Below are positions 1-64,000 of a DNA stretch of 64,000 nucleotides, in pieces (within the stretch, counting starts at the first letter, position 1; every line of letters begins with the position of its first letter). Under the pieces are notes generated by a model that did not search any database, was not told the DNA's origin, and saw nothing but the letters and a program-made list of their open reading frames with translations. Source of the stretch: Promicromonospora sp. AC04 (GTDB lineage Bacteria > Actinomycetota > Actinomycetes > Actinomycetales > Cellulomonadaceae); assembly GCF_003058225.1 (NCBI RefSeq), contig NZ_QBUG01000002.1, positions 496,001 through 560,000 on the forward strand. Direction: 5' to 3'. The translations under genes were made by a program, and so were the position numbers.

Positions 1-28
1 CCTGGTCGCCCTTCTTGATCTTCGCCAT
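1..28 (-). CDS. rplX: 50S ribosomal protein L24, N-terminal fragment
   Basis: Only the first nine codons lie in the window (MAKIKKGDQ), starting from an ATG at 26-28 and running off the left edge. The start sits two bases after the rplN stop, so it is the next gene of the same minus-strand operon. The lysine-rich N-terminus and its position after L14 are those of L24, an assembly initiator of the large subunit. The call rests on synteny and nine residues. Confidence 0.85.
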
Positions 29-30
29 GG

Positions 31-399
31 TCAGAGCACCTCCGGAGCCAGCGAGATGATCTTCATGAACCGCTTGTCACGCAGCTCGCGACCCACCGGG
101 CCGAAGATGCGGGTGCCGCGCGGCTCGCCGTCGGCCTTCAGGATGACGGCGGCGTTCTCGTCGAACTTGATGTAGGAACCGTCGGGACGGCGGCGCTCCT
201 TGGCGGTCCGGACGACGACGGCCTTGATGACGTCGCCCTTCTTCACGTTGCCGCCCGGGATTGCGTCCTTGACGGTGGCGACAATGGTGTCGCCGATTCC
301 GGCGTAGCGACGGCCGGAGCCACCGAGAACGCGGATGCAGAGAATCTCCTTGGCACCCGTGTTGTCGGCGACCCGAAGTCGCGACTCCTGCTGGATCAT
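31..399 (-). CDS. rplN: 50S ribosomal protein L14
   Basis: A 122-aa protein of normal family length. It begins [20 protein letters not shown] and carries the conserved [12 protein letters not shown] and [13 protein letters not shown] segments of L14. It is a large-subunit protein at the 30S-50S interface near the factor-binding site. A 136-bp gap to rpsQ upstream contains a hairpin (484-518). rplX follows after two bases, so translation is probably coupled. Confidence 0.98.
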
Positions 400-483
400 T
401 TGAGTGAACTCCTGTCGTCGAACTGGTTCTCGCGCGGACTGTTTCCGGCGAGCCTGGCCGAACGGATAGTTGCTGTGCTGGCC

Positions 484-518
484 GGGACGGCACGCGTACG
501 TGTGTCACGCACCGTCCC
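484..518 (-). other. hairpin in the rpsQ-rplN gap
   Basis: The 136-bp spacer between rpsQ and rplN is the widest gap in the otherwise tight cluster after the rplV-rpsS side. It holds a stem with 7-bp arms (GGGACGG at 484-490, CCGTCCC at 512-518). No T-run follows on the minus strand, so a processing or partial-attenuation site is as likely as a terminator. Seen directly; function unknown. Confidence 0.4.
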
Positions 519-535
519 AGCCGGGATAGAAGTCC

Positions 536-838
536 TTACTTGGCCTTCTCGAGGATCTCCACGAGCCGGAACCGCTTGGTAGCGGACAGCGGGCGGGTCT
601 CCATGATGACGACCAGGTCGCCGATGCCGGCGCTGTTCTGCTCGTCGTGTGCCTTGACCTTCGTGGTGCGACGGATGACCTTGGCGTAGAGCGGGTGCTT
701 AACCCGGTCCTCGACCTCGATCACGATGGTCTTGTCCATCTTGTCGCTCACCACGTAGCCACGGCGCACCTTACGCGTCGCGCGCTGGGCCTCGGGGGCC
801 GCAGCGGCAGTCGTGTTGTCGCTCATTGCCTCACTCAC
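536..838 (-). CDS. rpsQ: 30S ribosomal protein S17
   Basis: A 100-aa protein with a short Ala-rich actinobacterial N-terminal extension (about 20 residues) before [39 protein letters not shown] and [21 protein letters not shown] are the S17 core. It binds 16S rRNA early in small-subunit assembly. The start overlaps the end of rpmC by 8 bases, implying coupling. Confidence 0.98.
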
Positions 839-1070
839 TCACGCTCGGAGCCGTACGGATGCCGAGCTCGCGCTCACGCAGGATCGTGTAGATCCGGGCG
901 ATGTCACGACGCACGGCCTTGAGACGACCGTGGCTCTCGAGCTGGCCGGTCGCCGACTGGAAGCGGAGGTTGAACAGCTCCTCCTTGGCTTCCTTCAGCT
1001 TGGCGACGAGAGCCTCGTCGTCCATGCCATCCAGGTCGATGGGGGCAAGCCCCTGCGTACCGATAGCCAT
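831..1070 (-). CDS. rpmC: 50S ribosomal protein L29
   Basis: A 79-aa protein starting [20 protein letters not shown]. The frame is open further upstream, but the ATG at 1068-1070 overlaps the rplP stop as ATGA, the usual coupling arrangement, and gives the normal L29 length plus a short N-terminal extension. [20 protein letters not shown] and the [15 protein letters not shown] helix are diagnostic. L29 lies at the exit tunnel, where trigger factor and SRP dock. Confidence 0.96.
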
Positions 1071-1486
1071 CAGACACCACCCTCGCGCACCACGAAACGG
1101 CACTTCATCGGGAGCTTGTGCATCGCGCGGCGCATGGCCTCACGTGCAAGGGACTCGTCGACACCGGCCAGCTCGAAAAGGATCCGGCCCGGCTTGACGT
1201 TGGCGACCCACCACTCCGGCGAACCCTTACCGGAACCCATGCGGGTCTCGGCAGGCTTCTTCGTCAGCGGACGGTCCGGGTAGATGTTGATCCACACCTT
1301 GCCGCCACGCTTGATGTGGCGAGTCATTGCGATACGCGCCGCCTCGATCTGGCGGTTGGTGACGTACGCCGGCTCCAGAGCCTGGATGCCGAAGTCGCCG
1401 AACGCGATCTGGGTACCACCCTTGGCCGCACCGGAGCGCGACGGGTGGTGCTGCTTGCGGTGCTTGACCCTGCGCGGGATCAGCAT
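1070..1486 (-). CDS. rplP: 50S ribosomal protein L16
   Basis: A 138-aa protein of normal length: [19 protein letters not shown] at the N-terminus, then the conserved [16 protein letters not shown]-like and [19 protein letters not shown] segments. It contacts the A-site finger and tRNA elbow of the 50S. Two bases separate it from rpsC and it overlaps rpmC by one. Confidence 0.98.
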
Positions 1487-1488
1487 GG

Positions 1489-2325
1489 TCAGGCCTCCGT
1501 TCCGGTCTCTGCGGCCGGAGCAGCAGCTGCCTCCGCCGCGGGGGCGGACTCGGCGCTGCGCTCGGCCGGACGCTCGTTGCGACGACCGCCGCGACGCTCG
1601 CCGCCGCGCTCGCCACGCTCAGGACGCTCGCCACGGCCACGGCCCTGACGGGGCGCGGCTGCAGCCTGCTGAGCGGCGAACTCCTTCTCGGTGGTCTCGC
1701 CCTTGTAGATCCACACCTTCACGCCGATGCGGCCGAAGGTGGTGCGGGCCTCGTAGAAGCCGTAGTCGATGTACGCCCGGAGCGTGTGCAGGGGCACGCG
1801 GCCCTCGCGGTAGAACTCCGAACGGCTCATCTCGGCGCCGCCGAGGCGGCCGGAGACCTGCACGCGGATGCCCTTCGCGCCGGCACGCTGGGCGGACTGC
1901 ATGCCCTTGCGCATCGCACGACGGAACGAGACACGGCTGGCCAGCTGCTCGGCAATGCCCTGAGCAACGAGCTGCGCGTCGATCTCCGCGTTTTTGACCT
2001 CGAGGATGTTGAGCTGAACCTGCTTGCCCGTGAGCTTCTCGAGCTCACCGCGGATGCGGTCGGCCTCAGCACCTCGACGGCCGATCACGATGCCCGGACG
2101 CGCCGTGTGGATGTCCACGCGGACGCGGTCGCGGGTGCGCTCGATCTCGACCTTGGAGATGCCGGCACGCTCGAGGCCAGTGCCCATGAGCTTGCGGATC
2201 TGCACGTCCTCACGGACGTAGTCGCGGTACCGCTGACCGGGCTTGGTGCTGTCGGCGAACCAACGCGACCGGTGGTCGGTGGTGATGCCGAGGCGGTACC
2301 CGTGCGGGTGAACCTTCTGTCCCAC
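1489..2325 (-). CDS. rpsC: 30S ribosomal protein S3
   Basis: A 278-aa protein with GTG start, [20 protein letters not shown]. The KH domain carries [22 protein letters not shown]-terminal tail of about 60 residues, first Arg/Gly/Glu-rich and then Ala/Glu-rich, exceeds the E. coli length and is a common actinobacterial extension. S3 lines the mRNA entry channel with helicase activity. The start overlaps the rplV stop by one base (TAGTG). Confidence 0.98.
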
Positions 2326-2684
2326 TATCGGGCCCCTTCCTTGTCGGCGAGCACCACGGTGATGTGGCTGGTGCGCTTGAGAATGCGCGTTGCACGTCCC
2401 TGAGCCCGGGGGCGGAAACGCTTGAGCGTCGGCCCCTCGTCCACGAGCGCGACGGAGACGAACAGGTCGCCCTCGTCGAAGCGCTCGCTCGCGCGGTCGG
2501 CCTTCACCCGAGCGTTGGCGATCGCGCTCTCCACGACCTTGCGGATCGGCTCACTGGCGGCCTGCGGTGCGAACTTCAGCACCGCGACGGCCTCAGAGGC
2601 CTGCTTGCCACGGATGAGGTCCACGACGCGCCGGGCCTTCTGGGGCGTGACACGGACGAACCGCGCCTGCGCCTTGGCTTCCAT
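2325..2684 (-). CDS. rplV: 50S ribosomal protein L22
   Basis: A 119-aa protein: [20 protein letters not shown], then the loop region with [20 protein letters not shown], which in this family extends into the exit tunnel and contributes to macrolide interactions. No deletion is visible in the loop tip. It lies 67 bp after rpsS and is directly coupled to rpsC. Confidence 0.98.
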
Positions 2685-2751
2685 TGCTGTCCTGCTTCCT
2701 TTTCTCAGACAGTCCAGGTCATCACTGCTGTGGTGAGGAGAACCCCACGCC

Positions 2752-3033
2752 TCAGCGGCGACGACCCTTCCTGTCGTCCTTCACGTGGCCGCGGAAGGTC
2801 CGCGTGGGAGCGAACTCGCCGAGCTTGTGGCCGACCATCGCCTCGGTCACGAAGACCGGGACGTGCTTGCGACCGTCGTGCACGGCAAAGGTGTGACCGA
2901 GAAAGTCGGGCGTGACTACCGACCGACGGGACCAGGTCTTGATAACTGTCTTGGTCCCCTTCTCGTTCTGGACGTCCACCTTCTTCTGCAGGTGGTCGTC
3001 TACGAAGGGGCCCTTCTTCAGGCTACGAGGCAT
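2752..3033 (-). CDS. rpsS: 30S ribosomal protein S19
   Basis: A 93-aa protein starting [20 protein letters not shown] with the [20 protein letters not shown] core; normal length. It sits in the head of the 30S with S13. It is 14 bp downstream of rplB in the minus-strand S10 operon. Confidence 0.98.
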
Positions 3034-3047
3034 GTTTCAGGCTCCTA

Positions 3048-3884
<837 letters not shown>

Positions 3885-3915
3885 GGAAACCTGTCCTCAA
3901 TCGTCTCTCGTCAGC

Positions 3916-4218
3916 TCAGCCGACCGGACCGCCGAAGATGTCGATCGTGCCCTCGCGGAGGGTGACGATCGCACGCTTCGTGTCCTTGCGCTTGCCGAGG
4001 CCAAAACGCGTGCGACGCGTCTTGCCCTTGCGGTTAATCGTGTTCACCGACGCGACCTTGACGCTGAAGACCTTCTCGATGGCGATCTTGATCTCGGTCT
4101 TGTTGGCGCTCGGGTCCACGATGAAGGTGTACTTGCCCTCGTCGAGAAGGTTGTAGCTCTTCTCGGAGACGACCGGCGCGAGCAGGATGTCGCGCGGGTC
4201 CTTCACGGTGACGCTCAC
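3916..4218 (-). CDS. rplW: 50S ribosomal protein L23
   Basis: A 100-aa protein: [39 protein letters not shown], and [20 protein letters not shown] as the extended loop. It forms the docking site for trigger factor and SRP at the exit tunnel. Its start overlaps the rplD stop by 4 bases (ATGA), so the two are coupled. Confidence 0.98.
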
Positions 4219-4907
4219 TTGGCGGTCTCCTCAGCGGTCTCGGCCTCGGACTCCGTGGCGACAGCCTTCGCACCCTTGGTCGGGCCCTCGAGGAACGCGG
4301 CAAGCGCACCCTCGGTGAAGATGACGTCGTCGGAGACGAGCACGTCGTAGGTGTTCAGCTGGTCAGCGACCAGGAGGTGCACCTCGGGCACGTTGCGAAG
4401 GGACTTGACCGTGGCCTCGTCGTCGCGCAGGGTCACGACGAGCACGTGCGCGCGCGCCGTCAGCGTCTTGATCGTGGCGAGCGCCGTCTTGGTCGACGGG
4501 ACACCCTCGATGCCGAAGCCGGCAACGACGTGCACGCGACCGTTACGAGCGCGGTCCGAGAGCGCACCGCGCAGCGCGGCGGCCTTCATCTTCTTCGGGG
4601 TGCGCTGGTCGTACGAGCGCGGCTGCGGGCCGTGGACAACGCCACCACCGGCGAACTGCGGGGCGCGCGTCGAACCCTGGCGGGCGCGGCCGGTGCCCTT
4701 CTGCTTGTACGGCTTGCGCCCACCACCGCGGACTTCACCGCGGGTCTTGGTGGAGGCCGTACCCTGGCGCGCCGCGGCGCGCTGCGCAACGACGACCTGG
4801 TGGATCAGCGGGATGTTCACGGCGACGTCGAACACCTCAGAGGGAAGCTCGGCGGTGCCGGACTTCTTGCCCTTGGCGTCCAGGACGTCGACAGTCAGAG
4901 CGGTCAT
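4215..4907 (-). CDS. rplD: 50S ribosomal protein L4
   Basis: A 230-aa protein. I place the start at the ATG giving [20 protein letters not shown], because a GGGAG lies 10 bases upstream. A GTG three codons earlier is only one base from it. The tunnel loop [20 protein letters not shown] is intact. In gamma-proteobacteria L4 autoregulates the S10 operon; nothing here shows that it does so in this organism. The gene nearly overlaps the rplC stop. Confidence 0.97.
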
Positions 4908-4912
4908 CGGGT

Positions 4913-5566
4913 TCACGCTCCCTTCGCGGCGTTACGCACGAGGACGACGCCACCCTTGGGGCCGGGAACCGCGCCCTTGACGAGCAGCAGACCCTTCTCG
5001 ACGTCGACCGCGTGAACGGTCAGGTTCTGGGTGGTCTGACGGGCGTTACCCATCCGACCGGCCATCTTCATGCCCTTGAAGACTCGCGACGGCGTCGAAG
5101 CGCCACCGATCGAGCCGGGCTTGCGGTGGTTGCGGTGCGCACCGTGCGAGGCGCCAACACCGTGGAAGCCATGACGCTTCATGACGCCGGCGGTGCCCTT
5201 GCCCTTGGTGGTACCGACCACGTCGACCAGAGCGCCGGCCTCGAAGGCGTCGGCAGTGATCTCCTGGCCGAGCGTGAACTCGTCAGCGTTCTCGGTGCGG
5301 ATCTCGGCCACGTGACGACGCGGCGTGACGCCGGCCTTCTCGAAGTGGCCCTTGAGGGGCTTGGTGACCTTGCGGGGGTCGACCTGGCCGGTTGCGAGCT
5401 GAACAGCTGCGTAACCGTCGGCGTCCACCGTGCGGATCTGGGTCACCACGTTGGTGCCCACGGAGACCACGGTCACCGGCACGAGGCGGCCTGCCTCGTC
5501 CCAGAGCTGGGTCATACCGAGCTTGGTCCCGAGCAACGCGGTCACGTTCTTCTGCTGGTTGGTCAT
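4913..5566 (-). CDS. rplC: 50S ribosomal protein L3
   Basis: A 217-aa protein: [20 protein letters not shown], then the W-finger region [20 protein letters not shown] near the peptidyl transferase centre, and a conserved [20 protein letters not shown] segment. No substitution stands out. It lies 14 bp after rpsJ and is the second gene of the S10 operon. Confidence 0.98.
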
Positions 5567-5580
5567 GATGTCCTCCAGCC

Positions 5581-5889
5581 TCAGAGCTTGATCTCGATGT
5601 TCACGTCCGCCGGCAGGTCGAGTCGCATGAGCGAGTCGACGGCCTTGGGCGTGGGATCGATGATGTCAATGAGCCGCTTGTGCGTACGCATCTCGAAGTG
5701 CTCGCGGCTGTCCTTGTACTTGTGAGGCGACCGGATCACAACGAAGACGTTCTTCTCCGTCGGCAGCGGCACCGGACCCACGACCGTCGCACCAGCGCGA
5801 GTGACCGTGTCGACGATCTTGCGCGCCGAACTGTCGATCACCTCGTGGTCGTAGGACTTGAGCCGGATGCGGATCTTCTGTCCCGCCAT
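5581..5889 (-). CDS. rpsJ: 30S ribosomal protein S10 (NusE)
   Basis: A 102-aa protein. The frame stays open far upstream, but the ATG at 5887-5889 starts [20 protein letters not shown], the universal S10 N-terminus. [20 protein letters not shown] is intact. It is a ribosomal protein and, as NusE, a partner of NusG in transcription-translation coupling. It is the first gene of the minus-strand S10 operon, behind a leader of several hundred bases. Confidence 0.98.
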
Positions 5890-6282
5890 GGCGTCGTCTG
5901 ACTCTCTCTCTCGAACCGCTACTGTCCGACCCACGCACTCGGGCGTGTCGCTTAAAGCGGCACAGCCGGGCGCAGAACACCATTGCTGGTGCCGGGGCCG
6001 TTGGGAAGTGATCTTGTCCTGGCTGTACAGCCGGGACCGACCACGACGTTTGCCGAGCCTGCTCGGAACAGTGCCTCCGGAAATCCGAAGGATGTGTGCT
6101 CCGCGGGGCGCCCTGTACACATCGAACAGCAGGCGATAAACCCCGCGACCCCTCACCCGGTTTCTCCCCGGGAGGGTGACCGCTCCAGCCTCTGCTGATC
6201 CCGAGCGAGCCGGGACCAAGGACTGCGGTTCTGCACACTGTTCGACACTTGAAAGAGCACGCCTGTGACAGGCAACTATGCA
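5890..6282 (-). other. non-coding leader of the S10 operon
   Basis: About 390 bases between rpsJ and the candidate promoter carry no convincing gene; open frames here are extensions of rpsJ or shadows. They hold several inverted repeats: the perfect 12-bp palindrome GGCTGTACAGCC (6021-6032), a GTGTCGCT/AGCGGCAC stem near 5945-5965, and GCCTGT-G-ACAGGC (6261-6273). A structured 5' leader is plausible; no known riboswitch class was recognised. Confidence 0.4.
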
Positions 6283-6311
6283 ATCTTGCCATACGACTGG
6301 GCATGTACCAA
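6283..6311 (-). promoter_or_regulatory. candidate promoter of the S10 operon
   Basis: On the minus strand TTGGTA (6306-6311) and CAAGAT (6283-6288) are separated by 17 bases, the best sigma-70-like pair between the tuf terminator and rpsJ. The -10 match is weak, and a nearby CATAGT is an alternative. Confidence 0.3.
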
Positions 6312-6347
6312 ACGGAGGATGGTGTGATGCCCACTACTACGCGATGA

Positions 6348-6373
6348 GGCCCGGATGCCGAAGCACCCGGGCC
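6348..6373 (-). terminator. terminator after tuf, UUCG tetraloop
   Basis: The 10-bp arms GGCCCGGATG (6348-6357) and CACCCGGGCC (6364-6373) pair throughout on the minus-strand RNA with one G-U. They enclose C-UUCG-G, the very stable tetraloop. It lies 45 bases past the tuf stop. There is no U-run, as is common in high-GC actinobacteria. It separates the str operon from the S10 operon. Confidence 0.75.
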
Positions 6374-6417
6374 CCATCGTTCAGCTGACTTCCGTCAGAC
6401 GAGTCTGTGCTCCAGGA

Positions 6418-7614
6418 TCACTTGAGGATCTTGGTGACACGGCCTGAACCGACCGTGCGGCCACCCTCGCGGATGGCGAAGCCCAGACCCTCCTCCATGG
6501 CGATCGGCTGGATGAGCTCGACCGTCATCTCGGTGTTGTCGCCGGGCATGACCATCTCGGTGCCCTCGGGCAGCGTGATGACGCCGGTGACGTCCGTGGT
6601 GCGGAAGTAGAACTGCGGACGGTAGTTCGAGTAGAACGGGTTGTGACGGCCACCCTCGTCCTTGCCCAGGATGTAGACCTGAGCCTCGAAGTTCGTGTGC
6701 GGGGTGATGGAACCCGGCTTCACGACGACCTGGCCGCGCTCGACGTCCTCGCGCTTGATGCCACGCAGGAGCAGACCGGTGTTGTCGCCGGCCTGCGCCT
6801 GGTCCATCTGCTTGTGGAACGTCTCGATGCCCGTGACGGTGGTCTTCTGCGGGACGCGGATACCCACGATCTCGACATCGGAGTTGATGTCCAGGGTGCC
6901 ACGCTCGACCTTACCGGTGACGACGGTGCCACGACCGGTGATCGTGAAGACGTCCTCGATCGGCATGAGGAAGGGCTTGTCGAGGTCCCGCACCGGCTCC
7001 GGGATGTTCTCGTCGACGGCGTCCATCAGCTCGACGATCTTCTCGACCCACTCCGGGTCGCCCTCGAGAGCCTTGAGGCCCGAGACGCGGATGACCGGGG
7101 CGTTGTCGCCGTCGAACTCCTGCGACGACAGCAGCTCACGGACCTCCATCTCGACGAGCTCGAGGATCTCCTCGTCGTCGACCATGTCGGACTTGTTGAG
7201 CGCCACCATCAGGTACGGCACGCCGACCTGACGGGCGAGCAGCACGTGCTCACGCGTCTGGGCCATCGGGCCGTCGGTGGCGGCAACCACCAGGATCGCG
7301 CCGTCCATCTGGGCGGCACCGGTGATCATGTTCTTGATGTAGTCGGCGTGACCCGGGGCGTCAACGTGCGCGTAGTGGCGCTTCGGCGTCTCGTACTCGA
7401 TGTGCGCGATGTTGATCGTGATACCGCGCTGCTTCTCCTCCGGCGCGGCGTCGATCTCGTCGAACTTGCGCACCGTGTTTGCCGGGAGCTCCGGGTACTT
7501 GTCCGCAAGCGTCTTCGAGATCGCCGCGGTCAGCGTCGTCTTACCGTGGTCGACGTGACCGATCGTGCCGATGTTGACGTGCGGCTTGGTCCGCTCGAAC
7601 TTGGCCTTAGCCAC
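6418..7614 (-). CDS. tuf: translation elongation factor Tu
   Basis: A 398-aa GTPase that delivers aminoacyl-tRNA to the ribosome; GTG start with an AGGAGGACCCC ribosome-binding site. G1 [11 protein letters not shown]3 DAPGHADY and G4 NKSD are intact, followed by the two beta-barrel domains and the C-terminal [18 protein letters not shown]. The alanine in FAIREGG, an elfamycin-resistance site in E. coli, is unchanged. It is the last gene of the str operon, 122 bp after fusA, with a terminator downstream. Confidence 0.98.
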
Positions 7615-7736
7615 TGGGGTCCTCCTGGGACTTGGGTAGATGTTCCGAACGTTGCAGATGCTCGGCCAAGAAGCCTACAACTGCGGGGCGTGCGGTTTTT
7701 CCTACAGGTTGGTTGTGCGGGTCGACCTGTGGGGAC

Positions 7737-9839
<2,103 letters not shown>

Positions 9840-9931
9840 GGTGTCTTACCCCTTGGTCTGAAGGTGGGCTGGGGGCCGGCGGTTATGCGTCCACCGACGG
9901 CCCCGGGGTCACCGGGGCCGCTCGGAAGCTA

Positions 9932-10402
9932 CTACCAGCGGTAGTGCGCGAAGGCCTTGTTGGAGTCGGCCATCTTGTGCATGTCCTCGCGGCGCTTGAC
10001 CGCGGCACCGAGACCGTTCGACGCGTCGAGGATCTCGTTCATGAGGCGCTCCGTCATCGTCTTCTCGCGACGAGCGCGGGAGAAGTCGGTGAGCCAGCGC
10101 AGCGCGAGCGTGGTGGCACGCGTCGGGCGCACGTCGACCGGCACCTGGTAGGTGGCGCCACCGACGCGGCGGGAGCGCACCTCGAGAGCCGGACGGACGT
10201 TGTCGAGCGCGCGCTTGAGCACCACGACAGGGTCGCCGTCGGTCTTGGCACGGACGCCCTCGAGGGCGCCGTAGACGATCGCCTCGGCGGTCGACTTCTT
10301 GCCGTCGAGCAGGACCTTGTTGATCAGCTGCGTGACAACCGGGGACCCGTAGACCGGGTCGACGATGAGCGGCCGCTTCGGGGCCGGACCCTTGCGGGGC
10401 AT
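9932..10402 (-). CDS. rpsG: 30S ribosomal protein S7
   Basis: A 156-aa protein: [40 protein letters not shown] and a normal C-terminus ending NKAFAHYRW. It organises the 3' major domain of 16S rRNA near the E site. Its ATG overlaps the rpsL stop by one base. Confidence 0.98.
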
Positions 10403-10776
10403 CAGCTCTTCTCCTTCTTGGCGCCGTACTTGCTCCGACCCTGCTTGCGACCCTTGACACCCTGGGTGTCGAGCGCGCCGCGGACGATCTTGTACCGCAC
10501 GCCCGGGAGGTCCTTAACACGGCCGCCACGCACGAGCACGATCGAGTGCTCCTGCAGGTTGTGGCCGACGCCGGGGATGTACGCGGTGACCTCGGTACCG
10601 GAGGAGAGCTTCACGCGCGCGACCTTACGGAGCGCCGAGTTCGGCTTCTTGGGGGTGGTGGTGTACACGCGAGTGCACACACCGCGCCGCTGAGGGGAGG
10701 CATGAAGGGCCGGCGTCTTGGACGCCGTGACCTTCGAGGTGCGCCCCTTGCGGACGAGCTGCTGGATCGTAGGCAC
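10402..10776 (-). CDS. rpsL: 30S ribosomal protein S12
   Basis: A 124-aa decoding-centre protein, GTG start. The streptomycin-relevant lysines are wild type: Lys43 in [13 protein letters not shown] and Lys88 in [10 protein letters not shown]. First gene of the str operon, with a leader of about 270 bases from the promoter at 11052-11080. No other gene was found in 10777-11203; it holds this leader, the promoter and the rpoC terminator. Confidence 0.98.
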
Positions 10777-11051
10777 TACGTCTCCGTCGTCTTCTTGAGC
10801 TTCGGCGACGCCCTGCCGGCGTCCCCGTCAATGGTTCTGGCTTGTGCGTGCCGATTGCATGCGGCACCCACAGCCCCACGGGGACTGCTGCGCCACTTAC
10901 CACCGGCTCGATGGCCCGGTTCCACCATCGGGGCACGACGTGCCCCGGGAGGATTTCACCGGGATGCCTGCGCACTCACATCGGCCGCTTCCGAAGCCAC
11001 CCTGCGGCGGCCTTCAAGAGGTGCGGCCCGACGGCGCGGGCACGAATTCTA

Positions 11052-11080
11052 AGAATACCCACGTGTTAACGGGGGGTCAA
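11052..11080 (-). promoter_or_regulatory. str operon promoter upstream of rpsL
   Basis: Minus-strand TTGACC (11075-11080), a 17-base spacer and TATTCT (11052-11057) make a good housekeeping promoter in an AT-rich island. Transcription would start near 11045 and give a leader of roughly 270 nt before rpsL. Confidence 0.65.
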
Positions 11081-11118
11081 AACGAATCGGGTGTGAGATG
11101 CACCCGAAGCCGCCAAGC

Positions 11119-11179
11119 AGAGCGCCTGCCCGGCCCGCCGTACGAGGCTTACCTCGTGCGGAGGGCGGGCAGGCGCTCT
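11119..11179 (-). terminator. terminator after rpoC
   Basis: Just past the rpoC stop, 14-bp perfect arms (11119-11132 and 11166-11179, core GCGCCTGCCCG) enclose a second, imperfect stem with a six-base loop. No U-run follows. The long stem before the rpsL promoter marks the end of the rpoBC transcript and could act in both directions. Confidence 0.75.
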
Positions 11180-11203
11180 CTACCTAACGGTCAGCGGACC
11201 GGA

Positions 11204-15088
<3,885 letters not shown>

Positions 15089-15166
15089 GATGTCCTACTT
15101 CCTGAAGTTCTCGAAAATCCTCGTGGTGTCCAGGTCCGCGCCCGGTGCAACGGGCGCGGACCGGTG

Positions 15167-18679
<3,513 letters not shown>

Positions 18680-18846
18680 GAGGGGTCCTTCCCTGCAGTT
18701 CGGGTGAACGCTGTACGCTCTGCGGTGCTGCAGGAAGCTCTGCCGGACTTCACCGGTCGCCGGAGGGCATCCCACAAGCGGGGATGCAACCAGGACTTAC
18801 GGGAAGCAGGGGGAGGCGTCGAGGGCACACGCGGGCGCAAAGCGCT

Positions 18847-18875
18847 AGCATACCTATCTGGTTCTAGTATGTCCA
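18847..18875 (-). promoter_or_regulatory. rpoBC promoter
   Basis: Minus-strand TGGACA (18870-18875), exactly 17 bases, then TATGCT (18847-18852), inside a 30-bp AT-rich island. It predicts a start near 18840 and a leader of about 160 nt before the rpoB TTG. The remaining bases of the 18680-19073 gap hold this leader and the rplL terminator; no gene was seen. Confidence 0.6.
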
Positions 18876-18970
18876 GTCGCCCTAGTACCCGCACGTCGAG
18901 ACCGCAATACTCGTCGAATCGTTGCGTATCCGCACTGCCGCGGCGCGGCGGCTGATCCGGAGGAACACGA

Positions 18971-19000
18971 GAGGCCCGCACCCCGAGGGGTGCGGGCCTC
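18971..19000 (-). terminator. terminator after rplL
   Basis: Arms GAGGCCCGCACCCC and GGGTGCGGGCCTC form a near-perfect stem with a three-base loop, 74 bases past the rplL stop. The core GGCCCGCACCCC is the same as in the rplA terminator at 28718-28756. A shorter CCCGGG-type stem lies between this and the rplL stop. Confidence 0.75.
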
Positions 19001-19073
19001 TGCGTTCGGCGGACGGCGCCCGGGACGAGCCCGGGCCGCCGTCACACCAGCCCGAAGGCGGTGGTGCCTGAGG

Positions 19074-19457
19074 TCACTTGAGGGTGACGGTGGCGCCGGC
19101 GCCCTCGAGGGCAGCCTTGGCCTTCTCGGCGGCTTCCTTGTCGGCAGCCTCGAGAACCGGCTTCGGTGCGCCGTCGACCAGGTCCTTGGCCTCCTTGAGA
19201 CCGAGGGACGTGAGCGCGCGCACCTCCTTGATGACCTGGATCTTCTTGTCACCAGCGGCCTCAAGGATGACGTCGAACTCCGTCTTCTCCTCGACAGCCT
19301 CGGCGGCGGCAGCGGCCGGGCCGGCCACGGCAACGGCGGCCGGGGCCGCGGCGGTGACGTCGAACTTGTCCTCGAAAGCCTTCACGAAGTCGGAGAGCTC
19401 GATGAGGGTGAGCTCCTCGAAGGCGGACAGGAGCTCGTCGGTGCTGAGCTTCGCCAT
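19074..19457 (-). CDS. rplL: 50S ribosomal protein L7/L12
   Basis: A 127-aa protein starting [20 protein letters not shown]. It has an N-terminal dimerisation helix, an Ala-rich hinge (about 36-55) and the C-terminal factor-binding domain with [20 protein letters not shown]. It forms the stalk multimer on L10 that recruits translational GTPases. It lies 85 bp after rplJ; the frame upstream of the ATG is open but unused. Confidence 0.98.
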
Positions 19458-19542
19458 GATGGCGTTCCTTTCAGTAGGCGCTTCGCGGGCCGATGCCGGC
19501 CCACGAGAAGCAGGGGGTTCTTGTTCTGACGCGACCGCCCGA

Positions 19543-20073
19543 TCAGGCGGCAGCGCCCTCCGATTCCTGCTTCTGACGCAGGGCATCGATAACGCGGGCG
19601 ACCTGGGCGGGCTTGGCGCTGAAGGCGTAAGCGGCACGCGTCAGCGTGGCCTTCAGACCGCCGGCCACCTTGGCCAGCAGAACCTCGCGGGACTCGAGGT
19701 CCGCGAGCTTCGTGATCTCTGCGGTGGACATCGGGCGGCCGTCGAGCACGCCACCCTTGATGACCAGAGCAGGGTTCGCCTTGGCGAAGTCACGCAGTCC
19801 CTTCGCAGCCTCGACCGGGTCCCCGGTCACGAATGCGATGGCGGACGGGCCCTTCAGGTCGGCGTCGAGACCCTCGACACCGGCCTCCTTGGCCGCGATC
19901 CCCGTCAGCGTGTTCTTCACCACGGCGTAGGTTGCGTTGCCGCTGAGCGACCGACGCAGCTCCTTGAGCTGCGCGACGGTGAGCCCGCGGTACTCGGTCA
20001 GCACTGCTGCGCTCGAGCCGCGGAACTTGTCCGCGAGCTCTGCGACAGCGGCTGCCTTCTCCGGCCTCGCCAT
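19543..20073 (-). CDS. rplJ: 50S ribosomal protein L10
   Basis: A 176-aa protein from the ATG at 20071-20073 ([20 protein letters not shown]), preceded by [25 protein letters not shown] and the helical C-terminus that holds L12 dimers are clear. L10-L12 commonly represses its own mRNA, and the leader here carries an attenuator-like hairpin (20141-20172). rplK-rplA normally lies directly upstream; here it is 8.7 kb away. Confidence 0.98.
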
Positions 20074-20140
20074 GGCAATCCTTCCGGTGGTGGTACCGCC
20101 GTCCCCTGGGGCATGAGCCCCGGGCACGCCCCGGAACGAG

Positions 20141-20172
20141 AAAAAGAGCCCCGGCGCAGATGCACGGGGCTC
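20141..20172 (-). promoter_or_regulatory. rplJ leader attenuator (L10 leader-like)
   Basis: On the minus strand GAGCCCCG, an 11-base loop and CGGGGCTC are followed at once by five Us: a canonical intrinsic terminator 68 bases before the rplJ ATG, not after a gene. A second CGGGGCTC copy (minus strand, 20122-20115) could pair with the same first arm, giving a mutually exclusive structure. This fits L10-dependent transcription attenuation. A weak TAATCT at 20301-20306 may be the -10 of this unit. Confidence 0.6.
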
Positions 20173-20357
20173 GGTTTGCGCGGCAGGGCCGCGCTCGAGT
20201 TCGTCACCTGCGCAGGCCCCCGCTCTCAGCGGGACTTCGGTCTTCGTCCGCTCTACGAGAGAGCAGCGTCGGACAACCGGCGGTCTTGGGTTACCCGAGT
20301 AGATTACACGATCCCCGGGGTGGTGCCGCACCGGCAGGCGGTGGCCCTCACCACACG

Positions 20358-22952
20358 TCAGCGGTCCAGGCCCTCCAGGGAGCCGAAGCACACCAGCGGC
20401 ACCGGCTCGGGCTCGTCCGCGAGCGCCGCGGCCAGCGCGGCCTCGGGGTCGTCCGTCGCGCGCAGGTGGGCGTGGAACCGTGGCATCACGCGGGCGGCGA
20501 CGGCGTCGGACAGCGGGCCGACGGACGCCACCACGGCGCGGGCGCCGAGCCGCAGCAGCACCGCCGTCAGGCCGAGCACCTCGCCGCCGACCACCTGGGA
20601 CGAGCCGCCGACCTCGCACGCCGACAGGATGATCACCGACTCGGGCAGCCGCGTGCCGTCGAGCTCGTGCGCGAACAGCGGTCCGTCGGCGAGGTCGACC
20701 GAGGCGAAGAGCGGGTTGTCGGCGTCGTGCCGGCCGTGGGTCGCCAGGTGCACCACATCGTGGGTCGCGAGCGCCTCGCGTACGGCCGCGGTGGTCGCGG
20801 CCGCGCCGGTGAGGACGGTGGCGCCGGACCACACCTCGCCCACCGCACGCACCTCGCTCGCGCCGAGCGTCACGCTCGGGCCGTGCGCGGCGAGGAGCCG
20901 GTGCCCGTCCCCCGGCCGGGGGTGGGCCCGTCCCCGCGCCACGTACGAACGCATGGTCGTCCGCCTGCCCCGTCGGGACGGGAGCGCGGTCCACGGCACG
21001 CCGACCAGCGGGTCCCGGCCCACGACGTACAGCGGGCCGTCCACTTCGAGGGGCAGGACCAGGAGCCTGTCGAGCGCGTCGAGGTTGCGCGTCAGGGAGC
21101 GACGGGCGGCGTCGCGCAACGCGGTGGGCACGCGGTCGTTGGCGCACACCCCGAGGTCGGCGCGCGCACGCAGCACCCGCTCGGCGACGTCGGCCCGTGG
21201 CCCGAGGGCCACGGTGCGGGCGCCGTGCGCGTCCAGCCGGACGCACCGCAGGACGCCGTCGATCACCAGGAAGTTCGCGACGACGGCGCCGTCGTCGCGG
21301 GCGGTGAGCAGGTCGCGCACCTCTGCCACGGTGGCGGGACGCTCCTCGGTGACTGCTTGGTCGCCGGGGCGGTGCCAGGCGCGTTCGCGGGCCGTCGCCA
21401 GGAGCCTGTGGGAGCGGTCGAACAGGTGCTTGCGCTCTGCCGCGCTCTCCCGGTCAGTGAGCGTACGCGCCCGGACGACGAGACCGCGGGCCTCCGTAAG
21501 GAGCGCCCCGACCGCCGGATCGTCCGGCGCGGCGGCCCACCCTGCCCCGGCGAACGTGGCGCGACCCCGTTCGACCGCCTCGAACAGCGCGGCAGGATGA
21601 CCGGTGCGCAGGGCGGCTTCGACGTCGGTCCGTTGCAGGTCGGCGCCGTGCGCCGCGGCGGCGGTCACGGACTCCACCGAGCCGAGGCCCATGCGGTGGT
21701 CGGCCAGGAGCCCGAGGCCGACGCGCACTGCGGCCACGCCCGCCGTCCGGTCCCCCGACGCGAACGCGATCTGCGCGAGCACGGTCTGCTGCTGGACCCG
21801 AGCGGTCAGCGGGGCATCGGCCATGCCGTCCGGGAGGTCGGCGAGGACGGCCCGGGCGGCGCCGACGTCGTCGGCCAGGAGGTACCAGTGCGCGGCTACG
21901 AACCGCGCGGACAGGCCGGGGTGCTGCCCGAGCAGCGGGTCCACCTCGTCGCCTGCCTCGGCTGCTTCGAGCGCCTGCTCGGCGCGGAGGCGCGCGTCGC
22001 TCGGCACGGGCGCCTCGCCGCGCCGGATCGGCAGGAGGATCGCCTCGAGCTCCGCGACGCGTGCGACAGCGGCCCGCTGCGGGTGGCCGACGCCGGCGTA
22101 GTACCGCCGGGCGAAGGCCGCGCTGGCACGAGCCTCGTCCCAACGGTGCAGCGCCATGAGGCAGCGGGCGCGGAAGTACTCGGCCTCCGCCCGGTGCTGT
22201 GCGCGTCCCGGGACCACCATGCGGGAGATCGCCTGGGTGAGGACCTGCTCCGCGTCCTCGAGCAGACCCGCCTCGTAGAGGACGGCGCCGCGGCCGATGT
22301 CGAGCACGCCGTCGGCGCGCTCCGGGTCGACGGCGCGGGCGGCGGCCATGGCCTGCAGCGCACCCGGCAGGTCCCCGAGCGCGTACCGCACGAAACCCGT
22401 GTTGTGCAGGGCGAGGGACGCGACGCTCGACAGGCCTGCGCGCCCCGCCTCCTCGTGGCAGGCGTCGAAGTCACGCAGCGCCGCGTCGAGCCGGCCGAGC
22501 TCGATGGCGGTCGCGCCGCGGTTGAGCAGGGCCGTCGCCAGGTCCCGCTTGGGGAGCACGACCTGTTCCGCGAAGACCTGGTCGAAGGCCGCCATGGCGT
22601 CGGTGAGCCGGCCGGCTCGCTGCAGGAGCAGGCCGCGCGCCCCGGCGACGATGGCCGCCAGGCGCGCCCGGGCCTGTGACGGCGCGGTAGCTGCACGGCC
22701 CTCGGCGTCGTCGAGCAGGGCGAGCGGCTTGTCCAGCGTGTCCTCGACCGCCTGGACCGCCACTGCCTCCCCCATCAGGGAGCGCACGATGCCCTCGGCC
22801 CAGCGCTCGTGGTCCGCTGGAGTGAGACCGGCGGGGTCGACGGCTCGGAGCCGGTCGAGCACCTCGCGGAACCGGGGCAGGGCGTCGCCGGGCCGCGACC
22901 GGGAGCTCAGATCCCGGGCGGCCAGCAGCTCCGCCTCGAGTTCCGGCCACAT
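20358..22952 (-). CDS. TPR-CHAT caspase-like protein, copy 1
   Basis: An 864-aa protein. The N-terminal two thirds is helical with tetratricopeptide-like repeats ([20 protein letters not shown] and [20 protein letters not shown] are clear). The C-terminal CHAT peptidase domain (about 560-864) has the catalytic pair His739 in HLATHG and Cys779 in LSACEVGG. No signal peptide or membrane segment. Start: ATG 22952 after AAGGGG; an in-frame ATG at 22973 is possible. It is the last gene of the sigma/S8/CHAT unit, with its own putative promoter (22998-23027), and reads toward rplJ. CHAT domains are caspase relatives; the substrate is unknown. Confidence 0.85.
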
Positions 22953-22997
22953 GGTTGCCCCTTGTTTCTCCATGCCCTGGTGGGCATCGGGCGGGAC

Positions 22998-23027
22998 ACA
23001 ATAGCGGGGCATAGTGGGTTATGTCAC
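22998..23027 (-). promoter_or_regulatory. candidate promoter of CHAT copy 1
   Basis: Minus-strand GTGACA (23022-23027), 18 bases, TATTGT (22998-23003) in an AT-richer pocket of the 166-bp gap between the two CHAT genes. It would start transcription about 18 bases before the upstream ATG and allow copy 1 to be expressed independently of the rest of the unit. Confidence 0.45.
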
Positions 23028-23118
23028 TGTCCGGTGCGACGGCGCAGGTCAGGGGCTTGAGCTCGGCGACTGCGGGCTGCCTCGGCGACGTCCCTCGACG
23101 GACAACCTCGACGGCGGA

Positions 23119-25737
23119 TCAGGCGACTGCCAGCCCTTCGACCGAGCTGAAGCAGACGAGCGGCACCGGCTCGGCCACGTCCGTGAGGGCCGCGGCGAGC
23201 GCCGCCTCCGGGTCGTCGGTCTCGCGGAGGTGGGCGTGCAGGCGGGGCATGACGCGGGCGGCGAGCTCGTCGGAGAGCTTGGCGACCGACGCGATGACCG
23301 CTCGGGCTCCCAGGCGCAGGAGGACCGACGTAAGGCCCAGCAGCTCACCGCCGAGCACCTGGGTGGAACCGCCGACCTCGCACGACGACAGGATCACCAC
23401 CGACCCCGGCAGCGGCGTCCCGTCGAGCTCGTGGGCGAACAGCGGACCGTCCGCTAGGTCGATCGAGGCGAACAGCGGGTTGTCGGCGTCGTGCTGGCCG
23501 TGGGTCGCGAGGTGCACGACGTCGTGCGTGGCGAGGGCCGTGCGGACGTGCTCGGTGACGGCGTCATCCCCGGTCAGCACGGTTACGCCGGCCCACTGCC
23601 GCCCGACGGCATGAGCCTCGGCGGCACCGTGCGTCACTCCGGGTCCTGCGGCCGCGAGCAGGCGGCGCTTGCCCGAGGGGCGCGCGTGGGTGCGGCCGCG
23701 GGCGACGTAGGAGTTCACGGCGGTACGCAGGCCGCTGCGGGACGGGAGGACCGTCCACGGGACTCTGAGCAGCGGTTCGCGAGCCACGACATAGAGGTCG
23801 CCATCGGCCTGCAGCGGGGCGAGCAGGATGTCGTCGAGGATCTTGAGGTTGCGCTCCAGCGACGAGCTGGCGGCGGCGCGCAGGGGCGCCGGGATCAGGT
23901 CGTTGGCCGCCATGGCGAAGTCCGCCGCTATGCGGCGGACCCGCTCGGTCACGTCCTGTGCCGGTCCGACGTCGACCGTCGTCACGCCCACGGCATCGAC
24001 CCGGACACAGCGCAGCACCCCTCCGAGAACGACGAAGTTGGCCACCACCGCGGTGCCGTCGCCGCGCTCGGCGAGGACGCGCTGCAGCTCGCGGGCCGTT
24101 GCGGGGCGCTGTACCGCGCCCGCGTTCCCGGCGTGCCGCCACGAGCGTTCCCGCACCTCGTCCTGGATACGGCGGGCGCGGTGGGTCAGCCGTTCACGCT
24201 CCCTGGCCTCGGCCGCGCCGAGCTCGCGGGCCCTCGCCAACAGGCCGCGTGCCTCGGTGAGGAGCGCGGCAGCCTGCGGATCGTCTGGCGGAGTGACGCG
24301 ACCCGTGCCGGCGAACGTGGCGCGGCCTCGCTCCAACGCGTCGAACAGGGCGGCGGGACGGCCTGTGCGCTCGGCGGCATCGACGTCGACGAAAGTCAGG
24401 TCGACGCCGTGCGCTGCCGCAGCCGTGACGGACTCGACCGAGCCGAGCCGGCTGCGGTGATCGGTGAGAAGGCTCAGGCCGGCACGGACCGCGCGCAGCC
24501 CCCTCGCACGGTCGCCCTCGGCGAACGCGAGCTCTGCCTGGACTGTGTAGTGCTGGACCCGCACGGTCAGTGGAGCGCTCGTCAGAGTGCGGGGCAGCTG
24601 GGCACGGACGGCGCGGGCGGCATCGAAGTCACCCGCAAGGACGAACCAGCGCGCGGCAACCAGCCGCGCGGTGTGCCCCGGGTGATAGCCAAAAGTGGGA
24701 CCGGCCTCGTCGCCGACCTCGGCAACCGTTATCGCTTGCCGCGCCCGACGACGAGCGACTACCGGCGAAAAACCGTTCGAAGAGCGGAGAGCCTCCGACA
24801 GCAACGACTCGAGCTCAAGGACCCTGGCCAGCGCCGCCATCGACGGTTGCCCACCGCGCTCGAATCGCCGACGCGCCTGGGCCGCCTGCGCGCGCGCCTC
24901 CTCGAAGCGATGAAGGCCCATCAGGGCTCGCGCTCGGAACCATTCAGCCACTGCGTGGTCGCTGCGAAGCGCTGCACGCGCCAGTCGCTCGGTGGCCGTC
25001 GACAGCAACTGCTCGGCATCAGCAAGCAATCCGCTCTCGAAGAGCACCTCAGCGCGACCCAGCTCCGGGATGCCGTCGTCCTGGTCCGGAGCCGCGAGGC
25101 GCGCCTTCTCCATCGACAGCAGAGCGCCAGGCAGGTCGCCAAGCGTGTACTGCGCATAGCCGAAATTGTGCAGAGCGAACGAAACGAACTGCGGGTTGCC
25201 CAGGGCTACGGCGTGCGCTCTCGCCTCCTCGTAGTCACGAAGGGCCTCGGTGAACTCCCCGAGCATGCCGAACACTGCGCCCCGGTTCAGGTAGGCGATC
25301 GCCAAGTCACGGTGGTCAGTGAGGCCCGGTGTCCGCACCGCTTCGGTGAGGTGCCCCAGGGCTTGGCGCAGGTTCCCCGACCTGGAGTGGAGCACACCAC
25401 GCTGGACGAAGATCAGGCTCGACATCGACGGATCGAGAGCCCCGCTCTCGATCTCCGCTGCCCGGTCGCACAGCGCGAGAGCGTCGACAAGCGACCCAGT
25501 CAGTGCATGAACCGGATTCGACAGACCCAGATAGCTCCGCACCATCAGCTCGGCCCACTGCGCTCTGCCCGTCGGGTCGAGCTGGTCGGGATCCAACCCG
25601 GCCAGGTCGGTCAGGAGCGCGCGGAAGTCGGATTCCGCGGACGACCACTTCGCTCGCGCATGCAGGTCGCGAGCGACTTCCAGTCGCTCGAACAGCCGCA
25701 CCCACGGGCCACTACGTGTGGTCGCCTCCACGTTCAC
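23119..25737 (-). CDS. TPR-CHAT caspase-like protein, copy 2
   Basis: An 872-aa paralogue of the next gene, with the same architecture: TPR-like N-terminus (LAIAYLNRGAVFGMLGEFTE and [20 protein letters not shown]) and a CHAT domain with His746 in HLATHG and Cys786 in LSSCEVGG. I start it at GTG 25735-25737, 10 bases after the S8 stop, because the longer frame would lie inside the protease gene. The last 130 residues are almost the same as copy 1, while the N-terminal half is much more diverged and visibly less GC-rich (about 24600-25700). Probably cytoplasmic; substrate unknown. Confidence 0.83.
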   Translation of the reverse strand: MNVEATTRSGPWVRLFERLEVARDLHARAKWSSAESDFRALLTDLAGLDPDQLDPTGRAQWAELMVRSYLGLSNPVHALTGSLVDALALCDRAAEIESGALDPSMSSLIFVQRGVLHSRSGNLRQALGHLTEAVRTPGLTDHRDLAIAYLNRGAVFGMLGEFTEALRDYEEARAHAVALGNPQFVSFALHNFGYAQYTLGDLPGALLSMEKARLAAPDQDDGIPELGRAEVLFESGLLADAEQLLSTATERLARAALRSDHAVAEWFRARALMGLHRFEEARAQAAQARRRFERGGQPSMAALARVLELESLLSEALRSSNGFSPVVARRRARQAITVAEVGDEAGPTFGYHPGHTARLVAARWFVLAGDFDAARAVRAQLPRTLTSAPLTVRVQHYTVQAELAFAEGDRARGLRAVRAGLSLLTDHRSRLGSVESVTAAAAHGVDLTFVDVDAAERTGRPAALFDALERGRATFAGTGRVTPPDDPQAAALLTEARGLLARARELGAAEARERERLTHRARRIQDEVRERSWRHAGNAGAVQRPATARELQRVLAERGDGTAVVANFVVLGGVLRCVRVDAVGVTTVDVGPAQDVTERVRRIAADFAMAANDLIPAPLRAAASSSLERNLKILDDILLAPLQADGDLYVVAREPLLRVPWTVLPSRSGLRTAVNSYVARGRTHARPSGKRRLLAAAGPGVTHGAAEAHAVGRQWAGVTVLTGDDAVTEHVRTALATHDVVHLATHGQHDADNPLFASIDLADGPLFAHELDGTPLPGSVVILSSCEVGGSTQVLGGELLGLTSVLLRLGARAVIASVAKLSDELAARVMPRLHAHLRETDDPEAALAAALTDVAEPVPLVCFSSVEGLAVA

Positions 25738-25747
25738 CCCATCGTCT

Positions 25748-27214
25748 TCAGTTCGGGATCGGCAGTCCCGTCGCCTGGTGTGCAGCCTCCCACGCCGCTG
25801 CAACCCGATCAGCCGTGCCCTCCGCGATCCGGCCGTTCAGCAAGTGCTGGGCCAGCTCTCCGGCAAGTACCGGCGAGGAGAACGAGGTCCCGCTCCACGT
25901 GGCGAACCCGCCCGTGAAGTCGTCCGGATCGACTGACTCCCGGCCCCCTTCGGACAGCCGCTGCGGCAGCAGGGCTCCGTCGGCAGTAGCCGGCATCGTG
26001 CTGTGCACGTTGGTACCCGGGCGCACACTCGTCACCCATGGTCCGTCGTTGGCAAATTCCGCGAGCGTGCCGTTTGGGTTGGACGCCGTGACCACGAGCA
26101 GTGGAGTGTAGTCCGCCCGCAGGTCACGGATGTCCAGCGGCTCTGCTCGGCCGTCCACACGCCGCACGTGGGGCGCCCAGGCCGCAGGGAACACGGGCCG
26201 ATCCCCGCCGTCGTTGCCGGCCGACGCGACGACAAGGACACCCGCCCGGCGAAGGTCGCGCAACACACCGCGGAGCATGCCCTCATAGTCGTCGTCCTCG
26301 AGAACCTCGGGCTGGAAGCCGAGAGCCAGCACTACGACGTCGACCGGGGTGTAGCCATCGATACCGGAAACGCCCCGCAGGTGGTACTCCAGCAGCCTCT
26401 CGAGCGAGCGCACCAGGTCCCACTCGCGGACCTCCCCATCCGTGTACATCACCCGAACGGGAAGGATCGCGGCGTCCGGGCACACCTGGTGCACCACACC
26501 CGCGATGAATGTCCCGTGCCCCACGTACGGCGCCAGCTCCGTCGACGGCTCGTGGCCCGTCGCCGGCTCGTCGTCGGTGAAGGTGCCGATCGGCCGTCCG
26601 TCGATCTCGGCATCCCGGATAACGACGTGCGAGCGGTCGAACCATGGGTGCGCGCCGATCCCGGTGTCGACCAGGGCGACGACCGGACGTTGCACTCCGT
26701 CGTCGGAGAGCCACGGCGTAGGCCCGGTTCCGAGGACCCTTCGCGGGACGGTGCCGACATGAAGAGACGGCTCCCGGTCCCCTGGCTGCGCAACGCCAGG
26801 CCTGTTCTGGTGTCCCTGCAACACATGGTCCAACCCAATCCGCTTCCGGTCCTCCTCGCCGGCCAAGGACGTAACGTCGTCAAGGAGGTCCCACACGTCC
26901 GCGTCCTCGCTACCCCCTGCGGCCACGTGCAGCGCCACGCCCGTCCGCGGCACCTCCGACCTCATGGGCGCCGAGGGAAGCTCCTCCTCCTCCAGCAAGA
27001 GGCCGCGGTCGGCCGCCCGCTCGCGGAGCAGCGCCAGCAGTCCGTCGTCCTCCCCGGGTGTGCCGCGCACGATCAGCCGGTCCGCGACGTACCGCGTGGG
27101 TGCCAGCCGGATGTCACGCCGACAGGGCGCCTCAGCCGGATCGAGCTCCCGGACCGGACGCCATCCTCCGGCGTGGTCCCGTACACGCAGTCCTTCGGGC
27201 ATGGGCTCACTCAC
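25748..27214 (-). CDS. cytoplasmic subtilisin-like serine protease (S8)
   Basis: A 488-aa protein, GTG start with AGAGG eight bases upstream. The full catalytic set is visible: Asp183 (VALVDTGIG), His233 (VGHGTFIAGVV), oxyanion Asn334 (VASAGNDGG) and Ser444 (WSGTSFSSPVLAG). The first 170 residues are not catalytic, are acidic in part (about 70-130) and lack a signal peptide or membrane segment, so it should act inside the cell, perhaps after removal of this region. It lies 100 bp after the 186-aa gene and 10 bp before CHAT copy 2. Substrate unknown. Confidence 0.9.
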   Translation of the reverse strand: MSEPMPEGLRVRDHAGGWRPVRELDPAEAPCRRDIRLAPTRYVADRLIVRGTPGEDDGLLALLRERAADRGLLLEEEELPSAPMRSEVPRTGVALHVAAGGSEDADVWDLLDDVTSLAGEEDRKRIGLDHVLQGHQNRPGVAQPGDREPSLHVGTVPRRVLGTGPTPWLSDDGVQRPVVALVDTGIGAHPWFDRSHVVIRDAEIDGRPIGTFTDDEPATGHEPSTELAPYVGHGTFIAGVVHQVCPDAAILPVRVMYTDGEVREWDLVRSLERLLEYHLRGVSGIDGYTPVDVVVLALGFQPEVLEDDDYEGMLRGVLRDLRRAGVLVVASAGNDGGDRPVFPAAWAPHVRRVDGRAEPLDIRDLRADYTPLLVVTASNPNGTLAEFANDGPWVTSVRPGTNVHSTMPATADGALLPQRLSEGGRESVDPDDFTGGFATWSGTSFSSPVLAGELAQHLLNGRIAEGTADRVAAAWEAAHQATGLPIPN

Positions 27215-27314
27215 AGCAGTACCTCTCGATCGATAGGCGTACCTGGTAGACCCCCCACCGCGCCCCTCGGCCGGTCTGAAGGTCTGAAGGTCAGATATTC
27301 AAGAACTCAAGAGT

Positions 27315-27875
27315 TCATAGCTCGATAACCGGCGTGCTCACGGCTCCGCCACCGCCGTCGGTCCGGCGGACCACCAGGCTCGCGCGACCGCGCTCGACGG
27401 AGTCGAAGGAGAACCGGCCGTCCTCGTCGGAGGCGACGGTGACGACGTCGACCCCTGGTCGATGCAGCTCAACGGAGAGGCCCGCCGCCGGGGCGGCCCA
27501 GCCGTCGATCCGAACCCGGCCCCCGGGAGACGGAGACAGGCTGATCATGACGGTCAGCGAGTCGTGCGTGAAGGTGATGGTCTTCGCCTCGGCGGGCGAA
27601 GCGTCGTCGGCGCGTGCGGCTGCGGCGGCCCCCCGGACGCCTGCGAGCGGTGTGTCGAGATAGACGGCCTCCATCAGGTCGGCCTCGAGGCCGGCCAGCG
27701 TGATCGCGAACAGCGACCGCTCCACGAGCTCGTCCGGGACGGGGTCCACCGCCTCCACCACGTGGGCGAGGCGGGTCAGCACAGCGCCGTCCCCGGCGTC
27801 CAGCACGCCCTTCGGGTCGAACGAGAGGTCCCCCACGGCCTCGTCGTCCTTGTTGGGTTCCGGCGTCAGATCCAC
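27315..27875 (-). CDS. 186-aa protein coupled to the ECF sigma gene; candidate sigma regulator
   Basis: Not a family I can name. The GTG start overlaps the sigma-factor stop (stop TGA at 27866-27868) behind AGGGGGACTTCTC, so translation is coupled. It is 186 aa, soluble, with no transmembrane helix, unlike membrane anti-sigma factors. The N-terminal half is helical (PDELVERSLFAITLAGLEAD). After an Ala-rich linker, the C-terminus looks like a small beta-sandwich of carboxypeptidase-regulatory type (VTVASDEDGRFSFDSVERGR). Position and coupling suggest a cytoplasmic anti-sigma or adaptor, possibly a protease substrate; that is inference. Confidence 0.6.
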   Translation of the reverse strand: MDLTPEPNKDDEAVGDLSFDPKGVLDAGDGAVLTRLAHVVEAVDPVPDELVERSLFAITLAGLEADLMEAVYLDTPLAGVRGAAAAARADDASPAEAKTITFTHDSLTVMISLSPSPGGRVRIDGWAAPAAGLSVELHRPGVDVVTVASDEDGRFSFDSVERGRASLVVRRTDGGGGAVSTPVIEL

Positions 27876-28618
27876 GAGAAGTCCCCCTGCTCGTCGAGGA
27901 TGGTGCGCAGCTTCGCCAAGCAGCGGCCACGAGTCGAGCCGATGGAGCCCATCGGCATTCCGATCGCCGCCGAGATGTGCCGGTAGTCCGGCCGATCGGC
28001 GAGCGAAACCAGACGCAGCAGTTCCTGGCAGCGTCTGGGAAGTTCCTGGAGCGACATCCACAGGATGCGATCGCGTTCGTCGCGCAGCACCTCGGCGTCG
28101 GGCAGCGGATCCTTTGCCGGGAGCGCCATCGGATGCTCCGGGCTGTCGTCCGGGAGCTCCGTGCGGCGCTTCTCGTCGTCACGGTGCTTGCGCACCGCCT
28201 CCCAGGCGGCGCGCTTCGCCGTCACCAGGAGCCACTTCAGGACGGCCTTCGGCTCCGCGATCGTCTCCGCGTGCCGTACGAGCGCCACCCAGGTGCTCTG
28301 CACGACGTCCTCTGCGGCGTCACGGTCGACCCCCTGTGCGCGGACCGTGTGCCAGAGCAGCGGCGTTGCCTCGCGGACCAGCTCACCGAGTGCCTGGTGG
28401 TTGCCCGCGCGGTACTCGGTCAGCGCGATCGCGGCGCGATCGCCGAGCGTGAGACCGGACCCGTCGACGTCGGGCAGGGCCTCCCTTGATCCTGTCATTG
28501 CACCACGGGATTCTCTGCTGGCGGTTGTTTCCACTCCCGGTAGGGGACGTGGAGCACTTGGACCAGCCGAGTCTACGGCCGAGCGCGCGGATCCGGGGAG
28601 GTAGAAGGCTGTGCCCAT
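27866..28618 (-). CDS. ECF-type RNA polymerase sigma factor
   Basis: 250 aa. Region 2 is seen at about 95-150 (DRDAAEDVVQSTWVALVRHA, KAVLKWLLVTAKRAAWEAV). Region 4 with its helix-turn-helix is at about 185-240 (LPRRCQELLRLVSLADRPDY, ISAAIGMPMGSIGSTRGRCL). Start: ATG 28616-28618, preceded by GAGAGGAG at ideal spacing; the first 40 residues are Pro/Ser-rich and an internal Met41 lacks a good site. It heads the unit with the 186-aa gene, the S8 protease and both CHAT genes, and follows the rplA terminator. Its regulon probably includes itself. Confidence 0.9.
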   Translation of the reverse strand: MGTAFYLPGSARSAVDSAGPSAPRPLPGVETTASRESRGAMTGSREALPDVDGSGLTLGDRAAIALTEYRAGNHQALGELVREATPLLWHTVRAQGVDRDAAEDVVQSTWVALVRHAETIAEPKAVLKWLLVTAKRAAWEAVRKHRDDEKRRTELPDDSPEHPMALPAKDPLPDAEVLRDERDRILWMSLQELPRRCQELLRLVSLADRPDYRHISAAIGMPMGSIGSTRGRCLAKLRTILDEQGDFSWI

Positions 28619-28665
28619 CAGGCACTCCTCTCTCCTCGGCGCACGTCGGCAGAATGCCGCTCATC

Positions 28666-28692
28666 AGACAAGAGGGGCGAACACCCGGTTTC
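28666..28692 (-). promoter_or_regulatory. candidate ECF promoter of the sigma/S8/CHAT unit
   Basis: Minus-strand GAAACC (28687-28692), 17 bases, GTCT (28666-28669) resembles the AAC-type -35 and GTC-type -10 of many ECF promoters. It sits 48 bases before the sigma ATG and just after the rplA terminator. Autoregulation would be typical. One-site evidence only. Confidence 0.35.
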
Positions 28693-28717
28693 GATACATG
28701 GTCGCGGATGAGAAATC

Positions 28718-28756
28718 AAGAAGGCCCGCACCCCGTTACGGGGTGCGGGCCTTCTT
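28718..28756 (-). terminator. terminator after rplA
   Basis: Perfect 17-bp arms (28718-28734, 28740-28756; core AAGGCCCGCACCCC) with a five-base loop, 20 bases past the rplA stop. It insulates the rplKA transcript from the sigma-factor unit. A few Us occur within the following GATTTCTC. Confidence 0.8.
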
Positions 28757-28775
28757 GCGCTCAGGAGCGCTCGGA

Positions 28776-29492
28776 TCAGGCCGAGGCGTCTTCCAGCAGC
28801 TTGGTGGTCTTGCTCTGGTCCAGCGGGATGCCGGGGCCCATCGTCGTGGTCATGGTCGCCTTGCTGATGTAGCGACCCTTCGAGGACGACGGCTTGAGGC
28901 GCAGGACCTCGTCGAGCGCGGCGGCGTAGTTCTCCAGCAGCTGGGTCTCCGAGAAGGAGGCCTTGCCGATGATGAAGTGCAGGTTCGCGTGCTTGTCGAC
29001 ACGGAACTCGATCTTGCCGCCCTTGATGTCGGACACGGCCTTGGTCACGTCCATGGTCACGGTGCCGGTCTTCGGGTTCGGCATGAGGCCGCGGGGGCCC
29101 AGCACCTTACCGAGGCGACCGACCTTGCCCATGAGGTCCGGCGTGGCGACTGCCGCGTCGAAGTCGGTGTAGCCGGCGGCCACCTTCTCGATCAGGTCGT
29201 CGCCGCCGACCTCGTCGGCGCCGGCCGCGCGGGCTTCCTCCGCCTTGGCGGCGTTGGCGAACACGATGACCTTGGCGGTCTTGCCCGTGCCGTTCGGCAG
29301 GTTGACCGTGCCGCGGACCATCTGGTCCGCCTTGCGCGGGTCCACGCTCAGCCGGAACGCGACCTCGACGGTCGCGTCGTACTTGACGGTGGCGGTCTCC
29401 TTGGCCAAACGGATGGCGTCCAGCGGCGCGTACAGCGCGTCGCTGTCGATCTTCTCCGCGGCGGCGAGGTACGCCTTGCTGCGCTTTGCCAT
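28776..29492 (-). CDS. rplA: 50S ribosomal protein L1
   Basis: A 238-aa protein from the ATG at 29490-29492 ([20 protein letters not shown]) with AAGGAGAGAAAT upstream; the extra 14 codons of open frame are unused. [20 protein letters not shown] and the N-terminal RNA-binding sheet are intact. It forms the mobile L1 stalk at the E site. It follows rplK by 107 bp and ends at a strong terminator. Confidence 0.98.
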
Positions 29493-29599
29493 ATTTCTCT
29501 CCTTGTGGTCGTAGCGGGCCTGTGGCCCTGCCACTGTGGTGTCCGACGGCGTTCGCCGGTCACCTCGTGCGGTCCGGGACAGTCAGCCCCGGGGGGAAA

Positions 29600-30031
29600 T
29601 CACTCGGAAACGGTGATGCCCATGGAGCGGGCGGTGCCCGCGATGATCAGCGACGCGGCGTCGAGGTCGTTCGCGTTGAGGTCCGGCAGCTTGGTCGTGG
29701 CGATCTCGCGGACCTGAGCCTTCGTGATCGAGGCGACCTTGACCGTGTGCGGCGTCGGCGAGCCCTTGGGCACGCCGGCGGCCTTCTTGATCAGCTCGGC
29801 GGCCGGCGGGGTCTTGGTGATGAAGGTGAACGAGCGGTCCTCGTACACCGTGATCTCGACCGGGACGACGTTGCCGCGCTGCGACTCGGTCGCGGCGTTG
29901 TACGCCTTGCAGAACTCCATGATGTTCACGCCGTGCTGACCCAGTGCGGGGCCGATCGGCGGAGCCGGCGTCGCGGCGCCGGCCTGGATCTGCAGCTTGA
30001 TGAGGCCGGAGACCTTCTTCTTCGGGGGCAT
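29600..30031 (-). CDS. rplK: 50S ribosomal protein L11
   Basis: A 143-aa protein, [20 protein letters not shown]. It has the proline-rich N-terminal domain ([20 protein letters not shown]) that controls the GTPase centre and binds thiostrepton-class drugs, and the C-terminal 23S-binding domain. It lies 75 bp after nusG. Confidence 0.98.
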
Positions 30032-30106
30032 GCTTTTTCTACCTTCTGTTCGATTGGGCCGACGCCGTGGGCGATGACCCGGTTGCAATGCTGAGGGACG
30101 AACCGA

Positions 30107-30937
30107 TCAGATCTTGGCGACCTGGTTGAACCCCAGCTCGACCGGGGTCTCCCGGCCGAAGATGGAAACGAGGACCTTGAGCTTCTGGGCCTCGACGTTG
30201 ATCTCGGAGATCGAGGCGGGCAGCGTGTCGAACGGCCCGTCCGTCACGGTCACCGACTCGCCGACCTCGAAGTCGACGTGGATCGGGGCCTTGCCACCGG
30301 TCGACGCCGCGCCACCACCGGCGGCGGCCTGGCCGGCCTGCGCCGGCTGGGGCAGCATCGACGGCGCGAGCATCGAGTAGATCTCGTCGAAGCTCAGCGG
30401 CACCGGCTGGTGCGTGTGCCCGACGAAGCCGGTGACGCCCGGCGTGTGCCGCACGGCGCCCCACGACTCGTCGGTCAGGTCCATGCGCACGAGGACGTAG
30501 CCCGGGATACGGACGCGGCTCACGATCTTCTTCTGCGCGTTCTTGATCTCGGCGACTTCCTCCATCGGAACCTCGACCTGGAAGATGTAGTCCTCCATGT
30601 TCAGGCTCTGGATGCGGTTCTCGAGATTGGTCTTCACGCGCTTCTCGTAGCCCGCGTACGAGTGGATGACGTACCAGTCGCCGAACTGGCTACGGAGGGT
30701 TCGCTTGAACTCCTCGACCTCGTCCACGATGACGTCGCCGTCGGCGTCGACGGGGCGCTCGTCGGTGGCGTCGCCCTCGACCTCGTCCTCGTCCGTGGTC
30801 TCGGCGTCGGTCTCGGCCGGAGTCTCGGCGTCCGCAGGCACGTCAGCGTTCTCGGCGTCCAGGGGCGCGTCGACGGCCGCGTCGTCGCCTTCGGGCGTCG
30901 AGACGTTCTCCGTCTGGTCCAGAGAGTCCTGGGACAC
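30107..30937 (-). CDS. nusG: transcription factor NusG
   Basis: 276 aa. An acidic N-terminal extension of about 85 residues, almost only Asp, Glu, Ala and Thr, precedes the NGN domain ([40 protein letters not shown]). After a Gly/Ala linker comes the KOW domain ([20 protein letters not shown]). Such extensions are common in actinobacteria. It links RNA polymerase with Rho and with S10. It follows secE by 248 bp. Confidence 0.97.
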
Positions 30938-31185
30938 GAAACGAACCTGCTTTCTCTTCGTGCGCCGGGGCTACGCCCGGCACGGGTGTGCGTACTTCTA
31001 CGAGCTGTGTCCGCCCATTGTCGCGCGAAACTGCCGCCAAGGGACAATCAGCGACAGGCGAGAACGATCACAGCGAAGTACTGCGCAGCGTGCCCCATGT
31101 GCTCGTCCGGCGCACCCGGACCGGCCCGGGCCCGCGATCGGGGCCCGTCGACGGCTGCGTCAGCTGCCGCCTCCGAGAGCACCGA

Positions 31186-31431
31186 TCAGCCGAACACCCA
31201 GATCATGAGCCAGCCGAACGCGTAGTCGAGAGCCGTCACGAAGATCATGACCACGATCAGGAAGACCAGCACCACGGTCGTGTACGTGATGAGCTCGGAG
31301 CGCGTGGGCGCGACGACCTTCTTGAGCTCGGCCACCACCTGGCGCACGAAGAGCGCGATTCGGGCGAAGATGTTGCCGCCGCCCTTGCTCGGACGCTCCG
31401 CGGCGCTCTGGATCACCTCGGTGTCGCTCAC
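31186..31431 (-). CDS. secE: preprotein translocase subunit SecE
   Basis: 81 aa from a GTG (31429-31431) with AGGAG upstream. It has one transmembrane helix (YTTVVLVFLIVVMIFVTALD) after the amphipathic FVRQVVAELKKVVAPTRSEL region. The frame is open further upstream without a site. It clamps SecY in the Sec channel. The order tRNA-Trp, secE, nusG is conserved in actinobacteria. Confidence 0.95.
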   Translation of the reverse strand: MSDTEVIQSAAERPSKGGGNIFARIALFVRQVVAELKKVVAPTRSELITYTTVVLVFLIVVMIFVTALDYAFGWLMIWVFG

Positions 31432-31535
31432 TGCTACCCCACTCCTGTGGCCCGGCGCGCCGGGCGGCGCGGACTGGCATTCCAGGTCCACTCACGTGGG
31501 CCCGCTGCGCGCGGCCCCGCTGGGGTTCACGCTGG

Positions 31536-31608
31536 CAGGGTAGACAGGACTCGAACCTGCAACCTGCGGTTTTGGAGACCGCTGCGCTACCAATTGCGCC
31601 ACTACCCT
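31536..31608 (-). tRNA. tRNA-Trp (CCA)
   Basis: 73 nt on the minus strand. Acceptor AGGGTAG pairs with CTACCCT, discriminator G, anticodon loop CTCCAAA with CCA, and TTCGAGTC in the T loop. CCA is not encoded. It lies 104 bp before secE. The 240 bp between it and the ABC operon on the other strand hold no gene I can support; a TACAGT near 31690 could be a -10. Confidence 0.97.
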
Positions 31609-31847
31609 TTGTGTTTCGATGCCCGTCAAGTGCTTGCACGAGCCCCGGAGGGGCACGCCACAAAAGGTGAGCATCGATCACCGAGGCACAACTGTACGGT
31701 ACCCACGGCCGTAGGTCGAACCCGTTCCGGGTGGCCCCGCACGAGCCCGGCGCAGGCCACGGACGGCGCGTGTCCACTGAACGGTGGACAGCAGATGTAG
31801 CCGAACGGGCGTCCCGCAGCGGGTGCCGCACGGAGCATGCTCGAGGC

Positions 31848-32765
31848 ATGCAGACATCCGACTCCCCGGCCGTGCGGGTACGCGGCCTCCGCAAGCGGTA
31901 CGGCAACACCCGCACCGGGTTCAAGGACGCCGTCGCCGGCCTGGACCTCGACGTCGGCCGCGGTGAGATCGTGGCGGTCCTTGGCCCCAACGGCGCGGGC
32001 AAGACCACCACCATCGAGATCCTCGAGGGCTTCCGCGACCGGGACGACGGCGACGTGGTCGTCCTCGGCGAGGACCCGCGTGAGGCCGGGCGCGCGTGGC
32101 GGGCGCGGATCGGCGTCGTCATGCAGGACTCCCGGGACCTCAGCGAGCTCACGGTCGTGGAGAAGGTGCGGGCCACCGCGGCGTCCTATCCGGACCCGCG
32201 CGACCCGGCGGAGGTGATCGCCGCCGTCGGGCTCGCGGAGAAGGTCAAGGCGCGGACGCGCGGGCTGTCCGGCGGGCAGCGGCGGCGGCTGGACGTGGCG
32301 CTCGGGATCGTCGGCCGGCCCGAGCTGCTGTTCCTGGACGAGCCCACCACCGGGTTCGACCCACAGGCACGGCGCTCCTTCTGGGACCTCGTGACCGGGC
32401 TGCGTGACGACGGCACCACCATCCTGCTGACCACCCACTACCTGGACGAGGCCGCCCAGCTGGCCGACCGCGTCGTCGTCGTGCGCGACGGCGTGGTGGT
32501 CGCCGAGGGCCCGCCCGACACCCTGGGCGGGCCCGGGGCCCGCACCCCCGTGGTCGCGTGGGACGACGGCGGTGTGCGCCGCACCGAGCGGACAGACCGG
32601 CCCACCGCCGCCGTCGCGCGACTGATTGCCGCGGCCGGGCCCGACGGCGAGGTACCCGGCCTCTCCGTGTCCCGCCCGACGCTCGAGGACGTGTACCTGT
32701 CCCTGATCGGCGAGACCCCTGCCGACTACGGAAAGCCGGCCGACGACAACAAGGAGGCGGCGTGA
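31848..32765 (+). CDS. ABC transporter ATP-binding protein (drug-efflux type)
   Basis: 305 aa. Walker A GPNGAGKTTT, signature LSGGQRRRLDVAL, Walker B LLFLDEP and the H-loop TTHY are intact. A C-terminal extension of about 80 residues is typical of DrrA/CcmA-like exporters. Start at ATG 31848 (MQTSDSPAVRVRGLRKRYGN); the longer open frame lacks a plausible site. It overlaps the permease gene (TGATG). It is the first of four coupled genes, with the sensor kinase and regulator at the end. The substrate cannot be told from sequence. Confidence 0.93.
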   Translation: MQTSDSPAVRVRGLRKRYGNTRTGFKDAVAGLDLDVGRGEIVAVLGPNGAGKTTTIEILEGFRDRDDGDVVVLGEDPREAGRAWRARIGVVMQDSRDLSELTVVEKVRATAASYPDPRDPAEVIAAVGLAEKVKARTRGLSGGQRRRLDVALGIVGRPELLFLDEPTTGFDPQARRSFWDLVTGLRDDGTTILLTTHYLDEAAQLADRVVVVRDGVVVAEGPPDTLGGPGARTPVVAWDDGGVRRTERTDRPTAAVARLIAAAGPDGEVPGLSVSRPTLEDVYLSLIGETPADYGKPADDNKEAA

Positions 32766-33628
32766 TGAGCACGGCTACGACCTCGACGACCGGCACGACG
32801 TCGAGCACCGCCCGGAAGCTGCCCGGCACGCTCTGGCTCGGGCTGGTGCGCGGCGGCGTGGAGCTGCTGCAGTTCGTGCGCGAGCGCGACTCGATGATCT
32901 TCGGCTTCGCCTACCCGATAGTCATGCTCGCGATCTTCGCCACGGTCTTCGGCGACGACGACCCGATCGTCGCGGGCGGCGTCACCGTCGGCTTCGCGCA
33001 GTACTTCCTGCCCGGCATGGTGGCGACCGGCGTCATGCTCTCCACCTACCAGACGCTCGCCATGTCGATCGCCGTCGAGCGCGACGACGGGACGCTCAAG
33101 CGCCTCCGTGCCACGCCGCTGCCCGCCACGTCGTACTTCCTGGGCAAGGTGTTCCTGTCGCTGGTCACCGTGCTCGTGCAGACCGCCCTGCTGCTCGCGG
33201 TCGCCGCGCTCGCCTTCGACGTCCCCCTGCCCGACGACGCCGAGCACTGGGTGACGTTCGCCTGGGTGTTCCTGCTCGGGACGGCGACCGGGGCCGTGTG
33301 CGGCGTCGCGTACTCGTCGGTGCCTCGCTCCGGCCGGTCCGCGAGCGCCGTGGTGGTCACGCCGATCCTGGTGCTGCAGTTCACGTCCGGGGTGTTCTTC
33401 CCGGTCAGCCAGATCCCGGGCTGGATGCTCGACCTGTCTTCCCTGTTCCCGCTGAAATGGATCGCGCAGGGCATGCGGTCGGTGTTCCTGCCGGACGCGT
33501 TCGCGGCAGCGGAGCCGGCCGGGACCTGGCAGCACGGTGCCACTGCTGCTGTACTGGCGGCATGGCTGGTGGTGGCACTCGTGGTCGGCACCCGGACGTT
33601 CCGGTGGCGGCGGCACGATGACGGCTGA
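32765..33628 (+). CDS. ABC-2 type transporter permease
   Basis: 287 aa with about six hydrophobic segments (first FGFAYPIVMLAIFATVF, last AVLAAWLVVALVVG) and the ABC-2 signature around AMSIAVERDDGTLKRLRATP. A Ser/Thr-rich N-terminus precedes the membrane part. It partners the upstream ATPase as a half-transporter dimer. The ATG overlaps the ATPase stop by one base, and its own last codons overlap the kinase start. Confidence 0.92.
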   Translation: MSTATTSTTGTTSSTARKLPGTLWLGLVRGGVELLQFVRERDSMIFGFAYPIVMLAIFATVFGDDDPIVAGGVTVGFAQYFLPGMVATGVMLSTYQTLAMSIAVERDDGTLKRLRATPLPATSYFLGKVFLSLVTVLVQTALLLAVAALAFDVPLPDDAEHWVTFAWVFLLGTATGAVCGVAYSSVPRSGRSASAVVVTPILVLQFTSGVFFPVSQIPGWMLDLSSLFPLKWIAQGMRSVFLPDAFAAAEPAGTWQHGATAAVLAAWLVVALVVGTRTFRWRRHDDG

Positions 33629-35033
33629 CGTGGGCGCGTCGGGAGGAGAGGGCGCGTCGAAACGCGAGGGCACTTCGGGAGACGAGGGTGCGTCGCGCGG
33701 AGAGCCCGCTTTGAGCAGCGAGCGCGCCATCGAGGGCCTGTACGCCGGGTGGGAGCAGCAGGTGCGGTGGTGGGACGCGGCGTTCGGGGTGATCGTCGCC
33801 CTCACCGCCGTCGCCCTGCCGATGGAGGGCACGAGGGGTACGCAGCTCGCGATCGCATATGCGGCGATGGGCGCGATAGTGGTCGCCTACGTGCTGTGGG
33901 GCGCGAAGGCAGCCCGCAACCGGGAGCGGCGGCCTGCAGTGGCGTATCTGGTGGTGCTGGTCCTGGGCACGGGCGTGGCCGTGTCGCAGGCCGGCGTCGC
34001 GACGTTCCTGATGTTCATCGCGTTCGCCCAGGTGTGGATGCTGCTCGAGTCGATCCGCGAGGGTGTGATCGGCTGCGCCGTCCTCGTGGTGGCGGTGACG
34101 GTCGGCATCTCGGCGGCGTACGGCTTCGATCCCCGCGTCGCGGCCAGCGTGGTGCCGCAGATGCTGGTGACGTTCGTGTTCGCCATCGGGCTGGGGCTCT
34201 GGTTCCACGTGGCGATGCGGCGCGCGGAGGAGCACGCACGCCTGCTCGACGAGCTGCGGGCCGCGCAGGCGGAGCTCGCGCGGACCAACCACGAGGCCGG
34301 TGTCGTGGCCGAGCGGGAGCGCCTCGCCCGGGAGATCCACGACACGCTCGCCCAGGGGTTCACGAGCGTGGTCATGCAGGCGCAGGCCGCCACGGCGGCC
34401 CTCGACATCGGGGACGACGGCGCCGTGCGCGAGCGGCTGCACGTCGTCGAGGACACCGCCCGAGACAACCTCGCCGAGGCGCGCGCCCTGGTGGCGGCGT
34501 TCGCGCCCGTGGCGCTGCAGGACGCTTCGCTCCCCCAGGCGCTGCGTCGGCTCACGGAGCGGTTCGCCCTGGAGTCCGACCTGTTGGTGGGCTTCCGGGC
34601 CGACGGCGTCGGGCCGCTCCCGCCGACGATCGAGGTGGTGCTGCTGCGGGCCGCCCAGGAAGCGCTGACGAACGTGCGACGGCACGCGGCGGCGCAGACC
34701 GTCGTCGTGCGCCTGGCCCAGGACGAGGGGGAGGTGATCCTCACGGTGGGCGACGACGGGCGGGGTCTCGGCCCCGACGTCGCCGACGGGTTCGGGCTGT
34801 CCGGGATGCGCGACCGGGTGCGATCGGTGGGCGGCACACTGGCGGTCGTGTCGGGGGACGGCAGCGGCACGGTCCTGCGGGCCCGAATACCGGTCGAGGA
34901 CGGGAGCGCTGCCGGCGCCCGGCCCGAAGCCAGTGCCCGGCCCGATGCCGGATCGAGCACAGGGGCAGATTCGAGCAGGACAGCCGGGGCCGAGCCTCGG
35001 ACACACGACGGTACGCAGGGGGTGGCGCGATGA
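33618..35033 (+). CDS. NarL-type sensor histidine kinase
   Basis: 471 aa. About 45 hydrophilic residues, then five to six membrane segments (50-200), then a HisKA_3 dimerisation helix with His241 in LAREIHDTLAQGF and an HATPase domain (EALTNVRRHAAAQTVVV, VGDDGRGLGPDVADGFGLSG). No extracellular sensor domain, so it probably senses within the membrane, as in kinases paired with antibiotic exporters. The last 45 residues are low-complexity. It overlaps the permease by 11 bases and the regulator by 4. Confidence 0.93.
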   Translation: MTADVGASGGEGASKREGTSGDEGASRGEPALSSERAIEGLYAGWEQQVRWWDAAFGVIVALTAVALPMEGTRGTQLAIAYAAMGAIVVAYVLWGAKAARNRERRPAVAYLVVLVLGTGVAVSQAGVATFLMFIAFAQVWMLLESIREGVIGCAVLVVAVTVGISAAYGFDPRVAASVVPQMLVTFVFAIGLGLWFHVAMRRAEEHARLLDELRAAQAELARTNHEAGVVAERERLAREIHDTLAQGFTSVVMQAQAATAALDIGDDGAVRERLHVVEDTARDNLAEARALVAAFAPVALQDASLPQALRRLTERFALESDLLVGFRADGVGPLPPTIEVVLLRAAQEALTNVRRHAAAQTVVVRLAQDEGEVILTVGDDGRGLGPDVADGFGLSGMRDRVRSVGGTLAVVSGDGSGTVLRARIPVEDGSAAGARPEASARPDAGSSTGADSSRTAGAEPRTHDGTQGVAR

Positions 35034-35656
35034 TCCGGGTGCTGGTGGTGGACGACCATCCGGTGGTGCGGTCCGGGCTGGCGGGCATGCTCAGCGTCGA
35101 GGAGGACCTCGAGGTGGTGGGTGAGGCCGCCGACGGGCAGGAGGCGGTGGAGCTGGCGGCTGCGCTCGGGCCCGACGTCGTGCTCATGGACCTACGCATG
35201 CCGGTGCTCGACGGCGTCGCGGCGACCGCCGGGATCGTCGGCGCGGGAGTGTCCGGCGCCGGGCCGCGTGTGGTGGTGCTGACGACCTACGACACCGACG
35301 CCGACATCCTGCGCGCCGTCGAGGCCGGGGCGACCGGGTACCTGCTGAAGGACACGCCCCGCGCAGTGCTCGTCGCGGGCATCCGGGCCGCGGCCCGGGG
35401 CGAGACGGTGCTGGCCCCGAGCGTGGCGACGCGCCTGGTCAGCTCGGTCCGCACGGCCGCAGAGCGGCCCTCGGCGCGGGAGGCCGAGGTGCTCACGCTC
35501 GTGGCGCTCGGCCGCTCGAACTCGGAGGTCGGGCGCGAGCTGTCGATCACGGAGGCCACTGTCAAGACGCACCTCATCCGGGCGTTCGCCAAGCTCGGCG
35601 TCGCCGACCGGACGGCGGCCGTGACCGTGGCCCGGGACCGCGGCTGGATCGCGTGA
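35030..35656 (+). CDS. NarL/LuxR-family response regulator
   Basis: 208 aa. Receiver domain with the acidic pair Asp8-Asp9 and phospho-acceptor Asp54 (VVLMDLRMPV). C-terminal LuxR helix-turn-helix (SAREAEVLTLVALGRSNSEV, ITEATVKTHLIRAFAKLG). Coupled to the kinase by an ATGA overlap. It most likely controls the ABC genes upstream. Confidence 0.95.
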   Translation: MIRVLVVDDHPVVRSGLAGMLSVEEDLEVVGEAADGQEAVELAAALGPDVVLMDLRMPVLDGVAATAGIVGAGVSGAGPRVVVLTTYDTDADILRAVEAGATGYLLKDTPRAVLVAGIRAAARGETVLAPSVATRLVSSVRTAAERPSAREAEVLTLVALGRSNSEVGRELSITEATVKTHLIRAFAKLGVADRTAAVTVARDRGWIA

Positions 35657-35700
35657 CCTTTCCGGGACGCCGCCCGGACTCTGCCGGTAGGTTTGCGCGC

Positions 35701-35997
35701 ATGAACAACTCGGGCGAAATCGACATCACGGCACGCGTCGAGGCGGCGGTCGCGTCAGCGATCTACGACGTCGTGCTGCCGATCGACGACATGGGCGTGA
35801 CCTTCCACGACGGTGCGCTGGACGACGTCGCCGAGGCGTACCGCGCCGAGCCGGAAGCCACCCTCGCCGCGACCGACGCCCGGTTCGCGGCCCACATGGC
35901 GACGGTCGCGGCGGCGGCGTCGGACGACGAGGCGGAGGCCCCGATGCTCCGGGCACGCGCCGCGATGGCCCTGAAGGAGCGCCTCCAGGAGCTGTGA
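35701..35997 (+). CDS. hypothetical protein, 98 aa
   Basis: Unrecognised small, acidic, probably helical soluble protein starting MNNSGEIDITARVEAAVASA. The frame opens 16 codons earlier with a GTG overlapping the regulator stop, so translation could be coupled from 35653. It has no cysteine, signal or membrane segment. It directly follows the ABC/two-component operon and may be its fifth gene. Confidence 0.6.
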   Translation: MNNSGEIDITARVEAAVASAIYDVVLPIDDMGVTFHDGALDDVAEAYRAEPEATLAATDARFAAHMATVAAAASDDEAEAPMLRARAAMALKERLQEL

Positions 35998-36038
35998 CCC
36001 GGGACGTCCCGTCCGGCCGCGTGCTGGTCGCCCCTAGC

Positions 36039-36110
36039 GGCCCACGGCCCACGGCCCACGGCCCACGGCCAGCAGAACCCGGCTAACGGCTCCCAGCTAA
36101 CGGCTCCCAG
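36039..36110. repeat. short tandem repeats at the kinase 3' end
   Basis: Four copies of the 7-mer GGCCCAC-type unit (36039-36066) are followed by two tandem copies of CTAACGGCTCCCAG (36083-36096, 36097-36110). The second copy encodes the last residues and stop of the Ser/Thr kinase, and the first repeats that end just beyond it. It looks like replication slippage. Confidence 0.8.
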
Positions 36111-38004
36111 CGGGGTCGGTGCCCGTCTCCCCGCTCGCGTCACCGCCGTCGGTCGGATCGGTCGACGGATCGACCGGGGTGCTCGGCTCCTCGGAGGGTT
36201 CCTCGCTCGGCGTCGGCTCCTCGCTCGGCGTGGGCGTCGGGGTAGGGGTCGGCGTCGGGGTGGGCGTGGGGGTCGGGGTGGGCGTCGGGGTCGGCGTAGG
36301 CGTCGGGGTGGGAGTCGGCGTAGGCGTGGGCGACGGAGTCGGCGTGGGCGACGGGGTCCACTCGTTCTCGGTGTCGGTCTCACTCGGGGTGGGCGACGCC
36401 GACGGAGTCCGCGACGGCTCCTGCGACGACGACGGGCTGACGCTCGGCGTGACCCCCGGCGTCCCGTTGTCGCCGAGGATGTTCGCGATCCACAGGCCCG
36501 CACCGCCGAACACGAGCAGCGCGAACACGATGACCGTGGCCACGCGGCCACGACCGGTCGTCATGCGCTGCCACAACGACCGCTTCTCCGCGGCCGGCTC
36601 CCCTGGGGGTGGCACGGACGCCGCCGCGGGCTCGGCGCCGGCGACTCCTGCGGCAACGCCCGCAGCACCAGCCGCGCCGACGGCGCCGACCATCATGGTG
36701 CGGTCGGCACCCTCGGTGACCTGGCCCAGCTTCATCGTGCCGGAGCCGGCGACCGGGTCGATCACCTCGGTGCCGCCGGCTCCGACGCCAAGTTGCATGG
36801 TCTCGCCGCTGGTGCCCATGCGGCCGGCGGGGCCGCCGAGCAGGATCGTCACCGTCCCGCGCATCGCCTCGGCCGTGGGGAACCGGCGGTTCGGGTCCTT
36901 GGCCATCGCCCGGGACACCAGGCGGTCCACCGATGCGGGGACCGCCGCGCGCCGCGCAGACGCCGCCGGCACCGGCGCGTTCACGTGCGCCCGCAGGACG
37001 TCCTCCGCCTGCGCGCGCTCGTACGGCGCGTGTCCCGTCAGCGTGTAGTACGCGAGCGCGCCGACGGCGTAGATGTCGCTGCGCGCGTCGAGGGGCTTGC
37101 CGCGGGCCTGCTCCGGCGACATGCCGATGACCGACCCGGACACGGTGGCGCCGTCGCCGTCCCCGCCCGCGGGCCGGGTGAGGCCGAGGTCCAGCAGCCC
37201 GACGACGAACGTGCCGTCCGGCCGCTTGTCGACCATCACGTTGCGCGGCGCGACGTCCCGGTGCACCAGGCCCGCCGCGTGCACGGCGCCGAGCCCGTCC
37301 AGCAGGCCGTCGATGATCGCGAGCGCGTCGCGCCAGGGCAGACCGGTGTCCCCGGCGAGGTCGGACAGGGAGACGCCCGACATCCGGTTCATGACGGTCC
37401 AGGGGACGCTCGCGCCCGCGACGTCCTCCTCGCCGGAGTCCAGGACCTTCACCACGCCCGGGTGGGTCACCAGCGCGGACGCCTCGACCTCGCGCTGCAG
37501 TGAGGCGCGGGCGTTCTGATCGTCGACCAGGTGCGGGTGCAGCACCTTGACGACGAGGGGCTGGTCCGGGTCGATCTCGGGCGCGGCGGGTTCCGTGGGC
37601 TCGGCGATCTCGGCCGTCGCGTCGGCGTCGGCCGCGGGCTCGACGTCGGCGTCTGCCGCATCGGCGTCGTCCGCATCGGAGCCTGCCGCATCGGCGTCTG
37701 CGTCAGCGTCACCGTCAGAGCCCGCCGCATCGGCCGTCGCGTCGCCGTCGCCGGGCGCCTCGCCCGGCTCAGCCGCGTCGGCCGCGTCCTTGCTCGCGTC
37801 GTCCGTGCCCGCCTCGGCACCGTCCGCGTCGTCGTCATCGCCCGGTGTGGGCTCCGGAGCTGCCGGAACCGCTACCCGCTGCGCCTCGTAGACGGTGAAG
37901 GTTGCCCCAGTGCCGACGACGTCGACCAGCTCGTACCTACCGCCGAGGACTGCGTGCACCGGAAGATCCGCGGCGTTGTCCTCACCCGTGTTCTGTTCGT
38001 TCAC
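36097..38004 (-). CDS. membrane-anchored Ser/Thr protein kinase with an acidic insert in the N-lobe
   Basis: 635 aa. The glycine loop [11 protein letters not shown] (31-41) and the ATP-binding Lys153 (PLVVKVLH) are separated by about 105 residues rich in Asp and Ala, where normal kinases have about 15. Catalytic loop HRDVAPRN: Asp250 present, but the usual Lys two residues on is Ala252. The metal motif is DLG (272-274), then MSPEQARG. A juxtamembrane region, one helix (about 487-509) and an extracellular Pro-Thr repeat tail follow. It is probably a PknB-type kinase with altered activity. It diverges from the adenosine deaminase gene. Confidence 0.88.
36221..36362. repeat. Pro-Thr coding repeat
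   Basis: Six-base units of the GGCGTC/GGGGTG type repeat over about 140 bp and encode the (PT)n extracellular tail of the kinase on the minus strand. Such tails typically span the cell wall. Prone to length change by slippage. Confidence 0.85.
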
Positions 38005-38187
38005 TGGTTCACCGGTGTCCGTGGTTGCGCATCGAGCAAATCAGTCATTTCGGCTATCTGGGGCATGTTCTTCTCAGGATACTTAGCGGAGCGCGCGCAC
38101 ACCAAAGATGAACGGCGGGATGTGTGAGTAGTGCGGAGTATCACGGTCACGGCTGCCGCCGGACCGCCGCTTTGCCAGACTACGCAG

Positions 38188-39261
38188 ATGCGAGACCTCG
38201 CACTTCTCCCCAAGGCGCACCTCCACCTGCACTTCACCGGATCCATGCGGGTGCCGACCCTCGTCGACATGGCAGCCGCGTATGGCGTCCGGCTGCCTGA
38301 GGCGCTCATCGACAACGACCCCCTCCGCCTGCCGGCCACCGAGCGTGGCTGGTTCCGCTTCCAGCGCCTGTACGACGCCGCCCGCGCGTGCGTGCGCTCC
38401 GAGGCCGACATGCGCCGCCTGGTCCACGAGGCGGCGGCCGACGACGCCGCCGAGGGCTCCGGCCGGCTCGAGATCCAGGTGGACCCCACCTCCTACGCGC
38501 CGTTCGTCGGCGGGATCACCCCCGCCGTCGAGATCGTCATCGACGCCGCCCGGTACGCGAGCGCCGCGCACGGGATCGAGGTGGGGGTGATCATCGCGGC
38601 ATCGCGCATGAAGCATCCCCTCGACGCGCGCACGCTCGCCCGGCTCGCCGCCCGGTACGCGGGCGACGGCGTCGGCGAGGTGGTGGGCTTCGGGCTGTCG
38701 AACGACGAGCGGCGCGGGGACACGTCCCAGTTCGGGCCGGCGTTCGACATCGCGCGCCGCGCCGGCCTCGCGGCCGTGCCGCACGGCGGCGAGCTGCTCG
38801 GGCCCGACCACATCAGCGAGGTCATGCGCGAGCTGGTCCCCGACCGGATCGGGCACGGCGTGCGCGCCGCCGAGGACGAGCGCGTCCTCGCGGACATCGT
38901 GGACCGCGGCGTCGCCCTCGAGGTGAACCCCGGCTCGAACATCGGCCTGGGCGTGTACGGCGAGGCGAGCGAGGTGCCGCTGCGCACCCTGGTCGACGCC
39001 GGCGCCCTGGTCGCGCTCGGCGCCGACGACCCGCTCCTGTTCGGGTCACGGCTCGTGGACCAGTACGAGATCGCACGCAGCGCCCACGGGTTCACCGACG
39101 CCGAGCTCGCGAAGCTGGCGGCGTCGTCGATCCGGGCGAGCCGGGCGTCGTCGGGCACGAAGGCCCGCCTCCTGGCCGACGTCGACGCGTGGCTGCTCGC
39201 ACCCGACCCCGCCGATACCCTGGACGCCCTTCCCGCGGGTGGAACTGTCACGATTGGGTGA
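38188..39261 (+). CDS. add: adenosine deaminase family protein
   Basis: 357 aa from ATG 38188 (MRDLALLPKAHLHLHFTGSM). The metal ligands HLHLH, His in VPHGGELLG, and ADDPLLFGS match the adenosine/adenine deaminase family. The FTGSM in place of the common LEGSL/LDGSL and the downstream pattern leave a related deaminase possible. The reaction would be adenosine to inosine in purine salvage. The 183-bp gap to the divergent kinase gene holds both promoters. Confidence 0.85.
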   Translation: MRDLALLPKAHLHLHFTGSMRVPTLVDMAAAYGVRLPEALIDNDPLRLPATERGWFRFQRLYDAARACVRSEADMRRLVHEAAADDAAEGSGRLEIQVDPTSYAPFVGGITPAVEIVIDAARYASAAHGIEVGVIIAASRMKHPLDARTLARLAARYAGDGVGEVVGFGLSNDERRGDTSQFGPAFDIARRAGLAAVPHGGELLGPDHISEVMRELVPDRIGHGVRAAEDERVLADIVDRGVALEVNPGSNIGLGVYGEASEVPLRTLVDAGALVALGADDPLLFGSRLVDQYEIARSAHGFTDAELAKLAASSIRASRASSGTKARLLADVDAWLLAPDPADTLDALPAGGTVTIG

Positions 39262-39395
39262 CGATCAGCCAGACCAACCATCCCGGGTCCCCGAGCGTCG
39301 GTTAGAGATACAGGACACTCGCGAGGGGACGACGTCGTCTCGCGAGGGCGCGGCGCCACGCCACCCCCAGAGGGCGCGGCCGAGGAGGAGTCACG

Positions 39396-40403
39396 ATGCG
39401 GGTTTTGTACGGTAGGTCGACCCACGATGTGGGCAGGGTCGGCAAGAGGGTCATGGGCACGCTGGGCGCGGTCGCGCTGGCGGCGACCCTGCTGTCCGGC
39501 TGCGGCGAGGAACAGGAGCCTCCGGCGGAGGCGGACGCGACGACGAGCTCGCCCGCGCCCGAGGAGAGCACCGCCGGCCCGGAGCCCAGCGCGAGCGAGC
39601 CGTCCGAGGAGCCCGAGGCGAGCGCGTCGCCGTCCGGCAGCGCTGACGAGGGGGACGGCGCCGACGAGCCCGCCGACGACGCGAGCGAGGGCGGGAGCGA
39701 CGACGGCAAGACCGATGAGGGCAACGGCAAGGCGCAGGGCGACGACAAGTCCGAGGGCAAGGGCAACGGCAAGGACTCGAAGGACGAGGAGCCGGAGAAG
39801 CCCGACTACATCGAGTACGGCGAGGTCAGCGACCGCGTGGGTGCTCTCCAGCAGCGCCTGCAGGACCTCGGCTACTTCGTGACGTCCGTCGACAACGCGT
39901 ACGGCGGGGAGACGCAGCAGGCGGTGTTCGCCCTGCAGAAGGCCGGCGGGCTGTACCGCGACGGTGTCGTCGGCGACGCCACGCAGGCCGCGGCGGACGA
40001 CGGCGTGGTTCCGCAGGCGGAGACGTCGTCGGGCAAGGTGCTCGAGATCGACATCGACCGGCAGCTCGTGCTCGCCGTCGAGGACGGTCAGGTCGTGAAG
40101 ACCATCAACGCGTCGTCCGGCAATGGGGAGACGTACGAGGCCAAGGGCAACACCTATACGGCGTACACGCCGCGCGGGTCGTTCGCGGTGTACCGCGAGG
40201 AGAACCGGATGTACGCGTCGCGGCTCGAGCTGGGCGACATGTGGCGGCCCAAGTTCTTCACCGGCGGCATCGCGGTGCACGGCTCGGCTTCGGTGCCCGC
40301 GTTCCCGGCGTCGCACGGGTGCGTGCGCGTCTCGAACAGCGCGATGGACTGGATCTGGGACACCTGGGGCGCGCCGTCTGGCACCCCGGTCGTCGTGTAC
40401 TAG
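39396..40403 (+). CDS. L,D-transpeptidase lipoprotein with peptidoglycan-binding domain
   Basis: 335 aa, with GAGGAGGAG ahead of the ATG. A lipobox LLSGC puts the lipidated residue at Cys36. A long acidic linker, Glu/Ser-rich and then Lys/Asp/Gly-rich (about 37-135), is followed by a PG_binding_1 domain (VGALQQRLQDLGYFVTSVDN). The YkuD domain has His295 and the catalytic SHGC with Cys309. It would make or attach 3-3 crosslinks in the wall. It is convergent with murB, the stops overlapping by 4 bases. A stem near 39318-39346 in its leader is unexplained. Confidence 0.93.
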   Translation: MRVLYGRSTHDVGRVGKRVMGTLGAVALAATLLSGCGEEQEPPAEADATTSSPAPEESTAGPEPSASEPSEEPEASASPSGSADEGDGADEPADDASEGGSDDGKTDEGNGKAQGDDKSEGKGNGKDSKDEEPEKPDYIEYGEVSDRVGALQQRLQDLGYFVTSVDNAYGGETQQAVFALQKAGGLYRDGVVGDATQAAADDGVVPQAETSSGKVLEIDIDRQLVLAVEDGQVVKTINASSGNGETYEAKGNTYTAYTPRGSFAVYREENRMYASRLELGDMWRPKFFTGGIAVHGSASVPAFPASHGCVRVSNSAMDWIWDTWGAPSGTPVVVY

Positions 40404-41593
40404 AGCGAGACGCCTACGAGGACGGTCTCCGGGACCAGGGTCACGCCGAAGCGGTCGCGGACGCCGTCGCGCACCGCCCGGGCGAGGGCGATGACGTCAT
40501 CGGCCCTGGCACCGCCGCGGTTGGTCATCGCGAGCGTGTGCTTGGTCGACAGGCGCGCCGGGCTGTGCTCCCCCGCCAGGCCGAAGCCCTTGCCGAAGCC
40601 CGCCCGCTCGATGAGCCAGGCCGCGCTGGTCTTCACGAGCGTCGGGTCGATGGCGCCGAGGCTCGGGCCGGTGCTCGTCTCCGGCGTCGCGGAGCGGACC
40701 GGGTACCGGGGTGCGTCCTCCGGCAGGTGCTCCAGGTGCTCCACCGGGATCACGGGGTTGGTGAAGAACGACCCCGAGTTCCAGCGGTCGTGGTCGGGCT
40801 GCTCGCCGAAGAGCGGGCGGTCGAGCAGCATGCCCTTGCCGCCGCGCAGGCCCAGCACGGTCTCGCGGACGTCCTTCATCGGGGCGCGCTGCCCCACCTC
40901 GACGCCGAGGCGACGCGCCAGCTCCCCGTAGCCCACGGGCGCGGACAGCGTGCCGAGCCGGAACTGGAACTGGACGTTCAGCACCACGTAGCGCGGCGAC
41001 GGGTACCAGGGGGCGCGCGGGTCGTCCTCGCGGCCCTCGCTGTGCATGGAACGCTTGAGCAGCGACGTGCGGTACCCGAAGCCCAGCTCCCCGACGGCGA
41101 AGGTGCGTACCCGGCGCTCCCCGCGGTCCCAGGTGCGGACCAGCGAGACCACACCGGACAGCTCCTGGCCGTACGCGCCGATGTTCTGCACGGGGGCGGC
41201 GCCGACCGTCCCCGGGATGCCCGACAGCGACTCCACGCCGACCCAGCCCTCGCCGACGGCGCGCTCCACGAGCTCGTCCCAGTTCTGGCCGGCGGGCGCG
41301 CTCACCACGGCACCGCCGCAGGTGTCGTCCGACTCGACGGTGATCCCGGTGCGGGCATCCCGGACGACTACGCCGCCGAAACCCTCGTCAGCCACCAGCA
41401 GGTTCGAGCCGCCTCCCACGACGAGCAGCGGCACCCCGTCGTCGTCGGCGGTACTCACCGCCTCGATCAGAGCGGCCTCTTCCTCGGCCTCCACGAACGA
41501 GGCAGCCGGTCCACCCACTCGGAGAGTGGTGAGGTCGGCGAGGCTGGGGACCACCGCTTGTGCCTGGACGGTGTCTGCCGGGTATGGGCTCAC
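40400..41593 (-). CDS. murB: UDP-N-acetylmuramate dehydrogenase
   Basis: 397 aa. FAD-binding TTLRVGGPAASFVEAEEEAA and GGGSNLLVADEGFGG, then the substrate domain with SGIPGTVGAAPVQNIGAYGQ and GSFFTNPVI. It reduces enolpyruvyl-UDP-GlcNAc to UDP-MurNAc in the cytoplasm. GTG start without a strong ribosome-binding site. murB beside the had/rpmG block is a common actinobacterial arrangement. It is longer than the short type II enzymes by its loops. Confidence 0.95.
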   Translation of the reverse strand: MSPYPADTVQAQAVVPSLADLTTLRVGGPAASFVEAEEEAALIEAVSTADDDGVPLLVVGGGSNLLVADEGFGGVVVRDARTGITVESDDTCGGAVVSAPAGQNWDELVERAVGEGWVGVESLSGIPGTVGAAPVQNIGAYGQELSGVVSLVRTWDRGERRVRTFAVGELGFGYRTSLLKRSMHSEGREDDPRAPWYPSPRYVVLNVQFQFRLGTLSAPVGYGELARRLGVEVGQRAPMKDVRETVLGLRGGKGMLLDRPLFGEQPDHDRWNSGSFFTNPVIPVEHLEHLPEDAPRYPVRSATPETSTGPSLGAIDPTLVKTSAAWLIERAGFGKGFGLAGEHSPARLSTKHTLAMTNRGGARADDVIALARAVRDGVRDRFGVTLVPETVLVGVSL

Positions 41594-41748
41594 CGTGCAA
41601 GCCTATCTACCCGACGAGTTGGATTTGTGCACATCTTCGACATGGCGTGGGTGATGTCTGCCAATTCTGGAACCTTTTGGTGTCCGCAGACGTGTTCAGT
41701 GCTCGACTTCGGCGCCCTGGCCTGGGCGGGGGCTCGTCGTGGCCTGCG

Positions 41749-42993
41749 CTACCTCTTCACACCCGCGGCCGTCGGCAGCGGCCGGACGGAGCGCGCCACG
41801 ATCAGGCCGAGCGCCATCGGGACCAGGAGCACGAGCACCGCCAGGCGGTAGCCCGTCGTGTGCGCGACGAAGCCGATCAGCGGCGGCCCCACGAAGAACG
41901 CGGTGTACGCGATGGTCGAGACCGCGGCCACCCGCATCGCGGCCCGCCGCGGCTCGTCGGACGCCGCGCTCATCCCCATCGGGAAGCCCATCGCGGCGCC
42001 GAGGCCCCACAGGCCGACCCCGACCAGAGCCAGCCACAGGACCGGGACCAGCGAGAACGTCAGCACGCCCACGAAGGCCAGCCCCGCCGAGAGCACGAGC
42101 ACCGGCACCCGCCCGAACCGGTCGATGGCGCGCGTCCCGGCGAGCCGGGCCGTCGTCATGGCGGTGAGGAAGACGGCGAGCCCTACCGCGCCCATCCCGT
42201 CGGACGTGCCGAACCCGTCCACGACCGCGAGGCCCACCCAGTCGTTGGCCACGCCCTCCGTGAGGGCCGCGGCGAGCACCACGAGCCCGATCGCCAGGGT
42301 GCGCGGCTCGCGCCAGGCGGCGAACAACCCCGCGATGCCCGACGGCGGAGGCGTCACCTCTCCCGGATCGGCACCGTCCGCGCTGTTCGCCCCGGCGGTG
42401 TCGGCGCCGTCCGGCAGGGCCGCCGCCACGACACCCGGCGTGAAGTAGCGGACCGCTATCACCACCGACAGGAGGGCCACTGCCGCCGCCACCACGAGGT
42501 GCCAGACGACCGGGACTCCCAGGGTGGCCACCAGAGCGCCGATTCCGGCGCCGACCACGGTGCCGAACGAGAAACCCGCGTGGAAGATCGGCATGACCGC
42601 GCGGCCGAGGTGCTGCTCCACGGCGGCACCCTCGAGGTTCATCGCGGCGTCCCAGACCCCGGCGCCCACGCCGAACAGGACCAGGCCGAGCCGCACGGCG
42701 AGGTGCTCCCCCTGGGCGACGCCGTACCCGGCGACGACGAGCCCGGCCACGAGGACGCCCGCGAAGGCCAGGACGGTCCGCGCGGTACCGAACCGCTCGG
42801 CGACCAGCCCAGACAGCGGGATCGCGGCGACGGAGCCGATCGAGCCCGTCAGCAGCAGCAGACCCATCTCCTGCTCGGAGAAGGACAGGCCGTCCCGGAC
42901 TGCCGGGAGACGCGATGCCCAGCTCGCAAAAGCGAACCCGCTGGCAGCGAAGACGACGAAGACCGCGCGGGCGGCGGCGTGTGCAGTAGGCAC
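41749..42993 (-). CDS. major facilitator superfamily transporter
   Basis: 414 aa, GTG start with AAGGAG five bases upstream; the longer open frame crosses the regulatory gap. About 12 membrane segments (FVVFAASGFAFASWASRLPA first), with motif A-like GLVAERFGTARTV. It resembles the FucP/YbjJ-like group. It diverges from the LacI-family gene 112 bp away, which probably represses it. Sugar or drug transport cannot be decided. Confidence 0.85.
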   Translation of the reverse strand: MPTAHAAARAVFVVFAASGFAFASWASRLPAVRDGLSFSEQEMGLLLLTGSIGSVAAIPLSGLVAERFGTARTVLAFAGVLVAGLVVAGYGVAQGEHLAVRLGLVLFGVGAGVWDAAMNLEGAAVEQHLGRAVMPIFHAGFSFGTVVGAGIGALVATLGVPVVWHLVVAAAVALLSVVIAVRYFTPGVVAAALPDGADTAGANSADGADPGEVTPPPSGIAGLFAAWREPRTLAIGLVVLAAALTEGVANDWVGLAVVDGFGTSDGMGAVGLAVFLTAMTTARLAGTRAIDRFGRVPVLVLSAGLAFVGVLTFSLVPVLWLALVGVGLWGLGAAMGFPMGMSAASDEPRRAAMRVAAVSTIAYTAFFVGPPLIGFVAHTTGYRLAVLVLLVPMALGLIVARSVRPLPTAAGVKR

Positions 42994-43105
42994 TGAACTC
43001 CTTGGTGCGATTGAATCTCCCGACCGTAGGCCACAACCTGGGATCAGCCCAGCAGATTCCACAGCTATTGCACCGCTGGTGCCCGAGGCGAGAGAAGGAA
43101 CCGCG
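42994..43105. promoter_or_regulatory. divergent promoter/operator region, MFS and LacI genes
   Basis: The 112-bp gap between the two starts holds two inverted repeats that could be LacI-family operators: CTGGG-ATCAG-CCCAG (43038-43052) and GCACC-GCT-GGTGC (43070-43082). Neither has the usual central CG, so the assignment is weak. Confidence 0.35.
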
Positions 43106-44239
43106 ATGAACCGCCAGACCGTAGGCCGACCGACCCTCGCGAAGGTCGCCGAGCTGGCAAAGGTCTCCGTCTCCACCGCGTCGCTCGCGTTCTCGGGCGC
43201 TGGGCCGATCACCCCAGAGACCCGGGAGAAGGTGCTGGCCGCGGCCCGCGAGCTCGACTACTCCGGGCCCAACCCGCTGGGCCGGCAGCTCCGCTCGGGG
43301 CGCTCGGGGATCGTGGGCGTGGTGATTGGCGACCAGCTGGGCCGGTCGTTCCGGGACCCCGTCTCCACGCAGGTGCTGCACGGCCTGGTCTCAGCGATCG
43401 GCGAGCAGGGGCTGGGCGTCCTGCTCGTCCCCGGGATGCCGCAGGGCACCACTGCGCAGTCCGTCGGGCTCGCCGCCGAGGCGGGGCTGCCCCCCGCCGT
43501 CGACCCGCTGGTCGAGGCCGCCGCGATGGACGTCGCGGTGCTCGTGTGGGGCACCTTGAAGGACGACCCGAACCTCGCGGCGCTCCAGCGGCGCGGCGTG
43601 CCCGTCGTGATCGGCGAGGGGCAGGACGTGCCCGGCGTGCCCGTGGTGGGCGTCGACGACCGCCGAGGCGCCGCCGAGGCGGTGCGCCACCTCGTCGAGC
43701 TGGGGCACACGCGGATCGCGGAGATCACGCTGCCGTTCGGGCGGGACGAGCGGTCCGGGCTGGTCGACGCCGCCCGGCTCGCCACCGCGGAGCGCACGCC
43801 CACCCGCAACCGCCTGGCCGGCGTGCGGGACGTCATCGAGCCGGTCATGTCGTGGGAGACGCCCGCCTCGCTCGTGGAGCACGGGCGCGACGCCGCGACC
43901 GAGATCCTGTCCGAGTGGGCACCGGCGCGGGACCGTCCGACGGCGATCATCGCCCACTCCGACCTGCTCGCGGCCGGTGCCGTCATCGCGGCACGCGAGC
44001 TCGGCCTGCGCGTGCCCGAGGACGTGTCCGTCGCCGGGTTCGACGGGCTCGACCTGCCGTGGCTCTCCCCCGACGTGCTCACCAGCGTGCACCAGCCGCT
44101 CGTCGAGAAGGGTCGGGCGCTCGGCCTGGCCGTCATCGCGCTCCTCGCCGGTGAGGAGCCCGATTCGGTGATCCTGCCCGTGAGCCTCGTGGAGGGTACG
44201 ACGACGGGCCCGGTGCCCGACCTGAGCGCGCTGCCCTGA
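43106..44239 (+). CDS. LacI-family transcriptional regulator
   Basis: 377 aa after AGAAGGAACC. N-terminal helix-turn-helix and hinge (TLAKVAELAKVSVSTASLAF, ETREKVLAAARELDYSGPNP), then a periplasmic-binding-protein-like effector domain ending PVSLVEGTTTGPVP. Only one helix-turn-helix is present. Divergent from the MFS gene, so its likely target. The effector is unknown. Confidence 0.93.
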   Translation: MNRQTVGRPTLAKVAELAKVSVSTASLAFSGAGPITPETREKVLAAARELDYSGPNPLGRQLRSGRSGIVGVVIGDQLGRSFRDPVSTQVLHGLVSAIGEQGLGVLLVPGMPQGTTAQSVGLAAEAGLPPAVDPLVEAAAMDVAVLVWGTLKDDPNLAALQRRGVPVVIGEGQDVPGVPVVGVDDRRGAAEAVRHLVELGHTRIAEITLPFGRDERSGLVDAARLATAERTPTRNRLAGVRDVIEPVMSWETPASLVEHGRDAATEILSEWAPARDRPTAIIAHSDLLAAGAVIAARELGLRVPEDVSVAGFDGLDLPWLSPDVLTSVHQPLVEKGRALGLAVIALLAGEEPDSVILPVSLVEGTTTGPVPDLSALP

Positions 44240-44325
44240 TTTCGTCGCGTCAGCCTTCCCGCTCTGATAGAGAGGGCCCCATGGCTTTCTCACCCGGTAG
44301 GGGGCCCGGAGACATGGAGGCAGAC

Positions 44326-45672
44326 GTGTCGATTCGAAGAGACCTGCGGACGAGGGCGTTCGCGCTGGCGGCGACAGGAGCGCTCGTGGTGCAAGCAGGG
44401 GTCGTGGCGAGTGCGGTGCCGGCGGCGAGCGCGCTCGAGGCGGGCCCGGCGGCATCGGACAACCAGATCACGCTGACCGCGTGGGACGGGTACGGCGAGC
44501 TGCTCGCGGGCAAGTCCTCGAACCTGCGGCCGAGCGCCCGGGGCGGGCTCGTGCTGCGTGGCGCGGGCGACACCGTGGAGTACACCGACCCGTTCGGCGA
44601 CGGCACACCCGTCACGTACGAGACGGGCCGGTGGACCTCGCCGGTCGTGGAGACCGGGTACTCGATCGACGAGTCGGTGAGCTCGTGGAACGCGCGCACG
44701 CCCACGGGGACCTGGGTCGAGATCGAGTTCCGCGGCCGCAAGGCCGACGGGACGTGGACGAAGTGGTTCGTGATGGGCCGCTGGGCGTCGGGCGACGAGT
44801 TCGCGCCCGCCAACGGCAGTGTCGGCGACATCCACCGCACCTCCGTGAACGGCCAGACCGACGCCGACGCCTACCTGTTCACCGACACGTACGTCGCGAA
44901 GTCGGGCCACGAGCCGGACGCGTTCCAGACCCGGGCCACGCTGTACCGGCCCGAGGGCACCGCGGTGTCCCCGCGGCTGGAGTCGGTCAGCACCATGACC
45001 AACGAGTACCTGCCCGACTCGCACTACACGGGCACCAGCGACTTCACGCTCGGGCGCGAGGTCGAGCTCGACGTACCGCGGTTCAGCCAGAACATCCACA
45101 CCGGCGAGTACCCCGAGTTCGGGGGCGGCGGTCAGGTGTGGTGCTCGCCGACGTCGTCCACGATGGTCATCTACTCCTACGGGCGCGAGGTGCCGCCCGC
45201 GGAGCTCGAGGGCATCGAGGCGCCGAACGGCGACCCGCAGGTCGACTACGCCGCCATGCACACCTGGGACTACGCGTACGAGGGTGCCGGCAACTGGCCG
45301 TTCAACGCGGCCTACGCGAGCACGTTCGGCCTGGAGTCCTTCGTGACGCGGCTCCGGTCCCTCGCGGAGGCCGAGAAGTTCATCAAGGCCGGCATCCCGC
45401 TCGTCCTCTCGATCAACTTCGAGGAGGAGGAGATGCCCGAGGCCGGGTACGGCACCAACGGGCACCTCGTCACGCTGATCGGGTTCACCGCCGACGGCGA
45501 CCCGATCATCAACGACCCGAACAAGGCGAGCAACGAGGCGGTGCGCTCCGTGTACACGCGGGAGAACTTCGAGCGCGTGTGGCAGACCTCGACCGACGGC
45601 ATCACGTACGTCTACCACCCGCACGACGTGAAGCTCCCCCGCAACCTCCCGGGAGTCACCCCGAACTGGTGA
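44326..45672 (+). CDS. secreted C39-like cysteine peptidase
   Basis: 448 aa from a GTG preceded by GGAGG; an ATG four codons upstream lacks it. Signal peptide: RRDLRTR then a hydrophobic stretch and AVPAASA. An N-terminal beta-rich domain (about 40-250) precedes a papain-fold domain: Cys273 (VWCSPTSSTM), His380 (NGHLVTLIGF) and INDPN at the third site. Peptidase_C39_2-type, extracellular, substrate unknown; bacteriocin-leader processing is unlikely without an ABC transporter. Faces the amidase gene across a perfect hairpin. Confidence 0.88.
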   Translation: MSIRRDLRTRAFALAATGALVVQAGVVASAVPAASALEAGPAASDNQITLTAWDGYGELLAGKSSNLRPSARGGLVLRGAGDTVEYTDPFGDGTPVTYETGRWTSPVVETGYSIDESVSSWNARTPTGTWVEIEFRGRKADGTWTKWFVMGRWASGDEFAPANGSVGDIHRTSVNGQTDADAYLFTDTYVAKSGHEPDAFQTRATLYRPEGTAVSPRLESVSTMTNEYLPDSHYTGTSDFTLGREVELDVPRFSQNIHTGEYPEFGGGGQVWCSPTSSTMVIYSYGREVPPAELEGIEAPNGDPQVDYAAMHTWDYAYEGAGNWPFNAAYASTFGLESFVTRLRSLAEAEKFIKAGIPLVLSINFEEEEMPEAGYGTNGHLVTLIGFTADGDPIINDPNKASNEAVRSVYTRENFERVWQTSTDGITYVYHPHDVKLPRNLPGVTPNW

Positions 45673-45700
45673 CCCGGCCCGCCGCCGCAGAGCGGGAAAG

Positions 45701-45773
45701 CAGCACGCACCCGGGGTGTGTTGCGCGGAGTAGACAACGTCTACTCCGCGCAACACACCCCGGGTGCGTGCTG
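45701..45773. terminator. perfect 35-bp inverted repeat between convergent genes
   Basis: Arms at 45701-45735 and 45739-45773 are exact reverse complements of 35 bases with a three-base loop AAC. It lies 28 bp past the C39 stop and 35 bp before the amidase stop, so a bidirectional terminator is the simple reading. The length and perfection exceed what termination needs. Confidence 0.85.
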
Positions 45774-45808
45774 TCACCCCGCGGCGAGCCGGCCGACCCG
45801 GCGCCCGG

Positions 45809-48055
45809 CTAGCCGCCCGCCACGCGACGCGGGTCAGAGGTGTACGACGCCGTCGTGTAGCCCTCCGCGGAGACCGTCACCTGGACCGTGAGCTCGGCGC
45901 CCCGGTCGCGGCCCGTCACCAGGTACCTCGGGCCGATCGCCCAGCGCACCGGCTCGCCGTCGCGCAGCCACTGGTAGGCGACGTCGACGTCGTCCGGCAG
46001 GTACGAGCCGGCGTCGGCGGTCAGGACCCGCCCCACCTTGGCCTTGCCCTGGATCGACGGGCCGGACACGTCCGCCACCACCGGGTCGTGGAGCTCGACG
46101 TCGGCGGCGTTGACGAACAGGTGCCGGTGCGCCAGCCACACCTGGTAGTACACGTCGTCGCCACGCACGACCGTGCGGTCGCCCGGCACCGAGCCGTCGA
46201 ACGTGGTGGCCCGGTAGTAGTCGGACGCCACCTGGTCGTCGGCCACGGCGTACGTCTGGTCGACGCCGATCGTGTACTCGATGGGCGTGACCGCCTGCAC
46301 CGGGACGCCCGGGTACTCCGCGTAGGCGGCCGCCTCCGGGTAGGCCCGGCCGAACACCGGCGCCGGGGCGTCGCCCGCGACGGTGACGGTCTGCGCCGTC
46401 GTCGGCACCACCACCGGCCGGTCAGCCGGGTTGTGCAGCCACACCAGGGAGCCGGCCCACCACACGCCCAGCCAGTCACCCTCGACCTGGTCCACGACGA
46501 GCTTGTGCCCGGACTGCACGCGCGCGCTCACGTCGCTCGCGTAGGTGGTGCCGTTCGACCCGTCCGGCTTCCAGCCCGGGTCCTTCGCCAGCGGCGCATC
46601 CTCCGACGGCGCCTGGTACAGGTACCGGAAGTTCGTGCCCGCGCCCTCGACACATGCGCCCGACCCGGGCGACGCCTCCTGGCAGCCCGTCACCGGGTTC
46701 GGGTTGTCGGCGTACCCGGTGCGCACCTCGACGACGTCGCCCGGCTCGACGTTCGTCGTCGCCTCCAGGTCACCGCCGATGGGCGCGCCCAGCAGCTCGA
46801 AGTAGTGGTCCCAGTCCCAGTACGGGCCCGGGTCCCAGTGCACGTTCTTCGTGTAGCCGGGCAGGATGCCCGGCACCTGGTCGTGGCCGATGATGTGCGC
46901 CCGGTCGAGCGGGATGCCTTGCTCCGCCGCGAGGTAACGCACGAGCGCCGCCGACGACTGGTACATCGCCTCCGTGTACCAGGAGCCCGTGCCGGCCCAG
47001 CCCTCGTGCTCCAGGCCGATCGAGTGCATGTTCATGAACCAGTTGCCCGCGTGCCAGCCGACGTCGGCCGGGTCGAGGTGGTTCGCCACGTGCCCGTCCG
47101 AGGACCGCAGCGTGTAGTTCCACGCCAGGTAGGTCGGGTCCTGCACCAGGTTGACCGTCGGCTGGTAGGCCGTCTCGGTGTCGTGGATCAGGATGTAGTC
47201 GATCGACGGGCCGCCCTCGCCGGTGCGGTCGGCCTGGTCGTGGTTGCCGTAGGCGGTGGTGCTGTCCGGGGCGTCCGGGGAGTCCTTCTCGTACGGGGCG
47301 GGGAGCCATTCGCAGCCGAGGTCTTCGGGGCAGTCCGCCGCCGCATCGCTCGTGCTCGCGGCCTCGGGTACGACGACGTCCCGGTTGCCCGTGAGGATCA
47401 CCGCGCCGTCGGCAGGGGTGGTGGTCCCGGCGCCCTGCCGGAGCGTCCGGTACACGCCGGTAGCGAAGCCCTCGATGTCGCTCATGCGGGACACTGCGTC
47501 CTCCCAGACCGTCACGCCGCTCGTCGTCGCACCGGCGTCGACCGCGCCGTCGCGCACCGCCTGGGCCTGGTAGGACGCGAGCAGGGCCGCACCGCCGCAC
47601 ACGTTGGCCTGCGCGTCCGACTTCAGGGCGGCCTCGTCGAGGCCGGTGAGCGTCGCCGCCCGGGCGAGCTCGGGAGTGCCCTCGCGCGCCGGTCCGTCCT
47701 TGTCGTTGACGGCCGACAGCGGCAGGCCATCGCCGTGCGCGTGGCCCGGCCCGTGGCCGCCCGCGAGGTTGAACACGCCGTAGCCGCCGTCGGCGCTGAC
47801 CTGGCCGGCGTGCTGGTCCCAGCGCGACTCCATGTACGACACGGCCTTGAGCAGGTCCTCCGGAACCCCCGTGACCTCGGCCGCGGCCGCGAACGCCTCG
47901 TCGAGCGAGCGGGCGGCCAGCACGGGTGCGCAGGCGACCATTTCGTCGCCGGGCGCCGTCACCGTGGGCGCGGCGGAGGCTGCCGAGAGGGGTATGAGCG
48001 GAAAGAACACCCCGGCCGCTGCGGCCAAGGCGGTGATGCGTCGTCGGGACGTCAC
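45809..48055 (-). CDS. secreted multidomain N-acetylmuramoyl-L-alanine amidase
   Basis: 748 aa from a GTG with GAGGAA upstream. Signal peptide (to about residue 29), then a lytic-transglycosylase-like segment (VPEDLLKAVSYMESRWDQHA, Glu76; ADGGYGVFNL). The amidase_2 domain has zinc ligands His291 (IDYILIHDTE), His391 (HIIGHDQVPG) and Asp408 (HWDPGPYWDW). SH3-like or wall-binding segments follow, and a C-terminal Ig-like module (VGRVLTADAGSYLPDDVDVA). It cleaves the stem peptide from MurNAc; the N-terminal part may be catalytically degenerate. Confidence 0.9.
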   Translation of the reverse strand: MTSRRRITALAAAAGVFFPLIPLSAASAAPTVTAPGDEMVACAPVLAARSLDEAFAAAAEVTGVPEDLLKAVSYMESRWDQHAGQVSADGGYGVFNLAGGHGPGHAHGDGLPLSAVNDKDGPAREGTPELARAATLTGLDEAALKSDAQANVCGGAALLASYQAQAVRDGAVDAGATTSGVTVWEDAVSRMSDIEGFATGVYRTLRQGAGTTTPADGAVILTGNRDVVVPEAASTSDAAADCPEDLGCEWLPAPYEKDSPDAPDSTTAYGNHDQADRTGEGGPSIDYILIHDTETAYQPTVNLVQDPTYLAWNYTLRSSDGHVANHLDPADVGWHAGNWFMNMHSIGLEHEGWAGTGSWYTEAMYQSSAALVRYLAAEQGIPLDRAHIIGHDQVPGILPGYTKNVHWDPGPYWDWDHYFELLGAPIGGDLEATTNVEPGDVVEVRTGYADNPNPVTGCQEASPGSGACVEGAGTNFRYLYQAPSEDAPLAKDPGWKPDGSNGTTYASDVSARVQSGHKLVVDQVEGDWLGVWWAGSLVWLHNPADRPVVVPTTAQTVTVAGDAPAPVFGRAYPEAAAYAEYPGVPVQAVTPIEYTIGVDQTYAVADDQVASDYYRATTFDGSVPGDRTVVRGDDVYYQVWLAHRHLFVNAADVELHDPVVADVSGPSIQGKAKVGRVLTADAGSYLPDDVDVAYQWLRDGEPVRWAIGPRYLVTGRDRGAELTVQVTVSAEGYTTASYTSDPRRVAGG

Positions 48056-48220
48056 GCAGAGTTCCTCTCGTCGACTCTGTACAAACAGGGACGAGAGCAT
48101 CACACCCGATCCGAGTGCGCATGAGAAGGCTTGCGGGCGAAAAATCGGAAAGAGGTTGCCCGGGCAGACGCTCCCGTCGCGACCTCTTGACCTGAAGGAA
48201 CGTCAGGGACGCCGAAAGCG

Positions 48221-48643
48221 TCAGAGGCGGACGAGCACCTGGGTCCGGCCCAGGACCTTGGCCCCGTCGACCGTGACGGCGAGGTCCACACGGACCGTGC
48301 CCGCATCGGCGTCGATCACGCCGACCGTGCCGGTGACCTCGATCGACGCGGTGCCCGGGTTGGGCACCTCGACGGGCTTGGTGAACCGCGCCTGGTAGTC
48401 GACGACGGCGCCCGGGTCGCCTACCCAGTCCGTGACCAGGCCCACGACAGTGCCCATCGTCAGCATGCCGTGCGCGATGACGCCGGGCAGGCCGGCGGAC
48501 TCCGCGAACCTGTCGTTCCAGTGGATCGGGTTGAGGTCGCCGCTGGCGCCCGCGTACCGGACGAGGGCCGCGCGATCGAAGGTGACGGTGCGCTTGCCGA
48601 TCACGTCGCCGACCGCGAGCGTCGCGATGTCGGGGCGGCTCAT
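48221..48643 (-). CDS. MaoC-family hydratase/dehydratase, HadB-like
   Basis: 140 aa hot-dog-fold protein with the hydratase-2 motif GDLNPIHWND (catalytic Asp and His) and GVIAHGMLTMG. It pairs with the upstream HadA-like subunit (4-base overlap) as a 3-hydroxyacyl dehydratase heterodimer. In mycobacteria the pair serves mycolate synthesis; here the substrate is open, since nothing else in the window points to mycolates. Confidence 0.9.
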   Translation of the reverse strand: MSRPDIATLAVGDVIGKRTVTFDRAALVRYAGASGDLNPIHWNDRFAESAGLPGVIAHGMLTMGTVVGLVTDWVGDPGAVVDYQARFTKPVEVPNPGTASIEVTGTVGVIDADAGTVRVDLAVTVDGAKVLGRTQVLVRL

Positions 48644-49125
48644 GCGTCCTCACCCCGGATCGCGAGCGTGGACGTCACAGAGGCGACGGGCTCGCCCGGG
48701 GCCTCGGCCTCGGGGTCGGGCGACTCGGCGCCGGCCGGGAGCGCGAAGATCTCGCAGCGCGTGGTCACCATGCTGATGGGGCCACGGGAGACGATCCGGT
48801 CCACGTGCAGCACCGTCGTCAGCTCGTCACCGGCGACGATCGGGCGGTGGTGCGTGAAGCGCTCGTCCGCGTGGACCACGCGCGAGAAGTCGATGTCGGC
48901 CTCGGGGTCGCTGATGTACTGCGACTCGGCCCGCTGCGCCACGACCACTGCGAACGTGGGCGGGGCGACCAGGTCCGGATAGCCAGAACCCCGCGCCGCC
49001 ACGAGATCGTGGTGCGCGGGGTGTGTGGCACCGACGGCACTGGCGAACTCGCGGATCTTCTCGCGGCCTACGGAGTAGGGAGCGTTGGCCGGGTAGACCC
49101 GGCCCTCGAAGTCAGCGTTCGCCAC
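48640..49125 (-). CDS. FAS1-type dehydratase, HadA-like
   Basis: 161 aa, GTG start with a poor ribosome-binding site. N-terminal MaoC-like hot-dog domain (GREKIREFASAVGATHPAHH, DLVAPPTFAVVVAQR, HADERFTHHRPIVAGDELTT) without the hydratase catalytic motif, as in the HadA-type partner that shapes the substrate tunnel. It lies 22 bp after rpmG and is coupled to the HadB-like gene. Confidence 0.88.
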   Translation of the reverse strand: MANADFEGRVYPANAPYSVGREKIREFASAVGATHPAHHDLVAARGSGYPDLVAPPTFAVVVAQRAESQYISDPEADIDFSRVVHADERFTHHRPIVAGDELTTVLHVDRIVSRGPISMVTTRCEIFALPAGAESPDPEAEAPGEPVASVTSTLAIRGEDA

Positions 49126-49147
49126 GTCGGTTGGTGACTACCGAGAC

Positions 49148-49318
49148 TCAGCGAGTCTCGCGGTGCGACGTGTGCTTGCCGCAGCGCGGGCAGAACTTCG
49201 CCAGCTCCAGGCGGTCAGGGTCGTTCCGGCGGTTCTTCTTCGTGATGTAGTTCCGCTCCTTGCAGTCCACGCATGCCAGCGTGATCTTCGGGCGGACGTC
49301 CGCACTCTTGCTTGCCAT
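49148..49318 (-). CDS. rpmG: 50S ribosomal protein L33
   Basis: 56 aa from the ATG giving [20 protein letters not shown]. Two CxxC pairs (CVDC, CPRC) mark the zinc-binding form, not the zinc-independent form made under zinc starvation. It stands at the head of the conserved rpmG-hadA-hadB block downstream of two tRNAs. Confidence 0.95.
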
Positions 49319-49404
49319 GGCTCTCACCTCCGCGCCTCGAGGGAGAGGCGCCATGTGTCTTCTCGTCGTCCGGCAGTGGACGCCGAACGGATGTACTTGC
49401 TTGG

Positions 49405-49478
49405 TAGCGAGGGCGGGGCTCGAACCCGCGACCTCACGATTATGAGTCGTGCGCTCTGACCAGCTGAGCTACCCCGCC
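49405..49478 (-). tRNA. tRNA-Met (CAT)
   Basis: 74 nt on the minus strand. Acceptor GGCGGGG pairs with CCTCGCT through two G-U pairs, discriminator A, and the loop CTCATAA gives anticodon CAT. It has Watson-Crick-or-wobble pairing at 1-72, so it is the elongator rather than the initiator; a lysidine-modified Ile form cannot be excluded. Confidence 0.93.
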
Positions 49479-49564
49479 GCGCGTGACTGAACGCGAGGCC
49501 GTTCGCCGTTGTTCCCTCACCGGTAAATCGGTGAGAGAGACGGACGACCTCGCGTCGATCACAG

Positions 49565-49637
49565 AGCCCCGAAAGGGAATCGAACCCTTGACCTTCTCCT
49601 TACCATGGAGACGCTCTGCCGACTGAGCTATCGGGGC
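49565..49637 (-). tRNA. tRNA-Thr (GGT)
   Basis: 73 nt on the minus strand. Acceptor GCCCCGA pairs with TCGGGGC, discriminator T, and the anticodon stem TCTCC/GGAGA encloses loop ATGGTAA, anticodon GGT. It lies upstream of tRNA-Met, probably in one transcript. Confidence 0.95.
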
Positions 49638-49815
49638 GGCGTGGAAGACTCTACATGCCCTCCGGCCTGGCGTGAAATCGAATCGGGTGTGAGGTGCGCC
49701 GCCTCGCTCACGGACCCCGGCAACGACCCGGCGCAGTCCCGGCGGGATCCGGTTTTCGACTCGGCCGAGAACGAGAACAGGGCGCCATCCGTGTGGATGA
49801 CGCCCTGTTCGCCGG

Positions 49816-49897
49816 TGGCGGGTGAGGGATTCGAACCCCCGTAGGCTGTGCCAGCTGATTTACAGTCAGCCCCCTTTGGCCGCTCGGGTAACCCGCC
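49816..49897 (-). tRNA. tRNA-Tyr (GTA)
   Basis: 82 nt on the minus strand with the long variable arm of tRNA-Tyr. Acceptor GGCGGGT pairs with ACCCGCC, discriminator A, and CTGACTGTAAATCAG gives anticodon GTA. First of the three tRNAs leading to rpmG. Confidence 0.95.
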
Positions 49898-50023
49898 GCG
49901 AACGGACCCAACCATAGCCCCCAACGGGTCCTCGCGAGAAATCGAAATGATGCCCCGGCCTGGTGACGAGGCCCACACGGCACGTCGCGGTCCGGGCCCT
50001 CGCCCGGGACCTATCGTGACGCC

Positions 50024-50926
50024 GTGACACAACACCGCGATCGCTGGGGACTGCCGCTCGGGATCGGCGCTTTCGCGATCTGGGGTGGGATGCCCCTGTT
50101 CTTCCCGCTGCTCCAGCCGGCGGGCGCCCTGGAGATCGTGGCCAACCGCATCGTGTGGAGCCTCGTCTTCTGCCTGATCGCACTCGCGGTGCTGCGGCAG
50201 CTCGGCGACTTCCGCGACGCCCTGCGCTCGCCCCGCACCCTGGGCACGCTCGCAGTGGCGTCCGTCCTGATCGTCGCGAACTGGTCCGTCTACGTGTACG
50301 CGGTCAACACCGGCCGCGTGCTCGACGCCGCCCTCGGCTACTTCATCAACCCGGTCCTCACGGTCCTGCTCGGCGTGCTGATCCTCCGCGAGCGCCTGCG
50401 CCCGGCGCAGTGGGTGGCGGTCGGCTGCGGCGCCGCGTCGGTAGTCGTGCTGTCCACCGGGCTCGGCGGCCTGCCGTGGATCTCGCTGTGCCTCGCGCTC
50501 ACCTTCGGCTTCTACGGGCTCGTGAAGAACCGCGTGGGCCGGACCGTACCGGCGCTTCCCGGTCTCGCGGTCGAGACCGTCGTCGCCACCCCGTTCGCCA
50601 TCGCCTACCTGGTGTGGCTCGGCAGCGCGGGGACGTTCACCGATTACGGCGTCGGGCACTCGCTGCTGCTCATGTCCTCCGGCATCGTGACGGCCCTGCC
50701 GCTGCTCCTGTTCGGCGCCGCCGCGCGCCGCCTGCCGCTGTCGGTGGTCGGCATGCTGCAGTACCTCGGCCCGGCCCTGCAGTTCCTGGTGGGGCTGTTC
50801 GTCTTCGGGGAGCAGATGCCGCCCGCCCGCTGGGCGGGGTTCGTCCTGGTGTGGGTGGCGCTCGTGCTGCTCACGGTCGACGGGATCCGCCAGGCTCGCA
50901 AGACGCCACGGCCGGGCCTGACCTGA
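50024..50926 (+). CDS. rarD: RarD/EamA-family permease
   Basis: 300 aa, GTG start, about ten membrane helices in two EamA halves. IGAFAIWGGMPLFFPLLQPA, EIVANRIVWSLVF and IVANWSVYVYAVNTGRVLDA are characteristic of RarD. The family exports amino acids or small metabolites and was first noted for chloramphenicol sensitivity; the substrate here is unknown. It diverges from tRNA-Tyr and ends just before a hairpin element. Confidence 0.88.
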   Translation: MTQHRDRWGLPLGIGAFAIWGGMPLFFPLLQPAGALEIVANRIVWSLVFCLIALAVLRQLGDFRDALRSPRTLGTLAVASVLIVANWSVYVYAVNTGRVLDAALGYFINPVLTVLLGVLILRERLRPAQWVAVGCGAASVVVLSTGLGGLPWISLCLALTFGFYGLVKNRVGRTVPALPGLAVETVVATPFAIAYLVWLGSAGTFTDYGVGHSLLLMSSGIVTALPLLLFGAAARRLPLSVVGMLQYLGPALQFLVGLFVFGEQMPPARWAGFVLVWVALVLLTVDGIRQARKTPRPGLT

Positions 50927-50930
50927 CCTG

Positions 50931-50980
50931 CCGTTGGTCGAGCTTGTCGAGGCCCGGGTCTCGAAAGGCTCGACCAACGG
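50931..50980. terminator. hairpin element between convergent rarD and acyltransferase genes
   Basis: Arms CCGTTGGTCGAGC (50931-50943) and GCTCGACCAACGG (50968-50980) are perfect, with a 24-base loop that carries a second TTGTCGAG/CTCGA-like pairing. It lies 5 bp after the rarD stop. The TTGGTCGAGCTTGTCGA wording recurs, as I recall, in many Micrococcales genomes as a repeat used at transcript ends. Confidence 0.65.
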
Positions 50981-51010
50981 CGGGGCGGGGTTGTTCGACC
51001 GTGTGTCCCC

Positions 51011-52978
51011 TCAGCAGCCCTTGAAGCGCGCGTCCGCCGCCCAGCCGGCGTCCACCCATTCCTGCGGGTCGGCAGGGACGAACCCCGAGTACCGCTGCGC
51101 CAGCTCCTCCAGCAGCCAGCCCGCGAACCGGGCGGCGCCCTGCTGGCAGGTGTGGATGCCGTCGGAGCTACGGTCCGGCGTACCGTCGCGTTCTCGCTGG
51201 AAGGTGTCGCCCCACACGACGGCGCTGTCGAGCACGACGGCCCGTCCGCCCGAGCTCGCGGCCACGTCTCGGGCGACGTCGTCCGTGCGGTCCAGGTCGT
51301 CCATGTGCGGTGTGTAGAAGTCGTCCGGCCGGATCGGCGGGAAGGGGACGACGACGAGCTCGGCCCCGGCGTCCGCGGCGACGCGAACCAGCCGCTCGTA
51401 GCCGGCGCGCTGCTCCTGCTCGGTACCCCAGTCGTAGGTCGTGATCTGGTAGACGATCACGTCCGGCTCGACGGAGTTGATGACGGCGGGCAGCTCCGCC
51501 CAGGTCGACTCGGCGAGCGGGCCGACCACTCCCCCGCCGCCGTCCGACGCGACGGACTCCAACGTGAGGCCGCTGGCCGTCATGGCGGCATCCAGCGGCA
51601 GCGCCTCCCCCGCCGCGATCGAGTCGCCCATGAACAGGACCGTGGACAGCTCCGGCCGCGAGCCGGAGCCCGACCCGGCACCAGACCCCGGCAGTGCATC
51701 ACCCGAGCCCACCGCGCCCGCGTCCACCTCGGCCACGGGCGGCCGGGGCACGACCACCCAGAACAGCGCGAGCGCGATCGTCACCGCCACCAGGGCCGTC
51801 AGTCCCGACCGTGCTCGTGCCCAGCCCGCCCGGAACCGCACCGGGTTCTCCACGAGGACCGTGGACAGGGCCGCGAGCGCCACCGACACCGCGCAGATGA
51901 CCGCGGTGCGGGACCATCCCGTGAGGCCGAGCCGCTGCTCGGACAGGATCAGGAAGACCGGCCAGTGCCACAGATACAGGCTGTAGGAGACGAGGCCGAG
52001 CGCACGCAGGGGCCGCACGCCGAGCATCCGGGCGAGCAGGCTGCCCGGCGCCTGGACGCAGAGCACGACCACCAGCGCGGCGATCAGCGAGTGCGCGAAC
52101 AGTCCACCCTGGTAGAGCCACGGGGACGCTTCGCCGTCGGCCACCCACCAGAGTGTGACCAGGGCGGCCACCAGCACTGCCAGGACCGAGCCGGCCCGCC
52201 TGCCGACGTGTCGCTGCAGCGCCCTCCGCACCGGGGTCGTGGCCACCAGCGCGCCGAGCATCAGCGAGAAAGCCCGGGTGTCGGTGCCCGTGTAGACGCG
52301 GGTCGTGTCGGCCGGGTCGAGCAGCAGGATCATGAGCGCGAGCGACGCAATGGACACGACGGCCGCGATCCAGGCCACCAGCGCTTCCTGACCGACCGGC
52401 CCCGCCTGTCCCGCCAGTCCGGCCCGCCGCACCCGCCGCGCCCACCGGGCGACGAGCAGCACGACCACCGGCCAGACCAGGTAGAACTGTTCCTCGACCG
52501 CGATGCTCCACAGGTGACCGAACACCCGGCCCACGCCGAACCCCTCCCAGTAGCCGGCCGACTCGCCGAGCAGGTGCCAGTTGACCAGGTTCGCCTGCAC
52601 CCACGGACCGTCCGACAGTGCGGATCGCCACAGGTCGGAGTCGCCGAGCGCCCAGGTCAGCAGGGTGACGACGACCAGCATGGTCGCCAGCGCGGGCAGC
52701 AGCCGGCGGGCCCGGCGGCCCCAGAACGCGACCAGCGACACCGTGCCGCTGACCCGGACCTCACGCAGCAGCAGGTCGGTGATCAGGTAGCCGGACAGTG
52801 CGAAGAAGAGGTCGACGCCGAGGAACCCGCCGCCAAGGTGGCCCGCGTGGAACAGCAGCACCCCGAGGATCGCCACCCCGCGCAGTCCGTCCAGCGCCGG
52901 CAGCCGCCCGTCGCGCTGGTTCAGCCCCACCCGCTGGTTGATCCCCGCACGCTCGTTCAGCCCCACATGCTCGTTCAT
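51011..52978 (-). CDS. membrane acyltransferase with C-terminal SGNH domain (OafA-like)
   Basis: 655 aa. The acyltransferase-3 membrane domain begins RLPALDGLRGVAILGVLLFH, with about ten helices to residue 400. After a Gly/Ser linker an extracellular SGNH esterase fold has the GDS block (LFMGDSIAAGE) and a C-terminal DGIHTCQQG. Such fusions O-acetylate wall or surface glycans. The start is uncertain: ATG 52978 (after GGGGTG) or up to 53029. The N-terminus carries a short repeat (GLNER/GINQR/GLNQR). Confidence 0.88.
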   Translation of the reverse strand: MNEHVGLNERAGINQRVGLNQRDGRLPALDGLRGVAILGVLLFHAGHLGGGFLGVDLFFALSGYLITDLLLREVRVSGTVSLVAFWGRRARRLLPALATMLVVVTLLTWALGDSDLWRSALSDGPWVQANLVNWHLLGESAGYWEGFGVGRVFGHLWSIAVEEQFYLVWPVVVLLVARWARRVRRAGLAGQAGPVGQEALVAWIAAVVSIASLALMILLLDPADTTRVYTGTDTRAFSLMLGALVATTPVRRALQRHVGRRAGSVLAVLVAALVTLWWVADGEASPWLYQGGLFAHSLIAALVVVLCVQAPGSLLARMLGVRPLRALGLVSYSLYLWHWPVFLILSEQRLGLTGWSRTAVICAVSVALAALSTVLVENPVRFRAGWARARSGLTALVAVTIALALFWVVVPRPPVAEVDAGAVGSGDALPGSGAGSGSGSRPELSTVLFMGDSIAAGEALPLDAAMTASGLTLESVASDGGGGVVGPLAESTWAELPAVINSVEPDVIVYQITTYDWGTEQEQRAGYERLVRVAADAGAELVVVPFPPIRPDDFYTPHMDDLDRTDDVARDVAASSGGRAVVLDSAVVWGDTFQRERDGTPDRSSDGIHTCQQGAARFAGWLLEELAQRYSGFVPADPQEWVDAGWAADARFKGC

Positions 52979-53132
52979 GGTCAGCACCCCGGGACGACGT
53001 CGAAGCTGAGTTCTGTTCATGCGCCCCACGCTCGGGCGGGCGCGTCACGGCCCCGTCGCCGGAATGTCGCAACCGTGTCGCAGACCTCCCGGCGGCATGG
53101 CTGGGCCCGAAGGTCTCCTCGATACTTGTGCC

Positions 53133-53813
53133 ATGTCCCGCATCCTGTTGATCGAGGACGACCACTCGGTCCGGATCAGCCTCGCCAAGGCACTGGGCAG
53201 GTACGGGCACGACGTCGCCTCCGCACCGAGCGGCGAGGAGGGTCTCCGGCTGTACCGGGAGCACGCCGCGGAGCTCGTCGTCCTCGACCTGATGCTGCCG
53301 GGGATGGACGGCTTCGAGGTGTGCCGCAGGATCCGTGCTGCGGGGACCGTCCCGATCGTGATGCTGACGGCCCGGGGCGACGACATCGACGTCGTGAGCG
53401 GGCTGGAGTCGGGCGCCGACGACTACGTCGTCAAGCCCGTCGAGCCCCGCGTCATCGACGCGCGGATCAGGGCGGTGCTCCGCCGTGGTGCCCCGGACCG
53501 GGCAGGCCGGAGCAGGGCGGCGTACGGCGATCTGGTCATCGACCGCGCCTCCATGACCGTGACCCGCGACGGGGACGCGGTTGCGATGACGCCCACGGAG
53601 CTGCGGCTGCTGCTGGAGCTCTCGGGCTCGCCGGGCCAGGTGCTGAGCCGGCAGCAGCTCCTGGAGTCCGTGTGGGAGCACAGCTACCTCGGCGACTCCC
53701 GGCTGGTGGACAACGGGGTGCAGCGGCTGCGCGCCAAGATCGAGGCCGATCCCGCCGCTCCGGTGTTCATCCAGACCGTGCGGGGCTTCGGCTACCGGTT
53801 CGGCCCGGTGTAG
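53133..53813 (+). CDS. OmpR/PhoB-family response regulator
   Basis: 226 aa from ATG 53133 (MSRILLIEDDHSVRISLAKA). The receiver has Asp9-Asp10 and phospho-acceptor Asp52 (VVLDLMLPGMDGFEV). The winged-helix C-terminus has LTPTE-like MTPTELRLLLELSGSPGQVL and VDNGVQRLRAKIE. It is the first gene of a regulator-kinase-lipoprotein operon, 13 bp before the kinase, and diverges from the acyltransferase gene, a possible target. Confidence 0.95.
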   Translation: MSRILLIEDDHSVRISLAKALGRYGHDVASAPSGEEGLRLYREHAAELVVLDLMLPGMDGFEVCRRIRAAGTVPIVMLTARGDDIDVVSGLESGADDYVVKPVEPRVIDARIRAVLRRGAPDRAGRSRAAYGDLVIDRASMTVTRDGDAVAMTPTELRLLLELSGSPGQVLSRQQLLESVWEHSYLGDSRLVDNGVQRLRAKIEADPAAPVFIQTVRGFGYRFGPV

Positions 53814-53826
53814 GCGTACGGACGGC

Positions 53827-55305
53827 ATGCGAGTCGAGAGCACGGCCCGGCGCTGGTGGCCCAGGAGCCTGCGGGCGCGGGTGATCCTGGCGTTCGTGGC
53901 GGTCGCGATGGTCGCCGCCACCGCGGCGTCGGCCGCAGGGTACATCGCGGCCCGGGCGTCGCTCGTGGAGGAGACCCAGCGGCGCGCCGTCGACGCCGTC
54001 CGGGACCAGATCTCCCGCCTCGCTCCGGAGGTCGAGTACCCGCCCGACCAGCAGTCCCTGGACCGGCTGCGCATCTCGCTCGGCGAGGACTCGATGGTCA
54101 CCTACGAGGGCCTGACCGCGGCGTCGGGCGGTGCGCTGGGGCTGATCAGCGACGAGCTGCGCGCCGCCGTCGCGGACGGCGACCGGTTCTCCGTGCAGCG
54201 GGTCGTCGACGAGTCGGGCCCGCACCTCGTGATGGCCGCCCCGATCCTGCTCACGAGCGTGGACGGCGGTCAGCGCGCCTCCGGCATCGAGGTCTACGTG
54301 GTGCAGGGCCTGACCCCGACCCAGGCCCAGCTCGACCAGTGGACGCGCGTCGTGGTGCTGACCATCGTGGGCGCCCTGCCGCTGGCCGTGCTCCTCGCCC
54401 TCCTGGTCTCGCGCAGCGTGCTGCGTCCTGTCCAGCGGCTCGCGCACAGCGCGAACCAGCTCGCGGAGGGGAATCTCGGCACCCGGCTCACGCCGTCCGG
54501 CCGGGACGAGCTGGCCGACCTCGCGTCCACGTTCAACGACACGGCGGCCGCGCTGGAACGGTCGGTCGGCAAGCTGCGCGACCGGGAGGCGGACGCCAGG
54601 CGCTTCGTCGCCGACGTCTCCCACGAGCTGCGGACGCCACTCATGGCGCTCACCTCGATCATGGAGATGCTGGACGCCGACGCGCGCGACCGGTCCCCGG
54701 AGGAGCGGGAGATGACGACGATGGCCGTCGACCGGACCCGGAAGCTGGCCCGCCTGGCCGAGGACCTGCTCGAGCTGTCCCGGCTCGACGCCGGTGCCGT
54801 CGAGCTCCGGCCGGAGCTGGTCGACGTGGTCCACGTGGTGGCCGACACCGTCCGCACCCGGGGCTGGACCGACGGCGTCGTCCTGGTTCCCGCGGAGCCG
54901 GTACCCGCCCGCGTCGACGTGCGCAGGCTGGACATCTCCGTGGCCAACCTCGTGGGCAACGCGCTGCGGCACGGCAGCCCGCCCGTCGCGGTCGAGGTAC
55001 GGGCAGAGGCGGACGACGTGCTCGTCGTCGTCACGGACCACGGTCCCGGGCTGCCCGAGGGCGTCGCCCCCGACCGGCTCTTCGGACGCTTCTACAAGGG
55101 CGATCCGTCCCGGACGCGCTCGGACGGCAGTGGGCTCGGCCTCGCGATCACGCTGGTGAACGCCCGGCTGCACGGCGGGGACGTCTCCGCGCGCGACAGC
55201 GATGACGCCGGAGCCCGGTTCGTGCTCCGGCTGCCTCGCCGGCTCGACGACGAGGCCGATATCGACGAGGACGCCGGCATCGACGACGACGAGGCCGGGC
55301 GATGA
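53827..55305 (+). CDS. sensor histidine kinase, HisKA type
   Basis: 492 aa. Two membrane helices (about 18-40 and 175-197) flank an extracellular sensor of about 135 residues. HAMP (SVLRPVQRLAHSANQLAEGN), then HisKA with His266 (ADVSHELRTPLM) and HATPase boxes (NLVGNALRHG, DHGPGLPEG, GSGLGLAI). An acidic C-terminal tail follows. It overlaps the lipoprotein gene by 4 bases. It pairs with the upstream regulator; the stimulus is probably at the envelope. Confidence 0.94.
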   Translation: MRVESTARRWWPRSLRARVILAFVAVAMVAATAASAAGYIAARASLVEETQRRAVDAVRDQISRLAPEVEYPPDQQSLDRLRISLGEDSMVTYEGLTAASGGALGLISDELRAAVADGDRFSVQRVVDESGPHLVMAAPILLTSVDGGQRASGIEVYVVQGLTPTQAQLDQWTRVVVLTIVGALPLAVLLALLVSRSVLRPVQRLAHSANQLAEGNLGTRLTPSGRDELADLASTFNDTAAALERSVGKLRDREADARRFVADVSHELRTPLMALTSIMEMLDADARDRSPEEREMTTMAVDRTRKLARLAEDLLELSRLDAGAVELRPELVDVVHVVADTVRTRGWTDGVVLVPAEPVPARVDVRRLDISVANLVGNALRHGSPPVAVEVRAEADDVLVVVTDHGPGLPEGVAPDRLFGRFYKGDPSRTRSDGSGLGLAITLVNARLHGGDVSARDSDDAGARFVLRLPRRLDDEADIDEDAGIDDDEAGR

Positions 55306-55796
55306 GCGCGCGTTGGGTGCGCGCCACCGCGGTCGCCCTTGCCTTGGCGGCCGGCGCACTGACCAGCGGCTGCGGCGTCGGGCCGAGCGGCGTCGAGGAC
55401 GGCGGCGAGGCGCCCACCGGGCTGGCGGGCGGCCCCACCCTCTACTTCGTCGACGACGGCGGACGGCTGCGGCCCGACACGCGGGACACCGGCCGCCTGG
55501 GGACGGTGCTCGGGGCGATCCAGCTGCTGATGGCCGACGTCGACCCCACGGAGGCCGGCCTGCACAGCGAGATACCACCGACGACCACCAGGACGGTGGT
55601 GGAGGACGCCGGGGACTACGTGACGATCTACCTGCCGCTGCGCAGCGCCGAGATCAGCCCCGTCGGCATGGACCAGATCATCTGTACGGCCGCCGCCGTG
55701 GTCGCCGCCTCGGGGCGGGGCGTCGCCGACGTCGCGATCGCGGTCCGGCCCACCCATGGCGACGTGGTCACCCGGCCGTGCCCGGTCGTCGGCTGA
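55302..55796 (+). CDS. lipoprotein with GerMN-like domain, operon partner of the two-component system
   Basis: 164 aa. Signal with lipobox LTSGC (lipid at Cys24). The mature part (LYFVDDGGRLRPDTRDTG, TVVEDAGDYVTIYLPLRSAE) resembles a single GerMN domain. A lipoprotein encoded right after a regulator/kinase pair recalls MtrAB-LpqB and CseBC-CseA of other actinobacteria, where it tunes the sensor. The family match is by eye. Confidence 0.78.
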   Translation: MSARWVRATAVALALAAGALTSGCGVGPSGVEDGGEAPTGLAGGPTLYFVDDGGRLRPDTRDTGRLGTVLGAIQLLMADVDPTEAGLHSEIPPTTTRTVVEDAGDYVTIYLPLRSAEISPVGMDQIICTAAAVVAASGRGVADVAIAVRPTHGDVVTRPCPVVG

Positions 55797-55814
55797 CGAC
55801 CGGGCGACAGCGGC

Positions 55815-56342
55815 TCACCAGGTACCGGGCACCTGGCGGACCGTCACGTTGAGGCGGTTGTAGAGGTTGGTGACCCCGACGTGCAGCACCAGCGCACCGA
55901 GCGCCTGCTCGTCGAAGTGCTCGGCAGCGGCGGCCCAGACGTCGTCGGGCACCGGGTCGGAGCTGTCGGCGAGGCGGGTGATCGCCTCCGCGAGCGCGAG
56001 CGCCGCGCACTCGGCCTCGGTGAGGTAGGGCGACTCGCGCCAGGCCGCCACCGACGCGAGGCGGTCCTCCGACTCGCCGGCCTTGCGTGCCTGCCGCATC
56101 CCGTAGTCGATGCACCAGCCGCAGCCGTTGATCTGGCTGGCACGGAGGTGCACCAGCTCGAGCGTGGCCGCGGGCACGCCCTGCCCGTGGACCATCTGCC
56201 CGAGCCCGGCGAGGACCTTGACCGCGCCGGGGACGACCGTCGCCGGGTTCTTCATCCTGGGTGTCACGGTCCGCAGGTGCGGTGTGGTGGACGCTTCGGG
56301 TGCAAAGCCCTGGGCCTGGTGGGTGGTGGTCTCGGTGGTCAT
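55815..56342 (-). CDS. AhpD-family (carboxymuconolactone decarboxylase-like) protein
   Basis: 175 aa from the ATG after AGAGGA. The redox motif NGCGWCIDYG gives Cys74 and Cys77, with the helical AhpD fold around it (ELVHLRASQ, GMRQARKAGESEDRLASVAA, ITRLADSSDPVPDDVWAAA). Probably a peroxidase-type thiol oxidoreductase. Its promoter is an ECF41 motif (56411-56437), and the sigma gene diverges from it. Convergent with the lipoprotein gene. Confidence 0.92.
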   Translation of the reverse strand: MTTETTTHQAQGFAPEASTTPHLRTVTPRMKNPATVVPGAVKVLAGLGQMVHGQGVPAATLELVHLRASQINGCGWCIDYGMRQARKAGESEDRLASVAAWRESPYLTEAECAALALAEAITRLADSSDPVPDDVWAAAAEHFDEQALGALVLHVGVTNLYNRLNVTVRQVPGTW

Positions 56343-56410
56343 CACGGTCCTCTCGTCGTGGCCGGGGGTCCGGCCGGTCACATCGGCGTCCTGCGCGCCG
56401 TCATCCCCTT

Positions 56411-56437
56411 GACGACACCGAGAGCCAGGATGTGACA
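56411..56437 (-). promoter_or_regulatory. ECF41-type promoter of the AhpD-family gene
   Basis: On the minus strand TGTCACA (56431-56437), exactly 16 bases, CGTC (56411-56414). This is the published ECF41 promoter signature as I remember it. The start point would fall near 56405 and give a leader of about 60 nt before the AhpD ATG. The -35 box abuts the ATG of the divergent sigma gene. Confidence 0.85.
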
Positions 56438-56438
56438 G

Positions 56439-57386
56439 ATGAGCCCCGACGAACTTGCCTCCGCCTTCGAGCAGCACCGGCCTCGCCTGCGGGCGGTGGC
56501 CTACCGCATGCTCGGCAATCCCGACGACGCCGACGACGCGCTCCAGGAGACCTGGCTGCGCCTGAACCGCACCGGCGATGCGGGCATCGACAACCTCGCC
56601 GCCTGGCTGACCACGGTCACCGGCCGGATCTGCCTCGACATGCTCCGCTCCCGGTCGACGCGCCGCGAGGACCCGCTGCCGTCCGGCCGGCCCGACGACG
56701 CCGCGCCCGAGATCCTGGACGAGGACGGCCCGGATCCGGCCCGGGAGGCCGAGCTGGCCGACGTCGTCGGCGTGGCGATGCAGATCGTGCTGGAGAGCCT
56801 CGACCCGGCCGAGCGACTGGCCTTCGTGCTGCACGACCTGTTCGCCGTCCCGTACGAGCAGATCGCGCCCGTGCTGGGCCGGTCCGTCGCGGCGGCGCGC
56901 CAGCTCGCGAGCCGCGGGCGGCGTCGGGTGCAGTCCGGGTCGACGGCGGAGGCCGCCGCGCGGGCCGGCGTCGACGACCGGGCCGACGGCGGTGCCCGCA
57001 CCGACCGGCAGGTGGTCGAGGCGTTCCTCCTGGCCTCCCGGACGGGCGACCTCGCGGGCCTGCTGGCCCTGCTCGCGCCGGACGTGGTGCTGCACGCCGA
57101 CCAGGCGGCCGTCGAGGCAGCCGCCGCCAACGCCGACCGGGGTGCGCCCCGGCTGGCCCGCGAGGTCCGTGGTGCCGCAGCGGTGGCGGAGTCGTTCCGT
57201 GGCCGGGCGAAGGCGGCGGTGCCCGCGCTGATCGACGGCTCGGTCGGGTTCGCCGGGGCGCCGGGCGGCATCCCGCGCTTCGTGTTCACGGTGGTCGTGC
57301 ACGAGGGCCGGGTCGCCGCGATCGATCTGACCGCCGAGCCGGCCGCTGTCGCCGGCATGCACGTGGTGCTGCTCGGCGCTTCCTGA
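56439..57386 (+). CDS. ECF41-family sigma factor with C-terminal SnoaL-like domain
   Basis: 315 aa. Region 2 (FEQHRPRLRAVAYRMLGNPD, DDADDALQETWLRLNRTGDA), region 4 (YEQIAPVLGRSVAAARQLAS), then a SnoaL_2-like domain (about 185-315; FLLASRTGDLAGLLALLAPD, DGSVGFAGAPGGIPRFVFTV) that in this group acts as a fused regulator in place of an anti-sigma factor. Divergent AhpD-family gene plus a matching promoter make that gene its direct target. Confidence 0.93.
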   Translation: MSPDELASAFEQHRPRLRAVAYRMLGNPDDADDALQETWLRLNRTGDAGIDNLAAWLTTVTGRICLDMLRSRSTRREDPLPSGRPDDAAPEILDEDGPDPAREAELADVVGVAMQIVLESLDPAERLAFVLHDLFAVPYEQIAPVLGRSVAAARQLASRGRRRVQSGSTAEAAARAGVDDRADGGARTDRQVVEAFLLASRTGDLAGLLALLAPDVVLHADQAAVEAAAANADRGAPRLAREVRGAAAVAESFRGRAKAAVPALIDGSVGFAGAPGGIPRFVFTVVVHEGRVAAIDLTAEPAAVAGMHVVLLGAS

Positions 57387-57393
57387 GAGCGGT

Positions 57394-57429
57394 CTCGGGT
57401 GCCGGAGCCGGCTCGGTCCGGCGCCCGAG
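57394..57429 (+). terminator. terminator after the ECF41 sigma gene
   Basis: Arms CTCGGGTGCCGGA (57394-57406) and TCCGGCGCCCGAG (57417-57429), paired throughout with one wobble on the plus-strand RNA, seven bases after the sigma stop. No U-run. Confidence 0.6.
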
Positions 57430-57473
57430 GCCGTTGTCGAACCGGACCTCCGCCCAGTGGCAGGGTTATGCAT

Positions 57474-58331
57474 ATGGATACTCCTCGCACCGTGGTGGCC
57501 GGGCCCGCGACGTGGAACACGATGGTCCGGCTCGACCACCTCCCCGAGCCCAGGCCGCACACCGTGTTCGCGCGCGGGTCCGTGCGCACGCTGGGCGGCA
57601 CGAGCGCCGGCAAGGTCCTGCACCTCGCCGACCTCGGGGTGGCGGCCACGCTCGTCGCCGACGTCGGGACCGACCCGGAGGGGAACCTGATCCTCGCGGC
57701 GCTCGAGCGCGCGCGGGGTGCCGAGGTGCTGGCGCGCCGTGTCGTCGGGCCGTCGGAGCAGCACCTGAACCTCATGACCGACGCAGGCGAGCGCATCTCG
57801 ATCTACCTCGCGGTCCCCGTCTCGTCGCCCGGGCCCGACGCCGCGGCGGTCGCGCGGCTGGCCAGGGCCGAGCACGTGGTGCTGGACCTGAGCGCCGTCG
57901 GGCAGAGCCTGCTGCCGGCCGCCGTCGCGAGCGGTGCAACGCTCTGGACCGACCTGCACGACTACGACGGCGTCGCCGAGTTCCACCAGCCGTTCGCGGA
58001 CGCGTGCGGGTACATCTTCCTCAACGACGACGGCACCGACGACCACCGCGCCCTCATGACGTCGCTGCTGGAGCGAGGCGCGAGCACGGTGGTGTGCACG
58101 CTCGGCGCCCGCGGGGCCGTGGCGCGCACCGCGGAGGGCTGGTTCGAGTGCCCGGCGGAGCCCACGGAGGTGGTCGACACCAACGGCGCCGGAGACGCGT
58201 TCTTCGCCGGGTTCTTCGCGGCGCACCTCGGCGGCGCGGGCACCGCGGAGTGCCTGCGCGCGGGTGCGCGCCAGGCGACCCGCGCCCTGGGCAGCCGACA
58301 CCTGAGCCCGCTGCTGGACCCGGTGGGCTAG
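57474..58331 (+). CDS. PfkB-family carbohydrate kinase
   Basis: 285 aa from the second of two near ATGs (57474, spacing from AGGG is better than from 57468). Ribokinase fold, with the N-terminal GGTSAGKVLHLADLGVAATL and the C-terminal signature DTNGAGDAFFAGFFAAHLGG containing the catalytic Asp. It phosphorylates a sugar or nucleoside with ATP; the substrate cannot be told. Convergent with the HAD gene, overlapping by 4 bases. Confidence 0.88.
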   Translation: MDTPRTVVAGPATWNTMVRLDHLPEPRPHTVFARGSVRTLGGTSAGKVLHLADLGVAATLVADVGTDPEGNLILAALERARGAEVLARRVVGPSEQHLNLMTDAGERISIYLAVPVSSPGPDAAAVARLARAEHVVLDLSAVGQSLLPAAVASGATLWTDLHDYDGVAEFHQPFADACGYIFLNDDGTDDHRALMTSLLERGASTVVCTLGARGAVARTAEGWFECPAEPTEVVDTNGAGDAFFAGFFAAHLGGAGTAECLRAGARQATRALGSRHLSPLLDPVG

Positions 58332-59203
58332 ACCAAGGTCCGGGCCAGCGCGGTCGCCAGCTCCTCCGCCACGCCGTCGGCATCATGATGGCCGACGACG
58401 GCGTCCGCGCAGGCCAGCACGTCCTCGTGGGCGTTGGCCACGGCGATCCCGCGACCGGCCCAGGTGAGCATCGGCAGGTCGTTGGGCATGTCGCCGAAGG
58501 CCCAGACGTCGGCGGCGTCGACGCCGAGCCGCGCACACCAGCGGGCCAGGGCGGCGGCCTTGTCGACGCCGGGCGGCATGAGCTCGGCCAGGCCGACGGC
58601 GCCCGAGTACGCCAGCTGCGCGTGCTCCCCCACCGCGGCGCGCACCGCGGTGAAGAACTGCTCCTGCGCGAGCCGGATCTCCTCCGGCGGGTCCAGGAGG
58701 ATGCCCGGCGGCGGGATGTGCGCGGGGTCGAGCGCGAGGATCTTGGACACCGGGCCGCGAGCGCCGAGCGTGTCCTCGACGGGCACCGACCACAGGTCGG
58801 GGTCCAGCGCCGGCTCCCGGTTCGGGTACATCGGGTCGAACGCGACGCCGTCGGGCCGCTCGAAGGCGAGCGCGGCGTGGGGCAGCGCGGCCCGGATGCC
58901 GGCCACAGCAGCGCGCACCGCGTCGTCGTCGAACCCGCAGGTGTCGAGGGTCTCGCCGGAGGCGAGGTCGAGCACGCAGGCGCCGCCGATGCAGATGACG
59001 CGGCCGTGCCCGCCGACGGTGTCGGCGAGGTGGGTGAGCCAGCGCGGTGGGCGGGCGGTCACGAAGACCACCTCGACGCCGGCCGCGTCCAGGTCGGCGA
59101 GGACCTGCCGGGTGCGGTCGGAGACCTGGCCGTCGCTGCGCAGCAGCGTGCCGTCGAGGTCGGTCGCGACGACCCGGGGCAGGCGGGTCAAAGCTCGTCC
59201 CAT
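58328..59203 (-). CDS. HAD-superfamily (Cof-type) phosphatase
   Basis: 291 aa. Motif I DLDGTLLRSDG with the nucleophile Asp, motif II FVTARPP, Lys in GVDKAAALARW and motif IV FGDMPNDLPMLTWAG, in the order of the Cof/YidA subfamily with a C2 cap. A small-metabolite phosphatase, substrate unknown. The start lacks a strong ribosome-binding site. Confidence 0.9.
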   Translation of the reverse strand: MGRALTRLPRVVATDLDGTLLRSDGQVSDRTRQVLADLDAAGVEVVFVTARPPRWLTHLADTVGGHGRVICIGGACVLDLASGETLDTCGFDDDAVRAAVAGIRAALPHAALAFERPDGVAFDPMYPNREPALDPDLWSVPVEDTLGARGPVSKILALDPAHIPPPGILLDPPEEIRLAQEQFFTAVRAAVGEHAQLAYSGAVGLAELMPPGVDKAAALARWCARLGVDAADVWAFGDMPNDLPMLTWAGRGIAVANAHEDVLACADAVVGHHDADGVAEELATALARTLV

Positions 59204-59337
59204 GGGCTCACGAACGGGACCTCCGGTGTAGGCACGTGCCTACGGTACGCCGCGATCGAGCCAGTCCCGGCGCAGCTGCCGGCGGCGAAAGGGAGCATCA
59301 CATGCGCGGGCAGCAAGCCCGCCGGTGGTCAGTTGTT

Positions 59338-60339
59338 CTACATCTGGACGACGACCTTCCCCTTGGCCCGGCCGCGTTCCAGGTAGGTGAATGCCTCGGT
59401 GATCTGCTCGAACGGGAAGACCTGGTCTGTCACTGTCCTGAGCTTGCCCTGATCGACCAGGTCGGCAAGCAGGTCGAGGTCCGCACCGCTCGGGTGCATG
59501 AACATGTACCGGTAGCCGACGCCATTGCGCCGGGCTTCGCGGCGGACCCTGGTGGTGGCCGCCCACAGTGCGGCGGTGACCAGCGGGCCGACGTCCAGGT
59601 CCAGGCGAGCGGTTGTCGCGTCGGGGACTCCTGCGACGGAGACCGTCCTGGCACCGCGCTTGAGGATGGCGAAGCTGTCCATCAGGTCCTGGCCGCCGGT
59701 CAGGTCGATGGCGCCGTCATAGTCACGGAGGAGGTCCTTGAACCTCTGCGTCCGATAGTCGACGACCGTCTCGGCTCCGAGAGACCGCACCAGTTCCTCG
59801 CCACAGGGGGATGCGGTGGTGGCCACCCTCGCGCCCATCCAGACGGCCAGCTGGATGGCCAGGGTGCCGACGCCCCCGGCTCCGCCGGAGATGAAGACGC
59901 GGTCGCCCGCAGTCACGGTCAGCTCGTCCCTCAGCGCCTGCAGCGCGGTCAACCCGGCCAGCGGGAGCCCGGCCGCATCGGCGAAGTCCAGCGACGTCGG
60001 CATCTTCGCCACGAGGGTCTCGTCGACGACGACGAAGGGGGCGAACGCGCCCAGCCTCCTCTTGTCCACCCGGGCAAAGACCCGGTCCCCGACCGCGAAC
60101 CGCGTGACTCCGGCGCCGGTCTCCTCGATCACACCGGACAGCTCGCTCCCCGCGACCATGGGCAGGTCGAGGCGGTTCAGCAGGCGCATCCTGCCTTCGC
60201 GGACCTTGTAGTCGAGTGGGTTCAGGCCGGCGGCCCGAACGCGGATGAGTACGTCACCGTCGCCCGGCACGGGCTCGGGGACGTCCTGAGATCTCATCGC
60301 ACTCGCGTCCCCGTACCGGTTCAGCACGTATGCCCGCAT
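59338..60339 (-). CDS. NADP-dependent quinone-oxidoreductase-like MDR protein
   Basis: 333 aa medium-chain dehydrogenase/reductase without catalytic zinc ligands. GroES-like N-terminus (PGDGDVLIRVRAAGLNPLDY), Rossmann motif SGGAGGVGTLAIQLA and the C-terminal RGRAKGKVVVQM, as in QOR/YhdH-like enzymes. It would reduce enones or quinones with NADPH. It is 105 bp downstream of tetR on the same strand and may be cotranscribed and controlled by it. Confidence 0.9.
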   Translation of the reverse strand: MRAYVLNRYGDASAMRSQDVPEPVPGDGDVLIRVRAAGLNPLDYKVREGRMRLLNRLDLPMVAGSELSGVIEETGAGVTRFAVGDRVFARVDKRRLGAFAPFVVVDETLVAKMPTSLDFADAAGLPLAGLTALQALRDELTVTAGDRVFISGGAGGVGTLAIQLAVWMGARVATTASPCGEELVRSLGAETVVDYRTQRFKDLLRDYDGAIDLTGGQDLMDSFAILKRGARTVSVAGVPDATTARLDLDVGPLVTAALWAATTRVRREARRNGVGYRYMFMHPSGADLDLLADLVDQGKLRTVTDQVFPFEQITEAFTYLERGRAKGKVVVQM

Positions 60340-60444
60340 GGGAGAGTTGCCTGCTTTCGTTGCCGGAGAGCGACTGCAGGACCGCGCTCACGAAGGTCAG
60401 GTTGAAGAGCACTGAAGAGGACGGCGCCGTCAGGTGCACGAGGC

Positions 60445-61065
60445 TCAGCTGGTGCGTAGTCCTGCGGCGGGCAGGATGACCCCGTCGATGGTCCAGATCA
60501 GGAACTCGCGATCGACAGGCTTGCCCAGCATGAGCACGCGGTACGCGACCATCGCCGGGCCGATCATGCAGAGTCTCTCGACCGCGGAGTCCGCCGGGAT
60601 CTCGCCGCGATCGATCGCACGCCGGAAGAAGATGCGGTTGGCGGATGCGCGCGGCTCGACGAGGGCCTCCTGCGCAGCGGCGGCAAGCTCGGGACTGCGG
60701 GCGATCATGGAGGCGATCCCGGCCATCACCTTGAGCTTGCGCTCACTGTCGTGGATGCTCGGCGGCCTGATCATCGCGACGAGGTCCCCGCGCAGCGTCC
60801 CCGTGTCCGGCAGGGCGTCGAGGTCGATGTCCCTCGACTTCATGCACACGACGGCGTCGAGCACGAGCTCGGACTTGGACGGCCACCTGCGGTAGAGAGT
60901 GGCCTTGCCGGCCTTGGCGCGCGCCGCGACCATGTCGATGGTCATCCCGTCATAACCGGTCTCGGACAGCACGTCGAGCGCGGCGTCCAGGATCTTGGGA
61001 TCGCGGGTGTGGTCCCTCTTGCGTCCGAGCCGGGGTTTCGCCTCGACTCCCTCGGTCTGCGTCAT
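60445..61065 (-). CDS. TetR-family transcriptional regulator
   Basis: 206 aa from ATG 61065 (a GTG three codons earlier is possible; GGAGG precedes both). Helix-turn-helix DPKILDAALDVLSETGYDGM then VAARAKAGKATLYRRWPSKS, with a ligand domain behind. It is divergent from the DHA2 efflux gene across a strong palindrome (61125-61156), the classic self- and pump-repressor layout. Confidence 0.94.
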   Translation of the reverse strand: MTQTEGVEAKPRLGRKRDHTRDPKILDAALDVLSETGYDGMTIDMVAARAKAGKATLYRRWPSKSELVLDAVVCMKSRDIDLDALPDTGTLRGDLVAMIRPPSIHDSERKLKVMAGIASMIARSPELAAAAQEALVEPRASANRIFFRRAIDRGEIPADSAVERLCMIGPAMVAYRVLMLGKPVDREFLIWTIDGVILPAAGLRTS

Positions 61066-61124
61066 CGCAGTCACCCTCCTCTCTGTCCGCCTCGACCTTA
61101 CCGTCAGGTTAATTATTGAACCAG

Positions 61125-61156
61125 CCATATCCGGAACTCGTCAGTTCCGTATATGG
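61125..61156. promoter_or_regulatory. TetR-type operator between tetR and the efflux gene
   Basis: Arms CCATATCCGGAACT (61125-61138) and AGTTCCGTATATGG (61143-61156) match at 13 of 14 positions with a 4-bp spacer. It lies immediately before the efflux start. The right arm covers an in-frame upstream ATG (61153), which supports the ATG at 61165 as the true start. Confidence 0.75.
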
Positions 61157-61164
61157 TGGCTGGC

Positions 61165-62664
61165 ATGTCCGAAACCTCAGCCCCCGCGACCGACGGCCGT
61201 CGCTGGATCACGCTCGTCGTGGTCGGGCTCGCACAGCTCATGGTCGTCCTCGACGCGACAGTCGTGAACATCGCTCTCCCCTCGGCCCAGGCCGATCTCG
61301 GCTTCTCCGACGGCGAGCGCCAGTGGGTCATCACGGCCTACTCCCTCGCCTTCGCGAGCCTCCTCCTGCTCGGCGGGCGCCTCTCCGACCTCATCGGTCG
61401 CAAGCGCACCTTCATCGTCGGCCTCATCGGCTTCGCCATCGCCTCGGCGCTCGGCGGAGCCGCCGGCTCGTTCGAGCTGCTCGTCGCCGCCCGTGCCCTC
61501 CAGGGCGTGTTCGGCGCCCTGCTCGCCCCCACGGCGCTCGCCGTGCTCACCACCACGTTCACCATCCCGAAGGAGCGTGCACGCGCCTTCGGGGTCTTCG
61601 GCGCGATCGCCGGCGCCGGTGGTGCGGTCGGGCTGCTGCTCGGCGGCGTCCTGACGGAGTCCCTCGACTGGCGCTGGAACCTCTACATCAACGTCTTCAT
61701 CGCCGCGATCGCCCTCGTCGGGGCCCTCGTCTTCATCCCGCTCATCGCACGCAGCGGCCCGCGGCCCAAGCTGGACGTCCCCGGCACCCTGCTCGTGTCC
61801 GGCGCGCTCTTCGGTCTTGTCTACGGCTTCTCGAACGCCGAGACCGGAGGCTGGGACGCGCCCCTGACCTGGGGCATGCTGGCCGGCGCCGTCGTCCTGC
61901 TGACCGGCTTCGTCGCCTGGCAGACGCGAGCAACGCACCCGCTCCTGCCGCTGTCGATAGTCCTCGACCGAAACCGCGGCGCTGCCTACCTCTCGGTGCT
62001 GATCGCCGGCGCCGGGATGTTCGGCATCTTCCTGTTCGTGACCTACTACCTGCAGCTCACGCTGGGGTACTCGCCGATCCAGACGGGCCTCGCGTTCCTG
62101 CCCATGATCGCGATGCTGGTGCTCGCCGCGCAGCTCGGCACCAACCTGTTCGTGCCGCGGTTCGGCCCCAAGATCATGGTTCCGGTGGGCATGACGCTGG
62201 GCGCGGTCGGCATGGTCTACCTCACGTTCCTCGACGGCTCGAGCACGTACGCCGGGCACATCCTTCCGGCGCTGATGGTCATCGGCTTCGCGATGGGGAC
62301 GATCATGCCCGCGTCGATGCAGACCGCCACGCTCGGCGTCGACCGGCAGTTCGCCGGCGTCGCGTCGGCGATGGTGAACACGAGCCAGCAGGTCGGCGGC
62401 TCGATCGGCACCGCCCTGCTCAACACCCTGGCCGCCACCGCCGCGGCCGACTACCTCGCGGCGCATGCGCCCGTGACCGAGGCGATCGGCGCGCAGGCGG
62501 CGATCGCCAGCTACTCGACCGCGTACTGGTGGGGCGCGGGCTTCTTCGCCGTGGGAGCCGTCCTGTCGGCACTGCTGTTCCGCCGACGTGGCCAGGGGCT
62601 CTCGCTCACCCACGCTCAGCCGGCCCCTGCCGAGCCCGTCGCGGAGCCGGTGGCCGTGGGCTGA
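61165..62664 (+). CDS. DHA2-family (EmrB/QacA) drug:H+ antiporter
   Basis: 499 aa with about 14 membrane helices. The motif D1 form LDATVVNIALPSAQ, motif A GGRLSDLIGRKRTF and motif C-like GAIAGAGGAVGLLLGG identify a 14-helix multidrug exporter. Divergent tetR and a shared operator imply induction by a substrate. The last 49 bases overlap the convergent YciI-like gene. Confidence 0.93.
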   Translation: MSETSAPATDGRRWITLVVVGLAQLMVVLDATVVNIALPSAQADLGFSDGERQWVITAYSLAFASLLLLGGRLSDLIGRKRTFIVGLIGFAIASALGGAAGSFELLVAARALQGVFGALLAPTALAVLTTTFTIPKERARAFGVFGAIAGAGGAVGLLLGGVLTESLDWRWNLYINVFIAAIALVGALVFIPLIARSGPRPKLDVPGTLLVSGALFGLVYGFSNAETGGWDAPLTWGMLAGAVVLLTGFVAWQTRATHPLLPLSIVLDRNRGAAYLSVLIAGAGMFGIFLFVTYYLQLTLGYSPIQTGLAFLPMIAMLVLAAQLGTNLFVPRFGPKIMVPVGMTLGAVGMVYLTFLDGSSTYAGHILPALMVIGFAMGTIMPASMQTATLGVDRQFAGVASAMVNTSQQVGGSIGTALLNTLAATAAADYLAAHAPVTEAIGAQAAIASYSTAYWWGAGFFAVGAVLSALLFRRRGQGLSLTHAQPAPAEPVAEPVAVG

Positions 62665-62948
62665 GCCGCGTGCCCGTGGTCGCCGGGCCGCGGACCGACC
62701 ACGGGCACCCACTCCCGGATGCCGGCCACCCGCACACCCGGCGTGCGGTAGTACGGATCTGTCTCGAGGATGCGTCCCAGCTCCGCGCGCTCGACGTCGA
62801 ACACGAGCAACGCGCCCGAGTCGTCCGCCCACGGGCCTGCCGCGATCAGGCGGCCCTCTTCGTGGAGCGCGGCGAGGAACGAGCGGTGCGCCGGACGTGC
62901 GGCGAGGCGTTCCGGGGAGTCGGTGAAGGTCAGCTCGAGAATCAGCAT
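62616..62948 (-). CDS. YciI-like protein with C-terminal extension
   Basis: 110 aa from ATG 62948 (MLILELTFTDSPERLAARPA). The YCII fold is visible (HRSFLAALHEEGRLIAAGPW, LLVFDVERAELGRILETDPY). About 20 extra C-terminal residues, Gly/Ala/Thr-rich, are encoded on the strand opposite the end of the efflux gene. Function of this ferredoxin-like family is mostly unknown. It diverges from the Crp/Fnr gene by 23 bp. Confidence 0.8.
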   Translation of the reverse strand: MLILELTFTDSPERLAARPAHRSFLAALHEEGRLIAAGPWADDSGALLVFDVERAELGRILETDPYYRTPGVRVAGIREWVPVVGPRPGDHGHAAQPTATGSATGSAGAG

Positions 62949-62971
62949 GTGGCCGACGGTACGGTCGGAGG

Positions 62972-63697
62972 ATGAGGCGCTCAGTATCAGCCGATACATC
63001 TGCCGACTGGCAGAAGCTGGCCGCCGTGCCTCTGCTGACCGGGCTGCCCGATGACCGGCTTCGTCAGCTCTGGTCCGCCTCGTTGCCACGCCACTACGGC
63101 CAGGGAGAGATGCTGCGCCGCGTCGGCGATCGGGCCGAGCACCTGCTGCTGGTGCTGCATGGCCGGGTGTCCGCCACGGTCACCACTGCCACCGGTCGCG
63201 TCGTCCGCCTCGGCGAATGGACCGGGCCCTGCGCGCTGGACAAGGTCGCCGTGATCGACGGCCGCGGGCACACGGCCTCCCTCACGGCGATCACTCCCTG
63301 CTCCGTTCGCAGCCTTCCGCGCGCCCGGTTCGAAGAACTGGTCGACGACGTGCCCGCGGTACGCAGGCACGTGCTGCGCCTCCTCGCCGGCCAGGCCCGG
63401 CACCAGCAGGAGCGGTTCGCCGACGCTGCCACGCTGCCCGTCGAGGCCAGACTCGCCACCTGGCTGTTGGAGCAGGCCGAAGGATCTTCCCGAGCGCACA
63501 TCGAGCTGCCGGGAACCCAGCAGGACCTTGCCGACCTGCTGGGAACGACCCGGGTGACGATAAACCGCACACTCTCCCGGATGCGCCGCGACGGCCTGGT
63601 CGAGATCACCGGCCACTCGGTCGAGGTGCTCGCACCGGAGCTCCTGGCATTGCGCGCAAGCGCGCTCAGGCCGACGGTGGGCGGGGCGGCTGGTTGA
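62972..63697 (+). CDS. Crp/Fnr-family transcriptional regulator
   Basis: 241 aa. A cyclic-nucleotide-binding-like beta-roll (LLTGLPDDRLRQLWSASLPR, RRVGDRAEHLLLVLHGRVSA), a dimer helix, then a Crp winged helix (TQQDLADLLGTTRVTINRTL). No Fnr-type cysteine cluster is visible, so it should not bind an iron-sulfur cluster. It may control the divergent YciI-like gene 23 bp away. Confidence 0.9.
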   Translation: MRRSVSADTSADWQKLAAVPLLTGLPDDRLRQLWSASLPRHYGQGEMLRRVGDRAEHLLLVLHGRVSATVTTATGRVVRLGEWTGPCALDKVAVIDGRGHTASLTAITPCSVRSLPRARFEELVDDVPAVRRHVLRLLAGQARHQQERFADAATLPVEARLATWLLEQAEGSSRAHIELPGTQQDLADLLGTTRVTINRTLSRMRRDGLVEITGHSVEVLAPELLALRASALRPTVGGAAG

Positions 63698-63722
63698 GCG
63701 GTGGAGACGCCGGCGAACGGGG

Positions 63723-64000
63723 TCAGCCGATCAGCAGGGCCGCCACCGACACCAGCGCCGACGCGACGAGCAGGTAGAGCACCACGCGCTCGTACCGGGA
63801 GCTGCCGAACACGTGGAACGCCCGAGCCCCCACCAGCTGCCCCAGCAGCGCCGCCCCGACGAGGGGAAACCACAGCTCGTACGTCTCCCACGTCCCCGCG
63901 ATCACCAGTGTCGCGACGCTCAGCGGCAGGCGTACGAGCGAGACGGTGACGAGCGTGTCGCGCATGGCATGCGGCGTCAGGCCCCGGTGGACCAGGTAGT
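63723..64000 (-). CDS. TauE/SafE-family permease, C-terminal part
   Basis: At least 92 codons, open to the right edge, so the start lies outside the window; an internal ATG at 63965 should not be taken as the start. Three hydrophobic segments end with LYLLVASALVSVAALLIG. GAALLGQLVGARAFHVFGSS resembles the second conserved repeat of sulfite-exporter-like TauE/SafE proteins. Partial, so the family call is moderate. Confidence 0.65.
   Translation of the reverse strand, partial: YLVHRGLTPHAMRDTLVTVSLVRLPLSVATLVIAGTWETYELWFPLVGAALLGQLVGARAFHVFGSSRYERVVLYLLVASALVSVAALLIG

What the first reader, a model, noticed from the sequence alone, without database searches (positions are those of the whole stretch)
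20358..28618. Sigma factor / 186-aa protein / subtilase / twin TPR-CHAT module placed between rplA and rplJ
Five co-directional genes with tight or overlapping junctions join an ECF-like sigma factor to two classes of intracellular protease: one S8 and two caspase-like CHAT. CHAT proteins are known in conflict and cell-death contexts. A TPR-CHAT protease, a sigma factor and a cleavable regulator also occur together in type III-E CRISPR loci. Here no CRISPR is present, the proteases lack signal peptides, and both dyads and the S8 catalytic residues are intact. I infer a proteolytic relay that releases a sigma factor, or executes suicide, in response to a signal read by the TPR arrays.
Basis: partly seen in the sequence, partly recalled or inferred. 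Interest (0 to 1): 0.85.

Follow-up and report, generated by a model that had tools for sequence, protein, structure and literature searches.

The report
Caspase-linked sigma-factor switch in actinobacteria
A five-gene bacterial cassette pairs a gene-switching sigma factor with a likely inhibitor and two kinds of protein-cutting enzyme, and its conserved parts suggest that a caspase-like enzyme cuts the inhibitor at one fixed arginine to release the sigma factor.

Summary
In detail: five minus-strand genes between rplA and rplJ encode an ECF sigma factor, a 186-aa protein (P186), an S8 subtilase and twin TPR-CHAT proteases, catalytic residues intact. The linkage is already in print: a review describes it for group ECF54 and proposes proteolysis without an anti-sigma factor; I could not score ECF54 membership. 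New here: (1) P186 directly follows sigma in 78 of 80 named loci and shows no peptidase domain; distant homologues in its slot match anti-sigma models weakly. (2) Its disordered linker holds an arginine in 128 of 128 distinct sequences, followed by G/S/A/T in 127. (3) A promoter motif, about TGTATC-N16-[CG]CTC, heads 125 of 165 distinct module loci in relaxed form (control 2). (4) In 396 genomes all 48 with the CHAT protein also have the sigma factor. (5) The CHAT model most resembles separase and Csx29. Best reading: CHAT cuts P186 after that arginine and frees a sigma factor that turns up its own module, a CRISPR-free counterpart of the type III-E relay. Binding and cleavage are inferred; suicide and phage defence are untested.

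The parts
28672..28698 (-). predicted autoregulatory promoter: TGTATC (-35-like), 17 nt, CCTC (-10-like, continuing TTG)
   Evidence: Motif found de novo upstream of sigma genes; window site; ATGTATC and CCTCTTGTC identical in 13 of 13 genus genomes aligned. In the own genome a stricter pattern has 3 hits, one of them this site, against 4 control hits.
28720..28757 (-). terminator-like hairpin after rplA, separating the module from the ribosomal genes (approximate bounds)
   Evidence: inverted repeat followed by a T-rich run, read by eye in the sequence; not scored by a tool
27866..28618 (-). ECF sigma factor, 250 aa (with a genus-conserved N-terminal extension)
   Evidence: sigma70-ECF E 4.6e-17, Sigma70_r2 E 2.1e-8; signature GMPxGSIGxTRxRCL shared with relatives
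27315..27875 (-). P186: putative soluble anti-sigma factor; helices 27-43 and 50-73, disordered linker 76-88, beta-sandwich 98-186
   Evidence: AlphaFold2 mean pLDDT 84.2; directly downstream of sigma in 78 of 80 named loci; homologues in lineage f68 match NCBIfam antisigma in 6 of 8
27633..27635 (-). codon of Arg81, invariant linker residue, candidate P1 of a cleavage site (VR/G)
   Evidence: R in 128 of 128 distinct sequences, next residue G/S/A/T in 127; linker 76-88 has pLDDT below 50
25748..27214 (-). S8 subtilase, 488 aa, no signal peptide evident by eye
   Evidence: Peptidase_S8 E 2.2e-18; Asp, His, Asn, Ser columns 92 of 92 rows
23119..25731 (-). CHAT2: TPR-CHAT cysteine protease, 870 aa from the GTG start
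   Evidence: CHAT E 8.3e-24; His and Cys 110 of 110 rows; AlphaFold2 mean pLDDT 90.4; best Foldseek hits separase, then DdvA and Csx29/TPR-CHAT
20358..22952 (-). CHAT1: tandem paralogue of CHAT2, 56% identical, catalytic dyad intact
   Evidence: two full-length copies in 12 of 13 genus genomes

Best explanation
A cytoplasmic, protease-triggered sigma-factor switch. P186 is a soluble anti-sigma factor, translationally coupled to the ECF sigma factor, that holds it inactive through its N-terminal helices. The TPR array of the CHAT protease reads a signal, still unknown. The activated CHAT domain, a separase/Csx29-like caspase fold, cuts P186 in its disordered linker after the invariant Arg81. 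P186 falls apart, the sigma factor is freed and transcribes its own operon from the TGTATC-type promoter, making more sigma, P186, subtilase and CHAT: a self-amplifying loop for which no other target stood above chance in this genome. The serine protease (S8 here, perhaps a trypsin-like enzyme behind the same motif in Cellulomonas-type loci) most likely completes the degradation of P186 or acts on the proteases. Shown by computation: conserved linkage, invariant catalytic residues, shared promoter motif, invariant arginine in a low-confidence linker, weak anti-sigma match in distant homologues. Inferred: sigma binding, cleavage, the order of steps, the signal, and that this sigma factor uses the motif.
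For: P186 lies directly downstream of sigma in 78 of 80 loci chosen by sigma alone; in 45 of the 78 an automatic start choice gives a 4-nt overlap. A P186 profile scan of 396 genomes hit 33, all among the 53 sigma-positive ones; of 20 of these loci fetched at length 18 have sigma adjacent. In lineage f68 a longer P186 homologue sits between sigma and CHAT. It matches NCBIfam antisigma in 6 of 8 members (best E 5.8e-4) and a putative anti-sigmaE model in 2 of 8, and shares linker and beta domain with P186 (hhalign probability 96.7%, E 3.4e-10). Arg81 is present in 128 of 128 distinct sequences, next residue G/S/A/T in 127, inside a linker with pLDDT below 50. All 48 CHAT-positive genomes of 396 are sigma-positive; 5 sigma-positive genomes lack CHAT at the threshold. 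In 14 genomes with a sigma locus lacking proteases, an S8-CHAT pair stands alone elsewhere in 8, and all 8 pairs carry the relaxed promoter motif. Promoter: strict motif 69 of 109 hits at module heads, reversed control 0 of 9; relaxed motif in 125 of 165 distinct-sigma groups against 2 for the reversed control. CHAT model: best Foldseek hits human separase (E 2.6e-15), also Csx29/TPR-CHAT chains (E 6.9e-13 to 5.2e-9 among the 50 listed). Csx29 cleaves Csx30, which inhibits an ECF sigma factor (PMC10028731, passages). That separase cuts after arginine is recalled, from no call.
Against: None of 61 short P186 members matches an anti-sigma model in NCBIfam at E 1, and Pfam names mainly the beta domain. 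Foldseek of the P186 model lists only beta-sandwich proteins and others, no anti-sigma domain among the 50 shown. The f68 matches are weak (Pfam zf-HC2 E 0.04-0.06 and RskA_N E 0.047, below cut-offs, in 3 of 7). hhalign joins f68 and short P186 only from the linker onward, not over the helices. Arg81 is equally constant where CHAT and S8 are not adjacent, so it does not point to CHAT by itself. In the 14 split genomes the relaxed motif stands before sigma in 6 and before the protease genes in 8, but before both in only 1 and before neither in 1, so one sigma factor driving both loci is not shown within a genome. Eleven of 28 genomes scanned with a stricter motif have no hit at all, among them three close relatives. 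The published model has no anti-sigma factor. In one summary alignment R81 is listed as 90% or more rather than invariant; I take this as misalignment, since a pattern that does not fix the position finds R in 100 of 103 fragments and the other 3 have R in the linker by eye.
Confidence: 0.55

Rival explanations
1. Published ECF54 view: no anti-sigma factor; the neighbouring proteases degrade the sigma factor itself and keep it low until a signal stops them.
For: Stated for ECF54 in PMC8999054 section 3.3 (passage). Protease genes share the promoter motif with sigma genes.
Against: It leaves P186 unexplained, although P186 is the most constant partner and carries an invariant linker arginine. 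Distant P186 homologues match anti-sigma models weakly. Sigma-driven synthesis of its own destroyer would be negative feedback; possible but not required.
Confidence: 0.15
2. The cutter of P186 at Arg81 is the serine protease (S8, or the trypsin-like enzyme that stands in for it), and CHAT acts upstream or has other substrates.
For: S8 catalytic residues invariant in 92 of 92 rows. In Cellulomonas-type loci without S8 nearby a trypsin-like gene with GDSGS lies divergently behind the same motif; trypsin-like enzymes prefer arginine or lysine (recalled).
Against: S8 is less constant than CHAT: of 80 named loci 56 have CHAT and 43 have S8 within the fetched stretch. The f68 S8 proteins read begin with a signal-peptide-like stretch (by eye), so they would not meet a cytoplasmic P186.
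Confidence: 0.15
3. Arg81 is not a cleavage site; the linker is a docking or sigma-contact peptide, and P186 is a scaffold or co-activator joining sigma and proteases.
For: Arg81 is also kept in P186 copies without adjacent proteases and in duplicated copies. No cleavage can be shown by sequence.
Against: One invariant basic residue followed by a small residue within an otherwise variable, disordered linker is what a protease site looks like.
Confidence: 0.15
4. A defence or suicide module: CHAT and S8 kill the cell on infection and sigma only regulates them.
For: CHAT proteases occur in defence systems (recalled). PADLOC BovA matched weakly (E 5.9e-5 and 6.2e-3) and a PADLOC subtilase model at 9.1e-5.
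Against: Position is largely inherited beside ribosomal genes within the family; the module is present in all 13 genus genomes; no target beyond the module stood above chance in the own genome. None of this excludes it.
Confidence: 0.1

Closest known systems
ECF54 group of ECF sigma factors (Casas-Pastor 2021 and Huang 2015, neither held; known to me through passages of PMC8999054)
   Same: ECF sigma factor with conserved subtilase, CHAT and carboxypeptidase-labelled neighbours; proteolytic control proposed.
   Different: The account in the review has no anti-sigma factor. Here the carboxypeptidase-labelled gene is most likely P186 (inference), which matches only a carboxypeptidase-regulatory-like beta domain and is proposed to be the anti-sigma substrate.
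Type III-E CRISPR relay Csx29-Csx30-CASP-sigma (Craspase/CASP)
   Same: TPR-CHAT protease, a two-domain inhibitor with a flexible linker or loop, an ECF sigma factor (PMC10028731, passages). CHAT model resembles Csx29.
   Different: No CRISPR protein among the five gene products. Csx30 has 565 residues, is cut between 427 and 429 and tolerates alanine substitutions; P186 relatives are about 145-200 aa with an invariant arginine. An S8 or trypsin-like protease is added.
Calp system CalpL-CalpT-CalpS (type III CRISPR; search listing only)
   Same: A protease triggers a transcriptional response (listing abstract); that CalpT regulates the sigma factor CalpS is recalled.
   Different: Lon-type protease with a SAVED domain and a cyclic oligoadenylate signal (listing abstracts); different protease family.
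Eukaryotic separase
   Same: Best Foldseek hits of the CHAT model (E 2.6e-15). Cleavage after arginine is recalled.
   Different: Low TM-scores (about 0.3-0.4 by query) over the whole chain; different substrates and biology.
Canonical soluble anti-sigma factors
   Same: Operon position, overlap with the sigma gene; f68 homologues match NCBIfam antisigma.
   Different: Window P186 has two confident long helices and no anti-sigma domain recognised by profile or fold.

Membership tests
ECF54 | neighbours with subtilase, CHAT and carboxypeptidase(-regulatory) domains | tested here: met
   window (the carboxypeptidase-regulatory match is below Pfam's gathering score); of 80 named loci 42 hold P186+S8+CHAT, 14 P186+CHAT, 1 P186+S8, 21 P186 only, 2 none
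ECF54 | sigma factor falls in the ECF54 phylogenetic group or scores with its group model | not testable with these tools
   no ECF-group models held; no Geodermatophilus amargosae locus (reference organism) among the 80; source papers not held
ECF54 | no anti-sigma factor (as in PMC8999054) | tested here: inconclusive
   P186 is a candidate anti-sigma factor; binding not testable
Type III-E CRISPR protease relay | Cas7-11 (gRAMP) effector and CRISPR array | not tested
   no CRISPR protein among the five module proteins; the rest of the window and genome was not searched for one
Type III-E CRISPR protease relay | TPR-CHAT protease of the Csx29 family | tested here: not met
   NCBIfam Csx29 model 15.2 bits for CHAT2 against a cut-off of 300, not listed for CHAT1; similarity of fold only
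Anti-sigma factors | recognisable anti-sigma domain | tested here: inconclusive
   f68 homologues 6 of 8 hit NCBIfam antisigma at E up to 1, best 5.8e-4; short P186 0 of 61
Anti-sigma factors | binds and inhibits the cognate sigma factor | not testable with these tools
   needs pull-down and transcription assays
CHAT (clan CD) proteases | CHAT domain with intact His-Cys dyad | tested here: met
   Pfam CHAT above gathering score in both; His, Cys 110 of 110 rows

The most novel reading that the evidence does not exclude
A widespread, CRISPR-free, separase-like protease switch: a TPR-CHAT caspase homologue cuts a small anti-sigma factor at one invariant arginine in its linker and frees a sigma factor whose main target is its own module. 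The type III-E CRISPR relay would then be one CRISPR-coupled version of a general bacterial way to turn a caspase signal into transcription.
Probability: 0.4. Interest if true: 0.85.

Novelty: new variant of a known kind. Interest (0 to 1): 0.63.

Why it matters
The gene neighbourhood was known, with proteolytic control proposed but no substrate site. Naming the small partner as a probable anti-sigma factor, one residue as the candidate scissile bond and one promoter as the output makes it directly testable. If right, bacteria outside CRISPR use caspase-like proteases to release sigma factors, which links transcription control to the protease fold of separase and could give a compact, arginine-specific protease/reporter pair.

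Tried and rejected
Position by rplA/rplJ as part of the mechanism: rejected. 28 sigma rows, mostly Promicromonosporaceae and Cellulomonadaceae, form one clade at that site; six more rows are MAGs of other groups; one (L089) is a distant lineage at the same gap; at least 3-4 changes. A row was scored as at the site if rplA or rplJ lay in the fetched stretch.

Twin CHAT as essential: rejected. Most fetched loci have one CHAT; two full-length tandem copies occur in 12 of 13 genus genomes, and the 13th (G484) shows two partial matches. In a quick tree with the few genus copies included, each copy forms its own clade.

Wide regulon: not supported. Own genome 3 hits against 4 reversed-pattern controls; in 28 genomes 30 hits, 19 of them at module loci, 7 controls, 11 genomes without a hit. 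Of 30 motif sites not before a module gene that were looked at, several lie before trypsin-like genes; for many no gene was called.

One promoter shared by both loci of a split genome: expected, but found in only 1 of 14 genomes with the relaxed motif (sigma locus 6, protease locus 8, neither 1; reversed control 0).

PADLOC weak hits were not followed. Foldseek of P186 gave no informative family. The VIA-align library was not available. A sequence search of the CHAT domain alone against solved structures found nothing useful.

Papers: PMC8999054 and PMC10028731 seen as passages; all others as search listings; the ECF54 source papers were not seen. Statements that something was not found in print rest on searches of one open-licence library only.

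Left out of counts: L090 has no sigma hit and is not among the 60 loci. Of the 33 P186-positive genomes, 20 were fetched at length (others had been fetched before or were not fetched). L283 was missed by the start rule and is not in alignment A5; read it has the same layout with GLRT in the linker. L288 holds no sigma gene. The named and unnamed collections share some genomes, so the profiles were partly trained on the same genomes; distinct counts are.
Full report
Observation. The five genes are present as described on the minus strand, between rplA and rplJ. From the promoter side they are an ECF sigma factor (27866-28618), P186 (27315-27875), an S8 subtilase (25748-27214), CHAT2 (23119-25731) and CHAT1 (20358-22952). 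Family searches confirm the sigma, S8 and CHAT assignments. Sigma and P186 overlap by 10 nt. The two CHAT proteins are 56% identical over 864 columns.

What was already known. A 2022 review (PMC8999054, passages) says that group ECF54 sigma factors have conserved neighbours with carboxypeptidase, subtilase and CHAT domains, and that proteolytic control without an anti-sigma factor is proposed. The two source papers are not held. The window fits this context; I could not score it with an ECF-group model.

Conservation of the module. With profiles built from the unnamed-genome loci (which share some genomes with the named set), P186 is directly downstream of sigma in 78 of 80. Of the 80, 42 hold P186+S8+CHAT, 14 P186+CHAT, 1 P186+S8, 21 P186 only and 2 none; some stretches are cut by contig ends. 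In one set of 396 genomes of the phylum, 53 carry the sigma factor (E<=1e-30), 48 the CHAT protein (E<=1e-40) and 33 P186 (E<=1e-6). By comparison of the printed lists every CHAT- and P186-positive genome is among the 53. Fisher p is about 1e-56 for sigma and CHAT, without correction for kinship.

Split genomes. Fifteen genomes with a sigma locus lacking nearby proteases (Lentzea, Actinokineospora and kin) were asked for; one was not held. All 14 searched encode a full-length or nearly full-length CHAT elsewhere. In 8 an S8-CHAT pair stands there without sigma or P186, and two (G478, G480) also have a complete separate module. Of 20 P186 loci from the phylum scan fetched at length, 18 have sigma adjacent; L259 and L268 do not.

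Catalysis. Over 110 CHAT rows (104 distinct) the His and Cys never vary. Over 92 S8 rows (86 distinct) the Asp, His, Asn and Ser never vary. Cellulomonas-type loci lack S8 nearby. Several carry a divergent trypsin-like gene with an intact GDSGS; of eight such proteins aligned, five end in a PFTE repeat and one in PFTQ.

P186. Pfam sees a carboxypeptidase-regulatory-like beta domain in 53 of 61 members at E 0.1, below its gathering score in the window protein. This is not a peptidase domain, and I suspect it is the carboxypeptidase of the ECF54 descriptions (inference). AlphaFold2 gives long helices 27-43 and 50-73, a linker 76-88 below pLDDT 50, and a confident beta-sandwich. Arg81 in that linker is present in 138 of 138 rows, 128 of 128 distinct, followed by G, S, A or T in 127 of the 128. 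It is kept in duplicated and orphan copies. One tool alignment lists it as 90% or more rather than invariant.

Anti-sigma evidence. In lineage f68 the gene between sigma and CHAT is a longer homologue (and L283 in 140). It matches NCBIfam antisigma in 6 of 8 members, best E 5.8e-4, and a putative anti-sigmaE model in 2 of 8. Pfam gives sub-threshold zf-HC2 or RskA_N hits in 3 of 7. Its linker reads GVRS, SVRA or GLRT, and its beta domain aligns with P186. Against this, no short P186 hits an anti-sigma model, its fold search is uninformative, and the profile alignment does not extend over the helices.

Promoter. A dyad count upstream of sigma genes returned GTATC-N16-GCTC. The strict pattern TGTATC-N14..18-[CG]CTC hits 109 times in 3.46 Mb of loci. 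Of these, 69 lie within 500 nt upstream of a module gene, mostly sigma (44) or S8 (24), against 0 of 9 for the reversed pattern and 0 to 3 for four other controls. The strict form marks 62 and the relaxed form 125 of 165 distinct-sigma groups; the reversed relaxed control marks 2. In the host genus ATGTATC and CCTCTTGTC are identical in 13 of 13 genomes while the spacer varies. In the 14 split genomes the relaxed motif stands before sigma in 6 (five Lentzea-type loci and one other) and before S8 in all 8 S8-CHAT pairs, but before both in only one genome and before neither in one. So the motif marks sigma genes in some lineages and protease genes in others. Genome-wide it is largely confined to the module: 19 of 30 hits in 28 genomes, 7 controls, 11 genomes without a hit; own genome 3 hits, 4 controls. 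This fits an autoregulatory loop in the window lineage.

Protease. The CHAT2 model (mean pLDDT 90.4) matches human separase best (E 2.6e-15), and Csx29/TPR-CHAT chains from E 6.9e-13, with modest TM-scores. A transmembrane anti-sigma factor, DdvA, also ranks high (rank 5) with a low TM-score (0.25); I take this as a repeat-array match. Csx29 cleaves Csx30, an inhibitor of an ECF sigma factor (PMC10028731, passages). Separase cleavage after arginine is recalled.

Mechanism. The simplest account of these facts is that CHAT cleaves P186 after Arg81 and so frees the sigma factor, which turns up its own module. The role of the serine protease and the signal read by the TPR array are open. Shown by computation: conserved parts, invariant residue, promoter motif, co-occurrence. 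Inferred: binding, cleavage, release, use of the motif by this sigma factor.

Position and duplication. The rplA-rplJ site is shared by one clade of mostly Promicromonosporaceae and Cellulomonadaceae and reached separately in other lineages. The CHAT duplication is seen throughout the host genus.

Verdict. A real, phylum-wide module whose linkage was known. The anti-sigma assignment of P186, the candidate cleavage site and the promoter are the parts I did not find in the library searched. The ECF54 source papers, which I could not see, may hold promoter predictions.

Noticed in passing
L067:12861-14657 (+), with relatives in L070, L071, L133, L135, L138, L145, L271: Trypsin-like protease genes (GDSGS intact), all found through a copy of the promoter motif; five of the eight end in a tandem PFTE repeat, one in PFTQ; role of the tail unknown.
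   Followed up: partly
L080 (from 14549 +), L163 (same sequence), L083, L148: Small arginine-rich ORFs of 69-77 aa behind a copy of the promoter motif, similar to each other; may be a further target or a chance reading.
   Followed up: partly
L151 and L277 (same gene order and proteins), L264: Tandem amplified modules: three P186, two S8, two CHAT and one sigma gene in a row (two P186 copies in L264); every P186 copy printed keeps the linker arginine.
   Followed up: partly
L279, L281, L282, L286 (lineage f68): S8 proteins there begin with a signal-peptide-like stretch (by eye), unlike the window subtilase, although they sit next to the sigma, P186-like and CHAT genes.
   Followed up: no
L299, between rplA and the sigma promoter: An insertion of more than 1 kb whose end reads like a transposase (IS30-like by recall) lies between rplA and the module promoter in one genus-mate, leaving the promoter intact.
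   Followed up: no
L174, L166: In these Lentzea and Actinokineospora loci the sigma-P186 pair lies near a groEL-like gene (named by recall from its sequence).
   Followed up: no
window 28496-28618 (minus), sigma N-terminus: The first ~40 residues of the sigma factor are conserved in DNA and reading within the genus, ahead of the usual ECF start; function unknown.
   Followed up: no
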